From Streptomyces sp. DT2A-34 (lineage in GTDB: Bacteria > Actinomycetota > Actinomycetes > Streptomycetales > Streptomycetaceae), in assembly GCF_030499515.1 (NCBI RefSeq), contig NZ_JASTWJ010000001.1, positions 7,854,001 through 7,918,000 on the forward strand: a stretch of DNA of 64,000 nt, in the 5' to 3' direction. The notes under the pieces are model-generated. The model searched no databases. It worked only from the letters and a program-made list of their open reading frames with translations, and was not told the origin of the DNA. Below, in pieces: positions 1 through 64,000 of the stretch. The translations under genes and the position numbers were made by a program. The number at the start of each line of letters is the position of its first letter. Within the stretch, counting starts at the first letter, position 1.

Positions 1-102
1 CTGAGCGCCGTCGAGGTCGAGCGAGCCCGCCTCGGTGAAGGGCGTGATCATGGCGCAGAGGGTGCGGCCGAAGGGCGGGGCGGCGGAGGGCGTCGTCGTC
101 AT
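1..102 (-). CDS. dapA: 4-hydroxy-tetrahydrodipicolinate synthase family protein, 5' end only
   Basis: Only the first 34 codons are in the window; the gene runs off the left edge. The N-terminus reads MTTTPSAAPPFGRTLCAMIT, then PFTEAGSLDLDGAQ. This matches the opening beta strand and the conserved PFT motif of the DapA (DHDPS/NAL) family, and closely resembles Streptomyces lysine-pathway DapA starts. The expected reaction is condensation of pyruvate with aspartate semialdehyde in the cytoplasm. The catalytic Tyr and Lys lie outside the window, so a catabolic DHDPS-family enzyme cannot be excluded. Two other DHDPS-family genes occur in this window. Confidence 0.75.
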   Translation of the reverse strand, partial: MTTTPSAAPPFGRTLCAMITPFTEAGSLDLDGAQ

Positions 103-148
103 GGAAGTAGTGTCGGCGGGCCGACTGTGAAGCTCCACTTAATTCTTC

Positions 149-163
149 TACCAGGTATTGGTA
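149..163. promoter_or_regulatory. short inverted repeat upstream of the dapA-like gene
   Basis: TACCA and TGGTA flank a 5-base spacer in a locally AT-rich stretch 47 bases before the dapA-like start. It could be an operator for that gene or for the genes on the other strand. The arms are short, so this is a weak call. Confidence 0.3.
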
Positions 164-278
164 AGGGTTGCTGTGGGGTGACGGTCCGTTGGGCCCTACG
201 CAGGCCGTATGTCCAACTCGGGCGTCATGGGTCACCATGGCCAGGACGGTCATCGGCCCTTGGGTTATGGGAGGCGTC

Positions 279-413
279 ATGAAGCTCGGCAAGGCACTCG
301 CCACCGGAGTCGCGGAAGAGCGGCCGCAGACCCGCGAGGAAGAACCCGAACTCCGGCTCCCCGAGGAGATCGAGGAACTGAAGGCGCCCGAAGAGGCCCC
401 GGCCGCCCGATGA
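279..413 (+). CDS. small acidic hypothetical protein (44 aa)
   Basis: This is a 44-residue, highly charged protein, rich in Glu with a Pro-Glu-Glu repeating flavour (LPEEIEELKAPEE), and with no Cys or membrane segment. A GGGAGG ribosome binding site lies just before the ATG. Its stop overlaps the ATG of the following Cys-rich protein in an ATGA, so the two are translationally coupled. I do not recognise the family. The N-terminal MKLGKALATGVAEE and acidic tail suggest a small partner or leader protein for the downstream gene; that is inference from coupling only. Confidence 0.6.
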   Translation: MKLGKALATGVAEERPQTREEEPELRLPEEIEELKAPEEAPAAR

Positions 414-1105
414 GACTGCGGCTTCCGGAGGAACACCCGACGGAGCCGCCGACCGGATACAAGATCGCCCACCCGGTGCTGTCCCAGGACGGCACCCGGG
501 GCGGGTTCACCGGTGTGTCGCTGGGCGGCGCGCTGCCGTACGGAGTCCTGGCCGGCGCGTCCTGCGTCTACGGCCTGCGGCACCGGGCGCCGAACCGCCG
601 CTGCGACTGCGGCTTCCACTGCGTGCACGACCGTACGGCGGCCGAGGCGCTGCTGTGCACGGCCGAGTACCGGGCGGCCGTACTGCTGGAAGTCACCGTG
701 CTGGGCCGGTACATCCGCTTCGAGCGCGGCTTCCGTTACGCCCGTCAGCGGGTGCGCACCGCCACGGTCGGCCCGTGTGCCTGCGGTGCGGTCGCCGCCG
801 CCCTGGCCGACGCCGGCTGGGGCCGTCCCGGCTGGACGGCCCTCGCCCCTTCCTGCGCGGGCTGCCTGCGCGGCCGTACCTCCGTCTCGCTCGCGGGGTT
901 CGCCCGGCTGGGCGGGGAGGGGCTGCGGGTGGTGGCCGGGAAGGGCGCGGCGTCCGGGGCGGTGGCCGGGCTCGGGGACGCCAAGGATTTCGGCGTGCCC
1001 GAACTCGCCGCCGAGGCCGCGTTGTTGCAGGCCCGCCTCGACTGGTTCCAGACCCAGCTGGCCCGGCTGGGCGAGCGCGGGCCGGGCGGCGGACGGAAGG
1101 GATAG
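410..1105 (+). CDS. Cys-rich conserved hypothetical protein
   Basis: 231 residues, translated from the ATG inside the ATGA overlap with the 44-residue gene. Cysteines cluster as Cys52, Cys65-x-Cys67-x3-Cys71 next to His70, Cys83, Cys123-x-Cys125 and Cys149-x2-Cys152. This pattern is typical of structural metal binding. The C-terminal third is Ala/Gly/Leu-rich, with a helical segment around LLQARLDWFQTQLARLGE. No signal peptide or membrane span is seen, so it is probably cytoplasmic. I do not recognise a named family. A longer upstream in-frame start at 209 is less likely because it has no ribosome site and would overlap the upstream gene entirely. Confidence 0.65.
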   Translation: MRLRLPEEHPTEPPTGYKIAHPVLSQDGTRGGFTGVSLGGALPYGVLAGASCVYGLRHRAPNRRCDCGFHCVHDRTAAEALLCTAEYRAAVLLEVTVLGRYIRFERGFRYARQRVRTATVGPCACGAVAAALADAGWGRPGWTALAPSCAGCLRGRTSVSLAGFARLGGEGLRVVAGKGAASGAVAGLGDAKDFGVPELAAEAALLQARLDWFQTQLARLGERGPGGGRKG

Positions 1106-1159
1106 CGGGGGCCGGTCCGGGTACCCGGGGTGTTCCGAACCGAGAGGAGGCGGAACACG

Positions 1160-1579
1160 GTGACCGGGACCACGGCCCGCGAGCGGGTGCGGGACGAGCA
1201 CCACTCGGTGGGCGAACTCACCGGACAGGCCGGCGAACAGCTCTCCCGTCTTGTACGGCAGGAAGTCGCCCTCGCCAAGGAGGAGCTGGCCGAGAAGGGC
1301 CGACGCGCCGGACGCGGCGGTGGGCTGCTGGGTGCGGCGGGCGCCGTCGCGTACGCCGGCCTGTTGTTCCTGGCCGCGACGGCCACCGCCGCGCTCTCGC
1401 TGACGCTGCCCCTGTGGGCGGCGGCGCTGATCGTGACGGCGGTGCTGTTCGCCGTCGCGGGCCTGTTCGCCGTGACCGGCCGCGCCCAGCTGCGGCGCGC
1501 AGCCCCTCCCACACCGGAGGAGGCGCTCGGCAGCGTCAGGGCCGATGTCGAGGAGATCAAGGGAAGGGCACACCGATGA
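1160..1579 (+). CDS. phage holin family (DUF1469-type) membrane protein
   Basis: 139 residues from a GTG start preceded by GAGAGGAGG about ten bases upstream. The N-terminal half is an amphipathic helix (SVGELTGQAGEQLSRLVRQE) typical of actinobacterial 'phage holin superfamily III' proteins. Two hydrophobic segments follow, near residues 57-80 and 86-108, then a short charged tail. Despite the family name these are chromosomal housekeeping or stress membrane proteins. The stop overlaps the next ATG (ATGA), and pairing with a DUF3618 gene is the usual arrangement. The function is not established; the membrane location is confident. Confidence 0.8.
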   Translation: MTGTTARERVRDEHHSVGELTGQAGEQLSRLVRQEVALAKEELAEKGRRAGRGGGLLGAAGAVAYAGLLFLAATATAALSLTLPLWAAALIVTAVLFAVAGLFAVTGRAQLRRAAPPTPEEALGSVRADVEEIKGRAHR

Positions 1580-2181
1580 CGGACAGGAAGGCCGGGGCGG
1601 CAGGCGGTAAGGGGGCCGCGAAGAAGGGCTCCGCGAAGGCCGCCGCCGCGGGGAAGGCCGCGGCCGGGAAGGCGAGCGGCGGGGCCAAGGGCCCCGAGGA
1701 GCTTCGCCGCCAGATCGAGCACACCCGCGGCGAACTCGGCGACACCGTATCGGAGTTGGCCGGGAAGGCGGACGTCAAGGGCCGGGCCATGGCCCGCGCC
1801 GCCGACCTCAGGGACAAGGCGGGCGCGATGACCGTGCAGCTGCGCAGCAGCGCGGCCCAGGCGGGCCACGCGGTGCAGGACCGGGCGACCCGCGCCGGGC
1901 ACGTCGTGCAGGACAAGGCGGCGCAGGCCGGTCACCTGGTGCAGGACCGCGCCGCACAGGCCGGTCACACCGTGCAGGACCGGGCGACCCAGGCCGGGCA
2001 CACCGTCCAGGGCAAGGCGACGCACGCGGGCCACGTGGTCGAGCACAGCGTGCCGCGCCCCGTGCGCACCATCGTCCAGGCCGGCCTGCGGCATCCGCGC
2101 CCGGTGCTGATCGCCGGGGCGGCGGTGGGAGCGGTGGTCGCGACGCGGGTCATGCGGCACCGGCGCAACGGGCACCACTGA
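1576..2181 (+). CDS. DUF3618-containing protein with 11-residue repeats
   Basis: 201 residues, coupled to the holin-like gene by ATGA. It has a Lys/Ala/Gly-rich N-terminus (1-40), then the DUF3618 core around PEELRRQIEHTRGELGDTVSEL (residues 40-65). Roughly residues 93-158 are six tandem 11-mers of the type AxQAGHxVQDR. A final hydrophobic segment near PVLIAGAAVGAVVATRVM precedes an RHRRNGHH tail. The 11-mers resemble apolipoprotein/LEA-like amphipathic helices that can lie along a membrane. With the holin-like partner this suggests an envelope-associated stress protein; that role is inferred, not known. Confidence 0.75.
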   Translation: MTDRKAGAAGGKGAAKKGSAKAAAAGKAAAGKASGGAKGPEELRRQIEHTRGELGDTVSELAGKADVKGRAMARAADLRDKAGAMTVQLRSSAAQAGHAVQDRATRAGHVVQDKAAQAGHLVQDRAAQAGHTVQDRATQAGHTVQGKATHAGHVVEHSVPRPVRTIVQAGLRHPRPVLIAGAAVGAVVATRVMRHRRNGHH

Positions 2182-2241
2182 GGCCGAACGGTACGGCGGA
2201 GTCAGGTGGTGCCGTCGGCTGCGGCCGGCCGGTACGGGTCA

Positions 2242-2274
2242 CGCGGCCCGGCGCCCCACGGGTGCCGGGCCGCG
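2242..2274 (+). terminator. intrinsic terminator-like hairpin
   Basis: CGCGGCCCGGC (2242-2252) pairs perfectly with GCCGGGCCGCG (2264-2274) across an 11-base loop, 60 bases after the DUF3618 stop. There is no T-run, as is usual in Streptomyces. Confidence 0.7.
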
Positions 2275-2391
2275 CCCACTCCTGCCGGCCCATCGGCGCG
2301 ACTGCCCGCGGCTCTTCGCCCTTGACCTCAAGTTCGGTTGAGGGCGAAAGGTGAGCGGTGCACGCATCGGCCACCTGTTCCGGAGGTCTCC

Positions 2392-3093
2392 ATGACCCGC
2401 CGCACCGACACCCACCCCGACCTCACCCGCCCCGAGATCGGCGCCCCCTTCTTCAGCACCTGGCGAGTGGGCACGCCCCTTCGACAGAAACAGAGCGTCG
2501 AGGCGATCGCCGACACCTGGGAGCGCCGCCCCTGGCCCACGGACGACCTGCTCGGCTACTACGTCTACACCGGCCAGGACGCCTCCACCCTGCTCCACTA
2601 CTCGCAGTGGGCGAGCGAGCAGGCGTACGAGGCCTTCGTGCGGCGCCACCGGCAGGAGCGCAACGACGAGATCGACACCGCCGTACCGGGCATCGAGCGG
2701 CTGGGGCTCGGCCGGTACCGGCACTACCGCAGCGCCCGCCGCGAGGGCGACAGCCGTGTCCCCGGCTGCATCGTGATCGTCGACATCGAGTTCGAGGGCC
2801 CCGACCCCGACCGGCAGCGCGCCTGGGTCGACGCCGTCTTCGAGGCGCTGGAGAGCGAGCCGAACCCCCACCCCGGCGGCATCTCCGGCCACTTCCACCT
2901 CAGCACCGACGGCACGCGCGTCCTCAACTACGCCGAGTGGGAGAGCGCCCGGGCCCACGTCGAGGCCCTCGCCGCCCCGGGTAACGGCGTCGGCTCGGCG
3001 ACCGAGCTGTGGCACCGGGTACAGACCTGGCCGGGGCTCAAGAGCAGCACGGTCAGCCGGTACGACTACGCCCTCGGCCTCGTCCCTGACTGA
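2392..3093 (+). CDS. antibiotic biosynthesis monooxygenase (ABM) domain protein, two-domain
   Basis: 233 residues from an ATG with GGAGG seven bases upstream; an in-frame ATG at 2338 lacks such a site. It has two ferredoxin-like ABM repeats. The first, about residues 15-110, is FFSTWRVGTP through LLGYYVYTGQDASTLLHYSQW. The second, about 120-215, includes CIVIVDIEFEG and VLNYAEWESARAHVEAL. The repeated 'Y..W.S..A...' pattern is the ABM signature. Family members are cofactor-independent oxygenases or small-molecule binding proteins; the substrate here is unknown. The 3' end lies in an 18-base tandem repeat. Confidence 0.8.
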   Translation: MTRRTDTHPDLTRPEIGAPFFSTWRVGTPLRQKQSVEAIADTWERRPWPTDDLLGYYVYTGQDASTLLHYSQWASEQAYEAFVRRHRQERNDEIDTAVPGIERLGLGRYRHYRSARREGDSRVPGCIVIVDIEFEGPDPDRQRAWVDAVFEALESEPNPHPGGISGHFHLSTDGTRVLNYAEWESARAHVEALAAPGNGVGSATELWHRVQTWPGLKSSTVSRYDYALGLVPD

Positions 3094-3136
3094 ACCTTCG
3101 TCCCTGACTGAACCTTCGTCCCTGATGGAACCTTCG
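3083..3136. repeat. three tandem 18-bp units spanning the stop codon
   Basis: The unit TCCCTGACTGAACCTTCG occurs at 3083-3100 and 3101-3118 exactly, and at 3119-3136 with two changes. The first unit supplies the last codons and stop (TGA 3091-3093) of the ABM-domain gene. The unit is a multiple of three, and each intact copy regenerates the same in-frame stop. Confidence 0.9.
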
Positions 3137-3153
3137 TTCCGACCGGCCCCTCC

Positions 3154-3171
3154 ACCGAAGAATGATTCGGT
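3154..3171. promoter_or_regulatory. candidate ArsR operator
   Basis: A perfect 6-6-6 inverted repeat, ACCGAA-gaatga-TTCGGT, lies 37 bases before the ArsR-family start codon. ArsR proteins usually autoregulate through such dyads, so this is a plausible binding site for the adjacent regulator. An A-tract (AAAAAAAG) follows at about 3178. Confidence 0.45.
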
Positions 3172-3207
3172 CTGGACAAAAAAAGTTTTCGGTGGGACGG
3201 TGGACCC

Positions 3208-3804
3208 ATGCTGGACGTCACCGTGATCGAGGACCCCGAGGCCGCAGCCGTCTCCCTGGACCCCATAAGGGCCCGGCTGCTCGCCGAGCTGGCGGCCGGC
3301 CCCGCGTCGGCCGCCATGCTGGCCGGGAAGGTCGGGCTGCCCCGGCAGAAGGTGAACTACCACCTCAAGGCGCTGGAGCGGCACGGCCTGGTCGAGCTGG
3401 CCGGTGAGCGGCGCAAGGGCAACGTCACCGAGCGGCTGATGCGGGCGACCGCAGCGTCGTACGTGATCTCCCCGCTCGCGCTCGCCTCCGTGCAGCCGGA
3501 CCCGGACCGCTTCCGGGACCAGCTCTCCGCCCGCTGGCTGCTCGCCCTCGGCGCCCGGCTCGTGAGGGACGTCGGTTCGCTGATCACCGGCGCGGCGAAG
3601 GCCCGCAAGCGGCTGGCGACGTACGCGCTGGACGGCGAGGTCCGGTTCGCGTCGGCCACCGAACGGGCCGCGTTCATCGAGGAGTTGACGGCGGGCGTGA
3701 GCGCACTGATCCGCAAGTACGACGCGCCCGACGCCGAGGGCGGCCGGGATCACCGGATCGTTGTGGCGGTCCATCCCACGCTCAAGCAGACCGAGTTGGA
3801 ATAG
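3208..3804 (+). CDS. ArsR-family winged-helix transcriptional regulator
   Basis: 198 residues. The winged helix-turn-helix spans about residues 14-65: LDPIRARLLAEL, then the recognition helix in LPRQKVNYHLKALERHGLVE and the wing in ELAGERRKGNVTERL. No Cys metal-sensing motif is present, so it is probably not an arsenite-type sensor. The C-terminal 110 residues are an extra helical domain of unknown ligand. Only 12 bases separate it from the SRPBCC gene. This is the common ArsR-SRPBCC pair, in which the regulator controls its partner. A dyad at 3154-3171 is the likely operator. Confidence 0.85.
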   Translation: MLDVTVIEDPEAAAVSLDPIRARLLAELAAGPASAAMLAGKVGLPRQKVNYHLKALERHGLVELAGERRKGNVTERLMRATAASYVISPLALASVQPDPDRFRDQLSARWLLALGARLVRDVGSLITGAAKARKRLATYALDGEVRFASATERAAFIEELTAGVSALIRKYDAPDAEGGRDHRIVVAVHPTLKQTELE

Positions 3805-3816
3805 CCAGGAGTCACC

Positions 3817-4563
3817 ATGTCCGAGGAAAAGTCCAAGGAATTCGAGATCGCCCGCGAGTTCGAGGTCGACGCCACTCCCCAGGAGGTGTGGGAGGCGATC
3901 ACCACCGGAACCGGAGGCTATCTGTGGCCGATGGAGCCGCCGGAGCCCAAGGTCGGCGGCAAGGGGCCCTTCGGGTCCACGGTCACCGCCTGGGACCCGC
4001 CGCACCGCTACACCAACCGCGTCGAGGACGTCGAGGGCATCTCCGAGCAGACCATGAACCAGCTCGACTACACGGTCGAGCCCCGCGACGACGGCCGACG
4101 GGCCTGGGTGCGGTACGTGCACAGCGGGATCTTCGTCGACGACTGGGACAACCAGTACGACGGTGCCGCCAAGCACACCGACTTCTATCTGCACACCCTG
4201 CGCGAGTACCTGCTCCACTTCGCGCCCCGCCCGGCCGCCTTCGCCACCTTCGACGGGCCCGAGGCGTCGAAGGCCGCCGACGCCCTCGCCGCCGTCGGGC
4301 GGGCGCTCGGCGTGGGGGAGGACGTGGTCGCCGGGACGCGGGTGACGGTCCACGGGCCCGACGAGTTCGACGCCGTGGTCGACTACCGCGACCCGTACTT
4401 CATCGGGCTGCGCACGGACCGGGGCCTCACCCGCGTCTTCGGACGCAACCACTGGGGCCACCCGGTCGGCATCTCCCTGCACGACTTCACGCCGGGCGCC
4501 GACATCAAGGAGTGCGAAACCGCCTGGCAGGACTGGCTGAACGGCGTGTTCAGCCAGTCCTGA
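3817..4563 (+). CDS. SRPBCC (AHSA1/START-like) domain protein
   Basis: 248 residues with AGGAG seven bases before the ATG. The N-terminal 145 residues are a helix-grip SRPBCC fold. The opening strand-helix is FEIAREFEVDATPQEVWEAI, followed by TVTAWDPPHRYTNR, with a C-terminal long helix near TDFYLHTLREYLLHF. A further ~100-residue alpha/beta region (FDAVVDYRDPYFIGLRTDRG) may be a second small-ligand domain. SRPBCC proteins bind hydrophobic ligands; no catalytic residue can be assigned. Co-transcription with the upstream ArsR regulator is likely from the 12-base gap. Confidence 0.85.
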   Translation: MSEEKSKEFEIAREFEVDATPQEVWEAITTGTGGYLWPMEPPEPKVGGKGPFGSTVTAWDPPHRYTNRVEDVEGISEQTMNQLDYTVEPRDDGRRAWVRYVHSGIFVDDWDNQYDGAAKHTDFYLHTLREYLLHFAPRPAAFATFDGPEASKAADALAAVGRALGVGEDVVAGTRVTVHGPDEFDAVVDYRDPYFIGLRTDRGLTRVFGRNHWGHPVGISLHDFTPGADIKECETAWQDWLNGVFSQS

Positions 4564-4568
4564 ACAAC

Positions 4569-4596
4569 TGCTGCGGTTACGGGCGGAACCGCAGCA
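4569..4596. terminator. bidirectional terminator between convergent genes
   Basis: TGCTGCGGTT (4569-4578) pairs perfectly with AACCGCAGCA (4587-4596) over an 8-base loop. It sits just after the SRPBCC stop and overlaps the last codons of the converging nuclease gene. Confidence 0.7.
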
Positions 4597-6403
4597 CCTG
4601 CGGGTCGTGGTCGCTGATCTGGTCGTTGAACTCCGAGTTGATGTGCACGCTGTCGTACTCGAAGTCGCAGGAGCGCCGGATCGACGGGCTGATCAGGATC
4701 TGGTCCAGCGTCTGGGCGTTGCCCTGGTAGACGTACGAGTAACGCTCGCTCTTGGGCAGCGACTTGATCGCCGACCACAGCGCGCCGCCGTCCTCCAGCC
4801 GCTCGGCGGTGCCGGAGAACTCGAAGTCGTTGATGTCGCCGAGCGTGACGACGTCCGCGTTCTTCTGGACGGCCAGGATGTCCTTGACGAAGGCGTTCAC
4901 CGCGGTCGCCTGGAGGTGGCGCTGGGTCTCCGAGCTGCGGGCCGGCGGCTGGTACTGCGCGTGCAGCGACTGGTCGCCGCCCTTGGAGGCGAAGTGGTTG
5001 GCGATCACGAAGACCGTGCGGCCACGGAAGGCGAACTCGCCGGCCAGCGGCTTGCGGCTGTTCGTCCAGGCCGCGTTCGCCGGGTCGACACGGCCGGGGG
5101 AGGCCGTCAGCGCCGCCTTGCCGTTCACCTTGGTCACACCGACGGCCGTCGTGGCGTCGCCGCCCGCGCGATCGACGAAGGAGACCCGCTCCGGGTTGAA
5201 CAGGAACACCTGGCGGATGTTGCCGCCCGGCTCACCGCCGTCGGCCTTGTCGACCGGGTCGATGGAGCGCCAGTCGTACGCCGGGCCGCCCGCGTCGACG
5301 ATCGCGTCGATCAGCTTCTTCATCGTCTGGTCGGCGGCGACCGTACCGTCGTTCTTCGCGCCGTTGTTGTCCTGGATCTCCTCCAGGGACACGATGTCGG
5401 GCGACTGGAGGTTGTTCACGATCGCGGAGGCGTGCTCGGCGAAGGTGGCGTCGGACGGGTCGAGGTTCTCGACGTTGTACGTCGCGACCGCCAGCTCGCC
5501 GCGCCCCTGCTTCTGGGTCGTCTCCCGCTTGATGCCACCGCTCTTGAGCGTGCCCAGCTCGCTCGCGACGAGGGTGTAGCCGCCGAACTGGGTGTAGTCC
5601 AGCGGGCCGGTGGTGGTGCCGGCGAGCGTGTCGCCGACGTTCGCGACCGGGAAGTCGGCCGGGGCGCCCAGGGACTGGATCTGCAGGCGTCCGGTGTTCT
5701 GCGACTCGTAGGAGCCGTAGACCGTGCCGCCGCGGCGGTTGCGGTGCTCCCACGGCTTCACCGTGACCCACAGCTCGGTGTACGGGTCGGTCGCGGTGAC
5801 CACGCGCGCATCGGCGACCTGGACGTTCATGCCCTCCAGGGACTCGTAGTGGTCGAGGGCGTACTTCGCCGGCTGGAGCGTCAGACCGTTGACCGAGCCG
5901 CCCGCGGCGGTGTCGCCGGCCGGGGTGTAGCTGTCCGGCACCGAGTCCTCGTCGACGACCGTCGCGGCCGGGACGGCGTTGCCGCTGGAGACGACGGTGA
6001 TCGTCGGCTTGGTGATCTCGGTGAGCGACTGGTTGCCGGAGGAGGCGCCGCCCGGGACGTACTCGGCGACCGTGCCCGAGACCAGGACCGAGTCGCCGAC
6101 GGCCACCTTCGGGACGGAACCGGTGAAGACGAAGACGCCCTCGCTGGTGGCCGGGTCGGCGTCCGCGTCCGGATCCTGGATCCAGAAGCCTCTGGACGAG
6201 CCGTAGGTGCGCACGCCGGTGACGATTCCGGCCACGTCCGTGACCTGCTTGCCGGCGTACGGGGATATGCGGGTGCTGCCCTGGATGTCATGGATGCGCA
6301 CGGAGTCGGCGTGCGCGGGCGCGGTGAGGACGACGGTGGACGCCGCGGAACAGACGGCGGCGACGGTGAGCGCAGCGAGACGCGCGGACTTCTTGCTCGG
6401 CAA
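4577..6403 (-). CDS. secreted endonuclease/exonuclease/phosphatase-family nuclease
   Basis: 608 residues from a TTG start chosen because GGAGGG lies seven bases upstream. A Sec signal peptide runs to about residue 32 (VVLTAPAHA). Next comes an OB-fold/lamin-like region with RISPYAGKQVTDVAGIVTGV and VFVFTGSVPKVAVGDSVLVSG, as in ExeM/NucH-type extracellular nucleases. The C-terminal EEP domain shows its motifs in order: VATYNVEN, DIVSLEEIQD, VIANHFASK, VTLGDINDFEF and SDHDPQVLRF (the catalytic Asn, Glu, His, Asp-x-Asn and Ser-Asp-His). It probably degrades extracellular nucleic acid for phosphate or nitrogen. Confidence 0.9.
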   Translation of the reverse strand: MPSKKSARLAALTVAAVCSAASTVVLTAPAHADSVRIHDIQGSTRISPYAGKQVTDVAGIVTGVRTYGSSRGFWIQDPDADADPATSEGVFVFTGSVPKVAVGDSVLVSGTVAEYVPGGASSGNQSLTEITKPTITVVSSGNAVPAATVVDEDSVPDSYTPAGDTAAGGSVNGLTLQPAKYALDHYESLEGMNVQVADARVVTATDPYTELWVTVKPWEHRNRRGGTVYGSYESQNTGRLQIQSLGAPADFPVANVGDTLAGTTTGPLDYTQFGGYTLVASELGTLKSGGIKRETTQKQGRGELAVATYNVENLDPSDATFAEHASAIVNNLQSPDIVSLEEIQDNNGAKNDGTVAADQTMKKLIDAIVDAGGPAYDWRSIDPVDKADGGEPGGNIRQVFLFNPERVSFVDRAGGDATTAVGVTKVNGKAALTASPGRVDPANAAWTNSRKPLAGEFAFRGRTVFVIANHFASKGGDQSLHAQYQPPARSSETQRHLQATAVNAFVKDILAVQKNADVVTLGDINDFEFSGTAERLEDGGALWSAIKSLPKSERYSYVYQGNAQTLDQILISPSIRRSCDFEYDSVHINSEFNDQISDHDPQVLRFRP

Positions 6404-6490
6404 CGTGATCCCTCCGGGGACGTGAATGAGCGCCGGGACGAGGGTGGTGCGTGGAACGGTGGGTGCAGGCGCGACCGGTGGGGCGGTGGC

Positions 6491-6543
6491 GACGCGCGTA
6501 GAAAATACAGTGAACAGATGTCCGCCCGGTTTCTACGCGCGTC
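6491..6543. promoter_or_regulatory. perfect 14-bp inverted repeat upstream of the nuclease gene
   Basis: GACGCGCGTAGAAA (6491-6504) is exactly mirrored by TTTCTACGCGCGTC (6530-6543) across 25 bases, about 90 bases before the nuclease start. Each arm contains the self-palindrome ACGCGCGT. The same 14 bases recur at 50760-50773 just before a secreted phosphatase start. This looks like an operator for an unidentified regulator. The remaining intergenic DNA (6404-6719) shows no gene. Confidence 0.6.
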
Positions 6544-6719
6544 AATCTCCTGCCTGGTCAAGCCACTTGTCAAGGTTTCGGCCATGTACAGCTCCCGACC
6601 GGGAGATGAACCAGGCGGCATGGGTGGAAATCCGTCTAGGCTGAGCGGTTGAGCCGTGATGTACAGCGGCCGAGCCGTGATGCGTACGGCCCTGCGGAAC
6701 GCCCTAGGAGAACCAGCCG

Positions 6720-8156
6720 ATGTCAGACAGCTCCCCCCTGCCGCCGGTGCGGCTGCACCCCGAAGCGGAGCTGGCGCGTGACGCCCTGTCCACGCCGTTG
6801 CTCTCCCGGGCCGCGCGGCTGGCCCGCTGGGCCGGGCCCGACACCCGGGTCGACGCCGGGGGCGGGCTCGTCGACGAGCAACTCCCGGCCGCCGCCGAGC
6901 TGCTCGGGCTGAGCGGGGACGACGCCGCCGCGTACGCGAGCGAGGCCTGGCGGGTGGCCGTCGACACCGGCCTGGTCGAGGTCGTCGACGAGGAGGAGGG
7001 CACCGTCGCCGCCGGCGCGGAACTGGCCCTGCTGACCGGCGGTTCGCCGCAGGACGTACTCGGCGTGTGGACGGGGGCGCTGGAGGCGGTGCTCGCGGAC
7101 GCGAGCGTGCCCGACCTCGACGAGCTGGTCGACGCCATGGACGCGGGCGGCGCGGTCGACCTCTCCTCGCTGGACTGGGACCCGGAGGCGGAGGCGGAGT
7201 TCCTCGACGGGGTGCTCGGCAACCTGTACCTGCTGACGGTCAGCGAGGACGGGCCGGCCGACGGGCCCGTGCCGCTGCCCGCGCTCGCCGCCTCGATGAT
7301 CGTGCCCAGCGACATGGGCGAGCCCACCAACGACGTGCTGGAGCAGGTGTCCGACGCGATGATGCGCCTGGACGACCAGTTCCGGCTGCTGGAGCCGGTC
7401 GGCCTCGTGGAGTACCAGCCGGTGGACGAGGCGCTGATGGCGGACACCGACGGCGCAGGCGAGGATCCGTCGGCCGCCGTCGACGACACCGACGTGTCGC
7501 GCTACGGCATGGTGCGGCTGACCCCGCTCGGGCTGTACGGGCTGCGGGCCCGGCTGCTGGAGGCCGGGTTCGAGGCGCCCGCGGTCGGAGACCTCGCGGA
7601 CAAGGGCGCCGACGCGCTGCTCGACGGGACGGCCACGTTCCCGCAGGGGGCCGCGCAGGCCGAGACCGAGCAGTGGCTGGCCCGGCGCGAATCCCTCGCC
7701 GCGGCACGGGAGTTGCTGGCGGCGGCACGCGGACTGGACGCCGGGGCGCCGCTGCGGCGGCTGCGCTGCCAGCAGGCGCTGTCCCTGGTGGGCGCGGAGG
7801 CCGAGCCCGCGCTGCGGGAGGTCCTCGACGATCCGGAGCTGGGCGGGCTGGCCCGGGTCTGGCTGACCGAGGCGGGGTTCGCCGACGTTCCCGCGCCCTC
7901 CCAGGAACTGGTGTTCTGGCTGACCGTCGACACCCTTGCCGCCCAGCTGGCGGCCGAGGGGGACTCCGACGAGCTGAGGGCGCTGGTGGAGGGGCTGGCC
8001 GGGCAGCACAGTGGGTTCTTCGCGGCGGCCTGGCGGGTGGGACATCCGGCCACCGCGGATGTGCTGGAGGCGATGGGGCGGCTGCATTCGGACAAGAAGG
8101 TCGCGAAGGAAGCGCGGAAGGCCGCGTTCAAGGCGCGATCGCAGCAGGGTGGTTGA
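6720..8156 (+). CDS. conserved actinobacterial hypothetical protein, acidic, helical
   Basis: 478 residues, with AGGAGA eight bases before the ATG. The protein is strongly acidic and Ala/Leu/Glu/Asp-rich, with no signal peptide, membrane span or recognised catalytic motif, so it is probably cytoplasmic. An N-terminal winged-helix-like stretch (LARWAGPDTRVDAGGGLVDE, then LLGLSGDDAAAYASEAWRVA) resembles proteins that read out as 'hypothetical' across Streptomyces. The C-terminal portion (LRCQQALSLVGAEAEPALRE and a Lys-rich DKKVAKEARKAAFKARS end) looks like HEAT-type helical repeats. No function can be assigned, and it stands alone in its transcription unit. Confidence 0.7.
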   Translation: MSDSSPLPPVRLHPEAELARDALSTPLLSRAARLARWAGPDTRVDAGGGLVDEQLPAAAELLGLSGDDAAAYASEAWRVAVDTGLVEVVDEEEGTVAAGAELALLTGGSPQDVLGVWTGALEAVLADASVPDLDELVDAMDAGGAVDLSSLDWDPEAEAEFLDGVLGNLYLLTVSEDGPADGPVPLPALAASMIVPSDMGEPTNDVLEQVSDAMMRLDDQFRLLEPVGLVEYQPVDEALMADTDGAGEDPSAAVDDTDVSRYGMVRLTPLGLYGLRARLLEAGFEAPAVGDLADKGADALLDGTATFPQGAAQAETEQWLARRESLAAARELLAAARGLDAGAPLRRLRCQQALSLVGAEAEPALREVLDDPELGGLARVWLTEAGFADVPAPSQELVFWLTVDTLAAQLAAEGDSDELRALVEGLAGQHSGFFAAAWRVGHPATADVLEAMGRLHSDKKVAKEARKAAFKARSQQGG

Positions 8157-8184
8157 TGTCGGGTCGCGGGTGCGGGTCGAGTGT

Positions 8185-8236
8185 GGCTGGTCGCGCCCAC
8201 GCGGCGGAGCCGCATATCGAGACAGCCCCGCGCCCC
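8185..8236. repeat. Streptomyces intergenic repeat (long form), copy 1
   Basis: The segment GGCTGGTCGCGCCCACGCGG, then CGGAGCCGCATATCGA and CCCCGCGCCCC, matches the copy at 42551-42602 with few changes. I recognise this sequence as a common Streptomyces intergenic element. It can fold and lies directly after a coding region, so a terminator role is plausible. Confidence 0.75.
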
Positions 8237-8296
8237 CAAGGGGTTGCCGGCGCCCGGCGTTGATTCATGGAAGCGGGTGCTCTGAGGGCGCCTGAT

Positions 8297-8318
8297 GTTC
8301 AACCTGCGTTCAGGCATG
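8297..8318 (+). promoter_or_regulatory. PHO box (PhoP binding site) before the PhoX gene
   Basis: Two directly repeated 11-base units, GTTCAACCTGC and GTTCAGGCATG, abut each other 67 bases before the PhoX start. This spacing and the GTTCA core are the hallmark of Streptomyces PhoP-binding direct repeats, so the gene is probably induced by phosphate starvation. Confidence 0.75.
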
Positions 8319-8385
8319 GGCGGGACGGTTGCGCCGACCGAAGTCCGCCACCTCCCACGGCACACCCACTGTCACAGGAGACACC

Positions 8386-9843
8386 ATGTCGCTCACCCGC
8401 AGGGACTTCGCCAGGAAATCCGCGATCACCGGTGCCGGTGTCGCGCTGGCGGGCAGCGCCGGCGTGCTGGCCACCGCACCGAACGCGCTCGCGTCCACCG
8501 AGGCCGAGGCCGAGACCGCGAGCGAGGAGTCCGCGGACGCCCACGGGGGCGGTGTCGGGTACGGGCCGCTGATCCCGGACCCCGAGGGCATCCTCGCCCT
8601 GCCCGCCGGGTTCGAGTACCGGATCCTCACCTACAGCGGCAGGACGAAGCTGGAGTCGGGCGAGTACACCCCCTCCAACCACGACGGCACGGCCACCTTC
8701 GACGGCCCGCGCGGCACCACCCTCCTCGTCAACAACCACGAGCTGAAAGGCCCGCGCGCCAACTGGAAGTACCCGGTCCCGCTCACCGAGGGCCTCGTCT
8801 ACGACCCCGCCGCGGCCGGCGGCTGCACCGTCGTCGAGGTCCGCCCCGGCGGCCAGGTCGCCGAATGGGTCGGCATCGCGGGCACCTCCACCAACTGCGC
8901 GGGCGGCAGCACCCCTTGGGGTACCTGGCTCACCTGCGAGGAGAACTCCGACAAGGCCGGCACCAACGGCATGACCAAGGACCACGGCTACGTCTTCGAG
9001 GTCGACCCCGTCGACCGGCGCGCCAACCGCGACCCCAAGCCGCTGAAGTTCTTCGGCCGCTACGACCACGAGGCCGTCGTCATCGACCCCAGGCGCGGCC
9101 ACGCCTACCTCACCGAGGACGACGACGAGCCCAACGGCCTCTTCTACCGCTGGACCCCGCCGAAGGGCTTCGAGTACGGCCGCGGCAAGTTCCGCACCCT
9201 CGCCGACGACGCCGGTGTCCTCCAGGCACCCAAGTGCTTCGACTCCGGCGGCAAGTTCGTCGACGACCTCTCCCGCGCCGTGAAGATCGGCACGGTCTAC
9301 GGCGTCGACTGGGTGGACGTCCCCGACCGCGACGCGCGGACCACACCGGTGCGCAAGCAGTTCGCCACCGGCGAGGTCACCCGCGCCCGCAAGCTCGAAG
9401 GTATGTGGTGGGCCGACGGCGGCGCGTACATCGTCTCCTCGTACGCCCGTGAGGAGAGCCCGGTCCAGCACGACGGCCAGGTCTGGTTCTACGACCCCAA
9501 ACGCCGCACCCTCACCCTCAAGGTCCTCCTCGGCATCAACCCCGACCCGTCCGAGGACGGCGCCTTCGACGGCCCCGACAACATCACCGTCTCCCCGTAC
9601 GGCGGCCTGATCCTCGCCGAGGACGGCGAGGGCATCCAGCACCTGTTCGGCGCCACCGACAGCGGCCGCACGTACCCCATCGCCCGCAACGAACTCAACA
9701 TCGGCACCGAAGAGGAGCCGGAATACAGCGAGTTCGCCGGCGTCACCTTCTCGTGCGACGGCAGGACCCTGTTCGCCAACATCCAGACGCCGGGAATCAT
9801 GCTCGCCATCACCGGGCCCTGGAAGCGGCAGAAGCGCGGCTGA
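8386..9843 (+). CDS. phoX: PhoX-family (DUF839) secreted phosphatase
   Basis: 485 residues. The chosen ATG gives a Tat signal peptide: SLTRRDFARKSAITGAGVAL up to about residue 36 (TAPNALAS). The PhoX/DUF839 beta-propeller follows, with conserved stretches LLVNNHELKG, TNCAGGSTPWGTWLTCEEN, YDHEAVVIDP, YLTEDD, RKLEGMWWADGG and DGPDNITVSPYGGLILAEDG. These carry the Glu and Asp residues that hold Fe and Ca in PhoX. It should release phosphate from extracellular phosphomonoesters. A PHO box at 8297-8318 implies PhoR-PhoP control. Upstream in-frame ATG codons would spoil the Tat signal. Confidence 0.9.
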   Translation: MSLTRRDFARKSAITGAGVALAGSAGVLATAPNALASTEAEAETASEESADAHGGGVGYGPLIPDPEGILALPAGFEYRILTYSGRTKLESGEYTPSNHDGTATFDGPRGTTLLVNNHELKGPRANWKYPVPLTEGLVYDPAAAGGCTVVEVRPGGQVAEWVGIAGTSTNCAGGSTPWGTWLTCEENSDKAGTNGMTKDHGYVFEVDPVDRRANRDPKPLKFFGRYDHEAVVIDPRRGHAYLTEDDDEPNGLFYRWTPPKGFEYGRGKFRTLADDAGVLQAPKCFDSGGKFVDDLSRAVKIGTVYGVDWVDVPDRDARTTPVRKQFATGEVTRARKLEGMWWADGGAYIVSSYAREESPVQHDGQVWFYDPKRRTLTLKVLLGINPDPSEDGAFDGPDNITVSPYGGLILAEDGEGIQHLFGATDSGRTYPIARNELNIGTEEEPEYSEFAGVTFSCDGRTLFANIQTPGIMLAITGPWKRQKRG

Positions 9844-9876
9844 TTAATTCGCTCGCCCGGCCCGCGGCGTCCCTCT

Positions 9877-9882
9877 TAGAGT
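9877..9882 (+). promoter_or_regulatory. -10 element of the Y RNA array
   Basis: TAGAGT fits the Streptomyces TANNNT consensus and ends seven bases before the first paired base of the first Y RNA (9889/9890). That is the expected distance to a transcription start. No good -35 is visible. Confidence 0.5.
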
Positions 9883-9888
9883 GATGAA

Positions 9889-10026
9889 CGTCCAGGTGCG
9901 AAGGCAGGACCTACTTCCACTCTTAATGGGGAGGCCGCGGGTTCGAATCCCGCCACCGGTTCCACGAGCCGGTGTAGCTCAGTGGCAGAGCACCACGTCG
10001 GTTCCGCCGACCTCGATCTCTGGACA
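9889..10026 (+). ncRNA. yrlA: Y RNA (YrlA-type) with permuted tRNA-like domain, copy 1
   Basis: The ends pair as GTCCAG (9890-9895) with CTGGAC (10020-10025). The 5' strand carries GGTGCGAAGGC and the 3' strand GCCGACCTCGATCTC, the candidate Ro60-binding helix. An inner stem, GGACC with GGTTCC, follows. Inside is a tRNA in permuted order. First is a T-arm (GCGGG-TTCGAAT-CCCGC, 9937-9953). Next is an acceptor-like stem (CACCGGT with GCCGGTG) closed by a loop instead of open ends. Last, after TA, is a D-arm (GCTC-AGTGGCA-GAGC). This is the architecture I recall for bacterial YrlA RNAs, which bind Ro60 and mimic tRNA. It lies upstream of the Ro60 gene. Confidence 0.85.
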
Positions 10027-10038
10027 CCACAACTTCAT

Positions 10039-10119
10039 GCACCTCCCGGTGCGCAGGCTGCGGCTACTTCTTCTCCTAAAAGAATCCCAGGCCGCCGCCG
10101 ACTTGATCTCGGGAGGCGC
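10039..10119 (+). ncRNA. Y RNA without a tRNA-like domain, copy 2
   Basis: CCTCCC (10042-10047) pairs with GGGAGG (10111-10116). Inside are GGTGCGCAGGC on the 5' strand and GCCGACTTGATCTC on the 3' strand, as in the two neighbours. The inner stem GCGGC/GCCGC keeps pairing with a different sequence. The shared TACTTC follows, but the tRNA-like T-arm, acceptor and D-arm are absent. Only a short loop with a weak TTCT/AGAA hairpin remains. No separate promoter is seen, so it may be processed from a longer array transcript. Confidence 0.75.
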
Positions 10120-10124
10120 AGCTC

Positions 10125-10280
10125 AAGGTGGGTGCCCGGTGCGCAGGCAACGGTTACTTCATTGGATCTGGCGGTTGCGGGTTCGAGTCTCGTCATCGAC
10201 TTCGGGTCGGTGTAGCTCAATTCGGTAGAGCACCAGGCTAAAGTCCGTCGCCGACTCCTGAACTCGGGCACCCTCCTTTT
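10125..10280 (+). ncRNA. yrlA: Y RNA (YrlA-type) with permuted tRNA-like domain, copy 3
   Basis: The terminal stem is the strongest of the three: GGGTGCCC (10130-10137) with GGGCACCC (10266-10273), extended by AAGG/CCTT beyond one T-T mismatch and followed by TTTT. GGTGCGCAGGC and CGCCGAC-TCCTGAACTC form the candidate Ro60-binding helix, and ACGG/CCGT the inner stem. The permuted tRNA domain has a T-arm (GCGGG-TTCGAGT-CTCGT), an acceptor-like stem (CATCGAC with GTCGGTG) capped by a TTCGG loop, then TA and a D-arm (GCTC-AATTCGGTA-GAGC). The end plus T-run could terminate the array 46 bases before the Ro60 start. Confidence 0.85.
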
Positions 10281-10304
10281 GCTGCGCCTCCTCCCAAACA
10301 CGAA

Positions 10305-10323
10305 TGAATTCGGGGGGAATTCA
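10305..10323 (+). promoter_or_regulatory. hairpin displaying the Ro60 ribosome binding site
   Basis: TGAATTC (10305-10311) pairs perfectly with GAATTCA (10317-10323), leaving a GGGGG loop immediately before the Ro60 ATG at 10326. The purine-rich Shine-Dalgarno-like bases sit in the loop, so folding could tune translation. Confidence 0.4.
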
Positions 10324-10325
10324 CC

Positions 10326-11906
10326 ATGGCGCGATTCAACACGCGTGCCGCCAAGGCGCGGCCGACCTCGCGGGTCACTTCGACGGGGCGAGTGCTCCGT
10401 ACGTACCAGGGCGGCCGCGGCCGTGAGCGGGACCCGCGCTCCGAGCTCTTCCTGCTCGCGGTCTCCCACTTCGTCACCCAGCAGACCTTCTACGAGACCG
10501 GCGACGACCGCGACGACCGGTTCGCCAAGCTCGTGCGCGAGCTCGCCGTCACCGACCCCGTGTGGACGGCCGGCCTGCTCGGCTGGCTGCGCGGCGCGGG
10601 CAACCTCCGTACGGCGGCTCTCGTGGGCGCCGCCGAGTACGTGCAGGCCCGCCTGGAGGCCGGGGCCACCGACGGTCCGTCCAACCGGCAGGTCGTCGCC
10701 TCCGTACTCCAGCGGCCGGACGAACCCGGTGAACTGCTCGCGTACTGGACGGCGGTGTACGGCCGTAACGTCCCGAAGCCGGTCAAGCGCGGCATCGCCG
10801 ACGCCGTACGGCGTCTGTACAGCGGCAAGTCGCTGCTGAAGTACGACACCGCGTCCAAGGGCTACCGCTTCGGCGACATCCTCAACCTGGTGCACGCGGC
10901 CCCGGACCCGGACAAGCCGTGGCAGGGCGAGCTGTTCCGGTACGCCCTCGACCGCCGGCACAACCCGGACACCGCGGTGCCGCCCGCGTCCAACCGGACG
11001 CTGACCGCGCACCGCGAGCTGATGGCGCTGCCCGTCGCGGAGCGGCGTGCGGTGGTCACGTCCGAGGGCGGTGCCGAGCGGCTCGCGGCGGCCGGGATGA
11101 CATGGGAGGCGCTGGCGGGCTGGCTGCAGGGACCGATGGACAAGGCGGCCTGGGAGGCCGTCATTCCGTCCATGGGCGCGATGGCTTTGACGAGGAACCT
11201 GCGGAACTTCGATGAGGCCGGCGTCTCCGACGAGGTGGCCGCGCAGGTGGCGGCCCGCATCAGTGACCCGGCGGAGGTCGCGCGCTCGCGGCAGTTCCCC
11301 TTCCGGTACCTCGCCGCGTACCAGCACGCGCCCTCGCTGCGCTGGGCCTACCCGCTGGAGCAGGCGCTCGGTCACTCGCTGGCCAATGTGCCCGCGCTGC
11401 CCGGCCGGACGCTGGTGCTCGTCGACCGCTCCGGCTCGATGTGGGGTCCGCTGTCCGACCGCTCGAAGCTCAACCGGGCCGACGCGGCGGCGATCTTCGG
11501 CACGGCGCTGGCGCTGCGGGCGATGAAGGCGGACCTGGTGGAGTTCGGGTCCACGAGCGCCCCGGTGAAGTTCCGCAGGGGCGAGTCGGTACTGAAGATC
11601 CTGGGCCGCTTCGGCGACCTGGGCGGCACCGACACCACCGAGGCGGTCCGCCGGCACTACAGAAGCCACGACCGGGTCCTGATCGTCACCGACGAGCAGT
11701 ACGCGTACAGCCACCACGGCGACCCGACCCAGCAGGTCCCCGCCGATGTGCCGGTCTACACCTGGAACCTCGCTGGCTATCGGGCGGGCCACGGCCCGTC
11801 GGGGAAGGCGAACCGGCACACGTTTGGAGGGCTGTCGGACGGGGCTTTTCGGATGGTGCCTTTGCTGGAGCGTGGCAGTGACGGGCTCTGGCCATGGCTT
11901 GAATGA
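10326..11906 (+). CDS. rsr: Ro60/TROVE-domain RNA-binding protein
   Basis: 526 residues. The HEAT-repeat TROVE ring occupies about residues 20-340 (SELFLLAVSHFVTQQTFYET, LLGWLRGAGNLRTAALVGAA and LTRNLRNFDEAGVSDEVAA). A C-terminal von Willebrand A domain, about 358-520, carries the MIDAS motif Asp367-Arg-Ser369-Gly-Ser371 and the later GGTDTTEAV. Ro60 proteins bind misfolded RNA ends in the ring and Y RNAs on its outer surface, and in bacteria tether PNPase or aid stress RNA metabolism. Three Y RNA genes lie directly upstream. The length is typical. It shares an overlapping 3' end with the HNH gene. Confidence 0.95.
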   Translation: MARFNTRAAKARPTSRVTSTGRVLRTYQGGRGRERDPRSELFLLAVSHFVTQQTFYETGDDRDDRFAKLVRELAVTDPVWTAGLLGWLRGAGNLRTAALVGAAEYVQARLEAGATDGPSNRQVVASVLQRPDEPGELLAYWTAVYGRNVPKPVKRGIADAVRRLYSGKSLLKYDTASKGYRFGDILNLVHAAPDPDKPWQGELFRYALDRRHNPDTAVPPASNRTLTAHRELMALPVAERRAVVTSEGGAERLAAAGMTWEALAGWLQGPMDKAAWEAVIPSMGAMALTRNLRNFDEAGVSDEVAAQVAARISDPAEVARSRQFPFRYLAAYQHAPSLRWAYPLEQALGHSLANVPALPGRTLVLVDRSGSMWGPLSDRSKLNRADAAAIFGTALALRAMKADLVEFGSTSAPVKFRRGESVLKILGRFGDLGGTDTTEAVRRHYRSHDRVLIVTDEQYAYSHHGDPTQQVPADVPVYTWNLAGYRAGHGPSGKANRHTFGGLSDGAFRMVPLLERGSDGLWPWLE

Positions 11907-12594
11907 ACGGGCACGAGTTCGTCAATCTGTCGGAATCGCAACCAGGTTATGTGAAATCGACGAGTGCTCGAGGCCGCACAAGGGGCGGGGATACTGCAAT
12001 CTGCACTACCAACGTTGGCTCGCCTACGGTGATCCGAACGGTGGTGGTCACCCCACGGGGAGGGCTGTGTCCCCGCCCCGGCCATGCGAAATGGAAGGCT
12101 GTTCGAGGCCTCTGAAGGCGCGAGGGCTGTGTGCTACGCACTACAGGCGCTTACAGAGGTACGGTTCTCCGTTGGCCACAAAGTTCGAATGGACTCGGCG
12201 TGGTACGCCCTGCAGTTACGAGGGGTGCGAGCGGGAGCGGTACGGCGGCGGCCGCGGGTACTGTCACCTGCACTACGAGCGCTTGCGCCGCGGTAAGCAC
12301 GGCCTTGGCGGCCGTAAAGTGCGGGGAAGCCTGCAGAATGGCTATCGCATCTTCTGGGTGGACGGAAAGCGTGTTCCCGAACACCGGTTGGTAATGGAGC
12401 AGATCCTGGGCAGGCCGCTACGGCCGCGTGTGGAGACTGTGCATCACAAGAACGGTATCCGCGACGACAACCGGCCCGCGAACCTGGAGCTGTGGACCAC
12501 TATGCAGCCCAGCGGGCAGCGGGTGAGCGACTTGCCGGCCTTCGCGCGGGAAGTCATCGAGCGATACGGTGATGTGCCCGACGAGGCGCTCTAG
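11878..12594 (+). CDS. HNH endonuclease with three zinc-knuckle-like repeats
   Basis: 238 residues from GTG 11878, chosen for GGAG seven bases upstream; it overlaps the Ro60 3' end by 29 bases in another frame. TTG 11899 is an alternative start. Three repeats of the form C-x4-C-x(9-11)-C-x2-H occupy about residues 20-125 (CEIDECSRPHKGRGYCNLHY, CEMEGCSRPLKARGLCATHY and the CSYEGCERERYGGGRGYC form). The HNH core is in the C-terminal half: PEHRLVMEQILGR, His189-His190-KNG and NRPANLELW. Codon use is less GC-biased than in its neighbours, as in mobile homing-type nucleases. Its cellular target is unknown, and a role in the Ro60 system is only suggested by position. Confidence 0.75.
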   Translation: MTGSGHGLNERARVRQSVGIATRLCEIDECSRPHKGRGYCNLHYQRWLAYGDPNGGGHPTGRAVSPPRPCEMEGCSRPLKARGLCATHYRRLQRYGSPLATKFEWTRRGTPCSYEGCERERYGGGRGYCHLHYERLRRGKHGLGGRKVRGSLQNGYRIFWVDGKRVPEHRLVMEQILGRPLRPRVETVHHKNGIRDDNRPANLELWTTMQPSGQRVSDLPAFAREVIERYGDVPDEAL

Positions 12595-12610
12595 ACAGGC
12601 GGTCTGACCC

Positions 12611-13625
12611 ATGCCCCTTTCCTCCTACGACCGCTATCCCCTCCTCTTCGGCCCGTCCCCCGTGCACCCCTGGAGCGTCTGACCGCCCACCTCGGCGGTG
12701 CCTCCCTCCAGGCCAAGCGGGAGGACTGCAACTCCGGTATCGCGTACGGCGGGAACAAGACCCGCAAGCTGGAGTACCTGGTCGCCGACGCGCTGGCCAA
12801 GGGTTGCGACACGCTCGTGTCCATAGGGGGCGTGCAGTCCAACCACACCCGCCAGGTTGCCGCCGTCGCCGCCCCTGCCGGTCTCAAGTGCGTACTGGTC
12901 CAGGAGAGTTGGGTGGACTGGCCCGAATCCGTGTACGACAAGGTCGGCAACATCCTTGTCAGCCACCTGGCCGGAGCCGACGTACGCCTCGTGCGGGCCG
13001 GGTTCGGGATCGGCTTCAAGGAGAGCTGGGAGCAGGCGCTCAGGGAGGTCGAGGAGTCGGGTGGCAAGCCGTACGCCATCCCGGCCGGGGCTTCCGATCA
13101 TCCGCTCGGCGGGCTCGGGTTCGCCGGGTGGGCGTACGAAGTCGCCGAGCAAGAGAGGCAGTTGGGGGTCTTCTTCGACACGGTGATCGTGTGCTCGGTG
13201 ACCGGTTCCACCCAGGCCGGTATGGTCGCCGGCTTCGCCGCCCTGGAGGAGGCGGGCGGCCGGCGGCGCCGCGTCCTCGGCGTCGACGCCTCGGCCGCGC
13301 CGGCCGCCACTCGTGAGCAGATCGCCCGGATCGCCCACCGCACCGGACAACTCATCGGCCTCAAACGAGAGTTGACCGAGGCCGACATCGAGCTCGACGA
13401 GCGGTACCACGCGGGCACGTACGGGATCCCCGATGAGACGACGCTGGAGGCGATGAGCTGGCGGCGCGGACCGAGGGGATGGTCACGGACCCCGTCTACG
13501 AGGGCAAGTCGATGGCCGGGATGATCGATCTGGTCGGGCGCGGGGAGATCGGGCGGGACTCGACCGTGCTGTACGCCCACCTCGGCGGGCAGCCCGCGCT
13601 GAACGCGTACAGCGCCTTGTTCTAG
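12611..13625 (+). pseudogene. acdS: 1-aminocyclopropane-1-carboxylate deaminase, disrupted by two frameshifts
   Basis: The reading begins [20 protein letters not shown] and then shifts frame near 12671, where four C replace the five expected. It continues in another frame through [37 protein letters not shown] (PLP-binding Lys) and [13 protein letters not shown] to [10 protein letters not shown]. Near 13453 a G is missing and the frame shifts again, ending in [20 protein letters not shown] and [18 protein letters not shown]. When stitched, the length and motifs match a complete PLP-dependent ACC deaminase/D-cysteine desulfhydrase. Both lesions are single-base losses in short runs, so either a recent pseudogene or sequencing error is possible. 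Confidence 0.85.
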
Positions 13626-13719
13626 GCGGTCGGTCCGGCGCTTCGACCTGCGCAGGCTCGGCCGGCCTCGCGGGACCGGGCCCTGCCGCCGCGCGCACCT
13701 GGCCGGATACAGTGCACGC

Positions 13720-14757
13720 GTGTGGGCGGACGATCAGCACCGGGAGCCGAGTGTCGAGCGGCCTGACGGCACCAGCCGCCGGGCCACGATCCACGACGTC
13801 GCACGCCTGGCCGGCGTGTCCCGCCAGACGGTCTCCCGCGCGGTCAACGACAAGGGCGAGATCGACCCGGCCACGAAGGAGCGCGTGCTGGAGGCGGCAC
13901 GGCTGCTGGACTACCGGCCCAGCCGTTTCGCGCGCGGCCTCGTGCAGAAGGGGACCGTGACGGCCGGTCTGGTGATCCCGGACCTGATGAACCCCTTCTT
14001 CCCCGAGGTGGCCGCAGGCGTGCTGGAGGCGGCCGAGCAGCGCGGCTGGCAGGTCGTCGTATGGGACTCCCGTATCGACGAGGCCCGGGAGCGGGAGGCG
14101 CTCGACGTGCTGTCCCATCAGGCGGACGCGGTCGTGGGCTACTTCAAGAGCCCGGACGACGTGCTCGCCCGGCACCTCGGCGGCGTACCGCTGGTACTGC
14201 TGGAGCGCGGCCCGCAGCAGACCGGTTTCGCGGCCGTGGGCATCGACGCCGCCGCCGGTCTCGCACAGGGCATGGCGCATCTGGTGGGCGCCGGTCACCG
14301 CAGGATCGGCATGCTCGACGGTGTGCACGGGCCCGGCCCCCGCAGACAGGCCTTCCTGGAGGAGGCCCGGCGGCACGGCCTGCCGGTCGACGACAGCTGG
14401 ATCGCGCTGTGTCCCGAGCACAGCGTGGCCGGGGGCGAGGCCGGCATGGAGCAACTGCTGGACGCCCGGCCCGACATCAGCGCCGTCTTCGGTTTCAACG
14501 ACCTGATGGCGGTCGGCGCCATGCGTGCCGCCCGGCGCCGCGGCCGGCGGGTGCCGGACGACCTGGCCGTCCTGGGCTTCGACGGACTGTCGCTGGGCGA
14601 GCTGATCGAGCCCGCCCTGACCACCCTGCACATCGACAAACGGCGGCTGGGGCGGCTGGCCGTGGAGCAGGTGGCCCGGCTGCGAGCGGGGGAGGAACCA
14701 CTGCGGGGCGCCGAGGCGTGGGTGGTGCCCGAGCTGGTGGTGCGGGCTTCGGTCTGA
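13720..14757 (+). CDS. LacI-family transcriptional regulator
   Basis: 345 residues from a GTG start. The N-terminal helix-turn-helix and hinge read ATIHDVARLAGVSRQTVSRA and LDYRPSRFARGL (about residues 22-72). A periplasmic-binding-protein-like effector domain follows, with VIPDLMNPFFPEVAAGV, FGFNDLMAVGAM and LAVLGFDG. The effector is probably a sugar or related metabolite, and the usual mode is repression released by ligand. The gene stands alone downstream of the acdS pseudogene, so its target is not given by context. Centrally palindromic GCGCTT sites of LacI type occur at 30271-30280, 32332-32343 and 39079-39090 in the pectin region and are possible but unproven targets. Confidence 0.9.
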   Translation: MWADDQHREPSVERPDGTSRRATIHDVARLAGVSRQTVSRAVNDKGEIDPATKERVLEAARLLDYRPSRFARGLVQKGTVTAGLVIPDLMNPFFPEVAAGVLEAAEQRGWQVVVWDSRIDEAREREALDVLSHQADAVVGYFKSPDDVLARHLGGVPLVLLERGPQQTGFAAVGIDAAAGLAQGMAHLVGAGHRRIGMLDGVHGPGPRRQAFLEEARRHGLPVDDSWIALCPEHSVAGGEAGMEQLLDARPDISAVFGFNDLMAVGAMRAARRRGRRVPDDLAVLGFDGLSLGELIEPALTTLHIDKRRLGRLAVEQVARLRAGEEPLRGAEAWVVPELVVRASV

Positions 14758-14799
14758 GGCGCCGGCGTGCCGCGAGCGCCTCAGTGCAGGGGCGTTGAC

Positions 14800-14870
14800 G
14801 CCTCGGCACACGCCCAGACACGCCTCGGCACCCGTCCTCGCATGCCTCGGCACCAGTCCTCACACGCCTC
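14800..14870. repeat. degenerate ~25-bp direct repeats
   Basis: GCCTCGGCAC occurs three times at about 25-base intervals (starting near 14800, 14826 and 14850), with ACGCCTC flanks, between the LacI gene and a possible gene remnant. No coding function is evident. Confidence 0.5.
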
Positions 14871-14992
14871 AATCCGGAGAAGGTCACCCTCCAGGTCGCC
14901 CTGGCGAACCTCAACGTCCTGTACAACGCCGACTATGCGTTCGGGCGCGGCACTTCCTGCGGGATCTGGCGGCGGGAGCTAGGAAGCTGTGA
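14871..14992 (+). pseudogene. possible gene remnant
   Basis: Read from 14871, the sequence translates as NPEKVTLQVALANLNVLYNA then DYAFGRG. It has strongly coding-like third positions (nearly all G or C) but no start or family-length context. It may be a fragment of a degraded gene. I do not recognise the parent family. The rest of the 316-base gap holds short repeats and a terminator. Confidence 0.3.
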
Positions 14993-15028
14993 GCGGGGGC
15001 AGTGCCTGCCCTGACTCCCGGTCGCGCC

Positions 15029-15055
15029 GGGCGCCCCCTTCGACCGGGGGCGCCC
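15029..15055. terminator. terminator hairpin after the TerD gene
   Basis: GGGCGCCCCC (15029-15038) pairs perfectly with GGGGGCGCCC (15046-15055) over a 7-base loop, 19 bases beyond the TerD stop on the minus strand. It could serve either strand. Confidence 0.7.
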
Positions 15056-15073
15056 TGGACGTCGTACGGCTGT

Positions 15074-16303
15074 CTACAGCGCCTGGGCCGCCGGCTTCAC
15101 CATCCCCCTCACCGTGCGGGACTTCACGAAGTCGCCCATGGCCGTCATCTCCCACTCGCCGGAGAACTGCTTGATCAACTTCGCCATCATCACGCCTGTC
15201 TGCGCCTCGGCGCTGGTGAGGTCGAAGCGGACGAGTTCCTCGCCGGAGGCGGCGTCGATCAGTCGGCAGTAGGCCTTGGCGACCTCGGTGAACTTCTGGC
15301 CGGAGAAGGAGTTGACCGTGAAGACGAGTCCGGTGACCTCCTGCGGGAGGCGGCCGAGGTCGACGGTGATGACCTCGTCGTCGCCTCCGCCCTCACCCGT
15401 GAGGTTGTCGCCGGAGTGGCGGATCGCGCCCTGCACGATCTGGAGCTTGCCGAAGTAGCAGCTGTCGATGTGGTTGCGCTGCGGGCCGTACGCGATGACC
15501 GAGGCGTCCAGGTCGATGTCCTTGCCGCGGTACGCCGGCTCCCAGCCGAGGCCCATCTTGACCTGGGAGAGCAGGGGGCGGCCGCCCTTGACCAGGGAGA
15601 CGGTCTGGTTCTTCTGGAGGCTGACCCGGCCCTTGTCGAGGTTGATCTTGCCGGCGCCGGGCGCGGGAGGCGCGGGCGGGGCCGGGGGAGCGGCGGGAGC
15701 CTGGGGCGCCGGGGGAGTGGACATCGGCGGGGCCGGCGGGGCGACCGGGGGCTGCATGGTGGGCTGCGGCGGGGCCACGGGGGCAGCGGGGGCCGGGGCC
15801 GGTTCCTCGACCGTGACGCCGAAGTCGGTGGCGATGCCGGCCAGGCCGTTGGCGTAGCCCTGGCCGACCGCGCGGGCCTTCCAGGCGCCGTTGCGGAGGT
15901 AGACCTCGACGATCACCAGTGCCGTCTCGGTGCCGAGCTGCGGGGGTGTGAAGGTGGCCAGGACGCTGTTGTCGTCCGCGTTGCGGATGGTGGCCGTCGG
16001 CTCGATGCCCTGGAAGGTCTGGCCGGCGGCGTCCGGGCTGGCGGTGACGACGATCTTCTCGATGCCGGGGGGAACGGCCGAGGTGTCGACGGTGATCGCG
16101 TCGGGGCTGGTGCCGCCGCCCGAGCGGTACGTCACCCCGGGCCCTGTCGGCTGGTTGTAGAAGATGAAGTCGTCGTCCGAGCGCACCTTGCCGTCGGCGG
16201 TGAGCAGCAGGCCCGATACGTCGAGCCGCACCGGGGCGGCGACGTCCACCGTCACGCGTGCGGTGGAGAGAGGGATGTTCGAGCCGGGGGTCATAGCTGT
16301 CAT
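15074..16303 (-). CDS. TerD-family protein with two TerD domains
   Basis: 409 residues. The first TerD domain, about residues 20-160, has LLLTADGKVRSDDDFIFYNQ, SGGGTSPDAITVDTSAVP and LVIVEVYLRNGAWKARAVGQ then GYANGL. A Pro/Ala-rich linker spans about 168-215. The second domain, 218-405, has the complete MGLGWEPAYRGKDIDLDASV pattern, DDEVITVDL and WEMTAMGDFVKSRTVRGMV. TerD domains bind Ca2+ through such Asp-rich strands, and the family is linked to tellurite and general envelope or phage stress. The paired-domain form with a proline linker is common in Streptomyces. Cytoplasmic or membrane-peripheral; no partner ter genes are adjacent. Confidence 0.9.
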   Translation of the reverse strand: MTAMTPGSNIPLSTARVTVDVAAPVRLDVSGLLLTADGKVRSDDDFIFYNQPTGPGVTYRSGGGTSPDAITVDTSAVPPGIEKIVVTASPDAAGQTFQGIEPTATIRNADDNSVLATFTPPQLGTETALVIVEVYLRNGAWKARAVGQGYANGLAGIATDFGVTVEEPAPAPAAPVAPPQPTMQPPVAPPAPPMSTPPAPQAPAAPPAPPAPPAPGAGKINLDKGRVSLQKNQTVSLVKGGRPLLSQVKMGLGWEPAYRGKDIDLDASVIAYGPQRNHIDSCYFGKLQIVQGAIRHSGDNLTGEGGGDDEVITVDLGRLPQEVTGLVFTVNSFSGQKFTEVAKAYCRLIDAASGEELVRFDLTSAEAQTGVMMAKLIKQFSGEWEMTAMGDFVKSRTVRGMVKPAAQAL

Positions 16304-16370
16304 GCCGGGTGAACGAGCGGGGGCGCTTTACCGTTCCCTTACCCGGGGCCATTCGGCGGGGCCTTGGGTT

Positions 16371-16566
16371 TCGCCCCCGCCGCCCCTACCCGTCCCATCA
16401 CTGGGGGCTGCCGCCCCCAGACCCCCGCTTCGGCCCTGAACGGGCCTCGTCCTCAAACGCCGGACGGGCTGGATGACGCGGGCCGGCGTCGAGAGGCGAA
16501 GCCCCCTGTGGGTGGGTGGGGGTTAGGGATGGTGTGGCCTTGTCCTCGGACGCCGGGCGGGTAGCC
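16371..16566. repeat. Streptomyces intergenic repeat with hairpin
   Basis: The stretch contains the CTGGGGGC/GCCCCCAG hairpin (16401-16420) and then CTTCGGCCCTGAACGGGCCT and GTCCTCAAACGCCGGACGGG. I recognise these as a widespread Streptomyces intergenic element. A second, diverged partial copy (GTCCTCGGACGCCGGGCGGG) starts at 16542. It occupies most of the gap between the TerD and dehydrogenase genes; no gene is seen. Confidence 0.65.
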
Positions 16567-16609
16567 CCTTGAGGATGGGACGGGTAGGGGCGGCGGGGGC
16601 GAAGAACCC

Positions 16610-17599
16610 CTACGGCACCACCACGATCTTGCGGCCCACCCCCGACGCGAACTGCTCCAGCGCCTGCGGGTACTGCTCCAGCGGGATGCGGTCGCTGATG
16701 AAGATCTCGGGGTCGAGGACCCCGGTCGCGAACAGCTCCGCCGCGCGCTCGAAGCTGTGCAGGACCGCCATCGAACCCGTGATGGTGATCTCCTGGTTGT
16801 AGATGCGGTACGGGTCGATCGTCACCCGGGTCGCGTAGTCCGCCACCCCGAACTGCAGGAACGTGCCCGCCTTCGCGACCCGGTCCAGGCCGTCCTGGAT
16901 CGCCGCCGCGTTGCCCGTGGCGTCGACCACGAGGTCCCAGCCCTGGGGACGGTCCAGTTCGTCAGGGTTCGCGGCGGATGCCGAGACCCCGAGCCGCCGT
17001 GCCGTTTCCAGCCGTGCCGGGTTCACGTCCACCACGTCCACGCTCGCCGCTCCCGTCCGCTTGGCGAGCTCCAGCATCATCAGGCCCATCGTGCCGGAGC
17101 CGTAGATCAGGACGTGGGCGCCGAGGCGGGACTGGAGGACGTCGTAGCCGCGTACCGCGCAGGACAACGGCTCCACCAGCGCGGCGTCCTGCGTACGGAC
17201 GTGTTCCGGCAGCTTCACGCAGTTCGCCACCGGGGCCACCGCGTACCGCGCCGCGCCGCCCGCCGTCGTCACCCCGATCGCCGCCCAGCGTGCGCAGAGG
17301 TTGTTGTGGCCCGTACGGCAGTACCGGCACTCGTAGCAGTACAACGACGGGTCCACCGCGACCCGGTCGCCGACCGACAGCTCCGTGACCTGGGTGCCGA
17401 CCCCGACCACCTCGCCCGCGAACTCGTGCCCGGGCACGATCGGCAGCTTCGGGGCGAACTCGCCCTGGAGGATGTGGAGATCGGTTCCGCACAGGCCGCA
17501 CGCCGCGACCTCGACCACGACGTCGCGCGGTCCTGGCGTCGGGTCCGGGACCTCGGCGACGACGGCCTTGCCCACGGACTCGATGACGGCGGCCTTCAT
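16610..17599 (-). CDS. zinc-dependent medium-chain alcohol/polyol dehydrogenase
   Basis: 329 residues. The catalytic zinc site is Cys34 (CGLCGTDLH) with His58-Glu59 (GHEFAGEV), and the structural zinc site is Cys88, Cys91, Cys94 and Cys102. The Rossmann fold follows with LIYGSGTMGLMMLELAK and VDVVDVNPARLE. The closest relatives by eye are sorbitol/xylitol/threonine-type NAD(P) dehydrogenases. The start overlaps the permease stop (ATGA), making it the last gene of an SBP-permease-permease-dehydrogenase operon. It probably oxidises the polyol imported by that ABC system. The exact substrate is not readable from the sequence. Confidence 0.9.
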   Translation of the reverse strand: MKAAVIESVGKAVVAEVPDPTPGPRDVVVEVAACGLCGTDLHILQGEFAPKLPIVPGHEFAGEVVGVGTQVTELSVGDRVAVDPSLYCYECRYCRTGHNNLCARWAAIGVTTAGGAARYAVAPVANCVKLPEHVRTQDAALVEPLSCAVRGYDVLQSRLGAHVLIYGSGTMGLMMLELAKRTGAASVDVVDVNPARLETARRLGVSASAANPDELDRPQGWDLVVDATGNAAAIQDGLDRVAKAGTFLQFGVADYATRVTIDPYRIYNQEITITGSMAVLHSFERAAELFATGVLDPEIFISDRIPLEQYPQALEQFASGVGRKIVVVP

Positions 17600-18456
17600 T
17601 TCACGGCTCCCAACGACAGGCCCTGGACCAGCTTGTCCTGGGCGGCGAACCCCGCGGCGAGCACCGGCAGGGAGATGACGAGCGACGCGGCGCACACCTT
17701 CGCCAGGAACAGGCCCTGGCTGGTGATGAAGCCGGTCAGGAAGACGGGGGCGGTCTCGGCGACCACGCCGCTGAGCACCCTCGCGAAGAGCAGTTCGTTC
17801 CAGCTGAAGATGAAGCAGATCAGGGACGTCGCCGCGATTCCGGGCAGGGCGATGGGAGCCACCACCCGCCCCAGGATCGTCGGCAGTCTCGCGCCGTCGA
17901 TCTGCGCCGCCTCGATGATCGCGACCGGCACCTCGGCGAGGAAGGACTGCATCATCCACACCGCGATCGGCAGGTTCATGGCCGTGCAGAGGATGACCAG
18001 CGCCCAGATGTTGTCGAGCAGACCGGTGTTCTTGGCGAACAGGTAGATCGGCAGCAGGCCTGCGACCAGCGGGAGCATCTTGGTGGACAGGAAGAAGAAC
18101 AGGACGTCGGTCCACTTCTTCACCGGCCGGATGGAGAGCGCGTAGGCGGCGGGCAGTGCCAGGACCAGCGTCAGCAGCGTGGAGGCCACCGAGGCCGTCG
18201 TGGAGTTGATGAGCGAGGGCCAGGGGCTGGCGCCACCGCCCGCGCCGAAGAACGCGCGGTAGCTGTCCAGGGTGAGCGAGGCGGCGACGGAGGGCGGGTT
18301 GGTCGCCGCGTCCGCCTCGGAGTGGAAGGACGTCAGGACCATCCAGAGGATGGGCAGCACGAACAGGATGCCGGCCAGCCACGCGGTGACGCCCAGGGCG
18401 GCACCCTGGATCCGGGCCCGGGACCGTCGCGGGGCGGCGGTGGTGAGGGTGGTCAT
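17596..18456 (-). CDS. ABC transporter permease (MalG-type), polyol/sugar
   Basis: 286 residues with six predicted membrane helices. The cytoplasmic EAA loop, where the ATPase docks, reads IEAAQIDGARLPTILGRVVA then PIALPGI. The start shares one base with the upstream permease stop and its own stop overlaps the dehydrogenase ATG. With the neighbouring permease and lipoprotein it forms a CUT1-type importer, similar in layout to mannitol/sorbitol-type systems. No ATPase gene is present, which fits use of the shared MsiK ATPase known in Streptomyces. Confidence 0.9.
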   Translation of the reverse strand: MTTLTTAAPRRSRARIQGAALGVTAWLAGILFVLPILWMVLTSFHSEADAATNPPSVAASLTLDSYRAFFGAGGGASPWPSLINSTTASVASTLLTLVLALPAAYALSIRPVKKWTDVLFFFLSTKMLPLVAGLLPIYLFAKNTGLLDNIWALVILCTAMNLPIAVWMMQSFLAEVPVAIIEAAQIDGARLPTILGRVVAPIALPGIAATSLICFIFSWNELLFARVLSGVVAETAPVFLTGFITSQGLFLAKVCAASLVISLPVLAAGFAAQDKLVQGLSLGAVK

Positions 18457-19400
18457 CAGCGGGACACCTCCGCGCGGAACAGGGACGACACGACGCGCAG
18501 GGCGAAGGTCGCGAGGACGATCGAGCCGATGACGACGATGACGCCGGCCGCCGAGGCGAGGCCGTTCTCGTGCGCCTGGTAGAAGGTCTGGTAGATGGTG
18601 TACGGCAGATTCGCGGTGTCCAGGCCGCCGGAGGTGATGGTGTACACCGCGTCGAAGTTCTGCACGATGTAGATCGAGCCGAGCAGCACGCTCAGTTCGA
18701 TGTAGCGGCGGATGTGCGGCAGCGTCATGTGGACGAACACCTGCCAGTCGCTCGCGCCGTCCACCCGGGCCGCCTCGATCAGCTGCGGGTCACGGCTCTG
18801 CAGTCCGGCGAGCAGGATCAGCGTCATGAATGGCGTCCACTGCCATATCAGCGAGGCCTCGACCGCCATCAGCGGCATCTCGGAGATCCAGTCCGGCTGG
18901 GCCGCGCCGTCGCCTCCGATCCAGTGCAGGATGCCGTTGAACAGGCCGTATTCGGGGTTGAACAGCACGTGCTTCCACAGCAGCGCGGCCGCGATCGGCA
19001 CCAGCAGGAACGGGGCGATGAGCATCGTGCGTACGGCGGCCCGGCCACGGAACTTCCGGTCCAGCAGGAGCGCCAGCAGCAGGCCGAGGACCAGGCTGAC
19101 GAGCACGACCGTGGCGGTCAGCAGGACCGTCGTCCACACCGACTTGCGCAGGTCGGGCGTGCTCAGCACTTCCGAGTAGTTGGCGAAGCCGGCGAAGTGG
19201 CGATCGTCCGGGTACAGGGCGTTCCAGTCGAAGAACGAGATCACCAGCGTGGCCACGAAGGGCAGCTGCGTCACGACGACCATGAAGATCAGTGCGGGCA
19301 GCAGGGGCGCCCGGGTGGCCCAGGCGCGCATACGGTTCGGCCGCCGGGCCGCCGGCCGCGGGGAGGCGGCGGCCCGGGTGGGGGGAGTCGTCACGGTCAT
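18456..19400 (-). CDS. ABC transporter permease (MalF-type), polyol/sugar
   Basis: 314 residues. A positively charged N-terminus (PRPAARRPNRMRAW) precedes six membrane helices, the first near LLPALIFMVVVTQLPFVATL. The EAA loop reads IEAARVDGASDWQVFVHMTL then PHIRRY. The start lies 4 bases inside the end of the binding-protein gene. Its partner is the MalG-type permease that follows. Confidence 0.9.
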   Translation of the reverse strand: MTVTTPPTRAAASPRPAARRPNRMRAWATRAPLLPALIFMVVVTQLPFVATLVISFFDWNALYPDDRHFAGFANYSEVLSTPDLRKSVWTTVLLTATVVLVSLVLGLLLALLLDRKFRGRAAVRTMLIAPFLLVPIAAALLWKHVLFNPEYGLFNGILHWIGGDGAAQPDWISEMPLMAVEASLIWQWTPFMTLILLAGLQSRDPQLIEAARVDGASDWQVFVHMTLPHIRRYIELSVLLGSIYIVQNFDAVYTITSGGLDTANLPYTIYQTFYQAHENGLASAAGVIVVIGSIVLATFALRVVSSLFRAEVSR

Positions 19401-20761
19401 GACTGGTACTTCTTTCCGACGGCCTCGGCGAGCTTCTGCGACTTGCTCAGCGCGCTGTCCACGGACTGCCGGCCGGCGATCGCGGCACTGATCTCCTGGG
19501 AGACCTTGGTGCCCAGGTCGGTGAACTCGGGGATGCCGACGAACTGGATGCCGGGCGCGGGCCGGGGCTGCACGCCCGGGTCCTCGGGCTTGGCGCCCGC
19601 GATGGCGTCCCGGGTGACGTCGGCGAAGGCGGCCGCGTCCTTGCGGTACTGCGGGAGGTCGTACGTCGACGCACGCTTGCCGCCCGGCACGTTGGCCCAG
19701 CCGATCTTCTCGCCGACGAGCTTCTCGTAGTCCTTGCCGGACGCCCAGGAGATGAACTTCCAGGCGTTCTCGGCGTTCTTGGACGCCTTCTGGATGCCCC
19801 AGGCCCAGGTGTAGAGCCAGCCGGAGCTGTCGGTCTTCTCGACCGGCGCGGGTACGTAGCCGATTTTGCCCTTGACCGGGGAGCCGGAGGCCTCCAGCGA
19901 ACCGGCACCGGCGGTGGCGTCGTACCACATGGCCGTCTTGCTCTGGGTCATGTTGTTCAGGCACTCGGCGTAGCCGGACTGTGCGGCGCCGGACTCGCCG
20001 TGCTTGCGGACCAGGTCGACGTAGAACCGCGTGGCCTCCTTGAACTCCTTGGAGTCCAGCTGTGCGTTCCAGTCCTTGTCGAACCAGGTGCCGCCGAAGG
20101 TGTTGACGACCGTGGTCAGCGGGGCCATGACCTCGCCCCAGCCCGGCAGGCCGCGCAGGCAGATGCCCTTCATGTCGGACTCGGCCTCGTCCACCTGCGC
20201 GGCGAGGGCGGCGACCTGCTTCCAGGTGGGCTTGTCGGGCATGGTCAGGCCCGCCTTCTCGAAGATGTCCTTGCGGTACATCAGGAAGGAGGACTCGCCG
20301 TAGAAGGGCTCACCGTAGAGCTTGCCGTCCTCCGCGGTGAGGGCCTGCGTCATCGGCTTGAGGACGTCGTCCTGGTCGAAGGCGGTGTCGCTCTTGACGT
20401 ACGAGTCCAGGGAGTGGAGCCAGCCGTTCCTGGCGTAGATCGGGATCTCGTAGTTGCTGAGGGTGGCGACGTCGTACTGGCCCGCCTGGTTGGCGAAGTC
20501 CTGGCTGATCTTGTCCCGGACGTCGTTCTCCGGCAGGACGGTGAAGTTCACCTTGAGGCCGGTGTCCTTGGTGAAGTTGTCGGCGGTGAGCTTCTGCAGC
20601 TCCACCATCTGCGGGTTGTTCACCATCAGGACGTTGATGGAGTCGCCGTCGGAGGATCCGGACCCGCCGGCGCCGGCGCAGGCGGCGAGCGGAGTGATCA
20701 GCGTCCCTACGGCGGCCACGAGGAGGAGGTGGCGTGGCGCGCGTCGGCTCTGGGTTCGCAT
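19397..20761 (-). CDS. ABC transporter substrate-binding lipoprotein, polyol/sugar
   Basis: 454 residues from an ATG with AGGAG six bases upstream; a further in-frame start nine codons earlier has none. The signal peptide ends in the lipobox L-A-A-Cys28. The mature part is an extracellular family 1 (CUT1) sugar-binding fold with VLMVNNPQMVELQKL, YGEPFYGESSFLMYRKDIFE, and WAWGIQKASKNAENAWKFIS. It is the first gene of the importer-dehydrogenase operon, 125 bases from the DeoR regulator gene that precedes it on the same strand. The ligand is likely a polyol given the downstream dehydrogenase. Confidence 0.9.
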   Translation of the reverse strand: MRTQSRRAPRHLLLVAAVGTLITPLAACAGAGGSGSSDGDSINVLMVNNPQMVELQKLTADNFTKDTGLKVNFTVLPENDVRDKISQDFANQAGQYDVATLSNYEIPIYARNGWLHSLDSYVKSDTAFDQDDVLKPMTQALTAEDGKLYGEPFYGESSFLMYRKDIFEKAGLTMPDKPTWKQVAALAAQVDEAESDMKGICLRGLPGWGEVMAPLTTVVNTFGGTWFDKDWNAQLDSKEFKEATRFYVDLVRKHGESGAAQSGYAECLNNMTQSKTAMWYDATAGAGSLEASGSPVKGKIGYVPAPVEKTDSSGWLYTWAWGIQKASKNAENAWKFISWASGKDYEKLVGEKIGWANVPGGKRASTYDLPQYRKDAAAFADVTRDAIAGAKPEDPGVQPRPAPGIQFVGIPEFTDLGTKVSQEISAAIAGRQSVDSALSKSQKLAEAVGKKYQS

Positions 20762-20886
20762 GTGATGCTCCTGGACATTTGGCTGCAAAAGGGGCGGTGA
20801 AGGGTGTGGAAGTGCCCTACGGGGTGGGGCGGTTTGATTTCTGGATCTTCGGTGGGGCGGCGTGGGCGCCAGGGGCGGCCCGAACG

Positions 20887-21669
20887 TCAGACGCGGATGA
20901 CCTGCGGCCCGAGGAGTGAGTAGCGGTGCGCCTCGGACGCGGGAAGCGATGTGCTCGTCACGATCGCCTCCAGTGCGCCGACCTCGGCGAACCGGCAGAA
21001 GCTGACCGCTCCGAACTTGGTGTGCACACCGGCGAACACCGTGCGCCGCGCGGACCGGATCGCCTGTGACTTGACCTCGCTGACCGCCGGGTCGGGGGTG
21101 GTGAGGCCATGATCGCGGGAGATGCCGTTGGCGCCGATGAACGCCAGGTCGATGACGAAGCCGGCGAGCATCTTCGTCGTCCAGTGGTCGACGGTCGCCA
21201 GCGTGCCGGAGCGCACCCGGCCGCCGAGCAGCAGGACCGAGATGTGCTCGGCCTCGGCGAGCGAGCCCGCGACCGGCAGGGACGCGGTGACCACGGTCAG
21301 CTGCCGGTCCCTGGGCAGGGCCTCGGCGACGAGCTGCGGGGTGAAGCCCTCGTCGACGAAGACGGTCTCGGCGTCCCCGAGCAGCCCGGCCGCCGCTTCC
21401 GCGATCCGGCGCTTCTCGGGCACATGACTGGTGGCGCGGAAGGCGAGCGTCGTCTCGAAGCCGGCGCTCTCCACCGGGTAGGCGCCGCCGTGGGTCCGGC
21501 GGAGCAGGCCGTGGTCCTCCAGGACGCGCAGGTCCCGCCGTACGGTCTCCTTGGCCACGCCCAGATCGGTGGCGAGCGCGGTGACGTCGACCGAGCCGAG
21601 GGTGCGCGCGAGGTGCACGATCTCACGCTGGCGTTCCTCGGCGGTCTTCGCCGTATTCGCCGTCGTCAT
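20887..21669 (-). CDS. DeoR-family transcriptional regulator
   Basis: 260 residues. The N-terminal DeoR helix-turn-helix is at about 10-60: RQREIVHLARTLGSVDVTAL, then GVAKETVRRDLRVLEDHGLL and RRTHGGA. The C-terminal sugar-phosphate-binding domain follows, with VFVDEGFTPQLVAEAL, LLLGGRVR and LAFIGANGIS. It probably controls the polyol importer operon that follows it on the same strand, responding to a phosphorylated intermediate. A GTG three codons upstream (21678) is an alternative start. Its upstream region contains three copies of GCCCGTTCGG. Confidence 0.9.
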   Translation of the reverse strand: MTTANTAKTAEERQREIVHLARTLGSVDVTALATDLGVAKETVRRDLRVLEDHGLLRRTHGGAYPVESAGFETTLAFRATSHVPEKRRIAEAAAGLLGDAETVFVDEGFTPQLVAEALPRDRQLTVVTASLPVAGSLAEAEHISVLLLGGRVRSGTLATVDHWTTKMLAGFVIDLAFIGANGISRDHGLTTPDPAVSEVKSQAIRSARRTVFAGVHTKFGAVSFCRFAEVGALEAIVTSTSLPASEAHRYSLLGPQVIRV

Positions 21670-21734
21670 CGTCGACACCCGCTTCCGTGCTGTGCTGCCT
21701 GACTCGATCGCCTGCGGGGCGGTCGGGTCGTCCT

Positions 21735-21936
21735 GCCCGTTCGGGCCCGGTGGGGCCCATGGAGGAAGTTCTACAGCGGCGGTGCGGGTCTGAACAGCTC
21801 TGTTGTCGGGGCGATGCTGCCCGCTTGTGCCCGTTCGGCTCGGCAGGTGCCCGTCTCGGACCTGGGCGGCCCTGGATCGCGGCGTGGGATCGGGCAGGGC
21901 GGATGCCCGAATGCAGGAGCGGACGGGCCCGTTCGG
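21735..21936. promoter_or_regulatory. three GCCCGTTCGG motifs upstream of the DeoR gene
   Basis: Identical 10-mers lie at 21735-21744, 21829-21838 and 21927-21936 in the 323-base gap between the DeoR gene and uronate dehydrogenase. They may be operators for DeoR autoregulation. No gene is seen in the gap. Confidence 0.4.
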
Positions 21937-21992
21937 TGCCCGCCCGCCGTCGCGAACGACCGTTTTCCGCCGCCGCGGCGGAACCGGTGACG

Positions 21993-22802
21993 TCAGTACG
22001 GCCAGATCGGCGGGTCGCTCACGAAGTGGCCGCCCAGGTAGGCGTGCGCGATGTTGTCCGGTTCGAGGTCGCCCTGCTCGGCGATGAGCTTCTCGGCGTA
22101 CGGCTCGGAGTCGTCCTGCGGCTCGTAGCCGAGGGCGCGGGCGGTGCTGAGGTCCCACCACAGGCGGGTGTTCGCGGAGGAGCCGTGGACGACGGTGTGC
22201 TCGACGTTCTCGGCGGTCAGGGCCGCGTGGAAGAGGCGGGCGCCGTCGGCGGGACTCATCCACACCGAGAGCATGCGGACGCTGGTCGGCTCGGGGAAGC
22301 AGGAGCCGATGCGGACGGACACCGTCTCCAGGCCGTACTTGTCCCAGTAGAACTGCGCGAGATCCTCACCGAAGCACTTGGACAGGCCGTAGAAGGTGTC
22401 CGGGCGGCGCGGGGTGTCGATCGGGATGAGGGGATCGTCGCCCTGGGGGCGGGGCGTGAAGCCGACGGCGTGGTTGGAGGAGGCGAAGACGATGCGCCCC
22501 ACGCCCTCCTCGCGGGCGGCCTCGTACAGGTGGTAGGTGCCCTCGATGTTCGCCTTGAGGATCTTCTCGAAGGGGGCTTCCAGGGAGATGCCCGCGAGAT
22601 GGATGATCGCGTCGACGCCCCGGACGGCCTCGCGCACCGCCTCCTTGTCGGCGAGATCGGCGACGATCGCGTCCGGCTCGCCCTCGACGGGGCGCAGATC
22701 GAGCAGCCGCAGCTCGTAGCCGTACGCCGGGAGCAGGCCCCGCATCAGGGTGCCGAGGCCGCCGGCGGCGCCGGTGAGCAGAACGGTGCGGGGTGCGGGC
22801 AT
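21993..22802 (-). CDS. udh: uronate dehydrogenase (NAD-dependent SDR)
   Basis: 269 residues. It is an extended short-chain dehydrogenase with a nucleotide site TVLLTGAAGGLGTLMRGLL, an Asp-Leu-Arg after beta 2 (LLDLRP), AGISLEAPFEKILKANIEGT, and the catalytic Tyr138-x3-Lys142 pair (FYGLSKCFGED). The pattern SVRIGSCFPEPTSVRMLSVW matches bacterial uronate dehydrogenases that oxidise D-galacturonate or D-glucuronate to aldarolactones. It diverges from a 5-dehydro-4-deoxyglucarate dehydratase gene, which acts later in the same oxidative pathway. A promoter is visible at 22860-22889. Confidence 0.85.
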   Translation of the reverse strand: MPAPRTVLLTGAAGGLGTLMRGLLPAYGYELRLLDLRPVEGEPDAIVADLADKEAVREAVRGVDAIIHLAGISLEAPFEKILKANIEGTYHLYEAAREEGVGRIVFASSNHAVGFTPRPQGDDPLIPIDTPRRPDTFYGLSKCFGEDLAQFYWDKYGLETVSVRIGSCFPEPTSVRMLSVWMSPADGARLFHAALTAENVEHTVVHGSSANTRLWWDLSTARALGYEPQDDSEPYAEKLIAEQGDLEPDNIAHAYLGGHFVSDPPIWPY

Positions 22803-22859
22803 CCTCGGGGCTCCTTGAGTGATAGGCCGCGTGTGTGCACGGTATTCACATTCGTGGAC

Positions 22860-22889
22860 AAGTTAAGGATCACGAGCCCTGCGAGTCAA
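22860..22889 (-). promoter_or_regulatory. promoter of the uronate dehydrogenase gene
   Basis: On the minus strand TTGACT (22889-22884) and TAACTT (22865-22860) are separated by 18 bases. This is a good match to the housekeeping sigma consensus, about 60 bases before the start codon. On the other strand TATCCT (22931-22936) may be the -10 for the divergent dehydratase gene. Confidence 0.6.
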
Positions 22890-22979
22890 GGGTGGTGTAG
22901 GCGATTTTCATAACCATAAACTCTGATCAGTATCCTGCACCGTTCCTGTAAGTTTCCGTACTCGCCCCAGGGAGAGCCC

Positions 22980-23933
22980 GTGACGCCAGCCCCCCTCGCC
23001 GCACGCCTCAGCATCCCCGGCGGGCCGCTGTTCTTCCCCGTCACCGCCTACGGCCCCGATGGCTCGGTCGACCTCGACACCTACCGCACCCACGTGCGCC
23101 GAGGAGTCGAGGCAGGGGCCGCCGCCGTGTTCGCGTGCTGCGGCACCGGGGAGTTCCACGCGCTCACGCCCGAGGAGTTCGAGGCGTGCGTGCGGGCGGC
23201 CGTCGAGGAGGCGGCGGGACGTGTGCCGGTCGTCGCGGGCGCCGGGTACGGCACCGCCCTCGCCGTGCGGTACGCGCGGCTCGCCGAGGCGGCCGGAGCG
23301 GACGGGCTGCTCGCCATGCCGCCGTATCTCGTCGTCGCCGGGCAGGAGGGGCTGCTGCGGCACTACAAGGAGATCGCCGCGGCGACCGCGCTCCCCGTCA
23401 TCGTCTACCAGCGCGACAACGCCCTGTTCACCCCGGACACCGTCGTCGAACTGGCCCGCACGGACGGGATCATCGGGCTCAAGGACGGCCTCGGCGACCT
23501 GGACCTGATGCAGCGGATCGTCAGCGCCGTACGCACCGAGGTCCCCGGCGACTTCCTCTACTTCAACGGCCTGCCCACCGCCGAACAGACCCAGCTCGCC
23601 TACCGGGCCATCGGCGTCCCGCTCTACTCCTCCGCCGTGTTCTGCTTCGCCCCCGAGATCGCCCTCGCCTTCTACCGGGCGCTGGAGGCCGGTGACGACA
23701 CGACGGTGAACCGCCTCCTGGACGGCTTCTACCGCCCGTTCGTCGAGCTGCGCGCCCAGGGCCGCGGATACGCCGTCGCCCTCGTCAAGGCCGGCGTACG
23801 GCTGCGCGGGCCGGCCGTGGGGGAGGTCCGGCCTCCGCTGCACGAGCCGAGCGAGGATCATGTCAAGCAGCTCGCCGAGGTGATCGAGCGCGGATACGCG
23901 CTGCTGGAGAAGGAGCCGGAGGACACCAAGTGA
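22980..23933 (+). CDS. kdgD: 5-dehydro-4-deoxyglucarate dehydratase
   Basis: 317 residues from GTG with GGGAGAG upstream. It has the DHDPS/NAL (beta/alpha)8 fold: GGPLFFPVTAYGPDGSVD, CCGTGEFHALTPEEF (in place of the GTTGE loop), catalytic Tyr143 (VIVYQRDN) and Schiff-base Lys168 (IIGLKDGLGD). The FHALT and YQRDN variants are those of KdgD. KdgD decarboxylates and dehydrates 5-keto-4-deoxy-glucarate to 2-oxoglutarate semialdehyde. It diverges from udh and is coupled to the next gene (GTGA overlap), forming an oxidative uronate branch. The galactarate dehydratase and semialdehyde dehydrogenase steps are not in this stretch. Confidence 0.9.
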   Translation: MTPAPLAARLSIPGGPLFFPVTAYGPDGSVDLDTYRTHVRRGVEAGAAAVFACCGTGEFHALTPEEFEACVRAAVEEAAGRVPVVAGAGYGTALAVRYARLAEAAGADGLLAMPPYLVVAGQEGLLRHYKEIAAATALPVIVYQRDNALFTPDTVVELARTDGIIGLKDGLGDLDLMQRIVSAVRTEVPGDFLYFNGLPTAEQTQLAYRAIGVPLYSSAVFCFAPEIALAFYRALEAGDDTTVNRLLDGFYRPFVELRAQGRGYAVALVKAGVRLRGPAVGEVRPPLHEPSEDHVKQLAEVIERGYALLEKEPEDTK

Positions 23934-25093
23934 AGGCGTCGACATTCGTCTACCCCTGGGACGTCAACGGAGACCCGGAGGCGCCCGCGAGGATCGCCGC
24001 CCTCGGCGTGCGGCAGGCGACGCTCGCCGCCGCCTACCACTCCACCCGCGCCCTCACCCCCCGCCACCCGCGCCACCGCATCGTCACCGCCGAGCACGCC
24101 GCCGTGCTCTACCCGACGGACGACCGCTGGAAGGGCCGCGAGTTGCGCCCGTACCCGGCGGGGGACTGGGCGCCCGGGGACGCGTACGGCGAGGCGGCCG
24201 CCGCGCTCGCCGACGCCGGCCTGGAGGTGCACACCTGGGTGGTCCTCGCGCACAACTCCCGCCTGGGCGCCGAGCACCCCGACACCTCGGTCGTCAACGC
24301 CTACGGCGACCGCTACCCCTGGGCCCCGTGCATCGCCCAGCCCGCCACGCGCGCGTACCTCGTCGACCTGGCCGCCGAGGCCGCCGTACGGCCCGGGGCG
24401 CGCGGCACCGAGCTGGAGTCCCTCGGCTGGTACGGGTTGCAGCACCTGCACGCACACGACAAGACCGGCGGAGTCCCGCTCGACGACGCCGGGATGTACC
24501 TGATGGCGCTCTGCTTCTGCCCCACGTGCAAGGAGGGCTACGGCGACCAGGGCCTGGACGCCGACGAGCTGGCCGCCGCCGTACGCGCCGCCCTGGAGCC
24601 GCTGTGGCAGGGCGCGGTCGCCGACGAGGGCTGGGCCGGGGTCGAGAAGCAGCTCGGCGAGGCGAACGCGGCGGCCACGCGCGCGTGGCGCGACGAAACC
24701 GCCCGCACACTCCAGGAGTCGGCGGTCCGGGCGGTCCGCGCGGCCGCCCCCGACGGCTTCCAGATCCTGCTGCACGCCGACCCGGTGACGTACCACGTCG
24801 GCGCCAACCCGGGCGTCGACCCCGAGCACATCCTCTCCGTCGCGGACGGCGTCGTCGTGCCCTGCGCGGGCGGCCCCGGCCTGCTGACGCCCTTCGCCGG
24901 GCAGGGCCGCACAGGCTCGGTCATCGCCGCCAACTTCGGTGTCGTCTCCGGGATGGGTGGCAGCCCCGGCACGCTGGCGTCGGACGCGGCACGCGCGCGT
25001 GAGCTCGGAGCCACGGAAATCCGACTCTATCACGCGGGGTTGGCGTCGGACGGGGACTTGGTGGCGGTGCGGGAGGGGCTCGCCGCGCTCTGA
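23930..25093 (+). CDS. uncharacterised protein coupled to KdgD, TIM-barrel-like
   Basis: 387 residues from a GTG that overlaps the kdgD stop. No signal peptide. The opening KASTFVYPWDVNGD and the periodic strands (IAALGVRQATLAAAYHS, LEVHTWVVLAHNSRLG, LESLGWYGLQHLHAH, LHADPVTYHVGANPGVDP) look like a (beta/alpha)8 sugar-active fold. The Cys pair in LCFCPTCKEGYG resembles a small structural motif. I do not recognise a named family; similar proteins are annotated only as alanine-rich or hypothetical in Streptomyces. Coupling to KdgD suggests a role in uronate or aldarate metabolism. The 3' end overlaps the converging MFS gene by 64 bases. Confidence 0.7.
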   Translation: MKASTFVYPWDVNGDPEAPARIAALGVRQATLAAAYHSTRALTPRHPRHRIVTAEHAAVLYPTDDRWKGRELRPYPAGDWAPGDAYGEAAAALADAGLEVHTWVVLAHNSRLGAEHPDTSVVNAYGDRYPWAPCIAQPATRAYLVDLAAEAAVRPGARGTELESLGWYGLQHLHAHDKTGGVPLDDAGMYLMALCFCPTCKEGYGDQGLDADELAAAVRAALEPLWQGAVADEGWAGVEKQLGEANAAATRAWRDETARTLQESAVRAVRAAAPDGFQILLHADPVTYHVGANPGVDPEHILSVADGVVVPCAGGPGLLTPFAGQGRTGSVIAANFGVVSGMGGSPGTLASDAARARELGATEIRLYHAGLASDGDLVAVREGLAAL

Positions 25094-26268
25094 AGCAGCG
25101 GTACGGCCGTCACCAGCCACACCGGGCCCAGGACGGCCAACACGAGCCGTACGTCGAGCAGTTCGACCAACGCCGCCCCCGCGGCCAGCCCGATGGCGTT
25201 CGGCGTGAAGACGAGCGTGTTGGCCGTGGCGGCGGTACGGCCGAGCAGGGCGTCCGGCGTCTCGCGCTGCACGGCGGTGAGCGCGGCGATCAGCACGCAG
25301 GGCAGCCCTACGCCGCTCGCCGCGCTGCAGACCAGGGTCAGTGGCTCGGACGGGATCGCCCGCAGGCCGGCGGCGAGGGCCGTCAGAGCGATGCCGTACG
25401 CGGCGAAACGGCGTTCGCCCAGGCGGCGCAGCGCGGGGCCGGAGAGCAGCCCGATCGCCACCGAGCCGGCGCCCTGGACGGCGTACAGCACACCGGCGTA
25501 CGCGGGCGCGTGCCCGAGGCCGTCGATGACGGCGTAGATCATCGCCCCGTTGAGGCCGGCGAAGAGCATGGTGGTGCCGCCGGCCAGGACGAGGGGGCGC
25601 AGCCGGGGGTGGGTCCAGAGGTGGCGGGCGCCCTCGATGGTCTGCGCCCGCCAGCCGTCGGCCGGCGGCTCTGGCCTGCTCTCGCGGACGCGGAGGCAGG
25701 CGTACAGGCCGGTCGCGACCACGAACGTCACCGCGTCGAGCAGGGCGACACTCGCGCCGCCGTACGCCGCGTAGACGCCCGCGCCGGCCAGCGGGGCGAG
25801 GAGCTTCATGCCCTCGGAGGCCGTCATGCGCAGCCCGTTGAAGTCGCCGAGCAGGGGCGCGGGCACGGCGGAGGCGACGAGGGCGGACTCGGCGGCGTCG
25901 TGGACGACGCCCGCGGTGCCGTAGACGAACAGGACCGCGAAGAGGAGCCAGAGGCGGTCCGGGGAGTCGACGGTGAAGAGGGCGAGCAGGAGGGCGGCCA
26001 GGAGGAGGTTCGCGCCGATCAGCAGCGGTTTGCGGCGGGTGCGGTCGGCGAGCGTGCCGAGGAGCGGGCCGGCCAGGGTGGGTGCCCACATGGCGAGCAT
26101 GCACAGCGCGGCCAGACCGTCGGATCCGGTGAGGTCTTTGACCCATACGCCGGACGCCAGCCACAACGCCGAGGTGCCGAAGCCGGAGACCACGACTCCG
26201 GCGAGGTAGAGGGCGGCGTTGCGGTTGCTCAGGACGCGGGGGAGTGCCCAGGTGGTGGTCGTCGTCAT
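25030..26268 (-). CDS. MFS transporter
   Basis: 412 residues with about 12 hydrophobic segments. A conserved loop between helices 2 and 3 reads PLLGTLADRTRRKPLLIGA, the MFS motif A. Several features resemble drug/enterobactin-exporter-type MFS proteins of actinobacteria (LALFTVDSPDRLWLLFAVLF, DAAESALVASAVPAPLLGDF and GLRMTASEGMKLLAPLAGA). The substrate is unknown; an efflux role is a guess from this resemblance. It converges on the KdgD-coupled gene with a 64-base overlap of coding ends, so it is probably independently regulated. Confidence 0.85.
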   Translation of the reverse strand: MTTTTTWALPRVLSNRNAALYLAGVVVSGFGTSALWLASGVWVKDLTGSDGLAALCMLAMWAPTLAGPLLGTLADRTRRKPLLIGANLLLAALLLALFTVDSPDRLWLLFAVLFVYGTAGVVHDAAESALVASAVPAPLLGDFNGLRMTASEGMKLLAPLAGAGVYAAYGGASVALLDAVTFVVATGLYACLRVRESRPEPPADGWRAQTIEGARHLWTHPRLRPLVLAGGTTMLFAGLNGAMIYAVIDGLGHAPAYAGVLYAVQGAGSVAIGLLSGPALRRLGERRFAAYGIALTALAAGLRAIPSEPLTLVCSAASGVGLPCVLIAALTAVQRETPDALLGRTAATANTLVFTPNAIGLAAGAALVELLDVRLVLAVLGPVWLVTAVPLLQSAASPSRTATKSPSDANPA

Positions 26269-26512
26269 GCCGGACCAGCGTGCGGCTGAGGCGGGGGCGT
26301 ACGGATCGGGGAAGTGCCTTATAGGGCGCCTTCTTCGGTCTGTGCGCCATAGGGCGTGCGAGGGCGTGCGGCAGGTGAACAGTGCGCCAACTCCCTGTGT
26401 GCGACCGTAATTTGGCGATGACTCGGGAGCAGGTCGTAAGGTAATATGCAGGAAAAGAAGCGTTCGCGGTAGTCAAGTGAACCGCGGCTGGACAAGCTTG
26501 AAGGAGGCAATG

Positions 26513-26668
26513 GTGTTCGATCTCCGGACCGAGGCGGAAATGAGGCTGTTCTCGGAAAAGACGGCCAGGGAACTCGCTCTGAAGAAGCAGCGGGAAGAGG
26601 GCGTCGAGTCCGAAGAGACCACGACCACGGAGACGTCGGCCGCCATTGCCGCGGAGCCGGTCGGCTGA
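26513..26668 (+). CDS. small hypothetical protein (51 aa)
   Basis: 51 residues from GTG 26513 (ATG 26510 also possible), with a strong AAGGAGG at 26501-26507; the spacing favours the GTG. A promoter may be TGACTC (26419-26424) - 17 bases - TAATAT (26442-26447). The protein is a charged helix (LRTEAEMRLFSEKTARELAL, KKQREEGVESEE) followed by a Thr/Ala-rich tail, with no Cys, signal or membrane segment. It resembles no family I know. The upstream DNA (26269-26512) is less GC-rich than its surroundings and otherwise empty. Confidence 0.5.
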   Translation: MFDLRTEAEMRLFSEKTARELALKKQREEGVESEETTTTETSAAIAAEPVG

Positions 26669-26742
26669 CAGCCTGCTCGGAGTACGGTGACGGTCCGTCG
26701 GATTCTCGGCGGGCCGTTTCGGCTGTCCGGAAAGGGGACCCG

Positions 26743-27174
26743 ATGAGGACCCTGCACTTCGGCCTTCGCGTCGCCGACCTCGACCGATCGCTCGCGTTCT
26801 ACACGGCCGTCGGCTATGAGGTGATCGGCAGCGTCCCCGACACCCCGTTCGGAAGCCTGACCATGCTGAAGCTCCCCGGCGACGAGTTCGTCAGCATCGA
26901 ACTCGTCCACGATGCCGCCGGCGGATACACGGCCGAGGTCGACACCGGTAACAGAAGCGTCCTCAACCATTTCGTCATCAAGGCGGAGTCGATGACGGCC
27001 ACTCTCGGCGAACTCGCCGCGCAGGGCATCGACGCCGAGGCGCCCGTATCGCCGGACGGTTCGGACGACTTCCTGACGGCATGGCTCACCGATCCGGACG
27101 GCAACCGGATCGAGCTGGTCCAGTGGCCGGCGGGACATCCCGACGGCATCACGGGCGCCGACTGGACGGAATGA
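26743..27174 (+). CDS. VOC-family (glyoxalase/dioxygenase fold) protein
   Basis: 143 residues, with AAGGGG before the ATG. Paired beta-alpha-beta-beta-beta modules are seen: LHFGLRVADLDRSLAFYTAV, MLKLPGDEFVSIELVHD, then VLNHFVIKAESMTATLGELA and WLTDPDGNRIELVQW. Metal-ligand candidates are His5, the Glu of IELVHD, His near LNHF, and Glu of IELVQW, as in lactoylglutathione lyase-like enzymes. The length is that of single-chain VOC proteins, which function as dimers. The substrate is not predictable; it stands alone. Confidence 0.85.
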   Translation: MRTLHFGLRVADLDRSLAFYTAVGYEVIGSVPDTPFGSLTMLKLPGDEFVSIELVHDAAGGYTAEVDTGNRSVLNHFVIKAESMTATLGELAAQGIDAEAPVSPDGSDDFLTAWLTDPDGNRIELVQWPAGHPDGITGADWTE

Positions 27175-27363
27175 GTCCCGGGCCGCGAGCGGGCGCGTGA
27201 ACGCGGGCCCGGCGGGAATCCGTCCAGGCGGGACGCTCCGCCCTACGCCAGAGGCCCACCCCACCCCACCCCACCCCGCCGACAAACCTCGTCGGCGCCA
27301 CCGATGAGTTTCGCGACCCCCGACGGTCCACCTCTCAGGAACACGTCTGTGAGGAGCCGCCCC

Positions 27364-27951
27364 ATGACCGACACGACCCTCGACCTCGGACCGCAGGCCC
27401 GCATCGTGGCCCGTCTCGCGGAGGGCGTCACCGACGAGCAGCTCTCGGCGCCGACGCCCTGTCCCGACATGGCGGTGCGCAATCTGCTGGGCCACCTGAT
27501 CGGCCTGGCCGTCGCCTTCCGTGACGCCGGGCGCAAGGATCTGGGCGTCACGACCGACACCAGCCCCGAGGCGGCCGTACCGGACATCGGGCCGGGCTGG
27601 CGTGAGGAGCTGCCCAAGGTGCTCGACGAACTGGCCGAGGCGTGGCGCGCCCCGGACGCATGGGCCGGCATGACCCGTGCCGGCGGCGTGGACCTGCCCG
27701 GCGCGGTGGCGGCGGCGGTGGCCGTGGACGAGCTGGTGATCCACGGCTGGGACCTGGCCGTGGCCACGGGCCTGCCGTACGCCCCGGACCCGGCCGCCCT
27801 GAAGTCGTCGTACGACTTCCTCCGCGCCGCCGCCGACGAGGGCGACCGGGGCGGCGGCATCTTCGGCCCGGTCGTTCCGGTGCCGGAAGGCGCGCCGCTG
27901 CTGGACCGGGCCGTGGGGCTCAGCGGGCGGGACCCGGGCCGGGCGCCGTAA
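27364..27951 (+). CDS. TIGR03086/DinB-type maleylpyruvate isomerase N-domain protein
   Basis: 195 residues. The ATG at 27364 has GAGGAG upstream; the earlier in-frame start at 27304 lacks one. The pattern is the mycothiol-dependent DinB-like four-helix bundle: LSAPTPCPDMAVRNLLGHLI then GLAVAFRDAG, and VAVDELVIHGWDLAVATGLP. The His in GHLI and the His in IHGWD are the usual metal ligands. Such proteins probably act as thiol (mycothiol) S-transferases or isomerases in the cytoplasm. No partner gene suggests its substrate. Confidence 0.8.
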   Translation: MTDTTLDLGPQARIVARLAEGVTDEQLSAPTPCPDMAVRNLLGHLIGLAVAFRDAGRKDLGVTTDTSPEAAVPDIGPGWREELPKVLDELAEAWRAPDAWAGMTRAGGVDLPGAVAAAVAVDELVIHGWDLAVATGLPYAPDPAALKSSYDFLRAAADEGDRGGGIFGPVVPVPEGAPLLDRAVGLSGRDPGRAP

Positions 27952-27991
27952 TCCCGGGCGCACCGAGGCGGCGGGGGCATACGCTCCCCGC

Positions 27992-28756
27992 ATGTCCGCC
28001 CGCATGCCCCTCACCCTCACCGTCCTCGGCACCGCATCGCCGCACCCCGGCCCCGGGCGCCCCTGCTCCGGCTATCTGGTGCGCGGAGGAGGGGCCGAGG
28101 TGTGGGTGGACGCCGGGACCGGGACCTTCGCGGAGTTGCAGCGGCATACGAATCCGGCACAGCTCAGTGCTGTCTGGATCTCCCACCTCCACGCCGATCA
28201 CCACGCCGATCTGCTCGCCGCGTTCTACGGGCTGGCCTATGGCGGGCTCACGCCGGACGCGCCCATTCCGGTCTACGCCCCGGCGGATTGCGCGCAGCGT
28301 CTCGCCGGGTTCTTCGGGCAGCCGGACGCCGGGTTCCTGAGCGGCGTCTTCGACTTCCATGCCCTGTACGACGGCCACACCGCCCGGCACGGCGACCTGC
28401 TGCTCACCTCGCGTGCCGTCGTGCACGACGTCGAGGCCTACGGGCTGCGGGTGGAAAGCGGCGGGCGGGTTCTCGCGTACTCCGGGGACAGTGGTCCCTG
28501 CCCCGCGCTCACCGAACTCGCCCGCGACGCCGACCTGTTCCTGTGCGAGGCCGACATCGACGAGCATCGCGATGGCGAACAGGTTCACCTAACGCCCGAG
28601 GGCGCCGGAGCCACCGCCCGCCGGGCGGGCGTACGGGAGCTCGTCGTCACCCATGTCGGGCCCACGCTCACCCCGCGAGCGGCGACCTCCCGCGCCGCCG
28701 CGGTCTTCGGCGGGCCCACCCGCACCGCGTGTGAAGGCCACATCCTGCACATCTGA
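27992..28756 (+). CDS. MBL-fold metallo-hydrolase
   Basis: 254 residues. The metallo-beta-lactamase motifs are complete: LTLTVLGTASPHPGPGRPCS, HLHADHHADL (H-x-H-x-D-H), the His of VVHDVEAYGLRV, the Asp of VLAYSGDSGPCPAL, LFLCEADI, and the final His in ELVVTHVGP. The arrangement is like RNase Z/ElaC-type or ribonuclease-like MBL proteins of the short form, which bind two metals. The substrate is unknown; cytoplasmic. It is a monocistronic gene ending 36 bases before a promoter region. Confidence 0.85.
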   Translation: MSARMPLTLTVLGTASPHPGPGRPCSGYLVRGGGAEVWVDAGTGTFAELQRHTNPAQLSAVWISHLHADHHADLLAAFYGLAYGGLTPDAPIPVYAPADCAQRLAGFFGQPDAGFLSGVFDFHALYDGHTARHGDLLLTSRAVVHDVEAYGLRVESGGRVLAYSGDSGPCPALTELARDADLFLCEADIDEHRDGEQVHLTPEGAGATARRAGVRELVVTHVGPTLTPRAATSRAAAVFGGPTRTACEGHILHI

Positions 28757-28785
28757 GGAAACCTCAACTTCCTTTGTAAGAAGCA

Positions 28786-28813
28786 TTGACGAAACATGCG
28801 CCCCCTCTTACCT
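28786..28813 (+). promoter_or_regulatory. promoter of the GntR-dehydratase operon
   Basis: TTGACG (28786-28791) and TTACCT (28808-28813) with a 16-base spacer, about 110 bases before the GntR start codon. Confidence 0.5.
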
Positions 28814-28856
28814 TCATCGCGTCGTACTTCGTACGTCATATATGAGACGCGATACG

Positions 28857-28883
28857 TGAGATCCCATACCTGAGATCCCATAC
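28857..28883. promoter_or_regulatory. direct repeats upstream of the GntR gene
   Basis: TGAGATCCCATAC occurs at 28857-28869 and again at 28871-28883, with the related GAGACGCGATAC just upstream. They lie between the promoter and the GntR start, where an autoregulatory operator would be expected. Confidence 0.5.
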
Positions 28884-28924
28884 GCGAGGTCGATCCCGAT
28901 CCCGCGAAGATCCGAGAGGCGCGC

Positions 28925-29593
28925 ATGACCTCTGTGCCCACGCCGATCCCCTCCCGCACGCAGTACGTGCTGGAGGAGATCAAACGCCGCATCCTCACCG
29001 GGCAGTTGACGCCAGGTCAGGCCCTGGTGGAGACCGAGCTCGCCGCGCAGTTCGGGGTGTCGAAGACCCCGGTGCGCGAGGCGCTCAAGACGCTGGCCGG
29101 GACCGGGCTGGTCGTGATGAGCCAGTACAAGGGCGTCACGGTGCGCATGGTGGACGCGGACATGGCGCGCGAGGTCTACGACGTACGGCTGCTGCTGGAG
29201 CCCGAGGCTCTGCAGCGGGCGGTCAGGCGTGGGGCCTCCCTCGATGCCGCCCGGGATGCCCTGACCCGCGCCGACGCGGCCGACGACACCGCCGAACGCT
29301 CCCTCGCGAACCGGGAGTTCCACCGCGCCCTCTACCTGCCGTGCGGCAACCCGCTGCTCGGCCGGATGCTCGACGAGGTCCGCGACCAGGCCGCCCTGGT
29401 GTCCGCCGTCGCCTGGGCCGCCTCGCCCTCCTGGGAACGGGAGGCCGGCGAGCACCGGGAGATCCTGCGGCTCGCGCTCGAAGGGGACGCGGACGGCGCC
29501 GCGCGCGCCCTGCACGCCCACATCGCGTCGTTCGTCGAGCGGGCCTTCCCCGAAGCGGGTTCCGAGGCCCAGGGAGAGGACGGTCCGGCATGA
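28925..29593 (+). CDS. GntR-family regulator (FCD domain)
   Basis: 222 residues. The winged helix-turn-helix at about 10-72 reads VLEEIKRRILTGQLTPGQAL, then LAAQFGVSKTPVREALKTLA and the wing. The FCD all-helical effector domain follows, with Asp/His residues (EVYDVRLLLEPEAL, NREFHRALY, GEHREILRLAL) that hold metal and a carboxylic acid ligand. It overlaps the next gene by ATGA and so probably controls the two dehydratases behind it, perhaps in response to a sugar acid. Direct repeats at 28857-28883 are the likely operator. Confidence 0.9.
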   Translation: MTSVPTPIPSRTQYVLEEIKRRILTGQLTPGQALVETELAAQFGVSKTPVREALKTLAGTGLVVMSQYKGVTVRMVDADMAREVYDVRLLLEPEALQRAVRRGASLDAARDALTRADAADDTAERSLANREFHRALYLPCGNPLLGRMLDEVRDQAALVSAVAWAASPSWEREAGEHREILRLALEGDADGAARALHAHIASFVERAFPEAGSEAQGEDGPA

Positions 29594-30498
29594 CCACGAC
29601 GTTCGAGACCCAACGCACGGCCCTGGCCGACGTGGTGGCGATCCCGGTGACCCCGTTCGCCGAGGACGGCCGCGTCGACCAGGACGTCCACCGGGCCCTG
29701 CTGCGTCGTCTCCTCGACGGGGGCATCACCACCCTCACCCCCAACGGCAACACCGGCGAGTTCTACGCCCTCACCCCCGAGGAGCGCCGCCTCGTCACCG
29801 AGTGGACCGTCGACGAGGCCGGCGACCGCGCCGTCATCCTCGTCGGTGTCGGCCACGACGTGCCCACGGCCATCGCCTCCGCCCGCCACGCCCGCGACCT
29901 CGGCGCCCAGATGGTGATGGTCCACCAGCCCGTCCACCCGTACGTCTCCCAGAACGGCTGGGTCGACTACCACCGCGCCATCGCCGAGGCCGTGCCCGAG
30001 CTCGGCGTCGTGCCGTACATCCGCAACGCCCAGCTCAGCGGCGCGCGCCTCGCCGAACTCGCCGACGACTGCCCGAACGTCATCGGCGTGAAGTACGCCG
30101 TACCGGACGCCGCCAAGTTCGCGGCCTTCGCCCGTGACGCCGGGCTGGAACGCTTCGTGTGGGTCGCCGGGCTCGCCGAGCCCTACGCCCCCTCGTACTT
30201 CTCCGCGGGCGCCACCGGCTTCACCTCCGGACTCGTGAACGTCGCCCCGGCCGTTTCGCTGAACATGATCGAAGCGCTTCGATCCGGGGACTACCCGGCC
30301 GCGATGAAGGTCTGGGAGCAGATCCGCCGCTTCGAGGAACTGCGGGCCGCGAACGGCTCCGCCAACAACGTCACCGTCGTCAAGGAGGCCCTCGCCTCCC
30401 TCGGCCTGTGCCGCCGCGACGTCCGTCCGCCGAGCCGGCACCTGCCCGAGGACGAGCGCGCCGAGGTCGCCGCGATAGCCGCCGGGTGGTCGATGTGA
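29590..30498 (+). CDS. DHDPS/NAL-family sugar-acid dehydratase (2-keto-3-deoxy-L-arabinonate dehydratase-like)
   Basis: 302 residues. It has a (beta/alpha)8 aldolase-superfamily fold with DVVAIPVTPFAEDGRVD, PNGNTGEFYALTPEERR, Tyr143 (VVPYIRN) and Schiff-base Lys168 (NVIGVKYAV). The loop 'NGNTGEFYALT' resembles KdgD and KDA dehydratases more than DapA. It overlaps the IlvD/Edd dehydratase gene (stop TGA inside GTGA), so the two act in one pathway. A natural reading is dehydration of 2-keto-3-deoxy-pentonate to 2-oxoglutarate semialdehyde after an L-arabinonate dehydratase. A KdgD-like activity is an alternative. Confidence 0.8.
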   Translation: MTTTFETQRTALADVVAIPVTPFAEDGRVDQDVHRALLRRLLDGGITTLTPNGNTGEFYALTPEERRLVTEWTVDEAGDRAVILVGVGHDVPTAIASARHARDLGAQMVMVHQPVHPYVSQNGWVDYHRAIAEAVPELGVVPYIRNAQLSGARLAELADDCPNVIGVKYAVPDAAKFAAFARDAGLERFVWVAGLAEPYAPSYFSAGATGFTSGLVNVAPAVSLNMIEALRSGDYPAAMKVWEQIRRFEELRAANGSANNVTVVKEALASLGLCRRDVRPPSRHLPEDERAEVAAIAAGWSM

Positions 30499-32231
30499 CC
30501 GACAGACAGCGAAAGCGCCCCGAGGAACTGCGGAGCCATCAGTGGTACGGCACCGAGGGTCAGCTGCGCACCTGGTCGCACAACGCCCGCATGCGTCAGC
30601 TCGGCTACGAGGCGGAGGAGTACCGGGGCCGCCCGGTGATCGCCGTCCTCAACACCTGGTCCGACATCAACCCCTGCCACGTCCATCTGCGTGAGCGCGC
30701 CGAGGCGGTCAAGCGGGGGGTGTGGCAGGCCGGGGGCTTCCCGCTCGAGTTCCCGGTCTCCACGCTCTCGGAGACGTACCAGAAGCCGACCCCGATGCTC
30801 TACCGCAACCTGCTCGCGATGGAGACGGAGGAACTGCTGCGGTCGTATCCGATCGACGCGGCGGTGCTGCTCGGCGGCTGCGACAAGTCGACGCCGGCGC
30901 TGCTCATGGGCGCGGCCTCGGCCGATGTCACGTCGATCTTCGTGCCCGCGGGGCCGATGCTGCCGGGGCACTGGCGCGGTGAGACCCTCGGGTCCGGCAC
31001 CGACATGTGGAAGTACTGGGACGAGCACCGCGCGGGCAACCTGTCGGACTGCGAACTGCGCGAGCTCCAGGGCGGGCTGGCGCGTTCACCCGGTCACTGC
31101 ATGACCATGGGGACCGCCTCCACGATGACCGCGGCGGCGGAGACCCTCGGCATGACCCTGCCGGGTGCCTCCTCGATCCCGGCCGTCGACTCGGGACACG
31201 AGCGGATGGCCGCCGCCTCCGGGCGCCGCGCCGTGGAGCTCGCCTGGACCGGGCTCAAGCCGTCCGAGATCCTCACCCGCGAGGCCTTCGAGGACGCCGT
31301 CACCACGGTGCTGGGCCTGGGCGGCTCCACCAACGCGGTCATCCACCTGATCGCCATGGCCGGCCGCGCGGGCATCACGCTCACCCTCGACGACTTCGAC
31401 CGCATCGCGCGTACCGTGCCGGTGCTCGCGAACGTCCGTCCCGGCGGACAGACGTACCTCATGGAGGACTTCCACTTCGCCGGCGGCCTGCCCGCCTTCC
31501 TCTCGCGGATCACCGACCTGCTGCACCTGGACCGGCCGACCGTGGGCGGCACCCTGGGCGAGCAGATCGAGGGCGCCGTCGTCCACAACGACGACGTCAT
31601 CCGCACCCGCGAGAACCCGGTCGCCCGCGAGGGCGGGGTCGCGGTCCTGCGCGGCAACCTCTGCCCCGACGGCGCCGTCATCAAGCACATCGCCGCCGAG
31701 CGGCACCTGCTCAAGCACACGGGTCCGGCCGTCGTCTTCGACGACTACAAGACGATGCAGCGGACCATCAACGACCCGTCGCTCGGCATCACCGCCGACA
31801 GTGTGCTGGTGCTGCGCAACGCCGGGCCCAAGGGCGGCCCGGGCATGCCCGAGTACGGCATGCTGCCGATCCCCGACCACCTGCTCAAGCAGGGCGTACG
31901 GGACATGGTGCGGATCTCCGACGCCCGGATGAGCGGCACCAGTTACGGCACGTGCGTGCTGCACGTGGCGCCCGAGTCGTACATCGGCGGACCGCTGGCG
32001 CTCGTGCGCACCGGGGATCTCATCACCCTGGACGTCGAGGCCCGCGTCCTCCAACTCAACGTGGACGACGATGAGTTGGAGCGCCGCCGAGCCGAGTGGA
32101 CCCCACCGCCCACCCGCTACGAGCGCGGCTACGGCGCCCTCTACAACGACCAGATCACCCAGGCCGACACCGGCTGCGACTTCGAGTTCCTGGCCAGACC
32201 GGGCAAGTCCCCAGACCCCTACGCCCTTTAG
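30495..32231 (+). CDS. IlvD/Edd-family sugar-acid dehydratase (L-arabinonate dehydratase-like)
   Basis: 578 residues from a GTG in the GTGA overlap. Iron-sulfur cysteines are at 61 (SDINPCHVH), 129 (LLGGCDKSTPA) and 202 (ARSPGHCMTMGTASTM), and the Mg site sequence NAGPKGGPGMPEYGMLPIPD is present. The order and spacing are those of [2Fe-2S] or [4Fe-4S] IlvD/Edd enzymes acting on pentonates or hexonates. With the partner dehydratase it fits an oxidative L-arabinose (or related sugar acid) pathway. Arabinose would come from the arabinan-active enzymes in this cluster. It ends in a repeat with a strong hairpin. Confidence 0.85.
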   Translation: MTDRQRKRPEELRSHQWYGTEGQLRTWSHNARMRQLGYEAEEYRGRPVIAVLNTWSDINPCHVHLRERAEAVKRGVWQAGGFPLEFPVSTLSETYQKPTPMLYRNLLAMETEELLRSYPIDAAVLLGGCDKSTPALLMGAASADVTSIFVPAGPMLPGHWRGETLGSGTDMWKYWDEHRAGNLSDCELRELQGGLARSPGHCMTMGTASTMTAAAETLGMTLPGASSIPAVDSGHERMAAASGRRAVELAWTGLKPSEILTREAFEDAVTTVLGLGGSTNAVIHLIAMAGRAGITLTLDDFDRIARTVPVLANVRPGGQTYLMEDFHFAGGLPAFLSRITDLLHLDRPTVGGTLGEQIEGAVVHNDDVIRTRENPVAREGGVAVLRGNLCPDGAVIKHIAAERHLLKHTGPAVVFDDYKTMQRTINDPSLGITADSVLVLRNAGPKGGPGMPEYGMLPIPDHLLKQGVRDMVRISDARMSGTSYGTCVLHVAPESYIGGPLALVRTGDLITLDVEARVLQLNVDDDELERRRAEWTPPPTRYERGYGALYNDQITQADTGCDFEFLARPGKSPDPYAL

Positions 32232-32252
32232 GGGCGCGGGGAACCGCGCGAC
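32231..32252. terminator. Streptomyces intergenic repeat (short form) with GC hairpin
   Basis: Starting at the stop codon, GGGGCGCGGGGAACCGCGCG is a short form of the same repeat family as 8185-8236 (reverse orientation). GCGCGG (32234-32239) pairs with CCGCGC (32244-32249) over a GGAA loop, a likely terminator. Confidence 0.7.
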
Positions 32253-32331
32253 AAGGCAGAACGCACCCGCAGCCGCCACACAACCACAAGAGGCACCCCG
32301 TATCGCGATCCGGGCAACCTCCGCCCATCGA

Positions 32332-32343
32332 GAAAGCGCTTCC
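32332..32343. promoter_or_regulatory. LacI-type operator candidate
   Basis: GAAAGCGCTTCC, centrally palindromic around GCGC, lies 53 bases before the first gene of the ABC importer operon. It resembles binding sites of LacI-family regulators. Confidence 0.45.
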
Positions 32344-32395
32344 TGCACCACGAAAGCAAGCCGCACGCACGCCGTACCAAGAACGGAGACCAGTC

Positions 32396-33331
32396 ATGGC
32401 CCAAGCCGCAGCCGTGGCGAAACCGCCCGCGCCACCCCGGCGACGCCGTGCCTCCGCCACGCCGCGCAGGCTCCCGTATCTGCTGATCGCCCCGGCCGCC
32501 CTGCTCATGCTGGGCTTCATCGCCTACCCGGTGATCAGCGTCTTCTACTACAGCCTGCAGGAGTACAACCCCACCAAGCCCTGGCGGAACGGCTTCGCGG
32601 GCTTCGACAACTTCGTCCACGCCTTCACCGAGGACCCGCTGTTCTGGGACACGCTGGTCTTCAGCGCCAAGTGGGTGTTCGTGGAGGTCGGGCTCCAGCT
32701 GATGTTCGGGCTCGCGCTCGCGCTGATCGTCAACCAGACCTTCGTGGGCCGGGCGCTCGGCCGCGCCCTGGTCTTCTCGCCGTGGGCCGTCTCCGGCGTG
32801 CTGACCTCGGCGATCTGGGTGCTGCTCTACAACTCCCAGACGGGCATCACCCGTTACCTCGCGGACGTGGGCATCGGGTCCTACGGCACCAGCTGGCTGT
32901 CGGACACCTCCACGGTGTTCCCGGCGGCGGTGGTCGCCGATCTGTGGCGCGGTGTGCCCTTCTTCGCGATCCTCATCCTCGCCGACCTCCAGTCCGTCTC
33001 GAGGGACCTGTACGAGGCCGCCGAGGTCGACGGGGCCAGCCGCATCAAGCAGTTCTGGCACATCACGCTGCCCCATCTGAAGGACGCCATCGTCCTGTCC
33101 ACGCTGCTGCGCGCGGTGTGGGAGTTCAACAACGTCGACCTGCTCTACACGCTCACCGGCGGCGGGCCGGCCGGCGAGACCACGACGCTCCCGCTCTACA
33201 TCGCCAACACCAGCGTCGACGCACACAACTTCGGCTACGCGTCCGCCCTGACCACGGTCGCGTTCGTGATCCTGCTCTTCTGCTCGATGGTCTATCTGCG
33301 GCTGAGCAAGTTCGGAGGTGAGGACAAGTGA
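32396..33331 (+). CDS. ABC transporter permease (MalF-type), pectin oligosaccharide importer
   Basis: 311 residues, with GGAGA before the ATG. An Arg/Pro-rich N-terminus (PPAPPRRRRASATPRRLP) precedes six helices beginning LLIAPAALLMLGFIAYPVIS. The EAA loop is YEAAEVDGASRIKQFWHITL then PHLKDA. It is the first gene of a coupled operon with the second permease and pectin enzymes. The matching lipoprotein is probably at 41114, and the ATPase is absent, consistent with a shared MsiK. Likely cargo: oligogalacturonides or pectin side-chain oligosaccharides, inferred from neighbours. Confidence 0.9.
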   Translation: MAQAAAVAKPPAPPRRRRASATPRRLPYLLIAPAALLMLGFIAYPVISVFYYSLQEYNPTKPWRNGFAGFDNFVHAFTEDPLFWDTLVFSAKWVFVEVGLQLMFGLALALIVNQTFVGRALGRALVFSPWAVSGVLTSAIWVLLYNSQTGITRYLADVGIGSYGTSWLSDTSTVFPAAVVADLWRGVPFFAILILADLQSVSRDLYEAAEVDGASRIKQFWHITLPHLKDAIVLSTLLRAVWEFNNVDLLYTLTGGGPAGETTTLPLYIANTSVDAHNFGYASALTTVAFVILLFCSMVYLRLSKFGGEDK

Positions 33332-34224
33332 GCGTCAAGGAAGCAACCAAGGCCGCGCCCGCCCCCATGCGTGCCGACCCCGAGCCGCCGCGTCCGTCGA
33401 AGAAGAACCCTTCCTGGGACGAGGTTCCGCGCTGGCAGATCTACCTCCCGCTGTCGATCTACCTGGTCTTCACCCTCATCCCCTTCTACTGGATCCTGCT
33501 CTTCTCCCTGCGCCCGGCCGGCTCGACCTCGCTCGTGCCCTGGCCGATGACCTTCGACCACTTCGAGAAGGTCTGGACGGAGCGGGCCTTCGGCACCTAC
33601 TTCCAGAACAGCGTGCTGGTCGGCGTCGCCACCCTGCTGATGACGACCCTCGTCGCCCTGGCCGGCGGCTACGCCCTCGCGCGCTTCAACTTCAAGGTCA
33701 AGCGCGCCTTCATGCTCGCCCTGCTGTGCTCCCAGTTCGTGCCGGGCGCGCTGCTCCTGGTGCCGCTGTTCGAGATCTTCGCCGAGCTGCAGATGATCAA
33801 CTCGCTGGGCAGCGTCATCATCGCCGAGACGGTCTTCCAACTGCCGCTGTCGATGATCCTGATCAGCAACTTCATCAAGAACGTGCCGTACTCCCTGGAG
33901 GAGGCGGCCTGGGTCGACGGCTGCAACCGCTTCACCGCCTTCCGGATCGTCGTCCTGCCCCTGCTGCGGCCCGGTCTGATCGCCGTCGGCTCCTTCGCCT
34001 TCGTGCACTCCTGGAACCACTTCCTGTTCGCCCTGATGTTCCTCAACAACCAGGAGAAGCAGACCATCCCGGTCGGCCTCAACACCCTGATGGGCGCCGA
34101 CAGCGTCGACCTGGGCGCGCTCGCCGCGGGCGGCATCATCGCCGCCGTACCCGTCGTGATCGTGTTCGCCTTCATCCAGAAGTGGCTGATCACGGGCTTC
34201 AGCGCGGGGGCGGTGAAGGGATGA
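33328..34224 (+). CDS. ABC transporter permease (MalG-type), pectin oligosaccharide importer
   Basis: 298 residues from a GTG overlapping the upstream stop (GTGA). A cytoplasmic N-terminus of about 45 residues is followed by six helices. The EAA loop reads LEEAAWVDGCNRFTAFRIVV then LPLLRPGL. A conserved LPLSMILISNFIKN lies before it. It pairs with the MalF-type permease. Its stop overlaps the ATG of the secreted pectate lyase, so transporter and lyase are co-translated from one mRNA. Confidence 0.9.
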   Translation: MSVKEATKAAPAPMRADPEPPRPSKKNPSWDEVPRWQIYLPLSIYLVFTLIPFYWILLFSLRPAGSTSLVPWPMTFDHFEKVWTERAFGTYFQNSVLVGVATLLMTTLVALAGGYALARFNFKVKRAFMLALLCSQFVPGALLLVPLFEIFAELQMINSLGSVIIAETVFQLPLSMILISNFIKNVPYSLEEAAWVDGCNRFTAFRIVVLPLLRPGLIAVGSFAFVHSWNHFLFALMFLNNQEKQTIPVGLNTLMGADSVDLGALAAGGIIAAVPVVIVFAFIQKWLITGFSAGAVKG

Positions 34225-35525
34225 GGAGCCGAAGGGGACTTCAACTGGCCGTCGTCGCCGGGATGCTGGGCCTCGCGTTCAGCGCCCCGGCCGGGGCCGA
34301 GGCACGCGACATCAGCCGCGACACCCTCGCCGCGAACGACGGCTGGGCGGCGGCCGACGGTGGTACCACGGGGGGTTCCACCGCCGACGACGCCCACGTC
34401 TTCACCGTACGCAACCGCAGTGAGCTGGTCCGCGCCCTCGACGGCGGCAGCGCCACCCCGAAGATCATCAAGATCGCGGGGACGATCGACGCCAACACCG
34501 ACGACGACGGCGACCACCTGGACTGCGCCGACTACGCCACCGACGGCTACAGCACCAAGAAGTACCTGGCCGCCTACGACCCGCGCACCTGGGGCTCCGC
34601 CAAGCCCAGCGGCCCGCAGGAGGAGGCCCGCCAGGCCTCGGCGGCCAGGCAGGCCGAGCGGATCGAGCTGCCCGTCGGCTCCCACACCACCATCGTCGGA
34701 CTCGGCGACAGCGCGGTCCTCAAGGGCGCGAGCCTCCAGCTCAACGGCGCGAACAACGTCATCGTCCGCAACCTGGAACTCCGCGACGCCTACGACTGCT
34801 TCCCTGCGTGGCAGCCCAACACAGGCGGCCTCGGCGACTGGAAGACGGCGTACGACAACATATGGCTGCGCGGCGCCACACATGTGTGGATCGACCATGT
34901 GACCCTCAGCGACAAGGGCCACTCGGACGAGCAGGAGCCCACATACTTCGGCCGCAACTACCTTCGCCACGACGGCCTGCTGGACATCACCAACGCCTCC
35001 GACCTGGTCACCGTCTCCTGGAGCCGGTTCGCCGACCACGACAAGGCGATGCTCATCGGCAACGGCGACACCGCGACCGGGGACCGCGGCAAGCTGCGGG
35101 TCACCCTGCACCACAACGAGTTCGAGTCCGTCGTCCAGCGCGCGCCCCGCGTCCGCTTCGGGCAGGTGCACCTCTACAACAACCGGTACGTCGTCCCGGC
35201 CGACGCCCACGACTACCGCTACTCCATCGGCGTGTCGACCGAGTCCGCCGTCCACGCCGAGAACAACGCCTTCACCACCCCCGGCCACATCGAGGTCGCC
35301 GACCTGGTCAAGAGCTGGAACGGCACCGCCCTCCACCAGTCCGGGACCCTGTTCAACGGCTATCCGGTGGACCTGCTCGCCATCTACAACGCCTACAACT
35401 CCGGCAGCGAGCGTGATCTCACGGCCGACGTCGGCTGGACACCTACCCTGCACACAAAGATCGACAGCGCCGCCACGGCCGACCGAGAGGTGGCACGCGG
35501 CGCGGGCGCAGGGAGGACCCCATGA
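34221..35525 (+). CDS. pel: secreted pectate lyase, PL1 family
   Basis: 434 residues with a signal peptide ending near ALG-FSAPAGAEA (about 1-28). It is a PL1 beta-helix: NDGWAAADGGTTGGSTADDA, IIKIAGTIDAN, TTIVGLGDSAVLKGASLQL, the Ca/substrate strand THVWIDHVTLSDKGHSDEQE, DGLLDITNASDLVTVSW, and the catalytic arginine motif R-x-P-x-x-R (QRAPRVRFGQ). It cleaves de-esterified homogalacturonan by beta-elimination outside the cell. The coding sequence sits between a permease and a Gfo/Idh gene with ATGA overlaps on both sides. Confidence 0.9.
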   Translation: MRSRRGLQLAVVAGMLGLAFSAPAGAEARDISRDTLAANDGWAAADGGTTGGSTADDAHVFTVRNRSELVRALDGGSATPKIIKIAGTIDANTDDDGDHLDCADYATDGYSTKKYLAAYDPRTWGSAKPSGPQEEARQASAARQAERIELPVGSHTTIVGLGDSAVLKGASLQLNGANNVIVRNLELRDAYDCFPAWQPNTGGLGDWKTAYDNIWLRGATHVWIDHVTLSDKGHSDEQEPTYFGRNYLRHDGLLDITNASDLVTVSWSRFADHDKAMLIGNGDTATGDRGKLRVTLHHNEFESVVQRAPRVRFGQVHLYNNRYVVPADAHDYRYSIGVSTESAVHAENNAFTTPGHIEVADLVKSWNGTALHQSGTLFNGYPVDLLAIYNAYNSGSERDLTADVGWTPTLHTKIDSAATADREVARGAGAGRTP

Positions 35526-36679
35526 GCACTGCCGTACCCATCGTCCTGGCGGGCGCGCGCGGCCACGGCCGCTGGCACCTCGACAACATCCGCCGGCTCC
35601 ACGACAAGGGGATCGTCCGGCTGGCGGGGATCTGCGAGCTGACCCCGCTGAGCGCGGACGAGCTTCCCGAGGGCCTGGGGTCGCCGGAACAGTCCGCCGA
35701 CTTCGGCGCCCTCCTCGACTCCACCGGCGCGAGCGTCGCCGTGATCTGCACGCCGATCCCGACCCACACCGACCTGGCCCTGACGGCCGCCCGCCGGGGC
35801 GTGCACATCCTGCTGGAGAAGCCGCCCGCCCCGTCGTACGCCGAGTTCCGGCGCATGGCCGACGGGGTCGCCGAGGCCGGGGTCGTCTGCCAGATCGGCT
35901 TCCAGTCGCTGGGCTCGGGCGCGGTGCCGGCGATCCGGACGCTGATGGCCGAGGGCGCCATCGGCGAGATCGTCGGGATCGGAGGGGCCGGGGCCTGGGC
36001 ACGCACCGAGGCGTACTACCGGCGGGCGCCCTGGGCGGGCAAGCGGCGCCTGAACGGCGTCGACGTCATCGACGGCGTGCTGACCAACCCGCTCGCGCAC
36101 GCCGTCGCCACCGCCCTCGCGCTGGGCGGAACGGTGCGCGCCGAGGACGTCACCGCCATCGAGACCGAGCTGCTGCGCGCCAACGCCATCGAGTCCGACG
36201 ACACCTCCTGCGTCCGCGTCACCACCGCGCACGGCCCCCAGGTCGTCGTCGCCACGACCCTGTGCGCCGAGGACCCGGACGATCCGTACGTCGTCGTCCA
36301 CGGCGAACACGGCCGGATCACCTTCTGGTACAAGCAGGACCGCGTCCTGCTCCAGCGCGCGGGCCACGGCCCCGAGGAGTTCGAGTACGACCGTACGGAC
36401 CTGCTCGAGAACCTCGTCGAGCATCTCACCGACGGCACCGACGTGCTGGTCACACCCGAGGCGACCGGCGCCTTCATGAAGGTCGTAGAGGCGATTCGAC
36501 TCGCCCCCGACCCGGCCCCGCTGCCGGACGAGGCCTGGCAGCTGCTCCCCGACGAGCAGCGCCGGGTCGTGCCCGGCATCGACGGCCTCGTCGCGGCCGC
36601 CGCCGACACCCTCGCCCTCTACTCCGAGCTGGGCGCTCCCTGGGCGCCTGAGGCACGAACGAAAGAGGTGAGCACCTGA
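35522..36679 (+). CDS. Gfo/Idh/MocA-family oxidoreductase
   Basis: 385 residues. The N-terminal Rossmann fold is IVLAGARGHGRWHLDNIRRL, with CTPIPTHTDLALTAARRGVH and the EKPPAPS loop carrying the conserved Lys. The C-terminal sugar-binding domain contains PWAGKRRLNGVDVIDGVLTN, whose Asp/His-type residues form the active site, and ETELLRANAIESDDTSCVRV. These NAD(P)-dependent enzymes oxidise or epimerise sugars. It is coupled to pectate lyase and DUF6807 genes, so its likely substrate is a pectin-derived sugar or uronic acid inside the cell. It carries no signal peptide. Confidence 0.9.
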   Translation: MSTAVPIVLAGARGHGRWHLDNIRRLHDKGIVRLAGICELTPLSADELPEGLGSPEQSADFGALLDSTGASVAVICTPIPTHTDLALTAARRGVHILLEKPPAPSYAEFRRMADGVAEAGVVCQIGFQSLGSGAVPAIRTLMAEGAIGEIVGIGGAGAWARTEAYYRRAPWAGKRRLNGVDVIDGVLTNPLAHAVATALALGGTVRAEDVTAIETELLRANAIESDDTSCVRVTTAHGPQVVVATTLCAEDPDDPYVVVHGEHGRITFWYKQDRVLLQRAGHGPEEFEYDRTDLLENLVEHLTDGTDVLVTPEATGAFMKVVEAIRLAPDPAPLPDEAWQLLPDEQRRVVPGIDGLVAAAADTLALYSELGAPWAPEARTKEVST

Positions 36680-37524
36680 TGACCCCCCACGACACCGCGG
36701 TGCTGCGTGTAGCGGGCCGACCGGTCGGCCGGTACGTCACCCGGCCCGAACTGCCGGCCCGGCTCTCCCCGCGCCCGTATCTGCACCCCGTCACCACCCT
36801 GGCCGGCACGGCGGTCACCGAGCTGAGCCCCGCCGACCACATACACCACCTCGGCGTCGGTGTCGCCGTTCCCGACGTCGAGGGGCACAACTTCTGGGGC
36901 GGACGCACCTACGTCCGTGACCAGGGCCCGACCGAGCTCGACAACCACGGCGCCCAGCGCCACACCGCCTTCCAGCTGCGCGACCCCGACGGCTTCGTCG
37001 AGGAACTGCGCTGGGTGGCGGCGGGGGCCGAGCTGCTGCGCGAGCGCCGTACGGTCGCGACCACCGAACTCGCCGACTTCGCCTGGGCGTTGGACTTCAC
37101 CTTCTCCCTGACCAACGTCACCCCGGGCCCGCTGTCGATCGGCAGCCCCGCCACCAACGGCCGCCCCGGCGCGGCCTACGGCGGCTTCTTCTGGCGGGCC
37201 CGCAAGGAGGCCTCGGCGCCGGACGTGTTCACCGTCGACCGCGAGGGCGAGCAGGAGATCCACGGCACCCGCGCCCCCTGGGTGGCCCTCACCGGCTCCA
37301 CCTGGACCCTGATCTTCGCCGGGGCCACCGAACGGACCCGCCAGGACCCGTGGTTCGTGCGCGCCGGGGAGTATCCCGGCGTCGGCTCCTCCCTCGCCGC
37401 CGAGGAACGGCTGCCGATCCCGCCCGGCGAGACCGCCGTACGCCGGATCGTCACCGTCGTCGCCGACGGCCGGATCAGCCGGCTCGAAGCGGCGTCCCTG
37501 GTCCGCAAGGCGGTGAGCCCGTGA
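36679..37524 (+). CDS. DUF6807 (PmoA-like) family protein
   Basis: 281 residues. The start shares one base with the upstream stop. A galactose mutarotase-like beta-sandwich is suggested by RPYLHPVTTLAGTAVTELSP, HIHHLGVGVAVPDVEGHNFW, and RPGAAYGGFFWRARK. His residues in DHIHHLG and HNFWGGRTY resemble a carbohydrate-processing or metal site. Homologous DUF6807/PmoA genes often lie beside Gfo/Idh oxidoreductases, as here. The biochemical role is not known to me; cytoplasmic by the lack of a signal. Its coupling to a GH43 gene implicates it in intracellular sugar processing. Confidence 0.8.
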   Translation: MTPHDTAVLRVAGRPVGRYVTRPELPARLSPRPYLHPVTTLAGTAVTELSPADHIHHLGVGVAVPDVEGHNFWGGRTYVRDQGPTELDNHGAQRHTAFQLRDPDGFVEELRWVAAGAELLRERRTVATTELADFAWALDFTFSLTNVTPGPLSIGSPATNGRPGAAYGGFFWRARKEASAPDVFTVDREGEQEIHGTRAPWVALTGSTWTLIFAGATERTRQDPWFVRAGEYPGVGSSLAAEERLPIPPGETAVRRIVTVVADGRISRLEAASLVRKAVSP

Positions 37525-39029
37525 CGACCGACGTGTATCGCAACCCCATCCTCAACGCCGACTGGTCCGACCCGGACGTCGTCCGCGTCGGCGACGACTT
37601 CTACCTCAGCGCCTCCAGCTTCGGCCGCGCCCCGGGCCTGCCCCTCCTGCACTCCCGCGACCTGGTCAACTGGACGCTGGTCGGCCACGCCGTCGACCAC
37701 CTCGAACCGGCCGAGGAGTTCGCGACCCCCCGGCACGACCGCGGCGTCTGGGCTCCGTCCCTCCGCCACCACGACGAGCGCTTCTGGATCTTCTGGGGCG
37801 ACCCCGACCAGGGCATCTTCCAGGTCAACGCCCCCGAGATCCGCGGCCCCTGGACCCGCCCGCACCTGGTGAAGCAGGGCAAGGGCCTGATCGACCCCTG
37901 CCCCCTGTGGGACGACGAGACCGGCGAGGCCTACCTCGTGCACGCCTGGGCCAAGTCCCGGTCGGGGGTGAAGAACCGCCTCACCGGCCACCGTATGCAC
38001 CCCGACGGCACCGAACTCCTCGACGGGGGCAAGCTGATCGTCGACGGCGACCGGATCCCCGGCTGGTTCACCCTCGAAGGGCCGAAGCTCTACAAGCACG
38101 ACGGCTGGTTCTGGATCCTGGCGCCCGCCGGGGGAGTGGAGACCGGCTGGCAGGGCGCCCTCCGCTCGCGCGAGTTCTTCGGGCCGTACGAGGAGAGGAT
38201 CGTCCTCGAACAGAAGGACACCGACGTCAACGGCCCCCACCAGGGCGGCTGGGTGCGCACCCCGTCCGGTGAGGACTGGTTCCTGCACTTCCAGCAGCGG
38301 GGCGCGTACGGCAGGGTCGTCCACCTCCAGCCGATGCGCTGGGACGCCGACGGCTGGCCGGTGCTCGGCGAGGACGGCGCCCCCGTCGCCGTACACCGCG
38401 TCCCCGACCTGCCGCCGCAGCCGCCCGCCGCGCCCGCCACCGACGACGACTTCCCCGGCGGACGCTTCGGCCGCCAGTGGTCGTGGACCGCCAACCCGCA
38501 GGACGGCTGGGCCACCCAGCACTCCGGCGACGGTCTGCGGCTCGCCTGCGTCCGCTCGGCCGACGCGCACGACCTGCGCAAACTTCCGAACATCCTCACG
38601 CAGCGGCTGCCCGGCACGCCGTGCGCGGTCGAGGTCGAGCTACGGCTGGACAGCGTGGAGCCGGGGGCGCGGGCCGGGCTCGCGGTGCTCGGGGACGCGT
38701 TCAGCTGGATCGGGCTCCAGCGGGGCGCGGACGGGGCGGTGCATGTCGTGCACCGGTTCGCGGAAGCGGTCGCGGAGAAGGAACGGGACGCCGATCATCC
38801 GAGGCCCGCGCCCGAGGGGCGGGTGCGGCTGCGGATCGAGATCGGGTCGGGGGCGCGCTGCCGCTTCTCGTACGACACCGGCGACGGCTGGACGCCCTCC
38901 GGTCAGGTCTTTGCCGCCACCCCCTGGCGCTGGGTCGGTGCCCTGCTCGGGCTCTTCGGCCTCGCCCCCGCCGGTCCGGGACACGCCGGAGCGGCGACCT
39001 TCACCCACTTCAGGATCAGCGCCTCGTAA
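37521..39029 (+). CDS. intracellular glycoside hydrolase family 43 (arabinofuranosidase/xylosidase-like)
   Basis: 502 residues from a GTG overlapping the upstream stop. The five-bladed GH43 propeller occupies about 5-310, with the base Asp in NADWSDPDVVRVGDDFYL, the middle Asp in IDPCPLWDDETGEAYLVHAW, and the acid Glu in LEGPKLYKHDGWFWI. A C-terminal beta-sandwich (about 320-500, ending RISAS) is typical of the GH43 subfamilies with a C2 domain. No signal peptide, so it acts on imported oligosaccharides. Probable activity: release of arabinose or xylose from pectin side chains. It is the last gene of the coupled operon. Confidence 0.9.
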   Translation: MTTDVYRNPILNADWSDPDVVRVGDDFYLSASSFGRAPGLPLLHSRDLVNWTLVGHAVDHLEPAEEFATPRHDRGVWAPSLRHHDERFWIFWGDPDQGIFQVNAPEIRGPWTRPHLVKQGKGLIDPCPLWDDETGEAYLVHAWAKSRSGVKNRLTGHRMHPDGTELLDGGKLIVDGDRIPGWFTLEGPKLYKHDGWFWILAPAGGVETGWQGALRSREFFGPYEERIVLEQKDTDVNGPHQGGWVRTPSGEDWFLHFQQRGAYGRVVHLQPMRWDADGWPVLGEDGAPVAVHRVPDLPPQPPAAPATDDDFPGGRFGRQWSWTANPQDGWATQHSGDGLRLACVRSADAHDLRKLPNILTQRLPGTPCAVEVELRLDSVEPGARAGLAVLGDAFSWIGLQRGADGAVHVVHRFAEAVAEKERDADHPRPAPEGRVRLRIEIGSGARCRFSYDTGDGWTPSGQVFAATPWRWVGALLGLFGLAPAGPGHAGAATFTHFRISAS

Positions 39030-39062
39030 CTCACCGGATTTGTAAGCCTGTTGGGAGCCGCA

Positions 39063-41042
39063 ATGACGCACCTCCATAGCAAGCGCTTGCCGAATGTCGG
39101 CAGAACCCTGGCCACCGTCGTGGGCCTGGTGGCCGCCCTGGCGCTCGGGGCGGTCGGGGAGGCGAAGGCAGCCGCCCCCGCACCGTCGGTGACCGCAGAC
39201 CGCTGGACCGACCAGCCGCACGGCTTCGCCTCCCTCGCCGGCGGTACGACCGGTGGCGCGGGCGGCAAGGTCGTCACCGTCACCGATCAGGCCTCGCTGG
39301 CCAAGTACGCGGCGGCGCAAGAGCCGTACATCATCCGCGTCTCGGGGGCGATCGACGTCGAGCCCTTCGGCTCGAACATCGTCGTGACCTCGAACAAGAC
39401 CATCATCGGCGTCGGCGACACCGGTGAGATCGTGCACGGTGAGCTGCACCTCAACCCCGGCACGAGCAATGTCATTATCCGCAACCTGACGATCCGTGAC
39501 TCGTATGTCGAGGGCGACTGGGACGGCAAGACCCAGGACTTCGACGCGATCCAGATGGACACCGTCCACCATGTCTGGATCGACCACAACCGCTTCACGC
39601 ACATGGGCGACGGGCTGCTCGACATCCGTAAGGACAGTCAGTACATCACCGTCTCCTACAACCAGTTCACCAACCACAACAAGGCGTTCGGGGTCGGCTG
39701 GACGACGAATGTGCTGACGCAGCTCACCGTCGACCACAACTGGTTCACGGGCACGAAGCAGCGCAATCCGTCCGCCGACAACTGCGCCTACGCGCACCTG
39801 TACAACAACTACCTGTCCGCGCAGGTGGCCGACGGTGACCCGGTGTGGTCGTACGGGAACTGGTCGCGCGGCAAGACCAGGATGGTCATCGAGAACAGCT
39901 ACTACGACGGGGTTCGGCATCCCTATCAGGCCGATGCGACGGCCGAGTTGGTCGAGCGTGGGTCGATCCTGAAGAACGTCAGCGGGCGGCAGGACGAGTG
40001 GGGTGCCGCCTTCGATCCGCGGGAGTTCTACGACTACCAGCTTGACCCGGCGGCCGCCGTCCCGGCGCTGGTGACGCGTTTCTCCGGGCCGCAGAAGCAG
40101 ATCGGCGACGCGGTGACGCTGCACGTCCCCGGCGACTATCCGACCGTGCAGGCCGCTGTTGACGCCGTGCCGGACGGCAACGCCGGCTCGGTGACGATCG
40201 CGGTCGCACCGGGGACGTACCGCGCCAAGGTGTTCATCCCCGCGAGCAAGCCGAACATCGTGTTGCAGGGGACTGGACAAGATCGGTCGGACACCGTCAT
40301 CGTCTTCGACACGCCGGCGGCCTACGGCGGCTCCACCGGAAGCGCCACCGTGCGGATCGCCGCCAACGACGTGACCGCGCGCAACCTCACCTTCAGCAAC
40401 GACTTCGACGAGGCCGCGCACGAGCTGAGCGGCGAGCAGGCGCTGGCGATGAAGACGACCGGCGATCGGATCGTCTTCGAGAACACCGCCTTCCTGGGCA
40501 ACCAGGACACGCTGATGACCGACAGCCCCAAGCTGACCACCGTCAGCCGGGTCTACATCCGCGACTCGTACATCGAGGGCGACGTCGACTTCGTCTACGG
40601 GCGGGCGACCACCGTCATCGAGCGTTCGGTGATCCGCGCGCTGAGCCGCGGCTCAACCACCAACAACGGCTGGATCACCGCCGCCTCGACCTTCAAGGAC
40701 AACCCGTACGGGTTCCTGATCACCGACTCGAGGGTGGTGAGCGACGCGCCGGCCGGATCCTTCCACCTGGGACGGCCCTGGCATCCCGGTGGTGAACCCC
40801 AGGCGATCGCCCAGGTGTTGATCCGGAACACCGAACTGCCCGCCGCGATCAAGGCCTCGCCGTGGACCGACATGGGCGGGTTCTCGTGGAAGGACGCGCG
40901 GTTCGCGGAGTACCGGAACTTCGGGCCGGGGGCGGCTGTCACCGCGGACCGGCCGCAGATGAGCGATGGCGAGGCGCGTACCCACACCGTCGCCGACTAC
41001 CTCAAGGGCGCCGATGGCTGGGCGCCGCACGTCCGGCGCTGA
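39063..41042 (+). CDS. secreted fused pectate lyase (PL1)-pectin methylesterase (CE8)
   Basis: 659 residues with GGGAG before the ATG; the in-frame start at 39051 has none. A signal peptide runs to about 39. The PL1 domain at about 45-345 has GFASLAGGTTGGAGGKVVTV, HHVWIDHNRFTHMGDGLLDI, and KQRNPSADNCAYAHLYNNY. The first Arg of R-x-P-x-x-R is kept but the second is Asp. A CE8 domain at about 355-655 has DYPTVQAAVDAVP, NQDTLMTD (catalytic Asp), EGDVDFVYGRATTV (second Asp), and LGRPWHPGG (Arg). It could de-esterify pectin and then cut it. A GCAAGCGCTTGC palindrome lies inside the first codons. Confidence 0.9.
   Translation: MTHLHSKRLPNVGRTLATVVGLVAALALGAVGEAKAAAPAPSVTADRWTDQPHGFASLAGGTTGGAGGKVVTVTDQASLAKYAAAQEPYIIRVSGAIDVEPFGSNIVVTSNKTIIGVGDTGEIVHGELHLNPGTSNVIIRNLTIRDSYVEGDWDGKTQDFDAIQMDTVHHVWIDHNRFTHMGDGLLDIRKDSQYITVSYNQFTNHNKAFGVGWTTNVLTQLTVDHNWFTGTKQRNPSADNCAYAHLYNNYLSAQVADGDPVWSYGNWSRGKTRMVIENSYYDGVRHPYQADATAELVERGSILKNVSGRQDEWGAAFDPREFYDYQLDPAAAVPALVTRFSGPQKQIGDAVTLHVPGDYPTVQAAVDAVPDGNAGSVTIAVAPGTYRAKVFIPASKPNIVLQGTGQDRSDTVIVFDTPAAYGGSTGSATVRIAANDVTARNLTFSNDFDEAAHELSGEQALAMKTTGDRIVFENTAFLGNQDTLMTDSPKLTTVSRVYIRDSYIEGDVDFVYGRATTVIERSVIRALSRGSTTNNGWITAASTFKDNPYGFLITDSRVVSDAPAGSFHLGRPWHPGGEPQAIAQVLIRNTELPAAIKASPWTDMGGFSWKDARFAEYRNFGPGAAVTADRPQMSDGEARTHTVADYLKGADGWAPHVRR
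39079..39090. promoter_or_regulatory. LacI-type palindrome within the fusion gene start
   Basis: GCAAGCGCTTGC is a perfect 12-base palindrome 17 bases into the lyase-esterase coding sequence. Its core equals that of the candidate operator at 32332-32343. Confidence 0.4.
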
Positions 41043-41113
41043 GCGCGTCTCAACGCCCTGAAGACCCCCCACAACTTCATATCTCCGTTTGATCCAGAAG
41101 AAAGAGCCGACCA

Positions 41114-42475
41114 ATGAAGATCAGCAATCGCAGGAGCAGCACAGGCGGTCGCCGCATGTCGGCCGTCGTCGCCCTGAGCGCCGTGCTCGCCCTGACGGCC
41201 ACCGCCTGTGGTGACGACGGGAGCGGTACGGGGGGCGACAAGGGCGACGAGGGCAGCGGCAAGGGAGAGATCGTCTTCTGGGACAACAACGGCGGTGTCC
41301 GCACCGACATCTGGAAGGAGGTCATCGCCGACTTCGAGAAGGCGAACCCGGACATCAAGGTCGAGTACGTCGGGATTCCGTCCACCGACTACCAGTCCAA
41401 GGTGGACACCGCCCTCCAGGGCGGCGGCCTGCCGGACGTCGGCGGCGTCGGCGCGGCGATGCTCGCCGGGTTCGCCGCGCAGAATGCGCTGGAGCCGCTG
41501 GACGACCGGCTCGCCAAGTCCGCCCTGGACGGCAAGCTCAACGAGGACATGGTCACCTCGCTGAAGGCCGCCGGCGGCGGTGACGACACGCTGTACTCGG
41601 TTCCGACCTCCGCGAACAACGGCGTCCTGTACTACCGCACCGACCTGTTCGAGAAGGCGAACCTGGACGAGCCGACGACCTGGGACAAGTTCTACGAGGC
41701 CGCGGAGAAGCTCACCAACGCCGGCAAGAACGAGTTCGGTTACACCATCCGCGGTGGCGCCGGTTCCGTCGCCCAGGCGCTGGACGCGATGTACGGGCAG
41801 TCCGGGATCACGTCCTTCTGGGACGCCGGCGGTGAGAAGACGACCGTCAACGACCCGAAGAATGCGGCTGCGCTGGAGAAGTACGCCGCGCTCTACAAGA
41901 AGGTCACTCCGGCGGCCGACCTGAACAACGACTTCACCAAGATGGTCTCCCAGTGGGACTCCGGCACCATCGGCATGCTGAACCACAACCTGGGGTCGTA
42001 CCAGGACCACGTGAAGGCCCTGGGCACCGAGAAGTTCCGGGGTATTCCGCAGCCCACCGGGCCGGGCGGCAAGCGGGTCCAGGTCTCCAACCCGGTCGAC
42101 GGTCTGGGGCTGTTCAAGAGCTCCAAGAACAAGGAGGCGGCCTGGAAGTTCATCGAGTTCGCCGCCTCACACGAGTCGAACTCCAAGTGGAACGAGTCGG
42201 CCGGCGCGATCCCGGCCAACACGGACGCCGCGCAGGACGCGTGGATCTCCAAGGCCGAGCCGACGAAGCTGGCGGCCACGGCGCTGAACGATGGTTCGAC
42301 CGAGATCGTCCAGCTGCCGTACTACCTGCCCGACTGGAACACCATCTCCAAGGCCGACAACGAGCCCAACCTCCAGAAGGTGCTGCTCGGTGACATGAGC
42401 GCGAAGGACTTCCTGGACACGATGGCCGAGCAGCTGAATGAGGCTCAGGCCGAGTGGAATCAGCAGAAGGGCTGA
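41114..42475 (+). CDS. ABC transporter substrate-binding lipoprotein, pectin oligosaccharides
   Basis: 453 residues. The signal peptide ends at Cys32 (LALTATAC), an unusual lipobox with Ala at -3. The mature protein is a CUT1 binding fold with IVFWDNNGGVRTDIWKEVIA, VEYVGIPSTDYQSKVDTALQ, GVLYYRTDLFEKANL, and VDGLGLFKSSKNKEAAWKFI. It is the only binding-protein gene in the pectin region, so it is the best partner for the permeases at 32396 and 33328, nearly 8 kb away. It probably binds oligogalacturonides or arabino-oligosaccharides. Confidence 0.9.
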   Translation: MKISNRRSSTGGRRMSAVVALSAVLALTATACGDDGSGTGGDKGDEGSGKGEIVFWDNNGGVRTDIWKEVIADFEKANPDIKVEYVGIPSTDYQSKVDTALQGGGLPDVGGVGAAMLAGFAAQNALEPLDDRLAKSALDGKLNEDMVTSLKAAGGGDDTLYSVPTSANNGVLYYRTDLFEKANLDEPTTWDKFYEAAEKLTNAGKNEFGYTIRGGAGSVAQALDAMYGQSGITSFWDAGGEKTTVNDPKNAAALEKYAALYKKVTPAADLNNDFTKMVSQWDSGTIGMLNHNLGSYQDHVKALGTEKFRGIPQPTGPGGKRVQVSNPVDGLGLFKSSKNKEAAWKFIEFAASHESNSKWNESAGAIPANTDAAQDAWISKAEPTKLAATALNDGSTEIVQLPYYLPDWNTISKADNEPNLQKVLLGDMSAKDFLDTMAEQLNEAQAEWNQQKG

Positions 42476-42517
42476 CTGGTTCCGCCGGTTCAGCTGATTG
42501 CGGCCGGTCCGGGGCTG

Positions 42518-42539
42518 CGAGGCCCGTGTTCGGGCCTCG
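42518..42539 (+). terminator. terminator after the binding-protein gene
   Basis: CGAGGCCCG (42518-42526) pairs perfectly with CGGGCCTCG (42531-42539) over a TGTT loop, 43 bases after the stop. Confidence 0.75.
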
Positions 42540-42550
42540 GACCGGCCGTG

Positions 42551-42602
42551 GCTGGGCGCGCCCACGCGGCGGAGCCGCATATCGGGCACTGCCCCGCGCC
42601 CC
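42551..42602. repeat. Streptomyces intergenic repeat (long form), copy 2
   Basis: Carries CACGCGGCGGAGCCGCATAT and CCCCGCGCCCC, matching 8185-8236 with a variant start and a few substitutions. It lies directly downstream of a terminator hairpin. Confidence 0.75.
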
Positions 42603-42669
42603 TTCAGGTCGCCAAGCACCCCCCACGTTGAAAGGCACCGCTATCCCGTAACACCCTTGAGAAAGGCAC

Positions 42670-43479
42670 ATGCTCGTGTCCCTCAACCGCAGACAGGTCA
42701 CCACCATGGCCGCCCTCGCTGCCGTCCCCCTCTCCTTCGCGGCCACGGGTACCGCTCAGGCCACGGAGCGCCGCCGCACCCGCACCCTCTACATCGCCGG
42801 TGACTCCACCGCCGCCCAGAAGTACACCGACGTGGCTCCCGAGACCGGCTGGGGGATGGCTTTCCCCTTCTTTCTGCACAAGGACAGGCCCGTCGCCAAC
42901 CATGCCGTGAACGGGCGTAGTTCGAAGAGCTTCGTCGACGAGGGTCGGCTCGATGTCATCCTCGGCGCGATCCAGCCGGACGACTTGCTCCTCGTCCAGT
43001 TCGCCCACAACGACGAGAAGATCGCCGACCCCACGCGGTACACCGAGCCCTGGACGACGTACCAGGACTACCTGCGCCTCTACATCGACGGCGCCCGTGC
43101 CCGAGGTGCCCGCCCCGTCCTCGCCACCGCCGTGGAGCGCCGGAAGTTCGACGCCGCCGGCAACGCCGTGCCGACCCACGGCGACTATCCGGCGGCGATG
43201 CGCGCGCTCGCCCAGGAGGAGCGCGTCACGCTGCTCGACATCCAGGCCCTGTCCCTCGCGCTGTGGCAGCGGCTCGGGGTCGAGGGGACGAAGACGTACT
43301 TCAACTGGACCGCCACCGAGCAGGACAACACGCACTTCAATCCGCCCGGCGCGATCGCCGTGGCGCGTCTCGTGGCGCGGGAACTGCTGCGCACCCGCGT
43401 GCTGGCCCCGCAGGACGTGCGCCGGCTCGACGCGGAAATCCCGGAGTCCTGGATCACCTGGCCGCAGGCCGCCGCGTAA
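42670..43479 (+). CDS. secreted rhamnogalacturonan acetylesterase (CE12, SGNH hydrolase)
   Basis: 269 residues with an N-terminal signal (NRRQVTTMAALAAVPLSFAA through about 35). SGNH blocks are in order: Ser in LYIAGDSTAAQKYTD, Gly/Asn in VNGRSSKSFVDEG, the Asn of FAHNDEKIADP, and the Asp-His pair in TEQDNTHFNPPGA. This set is that of CE12 rhamnogalacturonan acetylesterases, which remove acetyl groups from the rhamnogalacturonan I backbone outside the cell. The position between the binding protein and a pectate lyase supports this. The 5' gap holds a terminator and a repeat. Confidence 0.9.
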   Translation: MLVSLNRRQVTTMAALAAVPLSFAATGTAQATERRRTRTLYIAGDSTAAQKYTDVAPETGWGMAFPFFLHKDRPVANHAVNGRSSKSFVDEGRLDVILGAIQPDDLLLVQFAHNDEKIADPTRYTEPWTTYQDYLRLYIDGARARGARPVLATAVERRKFDAAGNAVPTHGDYPAAMRALAQEERVTLLDIQALSLALWQRLGVEGTKTYFNWTATEQDNTHFNPPGAIAVARLVARELLRTRVLAPQDVRRLDAEIPESWITWPQAAA

Positions 43480-43510
43480 CCACCCCGACCGCAGAAAAGA
43501 GAGCCGCACC

Positions 43511-44824
43511 ATGAACGCACAGGTATGGCATGGGCATGTCACAGCGAAGACAGCCGTGCTGATCGGCTGCACCGCGCTCGTCCTCGGACTCACCGGCACC
43601 AGCGCGGAGGCGGGCCCCCGCGATCTCGGCCGACAGGTCCTGGGAGCGAACGACGGCTGGGGGTCGGAGGGCGCCGGGACCACCGGCGGTTCGGCCGCCG
43701 ACGCCGAGCACGTCTACACCGTCACCACCTGGGCCCAGTTCAAGGCCGCGCTGAAGGCGGGCGGCGACGCGCCCAAGATCATCAAGGTCAAAGGCATGAT
43801 CGACGCCGTCTCCGAGGGCTGCGAGGCCTTCGTCACCGACGGGTACGACCTCCAGCAGTACCTCAAGGACTACGACCCGGCCGTCTACGGCAACGACGAG
43901 GTCGCCAAGGGTCCGCAGGAGGACGCGCGGGTCGCCTCCGCCGCCAAGCAGGACTCGGAGATCAAGGCCAACATCCCCAGCAACACCACCATCGTCGGCG
44001 TCGGCAGGAACTCCGGCATCCTCGGCGGCAGCCTCCAGATCAAGGGCGTCTCGAACGTCATCATGCGCAACCTCACCATCGAGGCCCCGCTCGACTGCTT
44101 CCCCAAGTGGGATCCGACCGACGACAACAAGACCGGCAACTGGAACTCCGAGTACGACGCCGTGGTCGTCTACGGGACGGATCACGTGTGGCTCGACCAC
44201 AACACGTTCACCGACGGGCGCTACCCGGACAGCGAGCGGCCGGTCCACTTCGGCAAGGTCTTCCAGCAGCACGACGGGCTGACGGACATCGTGCGCGGCT
44301 CCAACTACGTGACCGTGTCCTGGAACCGCTTCGAGAACCACGACAAGAACATGCTGATCGGCAACGGTGACGGCCTCGCCACCACCGACGGCGGCAAGCT
44401 CAAGGTCACCATGCACCACAACCGCTTCGACGGGATCCTCCAGCGCTCCCCGCGCGTGCGGTTCGGGCAGGTCGACGTCTACAACAACCACTACGTGGTG
44501 ACCGAGGAACAGAAGGACGACTACTACATCTTCGGCGTCGGCATCTCCTCGCAACTGCACGCCAGCGACAACGCCATCTCGCTGCCGGCCGGCGCGAGCG
44601 TCGGCAAGGTGCTGAAGAAGTGGAACGAGTCGCCGCTGACCGCCGAGAACAACTACGTCAACGGCAAGCTGACGGACCTCATCGCGGTCCACAACGCCGA
44701 GATCCCGGCGGAGACCCTCCAGTCCGGCGCCGGATGGACACCGACCCTGCGCACGAAGGTCGACAACCCCAAGGCGCTGCCTGGGATCGTCGACGGCTGT
44801 GCGGGCGCCGGCCGCCTGCGCTGA
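43511..44824 (+). CDS. pel: secreted pectate lyase, PL1 family
   Basis: 437 residues with a signal peptide ending near TGTSAEA (about 1-35). The PL1 elements are GANDGWGSEGAGTTGGSAAD, IIKVKGMIDAV, TTIVGVGRNSGILGGSLQI, DHVWLDHNTFTDGRYPDSER, DGLTDIVRGSNYVTVSWNRF, and R-x-P-x-x-R (QRSPRVRFGQVDVYNN). It is a paralogue of the 34221 lyase with the same domain layout but a longer N-terminal strand. Extracellular endo-lyase acting on polygalacturonate. A good hairpin terminator follows. Confidence 0.9.
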   Translation: MNAQVWHGHVTAKTAVLIGCTALVLGLTGTSAEAGPRDLGRQVLGANDGWGSEGAGTTGGSAADAEHVYTVTTWAQFKAALKAGGDAPKIIKVKGMIDAVSEGCEAFVTDGYDLQQYLKDYDPAVYGNDEVAKGPQEDARVASAAKQDSEIKANIPSNTTIVGVGRNSGILGGSLQIKGVSNVIMRNLTIEAPLDCFPKWDPTDDNKTGNWNSEYDAVVVYGTDHVWLDHNTFTDGRYPDSERPVHFGKVFQQHDGLTDIVRGSNYVTVSWNRFENHDKNMLIGNGDGLATTDGGKLKVTMHHNRFDGILQRSPRVRFGQVDVYNNHYVVTEEQKDDYYIFGVGISSQLHASDNAISLPAGASVGKVLKKWNESPLTAENNYVNGKLTDLIAVHNAEIPAETLQSGAGWTPTLRTKVDNPKALPGIVDGCAGAGRLR

Positions 44825-44836
44825 CCCACCCGCACC

Positions 44837-44861
44837 GGGCCGGGGCCCGTAGCCCCGGCCC
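44837..44861 (+). terminator. terminator after the pectate lyase
   Basis: GGGCCGGGGC and GCCCCGGCCC form a perfect 10-base stem over a 5-base loop, 12 bases after the stop. Confidence 0.8.
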
Positions 44862-44950
44862 ACCGCACCACCCCCCACGGCGAGGAACTCCCCGATCAAC
44901 CCGAACGCCCCGCTCACCCCTGAAGAGCCGCACCGCGAAGGAGCACCCGC

Positions 44951-46081
44951 ATGCCCTCGCCCGACCGCCAACTCCCCCTGACCAGACGGCGATTCCTGCT
45001 GACGAGCGCCGGAGCCGGCGCCGCCCTCGCGCTCGCGTCGGCCCCCGCGCGGGCCACCGCTCGACCCCGCCCGTTCGGCCGCTACGGTTCCCCGGCCGCG
45101 CGCCTGACCGCGCAGACCCTGTACGTCGACGCGTCCGGCCAGGGCGACTTCACGTCCGTCCGGGCCGCCGTGTCCGCCGCGACCGGCAGCGGCTGGACCC
45201 TGGTCATCGCGCCGGGGACGTACCGGGAGACCGTCGCCGTCGGCGTGACCCGCACGGAGATGACCTGGCTCGGCGCCGGTGACGACCCGCGTGACGTCGT
45301 CATCGTCTACGACAACGCCGCCGGCACCCCCAAGCCCGGCGGCGGCACCTACGGCACCACCGGCTCCGCCACCACCACCGTGCAGGCCGACGGCTTCACC
45401 GCCCGCCACATCACCTTCGCCAACGACTGGCTGCGCGCCGACCACCCCGGCATCTCCGGCACCCAGGCGGTCGCCATCAAGGTGCAGGGCGACCGGTCCG
45501 CCTTCCACCACTGCCACTTCCTCGGTCACCAGGACACCCTGTACGCCGACTCCATCGCCCTCGGCGTCTTCGCCCGCCAGTACTTCTCGCACTGCTACGC
45601 CGAGGGCGACGTCGACTTCGTCTTCGGGCGGGCCACGGCCGTGTACGAGCACTGCCACTTCCGGACCCTGACCCGGACCGACCTGACCTCGACGCCGTAC
45701 GGCTTCGTCTTCGCACCCTCGACGGCGGGCGCCAACCCGCTCGGCTACCTGGTGACCAGGAGCCGTGTCACCAGCGAGGCCCCGGACGCCTACTACAAGC
45801 TGGCCCGCCCCTGGGTGCCCAGCTCCGACACCACCGCCCGCCCGTCCCTCGTCGTCCGGGACACCCACCTCGGGGCCGGCATCGACGCGGTCGCGCCCTA
45901 CACCAACATGTCGGACGCCTTCCCGTGGCAGAACCAGCGCTTCGCCGAGTACCGCAACACCGGCCCCGGCGCGGTCGTCAGCGTCCCCGAGAACCGTCCC
46001 CAACTCGACGACGAGCAGGCCGAGTCGGCGACCCGCGCGGCTTACCTCGGTGACTGGCAGCCGTGGAAGGAGGCGTGCTGA
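44951..46081 (+). CDS. secreted pectin methylesterase (CE8)
   Basis: 376 residues with GAAGGAG before the ATG. A Tat-type signal (TRRRFLLTSAGAGAALALA) runs to about residue 37. It is a CE8 beta-helix with GQGDFTSVRAAVSAATGSGW, IAPGTYRETVAV, HQDTLYADS (catalytic Asp), EGDVDFVFGRATAVYEHCHF (second Asp), and LARPWVPSS (Arg). It removes methyl esters from homogalacturonan, making it a substrate for the pectate lyases. It is followed immediately by a second, closely similar CE8 gene, so the pair is a tandem duplication. Confidence 0.9.
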   Translation: MPSPDRQLPLTRRRFLLTSAGAGAALALASAPARATARPRPFGRYGSPAARLTAQTLYVDASGQGDFTSVRAAVSAATGSGWTLVIAPGTYRETVAVGVTRTEMTWLGAGDDPRDVVIVYDNAAGTPKPGGGTYGTTGSATTTVQADGFTARHITFANDWLRADHPGISGTQAVAIKVQGDRSAFHHCHFLGHQDTLYADSIALGVFARQYFSHCYAEGDVDFVFGRATAVYEHCHFRTLTRTDLTSTPYGFVFAPSTAGANPLGYLVTRSRVTSEAPDAYYKLARPWVPSSDTTARPSLVVRDTHLGAGIDAVAPYTNMSDAFPWQNQRFAEYRNTGPGAVVSVPENRPQLDDEQAESATRAAYLGDWQPWKEAC

Positions 46082-46082
46082 C

Positions 46083-47105
46083 ATGCGCCGGCGCGCTCTT
46101 CTCGCGGCTGGGCTGGGCCTGGTCGTCGCCGGGTCCACCCCTGCCCTCGCCGCCGGGTCCCGTCGCGTCCTGCACGTCCGCCCCGGCGACTCCGTCCAGG
46201 CGGCCGTGGACGCCGTGGACGGGCCCGGCTGGACGATCGTCGTGCATCCGGGGACGTACCGCGAGGTCGTCAACGTGCCTGTCGGCAAGGCTCACTTGAC
46301 CCTGCGCGGTGCCTCCCGCGACCCGCGCGACGCCGTCATCGTCCACGACAACGCGAACGGCACGAAGAAGCCCGACGGCACCACGTACGGCACCGCGGGC
46401 TCCGCCACCTTCACCTCGGCCGCCCCCGGCCTCACCGTCCGCGACCTGACCCTCGCCAACGACTGGCTGCGCGCCGACCACCCCGACATCACCGGCACCC
46501 AGGCGGTGGCGGCGTACACGTACGGCGACCGCACCCACTTCGAGAACGTCCGGCTGCTGGCCCACCAGGACACGCTGTTCGTCGAGACGACCGCGCTGAC
46601 GGCGTTCGACCGGCAGTACTTCCGCCGTTGCTACATCGAGGGCGACGTCGACTTCGTCTTCGGCCGGGCGACCGCCGTCTTCGAGGAGTGCCACTTCCAC
46701 ACGCTCCAGCGGGCCGTGGACTTCACCCCCAAGGGCATGGTCTTCGCCCCGTCCACCGCCCGCGCCAACCCGTACGGCATCCTCGCCGTCCGCTCCCGCA
46801 TCACCTCCGGCGCCGAGAACGCGGCGTACAAGCTCGCCCGGCCATGGGTGCCGACGTACGAGACGACCGCCTGGCCGTCCCTCGTCGTGCGGGACACCCG
46901 GATCGGGCCCGGCATCGACCCGGTGGCGCCGTACACCAACATGCGGGAGCAGTACCCCTGGCAGACCATGCGGTTCCGGGAGTACCGCAACTGCGGGCCG
47001 GGTGCGGTGATCTCGGTTCCGGGGAACCGGCCTCAACTGACCGCCGCGGAAGCCGAGGCGCACACCAAGCGGACGTATCTCGGCGACTGGCGGCCCGGTG
47101 CGTAG
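46083..47105 (+). CDS. secreted pectin methylesterase (CE8), tandem paralogue
   Basis: 340 residues, starting one base after the upstream stop. The signal peptide is MRRRALLAAGLGLVVAGSTP through about 24. CE8 motifs are VRPGDSVQAAVDAVDGPGWT, VHPGTYREVVNV, HQDTLFVET (Asp), EGDVDFVFGRATAVFEECHF (Asp), and LARPWVPTY (Arg). Long identical stretches with the upstream gene (such as NDWLRADHP and the GDVDFVFGRATAV loop) mark it as a duplicate. Its 3' end overlaps the next pectate lyase start by eight bases. Confidence 0.9.
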   Translation: MRRRALLAAGLGLVVAGSTPALAAGSRRVLHVRPGDSVQAAVDAVDGPGWTIVVHPGTYREVVNVPVGKAHLTLRGASRDPRDAVIVHDNANGTKKPDGTTYGTAGSATFTSAAPGLTVRDLTLANDWLRADHPDITGTQAVAAYTYGDRTHFENVRLLAHQDTLFVETTALTAFDRQYFRRCYIEGDVDFVFGRATAVFEECHFHTLQRAVDFTPKGMVFAPSTARANPYGILAVRSRITSGAENAAYKLARPWVPTYETTAWPSLVVRDTRIGPGIDPVAPYTNMREQYPWQTMRFREYRNCGPGAVISVPGNRPQLTAAEAEAHTKRTYLGDWRPGA

Positions 47106-48381
47106 GGCCGCCGCCGTTCTGCTCGCCTGGGCGTGCCTGCTCGGGGGAGCACCCGGGGCCGCCACCGCCGCCTCCGCCGCCGAGCAGCGCGGCCCCGTCG
47201 GCTGGGCCGTCACCGGCCCCGGCACCACCGGCGGGGCGGGCGGCACCACCTGGACGGTGCGCACCCGCGCCGAGCTCAAGGAGGCCCTCGCCAACCACGG
47301 CGACCCCACCGCGCCCAAGGTGATCCGGATCGTCGGCGCCATCAACGGGCATGAGGCGGCCGACGGTTCACTGCTCGGCGAGCAGGACTACGCGCCCGGG
47401 TACGACCTCGCCAAGTACATGTCCTGCTTCGGCGAGGACGGCGCCACCTGGTCCGACACCCGCTACGACTACTGCAGGCAGCAGCGTCAGCTCCGCCAGA
47501 CCGGGTCGGGCAAGGAGAAGGCGCAGATCCAGCTGACCGTGCCGAGCAACACCACGCTCGTCGGCATCGGCGACGACGCCCGGCTCCTCGGGGTCTTCCT
47601 GACCGTCAACACCGGCACGAACATCGTCGTCCGGAACCTGCGTCTCGAAGCCCCCGTCGACCACTTCACCAGCTGGTCACCGGACGACGCCACCCAGGGC
47701 AACTGGAACGCCCGCTTCGACGCGATGACCGTCGTCACCGGCAAGCACATCTGGATCGACCACTGCACCTTCACCGACGGCCGCTTCCCCGACCGCGACG
47801 CCCCCCTCGGCTTCCACGGCGAGCACGTCCAGCGGCACGACGGGCTGCTGGACATCGAGGACGGCTCCGACTTCGTCACCGTCTCCGACAGCCGTTTCGA
47901 CGACCACGACAAGGCGCTCCTCATCGGGTCGGGCGACGGACGCGGCGACCGCGACCGCGGGCACCTGAAGGTGACGTTCGTCCGGAACCTGTTCACCGAC
48001 ATCGTGCAGCGCGGGCCCCGCGTCCGCTTCGGGCAGGTGCACGTCGTCAACAACGTGTACCGGGGGAGCGCCGAGGACACCCTCTACGCGCTCGGAGTCG
48101 GGGTGGAGTCCGCGATCTTCTCGGAGCGCAATGTCTTCAGCCACCCGGGAGGCGAGCCGTCCCTCGCCGTCGCCGCCTACGGAGGCGAGCACTTCCACGA
48201 CACCGGCTCCTGGTTCAACGGCCGCCCGGCCCGGCTGAACGCGGTGGCCGGCGGTCTCGGGCTCACCGACGACGTCGGCTGGCACCCGGCCGACGCGTAC
48301 CCGTACCGGCCCCTCATGTCCCGGGCGGCGGTCGAGCACTACGTCCTGACCCACGCCGGCGCGGGGAGGCCGCATGCCTGA
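47098..48381 (+). CDS. pel: secreted pectate lyase, PL1 family
   Basis: 427 residues from a GTG overlapping the CE8 3' end; a signal peptide ends near GAATAASAAEQ (about 1-28). PL1 elements are AVTGPGTTGGAGGTTWTVRT, VIRIVGAINGHE, TTLVGIGDDARLLGVFLTV, KHIWIDHCTFTDGRFPDRDA, DGLLDIEDGSDFVTVSDSRF, and R-x-P-x-x-R (QRGPRVRFGQVHVVNN). Cys residues (CFGEDGATW, DYCRQQ) could form a disulfide. It overlaps the downstream hydrolase gene by eight bases, so three secreted pectinolytic genes and the hydrolase are probably one transcript. Confidence 0.9.
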   Translation: MRRAAAVLLAWACLLGGAPGAATAASAAEQRGPVGWAVTGPGTTGGAGGTTWTVRTRAELKEALANHGDPTAPKVIRIVGAINGHEAADGSLLGEQDYAPGYDLAKYMSCFGEDGATWSDTRYDYCRQQRQLRQTGSGKEKAQIQLTVPSNTTLVGIGDDARLLGVFLTVNTGTNIVVRNLRLEAPVDHFTSWSPDDATQGNWNARFDAMTVVTGKHIWIDHCTFTDGRFPDRDAPLGFHGEHVQRHDGLLDIEDGSDFVTVSDSRFDDHDKALLIGSGDGRGDRDRGHLKVTFVRNLFTDIVQRGPRVRFGQVHVVNNVYRGSAEDTLYALGVGVESAIFSERNVFSHPGGEPSLAVAAYGGEHFHDTGSWFNGRPARLNAVAGGLGLTDDVGWHPADAYPYRPLMSRAAVEHYVLTHAGAGRPHA

Positions 48382-49525
48382 CGCGATGGGACGCCGGACG
48401 TTCGTGACGGGAGCCGCCGCCGTGGCCCTCGCGGCGGGATCCGGGAGCGCCGAGGCGGCCGACCTCGTCGGCGGCAACCTTCCCGACTTCCACCAGGCTC
48501 TCAAGGACGAGCTGAACTTCCCGCTCGCCTGGGGCACTTCACCGATCCGCGACTTCCGGGCCTGGCGGCGCGCCGCCCGCGCCAAGGTCGAGGAGCACCT
48601 CCTCGTCGACGGCCAGGACGGGACGCCGTACGCACCGGAGTTCACCGCGGGACCTCAAGGCGACGGCTGCACAAGGGAGTTGGTCACCCTCTCCCTCAGC
48701 CGCCACGAACGGGTGCGCGCCGCCCTCCTCACCCCGCGGGGACCCGGCCCTTTCCCCGCCGTCCTGCTGCTCCACGACCACGGGGCCAAGTTCGACATCG
48801 GCAAGGAGAAGCTCGTCCGGCCCTGGTACGACGACACCCGGCTCGCCTCCGCGCAGGCCTGGGCGGACCGGTACTTCAGCGGGCGGTTCGTCGGCGACGA
48901 GCTGGCCCGGCGCGGCTATGTCGTCCTGTGCGCGGACGCCCTCGGCTGGGGCGACCGGGGCCCGCTCACCTACGACCAGCAGCAGGCGCTGGCCTCCAAC
49001 TTCTACAACCTCGGCTCCTCGCTCGCCGGACTCATGGCCCGCGAGGACGCCCGTGCCGCCGGATTCCTGGCCGGCCTCGACCGGGTGGACGCACGCCGGG
49101 TCGCCGCCGTCGGGTTCTCCATGGGCGCCTACCGCGCCTGGCAAACCGCCGCGCTCAGCGACCACATCGCCGCCACCGCCGCCGTCTGCTGGATGACCGG
49201 CCTGAAGGAAATGATGGTGCCCGGCAACAACACGCTGCGCGGGCAGTCGTCGTACTACATGCTCCACCCCGGGCTTGCCCGGTTCCTCGACTTCCCCGAC
49301 GTGGCGGGCATCGCCGCACCCAGGCCGATGCTCTTCTTCAGCGGCGCCCTGGACACCCTCTTCCCCGCCGACGGCGTCCGGGTGGCCCACGACAAGCTGC
49401 GCGCCGTCTGGCGTTCGCGCCACGCCGAGGAGCGGTTGCACCTCAAGACCTGGCCCGACCTGGGCCATGTCTTCGTCGACCGCATGCAGGACGAGGTCTT
49501 CGCCTGGCTGGACCGCGTCCTGTAA
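48374..49525 (+). CDS. secreted alpha/beta hydrolase (dienelactone hydrolase-like), candidate pectin esterase
   Basis: 383 residues with a signal peptide to about 29 (ALAAGSGSAEA). Alpha/beta hydrolase fold: PFPAVLLLHDHGAKF (oxyanion region), the nucleophile elbow VAAVGFSMGAYRAWQ (G-x-S-x-G), Asp in LFFSGALDTLFPADG and His in PDLGHVFVDRMQ. The acyl or methyl substrate is not known. Its coupling to a pectate lyase and methylesterases makes a pectin or acetyl ester likely; resemblance to newer pectin methylesterase families of the alpha/beta hydrolase type (such as CE19) is possible but unverified. Confidence 0.75.
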   Translation: MPDAMGRRTFVTGAAAVALAAGSGSAEAADLVGGNLPDFHQALKDELNFPLAWGTSPIRDFRAWRRAARAKVEEHLLVDGQDGTPYAPEFTAGPQGDGCTRELVTLSLSRHERVRAALLTPRGPGPFPAVLLLHDHGAKFDIGKEKLVRPWYDDTRLASAQAWADRYFSGRFVGDELARRGYVVLCADALGWGDRGPLTYDQQQALASNFYNLGSSLAGLMAREDARAAGFLAGLDRVDARRVAAVGFSMGAYRAWQTAALSDHIAATAAVCWMTGLKEMMVPGNNTLRGQSSYYMLHPGLARFLDFPDVAGIAAPRPMLFFSGALDTLFPADGVRVAHDKLRAVWRSRHAEERLHLKTWPDLGHVFVDRMQDEVFAWLDRVL

Positions 49526-49565
49526 CCCCCTCCCCACCCGAACGACGGAAAAGGACCCGCACTCC

Positions 49566-50681
49566 ATGACTCGTCGTACCGCTCTCACCACCCTCGGCAC
49601 GGCCCTCGCCCTCGGCGCCGGCCTCGCCCTGCTCCCCACCCAGGCACAGGCCGCGACCGTGGTCGTCAGCAACTCGACCGACCTGTCCAACGCCCTCAAG
49701 AACGCCACCGCCGGAACGGTCATCCAGGTCCGCGGCGGCACCTACTACCCGACGGCCACGCTCCAGTCCACGGCCAACGGCACCTCGTCGGCGCCCGTCA
49801 CGCTCACCGCGTACGGCTCGGAGACGGTGAAGATCGACGGGTCGTCGCTCCCCTCCGGCGGCTGGATCTTCAAGCTCACCGCGGACTACTGGAACGTCTC
49901 CAACCTCACCTTCCAGAACTCCCCGGACAGCGCGGTCGTCTGCCAGTCCTGCACCGGCACCAACTGGAACAACATCAAGACCATCAACGGCGGCGACTCC
50001 GGCTTCACGCTCACCGGCGACGGCACGGTCAACAACACCGTCCGGAACATCGACTCCTACGGCCACTACGACGCCGCCACCCACGGCGAGAACGCCGACG
50101 GCATCGCCGTGAAGTTCGGCTCCGGCACCGGAAACCTGATCACCGGGGCCCGCCTCTACAACAACTCGGACGACGGGTTGGACTTCTGGTCCTTCTCCTC
50201 GCCGGTCACCGTCGAGCACACCTGGGCGTTCGGCAACGGCAAGAACCGCTGGTCCGACTCCGCCTTCGCGGGCGACGGCAACGGCTACAAGCTGGGCGGC
50301 GACGGCGAGGTCGTCGCGCACGTCGTCAACAACTCCGCCGCCTGGGACAACGCCGGCAACGGTTTCACCGAGAACAGCAACAGGGGCGCGATCGTCATCA
50401 ACCGCACCACCGCCTACGCCAACGCCAAGTGGGGCTACTACTTCGCCACCGGCGCTGCCCGGCTCGGCAAGAACCTCGCCGTGAGCAACGGCAGCGGCAT
50501 GGTGAGCAAGGGCTCGTCGGTGGTGTCGGCCGGCAACAACTGGGACTCCGGGATATCGACCCCGGCCTTCCGGTCCACCGACGCGTCGAGCACCTACAAC
50601 GCCCGCCGGTCCAACGGCGCGCTGCCGGTGACGACCTTCCTGACCACGGGCAGCACGACCATCGGGGCGACGATGGACTGA
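49566..50681 (+). CDS. secreted pectate lyase, PL9 family
   Basis: 371 residues. The signal peptide ends at about 29 (LLPTQAQAA). A ten-coil beta-helix is seen with VIQVRGGTYYPTATLQSTAN, VTLTAYGSETVKIDG, and NADGIAVKFGSGTGN, followed by LYNNSDDGLDFWSFSSPVTV and HTWAFGNGKNRW. The Lys in GIAVKFG and the Asp cluster in NSDDGLD are the likely catalytic base and Ca ligands of PL9 endo/exo-pectate lyases. A closely similar gene lies at 54056. Probably it attacks demethylated pectin outside the cell. Confidence 0.85.
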   Translation: MTRRTALTTLGTALALGAGLALLPTQAQAATVVVSNSTDLSNALKNATAGTVIQVRGGTYYPTATLQSTANGTSSAPVTLTAYGSETVKIDGSSLPSGGWIFKLTADYWNVSNLTFQNSPDSAVVCQSCTGTNWNNIKTINGGDSGFTLTGDGTVNNTVRNIDSYGHYDAATHGENADGIAVKFGSGTGNLITGARLYNNSDDGLDFWSFSSPVTVEHTWAFGNGKNRWSDSAFAGDGNGYKLGGDGEVVAHVVNNSAAWDNAGNGFTENSNRGAIVINRTTAYANAKWGYYFATGAARLGKNLAVSNGSGMVSKGSSVVSAGNNWDSGISTPAFRSTDASSTYNARRSNGALPVTTFLTTGSTTIGATMD

Positions 50682-50692
50682 CCTGCACGGGG

Positions 50693-50751
50693 GAGCGCGA
50701 GACCCGTTCGTCCGGGAGAGAGGTAAAGATCGGGCAACGGGTCTCGCGCTC
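50693..50751 (+). terminator. long hairpin between the PL9 and phosphatase genes
   Basis: GAGCGCGAGACCCGTT (50693-50708) is exactly complementary to AACGGGTCTCGCGCTC (50736-50751), a 16-base stem with a 27-base loop. It lies just after the lyase stop and 30 bases before the phosphatase ATG. It may terminate or attenuate. Confidence 0.7.
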
Positions 50752-50759
50752 AGGCAGGT

Positions 50760-50773
50760 GACGCGCGTAGAAA
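50760..50773. promoter_or_regulatory. GACGCGCGTAGAAA motif before the phosphatase gene
   Basis: An exact copy of the 14-base arm found in inverted repeat at 6491-6543, starting 22 bases upstream of the phosphatase ATG. It may be the binding site of one shared regulator. Confidence 0.5.
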
Positions 50774-50781
50774 GCTTTGTC

Positions 50782-51579
50782 ATGCATAAACCACTGCGCA
50801 TCGCGGCCGTCACCGCCGCCTGTGCCGTCGCCGGTGCCGCCCTGTACGGCGCCGGCGCGGCCACGGCCGGACAGTCGACCGCGAACAGCACCCACGAGCC
50901 CTACAACATAGGGCTGCTGGCCAAGGACATCGACACCTACTACGGCACCACCCTCGACGCGAACGGCGTGTACCAGGCGTCCAAGAACAGCCCCTACGCC
51001 AAGGACCTGGCGCGCATCGACAAGGCCGCCCGGAAGTACATCGACAAGGCGGCCCGCAAGGCGCTGCACAAGGGCGAGAAGCCGGCCGTCGTCTTCGACA
51101 TCGACGACACCCTGCTGCTCAGCCTCGACTACGAGAAGAAGACCAACTACACGTACGACGGCACCACATGGGCCGAGTACGTGAACAAGGCCGACCGCCC
51201 GGCCGTCTTCGGCAGCCCGGAGCTGGTCCGGTACGCCGAGTCCAAGGGCGTCGAGGTCTTCTACAACTCGGGCCTGAGCGAGGCGCAGCGCTCCGCCGCC
51301 GCCCTGAACCTGAAGAAGGTCGGCGTCGAGGTGAACCTCGACGCCGACCACATGTTCCTCAAGGACAAGGCGAACCCGCCCGCCTACCTCGCCGAGTGCG
51401 CCACGCCGGGCACCTGGACCTGCACGACCGTGCAGTACAAGTCCGGTACCCGGCAGCACATCGAGGACGACCTCGGCTACGAGATCATCGCCAACTTCGG
51501 CGACCAGTACAGCGACCTCGAGGGCGGCTACGCGGACCGGACGTACAAGCTGCCCAACCCGACGTACTTCGTCGGCTGA
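50782..51579 (+). CDS. secreted HAD-family acid phosphatase
   Basis: 265 residues from ATG 50782; GTG 50758 is an in-frame alternative but would place a regulatory-looking motif in the coding region. The signal peptide ends near AATAGQS (about 1-33). Class B/HAD acid phosphatase motifs: nucleophile Asp106-Ile-Asp108 (VVFDIDDTLLLSLDYE), the Ser/Thr motif in VFYNSGLSEAQRS, Lys in MFLKDKANPP, and the final acidic DDLGYEIIANFGDQYSDLEG. It likely dephosphorylates sugars or nucleotides outside the cell. It sits between pectinases and shares its upstream 14-base motif with the secreted nuclease gene. Confidence 0.85.
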   Translation: MHKPLRIAAVTAACAVAGAALYGAGAATAGQSTANSTHEPYNIGLLAKDIDTYYGTTLDANGVYQASKNSPYAKDLARIDKAARKYIDKAARKALHKGEKPAVVFDIDDTLLLSLDYEKKTNYTYDGTTWAEYVNKADRPAVFGSPELVRYAESKGVEVFYNSGLSEAQRSAAALNLKKVGVEVNLDADHMFLKDKANPPAYLAECATPGTWTCTTVQYKSGTRQHIEDDLGYEIIANFGDQYSDLEGGYADRTYKLPNPTYFVG

Positions 51580-51582
51580 CCC

Positions 51583-53811
51583 TCACCGCCGTACGGGCTT
51601 GATCCCCTCCAGCGTCGGCACCACCGGCTCGATCGTGCCGTCGGCCGCGAAGCGCATCCGGTCGATGGTCGCCTCGCGGTGCATGCCGTCGCCGCCCGGC
51701 CTGCCGGGGCCGTTCAGGGCGAACCGGTGGTAGACGGCGTACCAGTCGTCGGTGCCGGGGGCGTTGACCACGGAGTGGTGACCCGTGCCGAGGATCCCGT
51801 ACTCGGGACGCTTCTGCAGGATGGTGCCCCGCTTGGTCCACGGGCCGAGCGGGGACGGCCCCGTGGCGTAGGCGACGTGGTAGTTCTCGCTGCGGGTGTC
51901 GTCCTCGGACCACATGAAGTAGTAGGTGCCCTTCCGCTTGATCACGAAGGATCCCTCGCGGAAGTTGTCGGGCGTGATGTCCTGCACCTCGGACGCGTCG
52001 TACGACACCATGTCGTCGTTCAGCGGGACCACGTACCCGTGCCCGTTGCCCCAGTAGAGATACGACGTCCCGTCGTCGTCCGTGAAGACGGCCGGGTCGA
52101 TCATCTGGCCCCTGAGCGCACCGCCCTTGGCGACCAGCGGCTTGCCCAGCGCGTCCTTGAACGGGCCGGCCGGTGAGTCGGCCACCGCCACGCCGATCTG
52201 CTGCTCGGCGCAGAAGTAGAAGTAGTACTTGCCGTCGCGCTCGGCGATCGCCGGCGCCCAGGCGTACTTGTCGGCCCAGCTCACGTCCGGCCCCAGGTCC
52301 AGGATCACGCCGTGGTCCTTCCAGTGGACCAGGTCCTTGGACGAGTACGCCTTGAACCTGGTCCCGCTCCAGCCCTGGAAGCCGTCCGTCGTCGGGTAGA
52401 TCCAGTACTCGCCGTCGAGGTAGTGCACGTCCGGGTCGGCGTTGAGGCCCGGCAGGACGGGACTGCCGGTCCGTACCGCCTCGACCGTCCAGGCGCGCTT
52501 CGTGCCGTCCGCAGCCGTCACCGTGTACGTCTGCGGCTTGCGGAAGTCGCGCCGGGTGCCGGAGCGCGGGCTGACCGTCGCGCCCTCACCGACCCACAGC
52601 TTCGGGGCGAGGCGCCCGAGGTCGGCGTCCGGCCGCATCGGGAGCACGACCTTGGCGGCGCTCTCGGTGACGATCGCGTACCCCTTCTGGTCCTGCGCCG
52701 TCGCGTCCACGACCGAGGCCGGGCTCGCGGGGTACGCGGCCAGCAGCCGGTCGTACTCCGCCTGAGTCACCGGAATCACCGTGCCGTGCCGGGGGCTGGC
52801 GGGCAGCTGGTAGTCGGTGGAGGGGGTCCACCTGCCCGAGTCGAGGTCGGTCGTCTCGAAGGGGACGTAGCCGCGGCCGCCGTACTCGTCGATGAACAGG
52901 TACCACTTCTCCTCGGTGTTCGACTTGAACACCGTCGGACCCTCGCCCCGGTCCATCGCGCCGCTGCCGACGCAGTCGGCCACGAAGTCGTACGACGTGT
53001 CGGTCAGGCTCGTCGACTTCTCCGCGGTGATGAACTTCGAGCAGGGGCTGGAGGAGCTGGGGTCCCGCTCGTCCTTGGTGTAGCGGTAGTAGGTGTCCTT
53101 GTGCTTGACCACGGTCGAGTCGATCACCGAGTAGCCGGGGTCGTCCCAGACCTTCGGCGCGCTGAAGGTGCGGAAGTCCTTCGTGGTCGCGTACAGCATC
53201 TTGTTGTACGTCGATCCGGTGTGGTCGGGATCGTCGTCGGCGTACAGCTTCGACGCCCAGAAGACGACGAACTCACCCAGGCTGTCGTCCCAGTACGCCT
53301 CCGGCGCCCAGGTGTTGCCCGCGTTCTCGGGGGAGACCTTCACCAGGCGCTGGTCGGTCCAGTGGACCAGGTCGGTGGACTCCCAGACCATGATCGACTT
53401 GCTGCCGTGCCGCTGGACCTGGTCCCAACTGCCGCTGCTGTTCTGGTACATCCGCAGGTCGGTCGCGATCATGTAGAACTTGTCGCCCTCGGGGGAGCGG
53501 ATCACGAACGGGTCGCGCAGGCCCTTCTCACCGATCGTGGAGGTGAGGACCGGCTTGCCGGCGTTGAGCTCCCGCCAGTGCAGCGCGTCGTTGCCGCGGC
53601 TGAGGGCGTAGCGGATCTGCTCGCCGTCGGCGGTGCCCTCGCCGGTGAAGTAGGCGAAGAGATAGCCGGCGTACCTGGGCTGGCTGACGGGCTGTGTCAC
53701 GGGTGGTGCTCCGGAGTTCGCGGTACTGGGGGGTGCGGCCAGCAGGCCGAGCAGGAGGGCCAGGAGGGGGATCAGGGGGGTCAGGAGCGTGCGGGCGGTG
53801 CGGGGGCGCAT
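51583..53811 (-). CDS. secreted two-domain GH43 arabinan-active enzyme
   Basis: 742 residues from the ATG with AGGA upstream; an earlier in-frame ATG at 53961 is unlikely. The signal peptide ends near 32 (LAAPPSTANS). The N-terminal GH43 propeller (about 45-360) has LRDPFVIRSPEGDKFYMIAT (base Asp) and RGEGPTVFKSNTEEKWYLFI (acid Glu). A DUF5018-like beta-sandwich (about 385-480) contains GTRRDFRKPQTYTVTAADGT. The C-terminal GH43 domain (about 485-740) has LNADPDVHYLDGEYWIYPTT, IDPAVFTDDDGTSYLYW, and NFREGSFVIKRKGTYYFMW. Probably an arabinanase or arabinofuranosidase on pectin side chains. Confidence 0.85.
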   Translation of the reverse strand: MRPRTARTLLTPLIPLLALLLGLLAAPPSTANSGAPPVTQPVSQPRYAGYLFAYFTGEGTADGEQIRYALSRGNDALHWRELNAGKPVLTSTIGEKGLRDPFVIRSPEGDKFYMIATDLRMYQNSSGSWDQVQRHGSKSIMVWESTDLVHWTDQRLVKVSPENAGNTWAPEAYWDDSLGEFVVFWASKLYADDDPDHTGSTYNKMLYATTKDFRTFSAPKVWDDPGYSVIDSTVVKHKDTYYRYTKDERDPSSSSPCSKFITAEKSTSLTDTSYDFVADCVGSGAMDRGEGPTVFKSNTEEKWYLFIDEYGGRGYVPFETTDLDSGRWTPSTDYQLPASPRHGTVIPVTQAEYDRLLAAYPASPASVVDATAQDQKGYAIVTESAAKVVLPMRPDADLGRLAPKLWVGEGATVSPRSGTRRDFRKPQTYTVTAADGTKRAWTVEAVRTGSPVLPGLNADPDVHYLDGEYWIYPTTDGFQGWSGTRFKAYSSKDLVHWKDHGVILDLGPDVSWADKYAWAPAIAERDGKYYFYFCAEQQIGVAVADSPAGPFKDALGKPLVAKGGALRGQMIDPAVFTDDDGTSYLYWGNGHGYVVPLNDDMVSYDASEVQDITPDNFREGSFVIKRKGTYYFMWSEDDTRSENYHVAYATGPSPLGPWTKRGTILQKRPEYGILGTGHHSVVNAPGTDDWYAVYHRFALNGPGRPGGDGMHREATIDRMRFAADGTIEPVVPTLEGIKPVRR

Positions 53812-54055
53812 GACACATCCTGTGTGAGTCTGGGGGTTCGAGTGGGGGGTTCTGTTTGTTCGGCTGACTCGGAGTGTCATCGGTGGGGGACAGGGCGTCA
53901 ATCGGTGCGCAGGTGATGGTCGGGGACCGAAACTTTCGCTCGCTTTCGGCGGGTGCGGCAACCTTCCCGGTGACGGCGGCGACCAGATGCCAGAAGCGGG
54001 CCGGGGCGGCCCCTCCGGCCCGCTTCGTCCCCATCCCCCAGGAAAGGAACGCTCC

Positions 54056-55210
54056 GTGCGTTTGAGCGCCGGCCGTCACCGCAGGACCCGTACCCTGTCC
54101 ATCGCCGCGGCGATCGCCGTCGCCTCGGGGGCGGGCGGCGTCTACCTCGGTCTTTCGGGCGGCGGCGCCGAGGCCGCCGCGACGACGGTCACCGTCTCCA
54201 CCACCGCTCAGCTGGAGTCGGCCGTCAAGAACGCCGCCGCCGGTACGACGATCCAGGTCCGCGGTGGCACCTACCAGCCGACCGCCACCCTCAAGTCCAC
54301 GGCGAACGGCACCGGTTCGTCCCGGATCACGCTGCGGGCGTACGGCAGCGAGAAGGTGAGGATCGACGGCGCCAAGCTGCCCGCCGGCTCCTGGCTGGCC
54401 GGGATCTACGGCGACTACTGGACCGTCCAGAACCTCACCTTCGTCAACGCCCCGGCCCAGGGCTTCGTCGCCACCTCGTCCGTGGGTGGCGTCTTCAAGA
54501 ACCTGGTCACCGCGAACAACGGCGACTCCGGCTTCACCCTGCGCGGCGACGGTACGACGAACAACCTCGTGCGGAACCTGGACAGTTACGGCAACTACGA
54601 CCCGTCCGGGCACGGTCAGAACGCCGACGGGATCGCCATCAAGTTCGGCTCAGGAACGGGCAACAAGCTCACCGGGGCGCGCCTCTACAACAATTCCGAT
54701 GACGGTCTCGACCTCTGGCAGTTCTCCTCGCCGGTGACCATCGAGCACACCTGGGCCTTCGGCAACGGCAAGAACCGCTGGGCCGACTCCGCCTTCGAGG
54801 GCAACGGCAACGGCTTCAAGCTGGGCGGCGGAGGGGCCTCCGTCGCGCACGTCGTCAACAACAACGCGGCCTGGGACAACACGCTGCACGGCTTCACGGA
54901 GAACTCCAGCACCGGGGCGATCGTCCTCAACCGCAACACCGCCTACGCCAACACCGCCTCCGGCTTCTACTTCGCCACCGGCAAGGCGCGGCCGGCCCGC
55001 AATCTCGCCGTGAGCAACAAGGGCGGGCTGTCCAAGCTGGGGTCGTCGACCGTCAGCGCGGCGAACAACTGGGACGTCGGGGTGGCGACCCCGTCCTTCA
55101 AGTCGAAGGACGCGACCACGGCGTACGGCGCCCGCGGTTCGAACGGCTCGCTGCCCGCGACGACCTTCCTCACGACGGGCTCCACGACCATCGGCTCGAC
55201 CATGAACTAG
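54056..55210 (+). CDS. secreted pectate lyase, PL9 family
   Basis: 384 residues from a GTG with GGAAAGGA upstream. The signal segment is TRTLSIAAAIAVASGAGGVY through about 42. It is very similar to the 49566 lyase: TTIQVRGGTYQPTATLKSTA, NADGIAIKFGSGTGNKLTGA (candidate catalytic Lys), LYNNSDDGLDLWQFSSPVTI, and HTWAFGNGKNRWADSAFEG. The paralogue differs mainly in surface loops. Secreted pectate lyase. It ends in a perfect terminator. Confidence 0.85.
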   Translation: MRLSAGRHRRTRTLSIAAAIAVASGAGGVYLGLSGGGAEAAATTVTVSTTAQLESAVKNAAAGTTIQVRGGTYQPTATLKSTANGTGSSRITLRAYGSEKVRIDGAKLPAGSWLAGIYGDYWTVQNLTFVNAPAQGFVATSSVGGVFKNLVTANNGDSGFTLRGDGTTNNLVRNLDSYGNYDPSGHGQNADGIAIKFGSGTGNKLTGARLYNNSDDGLDLWQFSSPVTIEHTWAFGNGKNRWADSAFEGNGNGFKLGGGGASVAHVVNNNAAWDNTLHGFTENSSTGAIVLNRNTAYANTASGFYFATGKARPARNLAVSNKGGLSKLGSSTVSAANNWDVGVATPSFKSKDATTAYGARGSNGSLPATTFLTTGSTTIGSTMN

Positions 55211-55226
55211 CCCCCGGTACAAGGGA

Positions 55227-55260
55227 GAACGCCCCGCCGGTCGTCACCGGCGGGGCGTTC
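55227..55260 (+). terminator. perfect intrinsic terminator
   Basis: GAACGCCCCGCCGGT and ACCGGCGGGGCGTTC form a 15-base perfect stem over a 4-base loop, followed by TGTTCTG. Confidence 0.9.
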
Positions 55261-55282
55261 TGTTCTGCTGACCGAGGGGGGC

Positions 55283-55447
55283 TCAGGTCAGCAGGTCCTG
55301 GGTCGTGTCCGTCTTCCACGCACTATTAGGGACGCTGAAGACGAACGTGTGGTTGTTCCCGCGGTAGGAACCCGTGGTGAGGGAACGCGTCGAGGGTTGT
55401 GTGGGAGCCGTGGGGGCGGCCGAGACCCAGTCGCCGAGCCGGTTCAT
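55283..55447 (-). pseudogene. 54-residue ORF behind PL3; possible 3' remnant of a polysaccharide lyase
   Basis: An ATG lies immediately after the PL3 stop (TGAATG) and opens a 54-codon reading with coding-like codon use: NRLGDWVSAAPTAPTQPSTR then TGSYRGNNHTFVFSVPNSAW and KTDTTQDLLT. The C-terminal stretch has the beta-sandwich flavour of the end of a secreted polysaccharide lyase. It has no signal peptide. It may be the degraded 3' end of a lost gene, or a translated small protein coupled to PL3. Confidence 0.4.
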
Positions 55448-56278
55448 TCACTGGTACGTGAGGTCGGATGACGAGAACCTGCAGGAGGTTCCGTCCGGGC
55501 CGGTGCCGAGCTCCTTCGGCTCGTCGCCGCTGCTGTTGCCCTGGAAGCGGACGCAGGTCTTGATCTTCTTGCCGCTGTCGCCGTGGATGCGGACCTTGCG
55601 CAGGGCGGCCGTGTCGCCGTAGTTGGCGTTGATGCCGACGATGGAGTTCATGGGCGCGGTGACGTCGACGTCGTTGATGATGATCGTGCGCTTGTACTGC
55701 GTGGAGCAGTTGCCGCAACTGCGCACCAGCTTGCCCGAGCCCGCGACCTGGAACTTGCTGACGACCAGCTTGCCCGCGCCGTTGAACTGGAGGACCTTGT
55801 CCGACCCGTTCTTCGCGCCGCCGCCGTAGACCGTGTACACGGCCGAGGAGGACTTGCCCTTGAAGGTCGCCGCGTCCTCGCCGACGTCGTTCCACCACAC
55901 GTTCTGCAGCGTGCAGCTGCCCAGGCAGTGCACGCCGTCGGCGGCCGGGGTGCCGATGATCACGTTCTTGAGGACCGCGCCGTCCGCCAGCTGGAAGACC
56001 GGGTCCTGCCCCTCTTCCTGGCTGTCACCCCCCAGGGCGCCGCTGCCGTAGAACTGCTTGTAGCCACCGTCATAGGTACCGGAGACCTTGATCGTGCTGC
56101 TCACGGCCTGCTTGCCCTTGGCCGTCGGCCAGGATGCGGCGGCGCCCGCGGAGGACAGTAACGTCGTCGTGACGATCGCCGCACCCGTGATGCCCAAGGC
56201 CGTGGCTCCGGCGATCACCGCCCGTCGCTTCGTGACCTTGCGGCGGTGGCTGACGCGCTGTTCGGCTCGTGCTGTCAT
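55448..56278 (-). CDS. secreted pectate lyase, PL3 family
   Basis: 276 residues with a long basic N-region (RAEQRVSHRRKVTKRRA) and a signal sequence to about 46 (TLLSSAGAAAS). PL3 motifs are FYGSGALGGDSQEEGQDPVF, ADGAVLKNVIIGTPAADGVH, CLGSCTLQNVWWNDVGEDAA, and a C-terminal KIKTCVRFQGNSSGDEPKE. Asp residues in ADGVHC, GEDAATF and the conserved Lys in AATFKG are the probable Ca ligands and catalytic base. Cys pairs (CLGSC, CGNC) suggest disulfides. Secreted endo-pectate lyase; its gene faces the convergent PL9 lyase. Confidence 0.85.
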   Translation of the reverse strand: MTARAEQRVSHRRKVTKRRAVIAGATALGITGAAIVTTTLLSSAGAAASWPTAKGKQAVSSTIKVSGTYDGGYKQFYGSGALGGDSQEEGQDPVFQLADGAVLKNVIIGTPAADGVHCLGSCTLQNVWWNDVGEDAATFKGKSSSAVYTVYGGGAKNGSDKVLQFNGAGKLVVSKFQVAGSGKLVRSCGNCSTQYKRTIIINDVDVTAPMNSIVGINANYGDTAALRKVRIHGDSGKKIKTCVRFQGNSSGDEPKELGTGPDGTSCRFSSSDLTYQ

Positions 56279-56360
56279 GACCCGTTTCCTTGCGTGGGGG
56301 ATCGTTGCGACTCTTGGTCGCCCCCGGTGAAGGAGGGGTTGCCGCGCCTTCGGGACTCTT

Positions 56361-57212
56361 TTACGAATCCCCTTCGTCTGTGGCGGAGTTGTCGTCGTGA
56401 CCTGCGAAGTCGCCTGCCACGGACAGCTGTTCGCCGCCCGCCGCGGCCGTCATCGCATAGCTGTCGTTCTTGGCGTCCCGGCCGCCGCGCTCATGGTCGT
56501 ACTGCCCCGCGAACACCCACTCGCCCTCGCGGACCGTACGGCCCTCCTTGAGCACCCAGGTGTAGACGAGGAAGCCGTCCTTCTCCTCGACCGTCAGCGT
56601 GAAGTCGTCCTCGGGCAGCGAGCGCCAGGCGCCGGCCGAGGTGACCCCGCCGGTCTGGGCGACCTTCAACCGCACGGTGAGCTCGGTGAGTTGCTCGCTC
56701 GTCCTGAGGGTGAGATTGCTCTGCGCCCAGAAGTCGTTGCTGTGCGGGTCCACCGAGCCGTCCGACCACAGCGGGCCGTCCTCCTCGCCCTCGGCGGCCG
56801 GCAGCGGGGCGGTCACGGGCGGCTGCTGCGAGGGGGACCTGCTCGGCTCGGCTGTCTGCCGCGGTTTCTCCGGCGTGGGGTTCACCGGCGGCACCGGTGC
56901 GCGGCTCGTCGCGTCCGGCGACGGCGTGGGCGTCGGCGAGGTCGCCACCGTCTGCTGCGGGGTGTCCTCCCGCACGGCGGACGCGACCGCGTACCCGCCG
57001 ACCGCGAGGACACCGGCGACCGCGGCCGTGGCGGTCACCACCCGGAACCAGCCGTAGACCGGCGGACAGGTCGCCCGGTGGTCGGGGCGGATCTGTTCGC
57101 TCATGCCGCGCTCGATCCGGGCCAGGATCCGCTCCCGGTCGGGCTCGTGCGCCTCGGCCGCCTGGTGCAGCCGGGCGCGCAGCTCGTCGTGCACGTCCCG
57201 CCGCATCGTCAT
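56361..57212 (-). CDS. single-pass membrane protein, candidate sigma-factor partner
   Basis: 283 residues. An N-terminal cytoplasmic segment (1-53: RRDVHDELRARLHQAAEAHE then RILARIERG) precedes one membrane helix (VVTATAAVAGVLAVGGYAVA, about 56-76), then a Pro/Thr/Ser-rich linker and a C-terminal extracellular domain of beta-rich sequence (SVDPHSNDFWAQSNLTLRTS, WRSLPEDDFTLTVEEKDGFL). Its start overlaps the sigma factor stop (ATGA). This is the arrangement of an anti-sigma regulator, but no zinc H-x3-C-x2-C motif is present. Confidence 0.7.
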   Translation of the reverse strand: MTMRRDVHDELRARLHQAAEAHEPDRERILARIERGMSEQIRPDHRATCPPVYGWFRVVTATAAVAGVLAVGGYAVASAVREDTPQQTVATSPTPTPSPDATSRAPVPPVNPTPEKPRQTAEPSRSPSQQPPVTAPLPAAEGEEDGPLWSDGSVDPHSNDFWAQSNLTLRTSEQLTELTVRLKVAQTGGVTSAGAWRSLPEDDFTLTVEEKDGFLVYTWVLKEGRTVREGEWVFAGQYDHERGGRDAKNDSYAMTAAAGGEQLSVAGDFAGHDDNSATDEGDS

Positions 57213-57775
57213 CGGTCCCTTCCTCCGGCGTCACCGGTGCGCGCCATCGCCGCGTGCACCCTGAGCGGAGCTCCCTGTGCCCCGAGCAGCCGCTGCAACT
57301 CGGCCATGCCCTTCGAGGTCTGGCTCTTCACCGTACCGACCGAGACGCCCAGGGCGAGGGCGGTGTCCTTCTCGGACAGGTCGAAGGCGTGCCGCAGCAC
57401 CACACAGGCGCGTTTGCGGAACGGAAGTCGACGCAACGCCTCCTGGACGTCGACGACGCCCGCGACGTCCGGGTTCTCCGTCTTCTCCTCGCGCTGCGAC
57501 CAGAACAGGGCGATGCGCCGCCGTTCCCGTACCGCGCTACGGATTTTGGTGCGGGCCAGATTGGCGACCACCCCGCGCGCGTAGGCCACCGGATGGTCGG
57601 CCGCGCGTACCCGGTCCCAGCGGTGCCACAGTGCCAGCAACGCGTCCGCCGCCAGATCGTCCGCGGCGTCCGCCTCGCCCGTCAACAGATGGGCGAGGCG
57701 GGACAGTTCGGCGTAGTGGCGTTCGAAGAAGGCGTGGAACTCCACGGAGGCGGCGTCGTCGACGACCGTGCCCAC
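57209..57775 (-). CDS. SigE-family RNA polymerase ECF sigma factor
   Basis: 188 residues from GTG 57775, chosen for a GGGGGG element seven bases upstream. Region 2 is at about 15-80 (HAFFERHYAELSRLAHLLTG, AADDLAADALLALWHRWDRV then RAADHPVAYARGVVANLAR). Region 4 is at about 110-165 (LRRLPFRKRACVVLRHAFDL, SEKDTALALGVSVGTVKSQT). This is the actinobacterial SigE/SAV4 group, small ECFs without an N-terminal extension. It is coupled to the membrane protein, which probably controls its release. Its target is not shown; it could act on envelope or pectin genes nearby. Confidence 0.85.
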   Translation of the reverse strand: MGTVVDDAASVEFHAFFERHYAELSRLAHLLTGEADAADDLAADALLALWHRWDRVRAADHPVAYARGVVANLARTKIRSAVRERRRIALFWSQREEKTENPDVAGVVDVQEALRRLPFRKRACVVLRHAFDLSEKDTALALGVSVGTVKSQTSKGMAELQRLLGAQGAPLRVHAAMARTGDAGGRDR

Positions 57776-57820
57776 GGGCGACCCCCCCTGCCTGTGTGTG
57801 TCATGTGAATGACGTGTGAT

Positions 57821-57852
57821 CATCCGGAGGTCATCCGGATTTGAGATCCGGA
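57821..57852. promoter_or_regulatory. three CATCCGGA-type repeats in the divergent promoter region
   Basis: CATCCGGA at 57821-57828 and 57832-57839 and GATCCGGA at 57845-57852, spaced 11 and 13 bases, lie between the sigma factor and purine permease starts. Nothing else is seen in this 250-base gap apart from promoter-like bases. Confidence 0.4.
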
Positions 57853-58025
57853 AGCGTAGCAGTGATCGAGCGCTTAGTCGTACGGGACTTCGAACGCCGT
57901 ATGGCAGGCCGTACGGTGAGCAGCCCTGATTCCGTAACACGGAGAAAACCTGAAACGCGTTCAACGCGGGAACAATCCAGCCAGCATCCGCACACCGATC
58001 AGTCAGGCAACAAGGAGCGACCGCC

Positions 58026-59477
58026 ATGTCCGAATCCCAGAAGGTGACCGACCGGCCAAGTGCCCCGCCACCAGGCGTGAACAGCGTCGACCGGTTCTTC
58101 AAGATCTCCGCACGGGGGTCCACCTTCGCCCGTGAGATACGCGGCGGCTTCGCCACGTTCTTCACGATGGCCTACATCCTTGTCCTGAATCCCATCATCC
58201 TCGGCAGCGCGAAGGACAAGTTCGGCCACCAGTTGGACGCCGTCCAACTCACCACCGCCACCGCCCTGGTGGCCGCGGTCATGACGATCATCATGGGCGT
58301 CGGCGGCAACCTCCCGCTCGCGCTCGCCGCCGGCCTGGGCCTCAACGCCGTCGTCGCCTTCCAGATCGCCCCGTTGATGTCCTGGGACGACGCGATGGGC
58401 CTGGTCGTCCTCGAAGGCCTGCTGATCTGCGTGCTCGTGGTCACCGGGCTGCGCGAGGCCGTCATGCACGCCATCCCGCAACCGCTCAAGCAGGCGATCA
58501 GTGTCGGCATCGGCCTGTTCATCGCCTTCATCGGCTTCGTCGACGCCGGGTTCGTCAGCCGCATCCCGGACGCCGCGAACACCACCGTCCCGGTTCAGCT
58601 GGGCGGCACCGGCACGCTCACCGGGTGGCCGATCCTCGTCTTCTGTCTCGGTGTTCTGCTGACGATCGCCCTGCTCGCCCGCAAGGTGAAGGGCGCCATC
58701 CTGATCAGCATCGTGACGATGACGGTCGTCGCGATGGTCATCAACTCGATCGCCGACATCAAGGCCTGGGGCCTGACCACACCGGCCTGGCCCGACAAGG
58801 TGGTCGACACCCCCGACTTCGGACTCATCGGCGACTTCAGCCTGTTCGGCGCGTTCGGCGAGACCACGGCCATCACCGTCGTCCTGCTGATCTTCACGCT
58901 GATCCTGTCCGACTTCTTCGACACCATGGGCACGGTCGTCGGCATCAGCGCGGAGGCCGGTCTCCTCGACGAGCAGGGCAAGGTACCCAACCTCGGCCGG
59001 GTGCTGCTGATCGACGGCGCCGCTGCCGCCGCCGGCGGTGCGGCCTCGTCGTCCTCCGCGACCTCCTACATCGAGTCGGCCGCGGGCGTCGGCGAGGGCG
59101 CGCGCACGGGCTTCTCCAACCTGATCACCGGCGGCATGTTCGCCCTGGCCCTCTTCCTGACCCCGCTGCTCACGATCGTCCCGCTCCAGGCGGCCGCCCC
59201 CGCCCTCGTCGCCGTCGGCTTCCTGATGATGACCCAGGTCAAGCACATCGACTGGGACAAGTACGAGATCGCCATCCCGGCGTTCCTGACCATCGCCGTG
59301 ATGCCGTTCACGTACTCGATCACCAACGGCATCGGGGCGGGGTTCCTCGCCTACGTCGTGATCAAGGTGGTGCTGGGGAAGGCGAAGGAGATCCACTGGT
59401 TGCTGTGGGGGACCTCGGTGCTGTTCCTGGTGTACTTCTCCATCAACCCGATCGAGCAGATCCTGGGCGTGAAGTAG
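58026..59477 (+). CDS. AzgA-type purine (adenine/guanine/hypoxanthine) permease, NCS2 family
   Basis: 483 residues with about 12 to 14 membrane segments. The AzgA/PbuG branch is shown by FFKISARGSTFAREIRGGFA then TFFTMAYILVLNPIIL, GVGGNLPLALAAGLGLNAVV, and FSLFGAFGETTAITVVLLIF, ending in DFFDTMGTVVGISAEAGLLD and ATSYIESAAGVGEGARTGF. The Glu and Asp in these stretches bind the purine and couple to protons. It imports purine bases at the cytoplasmic membrane. It stands alone with its own promoter region and a shared downstream terminator. Confidence 0.9.
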   Translation: MSESQKVTDRPSAPPPGVNSVDRFFKISARGSTFAREIRGGFATFFTMAYILVLNPIILGSAKDKFGHQLDAVQLTTATALVAAVMTIIMGVGGNLPLALAAGLGLNAVVAFQIAPLMSWDDAMGLVVLEGLLICVLVVTGLREAVMHAIPQPLKQAISVGIGLFIAFIGFVDAGFVSRIPDAANTTVPVQLGGTGTLTGWPILVFCLGVLLTIALLARKVKGAILISIVTMTVVAMVINSIADIKAWGLTTPAWPDKVVDTPDFGLIGDFSLFGAFGETTAITVVLLIFTLILSDFFDTMGTVVGISAEAGLLDEQGKVPNLGRVLLIDGAAAAAGGAASSSSATSYIESAAGVGEGARTGFSNLITGGMFALALFLTPLLTIVPLQAAAPALVAVGFLMMTQVKHIDWDKYEIAIPAFLTIAVMPFTYSITNGIGAGFLAYVVIKVVLGKAKEIHWLLWGTSVLFLVYFSINPIEQILGVK

Positions 59478-59483
59478 GGAAGA

Positions 59484-59504
59484 GCCCCGGTGTTGAGCCG
59501 GGGC
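59484..59504. terminator. terminator between convergent genes
   Basis: GCCCCGG (59484-59490) pairs with CCGGGGC (59498-59504) over 7 bases, between the permease and the penicillin-binding protein. Confidence 0.65.
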
Positions 59505-59510
59505 CCTTCG

Positions 59511-60956
59511 CTAGTTCTTCAGCGCGGCCTCCATCACGGCCTTGGCCACCGGCGCCGCCAGCCCGTTACCGCTGACCTCCGAGCGCGCCGCGTTCGACTG
59601 CTCGACGACCACGGCCACGGCGACCTCCTTGCCGTCGGCCTTCCCGTAGGACGTGAACCAGGCGTACGGCGTCTTGCTGTTGTTCTCGCCGTGCTGGGCC
59701 GTGCCCGTCTTGCCGCCCACCGTCGCGCCCGAGATCTGCGCGTTCGTGCCGGTGCCCTTCTCGACGACCGTCTGCATGGCCGACTGGAGTTGCTCGGCGG
59801 TGTCGGAGCTGACGATCTCCTTGGTCTCGGTGTTGTCGTCGTAGTTCTCCAGGACGTCGTCGCCGCCGTCGGTGATCTGCGACACCATGTGCGGCGAGAC
59901 CAGCTTGCCGTCGTTGGCTATGGCAGCCGACACCATGGCCATCTGCAGCGGGGTCGCGGTGACGTCGAACTGGCCGATGCCGGTCAGGGCGGTCGACGCG
60001 TCGTCCATGTCGGAGGGGTACACGCTGGTGTACGCCCGCACCGGTACGTCCTGCTCCTCGTCGTTGAAGCCGAACTTCTCCGCCATCGCCCTGACCTTGT
60101 CCTGGCCGAGGGCGACGGCCATGCTCCCGAAGACGTTGTTGCACGAGTACTGGAGAGCCACCCGGATCGAGGCGTTCTCGCACGGGGCGGACGGGTTCTC
60201 GTTCGTCAGCTTGTCGCTGGACTGCGGCAGCGGGTACGGGTCCGGGCTGTCCGTCTTCTCGTCCACCGACGTGTACAGGCCGTCCTCCAGCGCGGCCGCC
60301 GCCACCACCAGCTTGAACGTAGAACCCGGCGGCAGCGGCTGGCGCAGCGCGCGGTTCGTCATCGGCTTGTCGGCGTCCTGGGTCAGCTGCTTCCAGGCGG
60401 CCGAGTCGCCCGTGGTGATCCGCGACGGGTCGTACGACGGTGTGGAGACGACCGCGAGGATCTTCCCCGTGGTGGGGTCGATCGCGACGGCGGCGCCCTT
60501 GTTGTCGCCGAGCGCGTCGTACGCGGCCTTCTGCACATCCGGGTCGATCGCCGTGATCACATTGCCCGGATCGGCCCGCTTGTCGGTGATCGTGTCCATC
60601 ACGCTCTTCAGGCGGGTGTCGCTGCCGTCGAGCAGGTCCTGGTAGATGCCCTCCAACTGCGTGGCGCCGTACGCCTGCGAGCTGTAGCCGGTGACGGCCG
60701 AGTACAGCGCGCCGTCGGTGTACGTCCGCTTGTAGGCGAGGTCACCGCTCTTCGTCCGCGCCGAGCCGGTGATGGCTTCGCCGCCCACGATGATGTTGCC
60801 GAGCGGCTCGCTGTACAGCGCGATCGTGTTCCGCCGGTTGTCCTTGTCGTCCGCGAGCGCCTGGCCTTCGTAGAACTGCACCCAGGTCGCCCTGACCAGC
60901 AGAGCGAACACCAGCAGCAGCGCGAAGACGGACGCCCGCCTGATCGTCTTGTTCAT
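59511..60956 (-). CDS. pbpA: class B penicillin-binding protein (PbpA-like transpeptidase)
   Basis: 481 residues from ATG 60956; TTG 60965 is an alternative. One N-terminal membrane helix (RASVFALLLVFALLVRATWV), then the dimerisation domain and transpeptidase. The three active-site motifs are S212-T-F-K (LPPGSTFKLV), S271-x-N (QYSCNNVFGS) and K416-T-G (VGGKTGTAQ). Class B PBPs cross-link peptidoglycan; this PbpA form is common in Streptomyces. It is monocistronic, convergent with the purine permease. It has no PASTA repeats. Confidence 0.9.
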   Translation of the reverse strand: MNKTIRRASVFALLLVFALLVRATWVQFYEGQALADDKDNRRNTIALYSEPLGNIIVGGEAITGSARTKSGDLAYKRTYTDGALYSAVTGYSSQAYGATQLEGIYQDLLDGSDTRLKSVMDTITDKRADPGNVITAIDPDVQKAAYDALGDNKGAAVAIDPTTGKILAVVSTPSYDPSRITTGDSAAWKQLTQDADKPMTNRALRQPLPPGSTFKLVVAAAALEDGLYTSVDEKTDSPDPYPLPQSSDKLTNENPSAPCENASIRVALQYSCNNVFGSMAVALGQDKVRAMAEKFGFNDEEQDVPVRAYTSVYPSDMDDASTALTGIGQFDVTATPLQMAMVSAAIANDGKLVSPHMVSQITDGGDDVLENYDDNTETKEIVSSDTAEQLQSAMQTVVEKGTGTNAQISGATVGGKTGTAQHGENNSKTPYAWFTSYGKADGKEVAVAVVVEQSNAARSEVSGNGLAAPVAKAVMEAALKN

Positions 60957-61011
60957 CCCACTCAAGAAGACGATCAGGATGGGGCGGAACGTTCCCTTCC
61001 GCCCTGTTTTC

Positions 61012-61683
61012 TCATCGAGCGTTCATGAAGCCCGCCTCGTAGGCGGCGATCACGGCCTGCGTGCGGTCCCGGGTGCCGGTCTTCGCCAGCACCGCCGCCA
61101 CATGCGACTTCACGGTGGCCGGACCGACCTCCATGCGCCGCGCGATCTCCGCGTTGGTCAGGCCCCGCGCCATCAGCCGCAGCACCTCGCTCTCGCGGCC
61201 CGTGAGCTTCCCCAGCCAGGGCGGAGGCGCGGGGTACGCGCGCGCGTGCTCGGCCGCGAGGCTGCGTACGGCCGACGGGAACAGCAGGGTGTCGGTGCGC
61301 GAGACCAGCCGTACGGCCTGGACGAGCACGTCGGCCTCCGCCCGCTTCAACAGGAACCCGGCGGCTCCCGCGCGCAGGGCGTCGTACACATAGGAGTCGT
61401 TCTCGAAGGTGGTGACGACGACAACGCGGGGAGGTTCGTCGAGCGTGGCCAGGATCTGCTCGGTCGCCCGTATGCCGTCGATCTCCGGCATACGGACGTC
61501 CATGAGGACCACGTCGGGCCGCCGCTCCCGCACGACGGACACCGCCTCGGCCCCGGTCGCCGCCTCACCGACCACCTCCAGGTCCGGCTCGGCGGAGAGG
61601 ATGGCGCGCAGGGCGGTGCGGACCATGCGCTCGTCGTCGGCGAGGACGATGCGGATGGGTGGGCTGGTCGTCATGCTCGTCAT
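61012..61683 (-). CDS. NarL/LuxR-type response regulator
   Basis: 223 residues. The receiver domain is at 10-125 with the phospho-acceptor Asp62 (VVLMDVRMPEIDG), acidic Asp-Asp-Glu (VLADDERMVR), and Lys near 113 (FLLKRAEADV). The LuxR helix-turn-helix C-terminus is at about 150-215 (LTGRESEVLRLMARGLTNAE then IARRMEVGPATVKSHVAAVL). Its ATG overlaps the histidine kinase stop. The pair makes a two-component system with the upstream membrane protein. Confidence 0.9.
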   Translation of the reverse strand: MTSMTTSPPIRIVLADDERMVRTALRAILSAEPDLEVVGEAATGAEAVSVVRERRPDVVLMDVRMPEIDGIRATEQILATLDEPPRVVVVTTFENDSYVYDALRAGAAGFLLKRAEADVLVQAVRLVSRTDTLLFPSAVRSLAAEHARAYPAPPPWLGKLTGRESEVLRLMARGLTNAEIARRMEVGPATVKSHVAAVLAKTGTRDRTQAVIAAYEAGFMNAR

Positions 61684-62996
61684 GCGGCTCCCTTCATGGG
61701 CAGCCGTACGTGCAGTCGCCAGGTGCCCTTCGTCGTGCCGGCCTTCGCCGGTCCCGTCGCTGCCGCCCCGGCCTCCGCCGCTCCCGCCTCCACCGTCCCC
61801 GCCTCCACCGTTCCGCCCAGCAGCCGCGCCCGGTCGGCGATGCCGCGCAGGCCGTGGCCGCCGCCGGGGCGGCAGGGGGAGGCGTGGGCCAGGGGGTTCT
61901 CGACGGTGATCTCCAGGTGCTCGTCGGCGACCTCGATCCGCAGACTCACCCTCACCTGGTCACCGGCGTGCTTGAGGGCGTTGCTCAACCCCTCCTGCAC
62001 GATGCGGTAGCCCTCGCGGGCCAGGACGGGCGGCAGGGCCTCGGCGTCGGCGGCGAGCGTGGCGGTCACCCGCGCCCCGCCCGCGCGGGTGCGGCGCAGC
62101 AGTCCGTCGAGGTCGGCGGCGAGGGTCGGCGCCGGGGCCGTACCGGGTGCGCCGCCGTCCCTCAACACACCCAGGACGGCGTCGAGTTCGCCGACCGTGC
62201 GCCGGGTCGTGTCCTCGATCGCGGCGAGGGCCTCGCGAACGAACTCCGGGTCCGCGTCGAGGAGTCGGCGGGCCGCGCTCGCCTGGAGGGTGACGGCGCT
62301 GAGGGCGTGGCCCACGGAGTCGTGCAGCTCGCGCGCGAGCCGGTTGCGCACGGCGAGGTCGGCGGCGCGTGCCTCGGCCGCCGCGAGCCGGTCCTCGGGC
62401 GTCGGGCCGAGCAACGCGGGCGCCCAGCGGGCGAGGAGCGCGCCGGAGACGGCCGCGCAGCCGGCGAGCGCGAGCAGGGTCGCCACGCCCGCGACCGGCG
62501 CGAGCGCCAACACCCAGGGCTGGGCGAGGGATTCAGGCAACTCGACGGCCTCGGCACCGCCCAGCCAGACGATCAGCGGCAGTGCGGCGAGGAAGCCCGC
62601 GAACGGCGGCACCGCCAGCGACATCCCCGAGATGATCCCGCCGAACCCGAGATGCAGCGTGAACCAGGCCGCCGCACGCCCCTTCGCCGCCCGCGTCCGG
62701 GCGGGGCCGTGGGCGAGCAGCCCCGCGTCGACACCGCACAGCGACCGCACGGCACCCGCCTCCAGGGACCGGGTCAGCGGGAACAGGGCGGCGGTGAGGG
62801 CGGCGAGGGGCAACCCGACGGTGAAGGAGAGCAGTTGCAGGGGCAGGTCCTGGAAGACGTACCTGGAGTCGGTGGCGGGGCCGACGACGAGCTGGCCCAC
62901 GAAGACGTACGGCATGGCGAGCGCGCCGCCGAGGATCAGATGGATCCAGCGCCGACGCGCCCGCCGCCCGAACAGATGGCGGACGAACTCACTCAT
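61680..62996 (-). CDS. membrane sensor histidine kinase (NarL-type partner)
   Basis: 438 residues. The N-terminal half holds about five to six membrane segments (RWIHLILGGALAMPYVFVGQ, LLSFTVGLPLAALTAALFP, TLHLGFGGIISGMSLAVPPF and others), with no clear extracellular domain. The HisKA_3 dimerisation region has His225 in RNRLARELHDSVGHALSAVT, and the ATP-binding domain has the N-box (EGLSNALKHAGD) and G-box (GGHGLRGIADRARLLGG). It ends in a low-complexity GTVEAG-type Ala/Gly stretch. The signal is unknown. It overlaps genes on both sides. Confidence 0.9.
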   Translation of the reverse strand: MSEFVRHLFGRRARRRWIHLILGGALAMPYVFVGQLVVGPATDSRYVFQDLPLQLLSFTVGLPLAALTAALFPLTRSLEAGAVRSLCGVDAGLLAHGPARTRAAKGRAAAWFTLHLGFGGIISGMSLAVPPFAGFLAALPLIVWLGGAEAVELPESLAQPWVLALAPVAGVATLLALAGCAAVSGALLARWAPALLGPTPEDRLAAAEARAADLAVRNRLARELHDSVGHALSAVTLQASAARRLLDADPEFVREALAAIEDTTRRTVGELDAVLGVLRDGGAPGTAPAPTLAADLDGLLRRTRAGGARVTATLAADAEALPPVLAREGYRIVQEGLSNALKHAGDQVRVSLRIEVADEHLEITVENPLAHASPCRPGGGHGLRGIADRARLLGGTVEAGTVEAGAAEAGAAATGPAKAGTTKGTWRLHVRLPMKGAA

Positions 62997-63994
62997 GCCG
63001 TACGGCACTTCTGCCTCGCGGAGCGCTCCGCGAGGAAGTGGACGCCGAGGCAGGCGACGAGGATGCCGACGATCATCTGGCCAGCGTAGGTGAGGCTCAG
63101 CACCGGTGTCGGGCCGTCGGCGATGTCGGTGAGCGGGGCCAGCGACAGCCAGCCCGCCCAGCAGACCGTGGCGGCGGAGCCGACCCAGGCGAGGGTGAGG
63201 GGCAGCCCGACGGGCAGCGCCCGGCCGCGCCGGAAGGCGAGGAGGAGGCCGCCGGTGACGGCCATGGCGAGGAACAGGGCGGACAGAGCCTCCATGACGT
63301 AGAAACCACTGGTGCGGTCGGCGAGGTGGGCCTCGGCCAGCCCGGTGGTGCCGCCGCACGCCCACAGCAGGTGGGCGGTCAGCGGCGGCAGCCCGCACCC
63401 GGCCGCCGCGACGGCGACCGCCCGCTGGGCCGCCCCGATGAGGCCGACCGGAAGCTCCCAGATCCGTCCCTCCCACAGCCGGCCCCAGCGGTCACGGGCG
63501 TACAGCACGAGCAGGGCGCCGAGGCTGAGTCCCTGCACGATGAACCCGGTGTAGACGACCCCGAAGACCCAGGCGTCGAGGAACGGTTCACCATCGGCTG
63601 CGGTGGTGTTCGTGGGCCCGCCGAGCGCGTCGACGAGCACCTGGAGCGGGAACCCGGCCATGATCGGCGCGAGCAGTCCGGTGGCCACCCAGGCAGGGAG
63701 GACGAGCAGCCACGCGGGCACCCGCAGCCCCCACGGCCGGGTCAGCACCAGCGCGAGCACGATGACGGCCGCGTCCATGAGCACGGTGACGCTGTTGGCG
63801 ACGGCCATGCTCGCCCGGTGCTCCAGCAGGGAGCTGCCGTCCGGGATGCCGATCCGGCTCCCGGCGATCCAGGCGATCTTGAGCGAGAGATACGGCAGGC
63901 AGGAGACGATGGCGACGGCCCGCAGGGCGCGACGGGATCTGCCGAGCTCGACGGCGTGGTCGGTCTCCTGGGCGGGAGCGAGTGTCTGCGTCAT
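62993..63994 (-). CDS. multi-pass membrane protein of unknown function
   Basis: 333 residues, with about eight predicted membrane segments (LRAVAIVSCLPYLSLKIAWI, MDAAVIVLALVLTRPWGL, VPAWLLVLPAWVATGLLAPI, ALFLAMAVTGGLLLAF, and others). The C-terminus overlaps the kinase ATG (ATGA). No catalytic or transporter motif is visible. Its position before a kinase with an almost entirely membrane-embedded sensor suggests it helps sense or transmit the signal; that is inferred from coupling. It is the first gene of the three-gene operon and starts six bases from the window end. Confidence 0.75.
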   Translation of the reverse strand: MTQTLAPAQETDHAVELGRSRRALRAVAIVSCLPYLSLKIAWIAGSRIGIPDGSSLLEHRASMAVANSVTVLMDAAVIVLALVLTRPWGLRVPAWLLVLPAWVATGLLAPIMAGFPLQVLVDALGGPTNTTAADGEPFLDAWVFGVVYTGFIVQGLSLGALLVLYARDRWGRLWEGRIWELPVGLIGAAQRAVAVAAAGCGLPPLTAHLLWACGGTTGLAEAHLADRTSGFYVMEALSALFLAMAVTGGLLLAFRRGRALPVGLPLTLAWVGSAATVCWAGWLSLAPLTDIADGPTPVLSLTYAGQMIVGILVACLGVHFLAERSARQKCRTA

Positions 63995-64000
63995 ACGGCC

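Follow-up and report, generated by a model that had tools for sequence, protein, structure and literature searches.

Three predicted Y RNA units, two of them with a permuted tRNA-like module, precede the Ro60 gene rsr in Streptomyces sp. DT2A-34

Organization of the rsr locus

We analyzed a 64,000-nt stretch of the genome of Streptomyces sp. DT2A-34, referred to here as the window. The window contains rsr, a Ro60 orthologue, whose 526-aa product matched the TROVE domain profile PF05731 with 48.7 bits (cut-off, 23), the best stretch corresponding to profile positions 290-351 of 442, and matched the solved TROVE proteins 9kop and 9l5y with an E-value of 6e-31. The DRSGSM metal-site motif was recognized by eye, and rsr was the sole match to its TROVE protein detected in the source genome. 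Three Y RNA units at positions 9890-10273 lie 5' of rsr and adjoin this Ro60 (TROVE) gene; Y RNAs located beside Ro60 are an already known kind in bacteria. The ORFs scanned near rsr encode PhoX and HNH proteins, with no rtcBA among them, and an ORF at 11746-12594 that overlaps the end of rsr carries an HNH endonuclease domain (34.1 bits). ARAGORN detected no true tRNA in the whole window. The features of the region are as follows.

9844..9882, + strand: promoter-like block, TTAATTCGCTCG and the -10-like hexamer TAGAGT (9877-9882), which ends 7 nt before copy 1
9890..10025, + strand: Y RNA copy 1, 136 nt, with a class I tRNA-like module; outer stem GTCCAG/CTGGAC, TACTTC at 9912-9917, T-arm at 9937-9953, closed acceptor at 9954-9974, D-arm at 9977-9991
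10026..10041, + strand: linker between copies 1 and 2, ACCACAACTTCATGCA, 16 nt, identical in 17 of the 53 loci with both copies
10042..10116, + strand: Y RNA copy 2, 75 nt, without a tRNA-like module; outer stem CCTCCCG/CGGGAGG, Ro-motif, inner stem, TACTTC at 10065-10070, apical TTCN/NGAA hairpin
10117..10129, + strand: linker between copies 2 and 3, CGCAGCTCAAGGT, 13 nt
10130..10273, + strand: Y RNA copy 3, 144 nt, with a class I tRNA-like module; outer stem GGGTGCCCG/CGGGCACCC, TACTTC at 10155-10160, anticodon-stem-like pair 10167-10171/10233-10237, T-arm at 10177-10193, UUCG-closed acceptor at 10194-10212, D-arm at 10215-10231
10274..10325, + strand: tail, with a T-rich stretch, GCTGCGCCTCC (complementary to the linker between copies 2 and 3 and to copy 2), and the GGGGGG ribosome-binding site of rsr
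10326..11906, + strand: rsr, Ro60 orthologue with a TROVE domain

Sequence motifs and tRNA-like modules of the three units

The three copies share the sequence GGTGCG(A/C)AGGC, an inner stem followed directly by TACTTC, and a 3' GCCGA..GA(A/T)CT element before the closing strand, and each is closed by a different stem. A preliminary description of the region had reported these stems and motifs in proposing three tandem Y RNA units 5' of a Ro60 gene. They were read directly in all three copies, and the TROVE score of rsr and the excess of similar units upstream of other TROVE genes (101 units versus approximately 4 by chance; see below) bear out that proposal. A basal stem with a conserved Ro-site-like element (GGUGCGMAGGC / GCCGA..GAWCU) is predicted in each of the three copies and across loci.

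In copies 1 and 3, a T-arm, a loop-closed acceptor, and a D-arm follow one another in this order, and a short stem replaces the anticodon stem. Direct reading of this order confirmed the permuted tRNA domain that had been claimed for two copies, and it is this module that marks copies 1 and 3 as Y RNAs of the YrlA type. As read from the letters, the module is a putative tRNA fold whose opening lies in the anticodon loop and whose acceptor, being closed, would have no free end. No tRNA-like module was found on reading copy 2, which we therefore classed as a Y RNA that is not of the YrlA type.

We built two models, R1 and R2, from Streptomyces units. With the window in the training set, R2 scored copies 1 and 3 at 111.5 and 152.1 bits, respectively, and R1 scored copy 2 at 90.9 bits. 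The covariance-model match that had been looked for was obtained in part: the Rfam YrlA model (RF02553) matched copy 3 (E = 2.4e-7, 42.9 bits) and copy 1 (E = 3.4e-5, 35.5 bits), but both scores lie below its curated gathering score of 69 bits, for which reason we did not file the array under this family. None of six related loci reached the gathering score of RF02553 either. A further Y RNA candidate at C1:6999752 of the source genome (R2, 60.4 bits) was rejected because it consists of two tandem tRNA-Asn genes; the T-arm and acceptor of one gene followed by the acceptor and D-arm of the next (C1:6999742-6999892) resemble the permuted module. Elsewhere in this genome there were weaker matches, one to R2 (21.7 bits) and two to R1 (32.1 and 25.7 bits).

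Comparative support for the fold

Three alignments were made from chosen, diverse subsets of the units: A1, with 28 of the 69 full copy 2 sequences; A2, with 26 rows comprising the class I form of copy 3 and copy 1; and A3, with 20 rows of the class II form. The preliminary description had staked its reading on conservation of the stems in relatives, and 97-99% of the cells indeed paired (97.9% in A1, 97.2% in A2, and 98.8% in A3), compared with 32-56% for slid structures. The covariation score was 0.090 in A1 (shuffled mean, 0.040), 0.326 in A2 (0.159), and 0.251 in A3 (0.124), and none of 500 shuffles, which ignore kinship, scored as high in any alignment. Cells changed on both sides were likewise more frequent than in all 500 shuffles in A1, A2, and A3 alike; the number of further pair types in A1 (copy 2) was not above that of the shuffles, 278 of 500 being as high.

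Changes on both sides of a pair were found in four kinds of helix (inner, anticodon-like, acceptor, and variable-arm), in the apical hairpin of copy 2, and in the outer stem of copy 3. The class I D-stem showed one such change. The T-stems, the class II D-stem, and the copy 2 outer stem had none in the alignments, and support for these helices therefore comes from conservation; in the copy 2 outer stem, six of the seven pairs are invariant over the 28 rows. Against the tRNA-like fold of copy 3, RNAfold on energy alone preferred a rod at -61.9 kcal/mol to the comparative fold (-56.1 kcal/mol with its pairs enforced and -47.0 kcal/mol for those pairs alone).

Conservation of the array in Streptomyces

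One scan yielded 241 stretches encoding relatives of the protein, and the best 80 loci, all from Streptomyces and chosen by their rsr gene, were used. The readable set of 80 consists of 79 of these loci and the window, L074 having been left out since it comes without upstream DNA. An array lies 5' of rsr in all 80 readable loci, which answers the question, raised by the preliminary description, of whether other Streptomyces genomes carry it; arrays of two to four units are found in other members of the class.

None of the 80 loci lacks copy 2: it is full in 69, shrunken in 10, and has one broken closing pair in the remaining locus (L036). The shrunken form (L001, L007, L014, L028, L038, L039, L040, L047, L068, and L080) is a hairpin of 31-33 nt in which the outer stem and the edges of the Ro-motif remain and everything above them is gone; the idea that copy 2 is absent from some loci was rejected for this reason. 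An even shorter form (CCTCCCGGTGCGTTCTCGGGAGG) occurs in L095 of the class-wide sample described below. Copy 1 is found in 54 of the 80 loci, and a tRNA-like copy 3 with a D-arm in 78; in the other two (L005 and L035), little of copy 3 beyond the stem remains.

Class I and class II variants of copy 3

The D-arm of copy 3 is of class I in 42 of the 80 loci, including the window (TAGCTCAATTCGGTAGAGCA), and of the tRNA-Leu type in 36 (TGGCGGAACGGAAGACGCG), with none in 2; a stricter pattern gave 39 class I, 35 Leu-type, and 5 without a D-arm among 79. When compared with 113 reference tRNAs from the source genome and one other actinomycete, 34 copy 3 D-arms had Leu as their best and sole match (L045 was mis-cut and L036 unscored). 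The stretch from TACTTC to the T-arm measures 17-19 nt in all 41 class I rows; among the 34 Leu-type rows, it measures 22-30 nt in 26 and 17-19 nt in 8. The long variable region of the Leu type corresponds to a variable-arm hairpin, all five pairs of which show both-side changes (letters in 12-14 rows).

A tree was built from 79 rsr genes, excluding L013 and L074, and 76 of its rows were typed. It requires at least 17 changes in the form of copy 3, of which 13 follow from branches with good support. The window is of class I and its nearest kin, L001, of class II. In 11-12 of 13 independent pairs, the Leu D-arm was accompanied by the long variable region, and no pair showed the reverse (median p = 0.0005); the D-arm and the long variable region of copy 3 switch together, even between near kin. 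Such switching is no proof of selection, since exchange of whole modules by recombination would give rise to an identical pattern and the rsr tree may differ from the species tree. A general agreement in isotype between D-arms and T-arms was looked for and not found. The best matches of the T-arms scatter, and our isotype assignments are therefore based on the D-arms, together with the variable region for the Leu form. The presence of copy 1 was not significantly linked to the form of copy 3 (median p = 0.125).

Y RNA units and Ro60 in other actinomycetes

In a class-wide sample of 394 genomes, 51, including the source genome, had a TROVE match at 1e-20. We scanned 56 regions upstream of TROVE matches (own locus excluded, Streptomyces included) with a detector that required an outer stem of at least 6 pairs, GGTGCG with one mismatch, and GNNCT. 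The detector found 101 units, a few short ones of which look doubtful, compared with 20 in 280 shuffled regions (approximately 4 per 56) and 13 on the reverse strand. At least two units were present in 35 of the 56 regions, and four units in five (L104, L110, L116, L117, and L118). Eight regions had no unit, and three of these (L124, L127, and L129) still show T- and D-arm motifs.

Within arrays of three or four units, the D-arms can differ from unit to unit. L109 and L117 have Glu-like D-arms scoring 17.5, compared with at most 8.5 for shuffles, and L116 has a Gln-like but weak one (10.0 versus 8.0 and 9.0 for shuffles); in all three of these arrays, the last unit carries a D-arm of class I. 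Of the 35 D-arms scored outside Streptomyces and its close matches (L102-L137), 26 exceeded their own shuffles and 9 did not; the splitter could separate no module in 21 of the 56 units outside Streptomyces.

With a cut of 65 bits, which was set after the list had been inspected and a 60-bit match found to be a tandem tRNA pair, R2 matched 47 of the 394 genomes, namely 46 of the 51 TROVE genomes and G315, all 47 of which have Ro60. Five TROVE genomes were without a 65-bit match, and the other 342 genomes gave none, absences that are soft because 8 RNA candidates and 3 TROVE candidates were scored per genome. In Streptomyces alone, the 65-bit level was reached in 22 of 22 genomes with TROVE and in none of 18 without it. 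Scores of 61-63 bits were obtained in G031, G275, G360, and G383, of which G275 has TROVE. Matches of similar length at 54-61 bits in other Streptomyces, with or without rsr, are presumably tandem tRNA pairs. In G315 (L238, C33), a divergent Ro60 of 713 aa (TROVE, 75 bits; vWA_Ro60, 139 bits) is encoded just 3' of two R2 matches; it matched the window protein with an E-value of only 0.01, and the detector found no unit at this locus.

Seven strong R2 matches located away from rsr or well upstream of it (L239-L245) were treated as orphans; others, for example one match in G013 and two located on small contigs of G371, were left out. The detector was positive for all seven, and all seven genomes have rsr, which in the case of L245 lies approximately 2.3 kb downstream of the unit. 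Six orphan D-arms were scored. Those of L239, L240, L241, and L245 were Val-like, Leu-like, Glu-like, and Ala-like, respectively; that of L244 was weakly Tyr-like, and that of L243 was Ser-like with a score no better than shuffles. Separately, a dense array with 27 tRNA matches (L224; G307:C52:72300-81400) was observed approximately 13-22 kb from a second, divergent TROVE gene (C52:94378-96000).

A phage source of the modules found no support: none of 27 phage records covered 80% of the query (best, 18%), and 8 of the 20 listed matches fall under annotated tRNAs. Two unannotated phage stretches are similar to the tRNA-like modules of the window, at 31528-31606 of Gordonia phage Cashline (MW534378) and at 42221-42280 of Mycobacterium phage Whirlwind (NC_022052), and may each be a phage Y RNA or a tRNA.

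Promoter-like block, linkers, and tail

A -10-like hexamer of the loose TANNNT type precedes the first unit in all 78 loci with enough DNA (L010 was too short and L036 was not counted). The spacing between the hexamer and copy 1 is 7 nt in 52 of 53 loci; in loci without copy 1, a similar block precedes copy 2, with a spacing of 19 nt between the hexamer and copy 2 in 21 of 25. A block resembling AATTCGCTCG lies upstream of the hexamer in 63 of the 78 loci, and no canonical -35 element was seen by eye. The linker between copies 1 and 2 is 16-17 nt long in 48 of the 53 loci with both copies. Given the -10-like box 7 nt before copy 1 and the short linkers, the array is likely transcribed as one RNA; as an alternative to a single start, a promoter may lie within an upstream copy. 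Positions 10111-10122, in the 3' strand of copy 2 and the following linker, are complementary to positions 10281-10292 in the tail. This potential helix, which can enclose copy 3, retains 11-12 of its 12 pairs in 58 of 79 loci.

Discussion

In our judgment, the region is probably transcribed as a single unit and yields three Y RNAs for the adjoining Ro60. That the units are Y RNA genes 5' of a Ro60 gene is the best available reading because of their position, their Ro-site-like sequence, the permuted tRNA domain, the compensatory changes across Streptomyces, and the co-occurrence with Ro60. Transcription would start at copy 1 and proceed through the 16- and 13-nt linkers into rsr. Cleavage at double-stranded flanks would then release separate Y RNAs; RNase III is our guess for the enzyme, and the helix formed by the tail with the 3' strand of copy 2 and its linker could be an RNase III processing stem. 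Ro60 may bind the basal stems and stabilize the RNAs, and the tRNA-like modules may let Ro60 particles engage tRNA-binding partners, such as PNPase and tRNA-modifying enzymes in the species studied. Copy 2 could act as a bare gate or stabilizer of Ro60, and the array would in this way supply Ro60 with two mimic-bearing Y RNAs and one mimic-free Y RNA.

Several elements of this reading have counterparts in known systems, as far as the accessible parts of the respective papers indicate. Bacterial Y RNA is bound by Ro60 via its basal stem and tethers PNPase, and YrlA is a substrate of DusA and TruB (PMC8394870, PMC4726728). In Deinococcus radiodurans, where Ro60 is likewise paired with a Y RNA, the Y RNA of the RYPER complex tethers PNPase and gates substrates (PMC4726728). 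The circular permutation of the YrlA-type module relative to tRNA has been published (PMC11472068). Like Salmonella YrlA (RF02553; PDB 6CU1), copies 1 and 3 lie beside Ro60 and combine a basal stem with a permuted module of T-arm, closed acceptor, and D-arm; unlike it, the window array scores below the RF02553 gathering score and has a UACUUC motif, and actinomycete arrays have up to four units. The units of the window also differ in number and shape from those of Deinococcus radiodurans. The preliminary description had regarded an array of three, one of them without the tRNA domain, as not known to be described. This needs qualification: the Salmonella rsr-yrlBA-rtcBA operon already contains more than one Y RNA (two) with rsr (PMC7790460, PMC9879122, accessible parts), whereas the units of the window precede rsr, number three, and have PhoX and HNH neighbors in place of rtcBA. 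The Leu-type copy 3 (36 of 80 loci) resembles a class II (leucine) tRNA in its D-arm and, in 26 of 34 measured cases, its lengthened variable region; it differs in being circularly permuted, with a Y RNA stem replacing the anticodon loop and with a closed acceptor, and the window itself has the class I form.

The units might also stay joined in a single long, multivalent RNA that is not cut and serves as a scaffold for two or three Ro60 rings. The linkers of merely 13 and 16 nt are conserved, the 3' strand of copy 2 and the linker behind it can pair with the tail after copy 3, and the basal stem of copy 2 is retained where the rest has been lost (10 of 80 loci, and shorter still in L095), as such a scaffold would predict. 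Known Y RNAs, however, are separate small RNAs, long joined helices are equally typical of processing stems, and copy 1 has been gained or lost independently, with at least 13 changes on the rsr tree. We regard an uncut scaffold as unlikely.

Somewhat less likely still is that the array serves mainly as a regulatory leader, in which Ro60 bound to copy 2 alters pairing at the ribosome-binding site and so limits its own synthesis. The nearly invariant outer stem of copy 2 is consistent with this, as are the second partner of its 3' strand in the tail and the ability of the tail to pair with the GGGGG ribosome-binding site. Linker-tail pairs numbered 410 of 474, versus 398.7 (sd 2.7) after permutation, and 4 of 5000 permutations, in which kinship is ignored, were as high; a kinship-aware test of the same pairing was not significant, though (median p = 0.25), own and swapped linker-tail scores were nearly equal (means, 26.6 versus 25.9), and copies 1 and 3 are left unexplained. 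We rejected a simple switch at the ribosome-binding site via copy 2: no on/off behavior is apparent, since both modelled folds leave the site of the window base-paired (probability of being unpaired, 0.00 and 0.03). That the tRNA-like modules are decayed tandem tRNA genes without a function of their own is most improbable, for although R2 gives 60.4 bits to the tandem tRNA-Asn genes of the source genome, the modules have loop-closed acceptors and compensatory changes in the acceptor, anticodon-like, and variable-arm helices, Ro-site stems flank each module, and the D-arm and variable region switch jointly; tandem tRNA genes may nevertheless be the evolutionary origin of the permuted module.

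Returning to an array that supplies Ro60 with Y RNAs, we advance a further idea that we hold only tentatively and consider rather doubtful: the Ro60 loci of actinomycetes might carry a changeable set of tRNA decoys (generic class I, Leu with a long variable arm, Glu, and perhaps Gln) that are swapped fast between close species. Such swapping would be expected if the set of decoys tracked attackers or handlers of particular tRNAs, for example tRNA-cleaving toxins or phage nucleases. The array would in that case amount to a cassette of isotype-specific baits, with Ro60 either receiving or shielding them. The accessible part of one paper suggests that a tRNA-like domain might competitively inhibit a tRNA nuclease (PMC7790460), and tRNA cleavage in Streptomyces coelicolor is cited in the accessible part of another (PMC8628891).

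The literature that we searched, from which the main bacterial Y RNA papers were out of reach, contained no paper on a Streptomyces Y RNA with Ro60, and in its partial coverage we found no description of class II or other isotype-like Y RNA modules. Judged on this partly reachable literature, the alternation of copy 3 between class I and class II, the number of units, and the shrunken middle copy are new features. In a 2014 abstract by Chen, at least one Y RNA with a tRNA-like domain was reportedly found in each of more than 250 species. To our knowledge, the reason bacterial Y RNAs imitate tRNA is an open question. The rsr locus of Streptomyces makes it directly testable: in this readily grown and engineered genus, the mimic alternates naturally between class I and class II, the mimic-free copy 2 provides a built-in control, and any partner that recognizes the tRNA core should change with the form. 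In its shrunken version, copy 2 marks the portion of the Y RNA that evolution will not give up.
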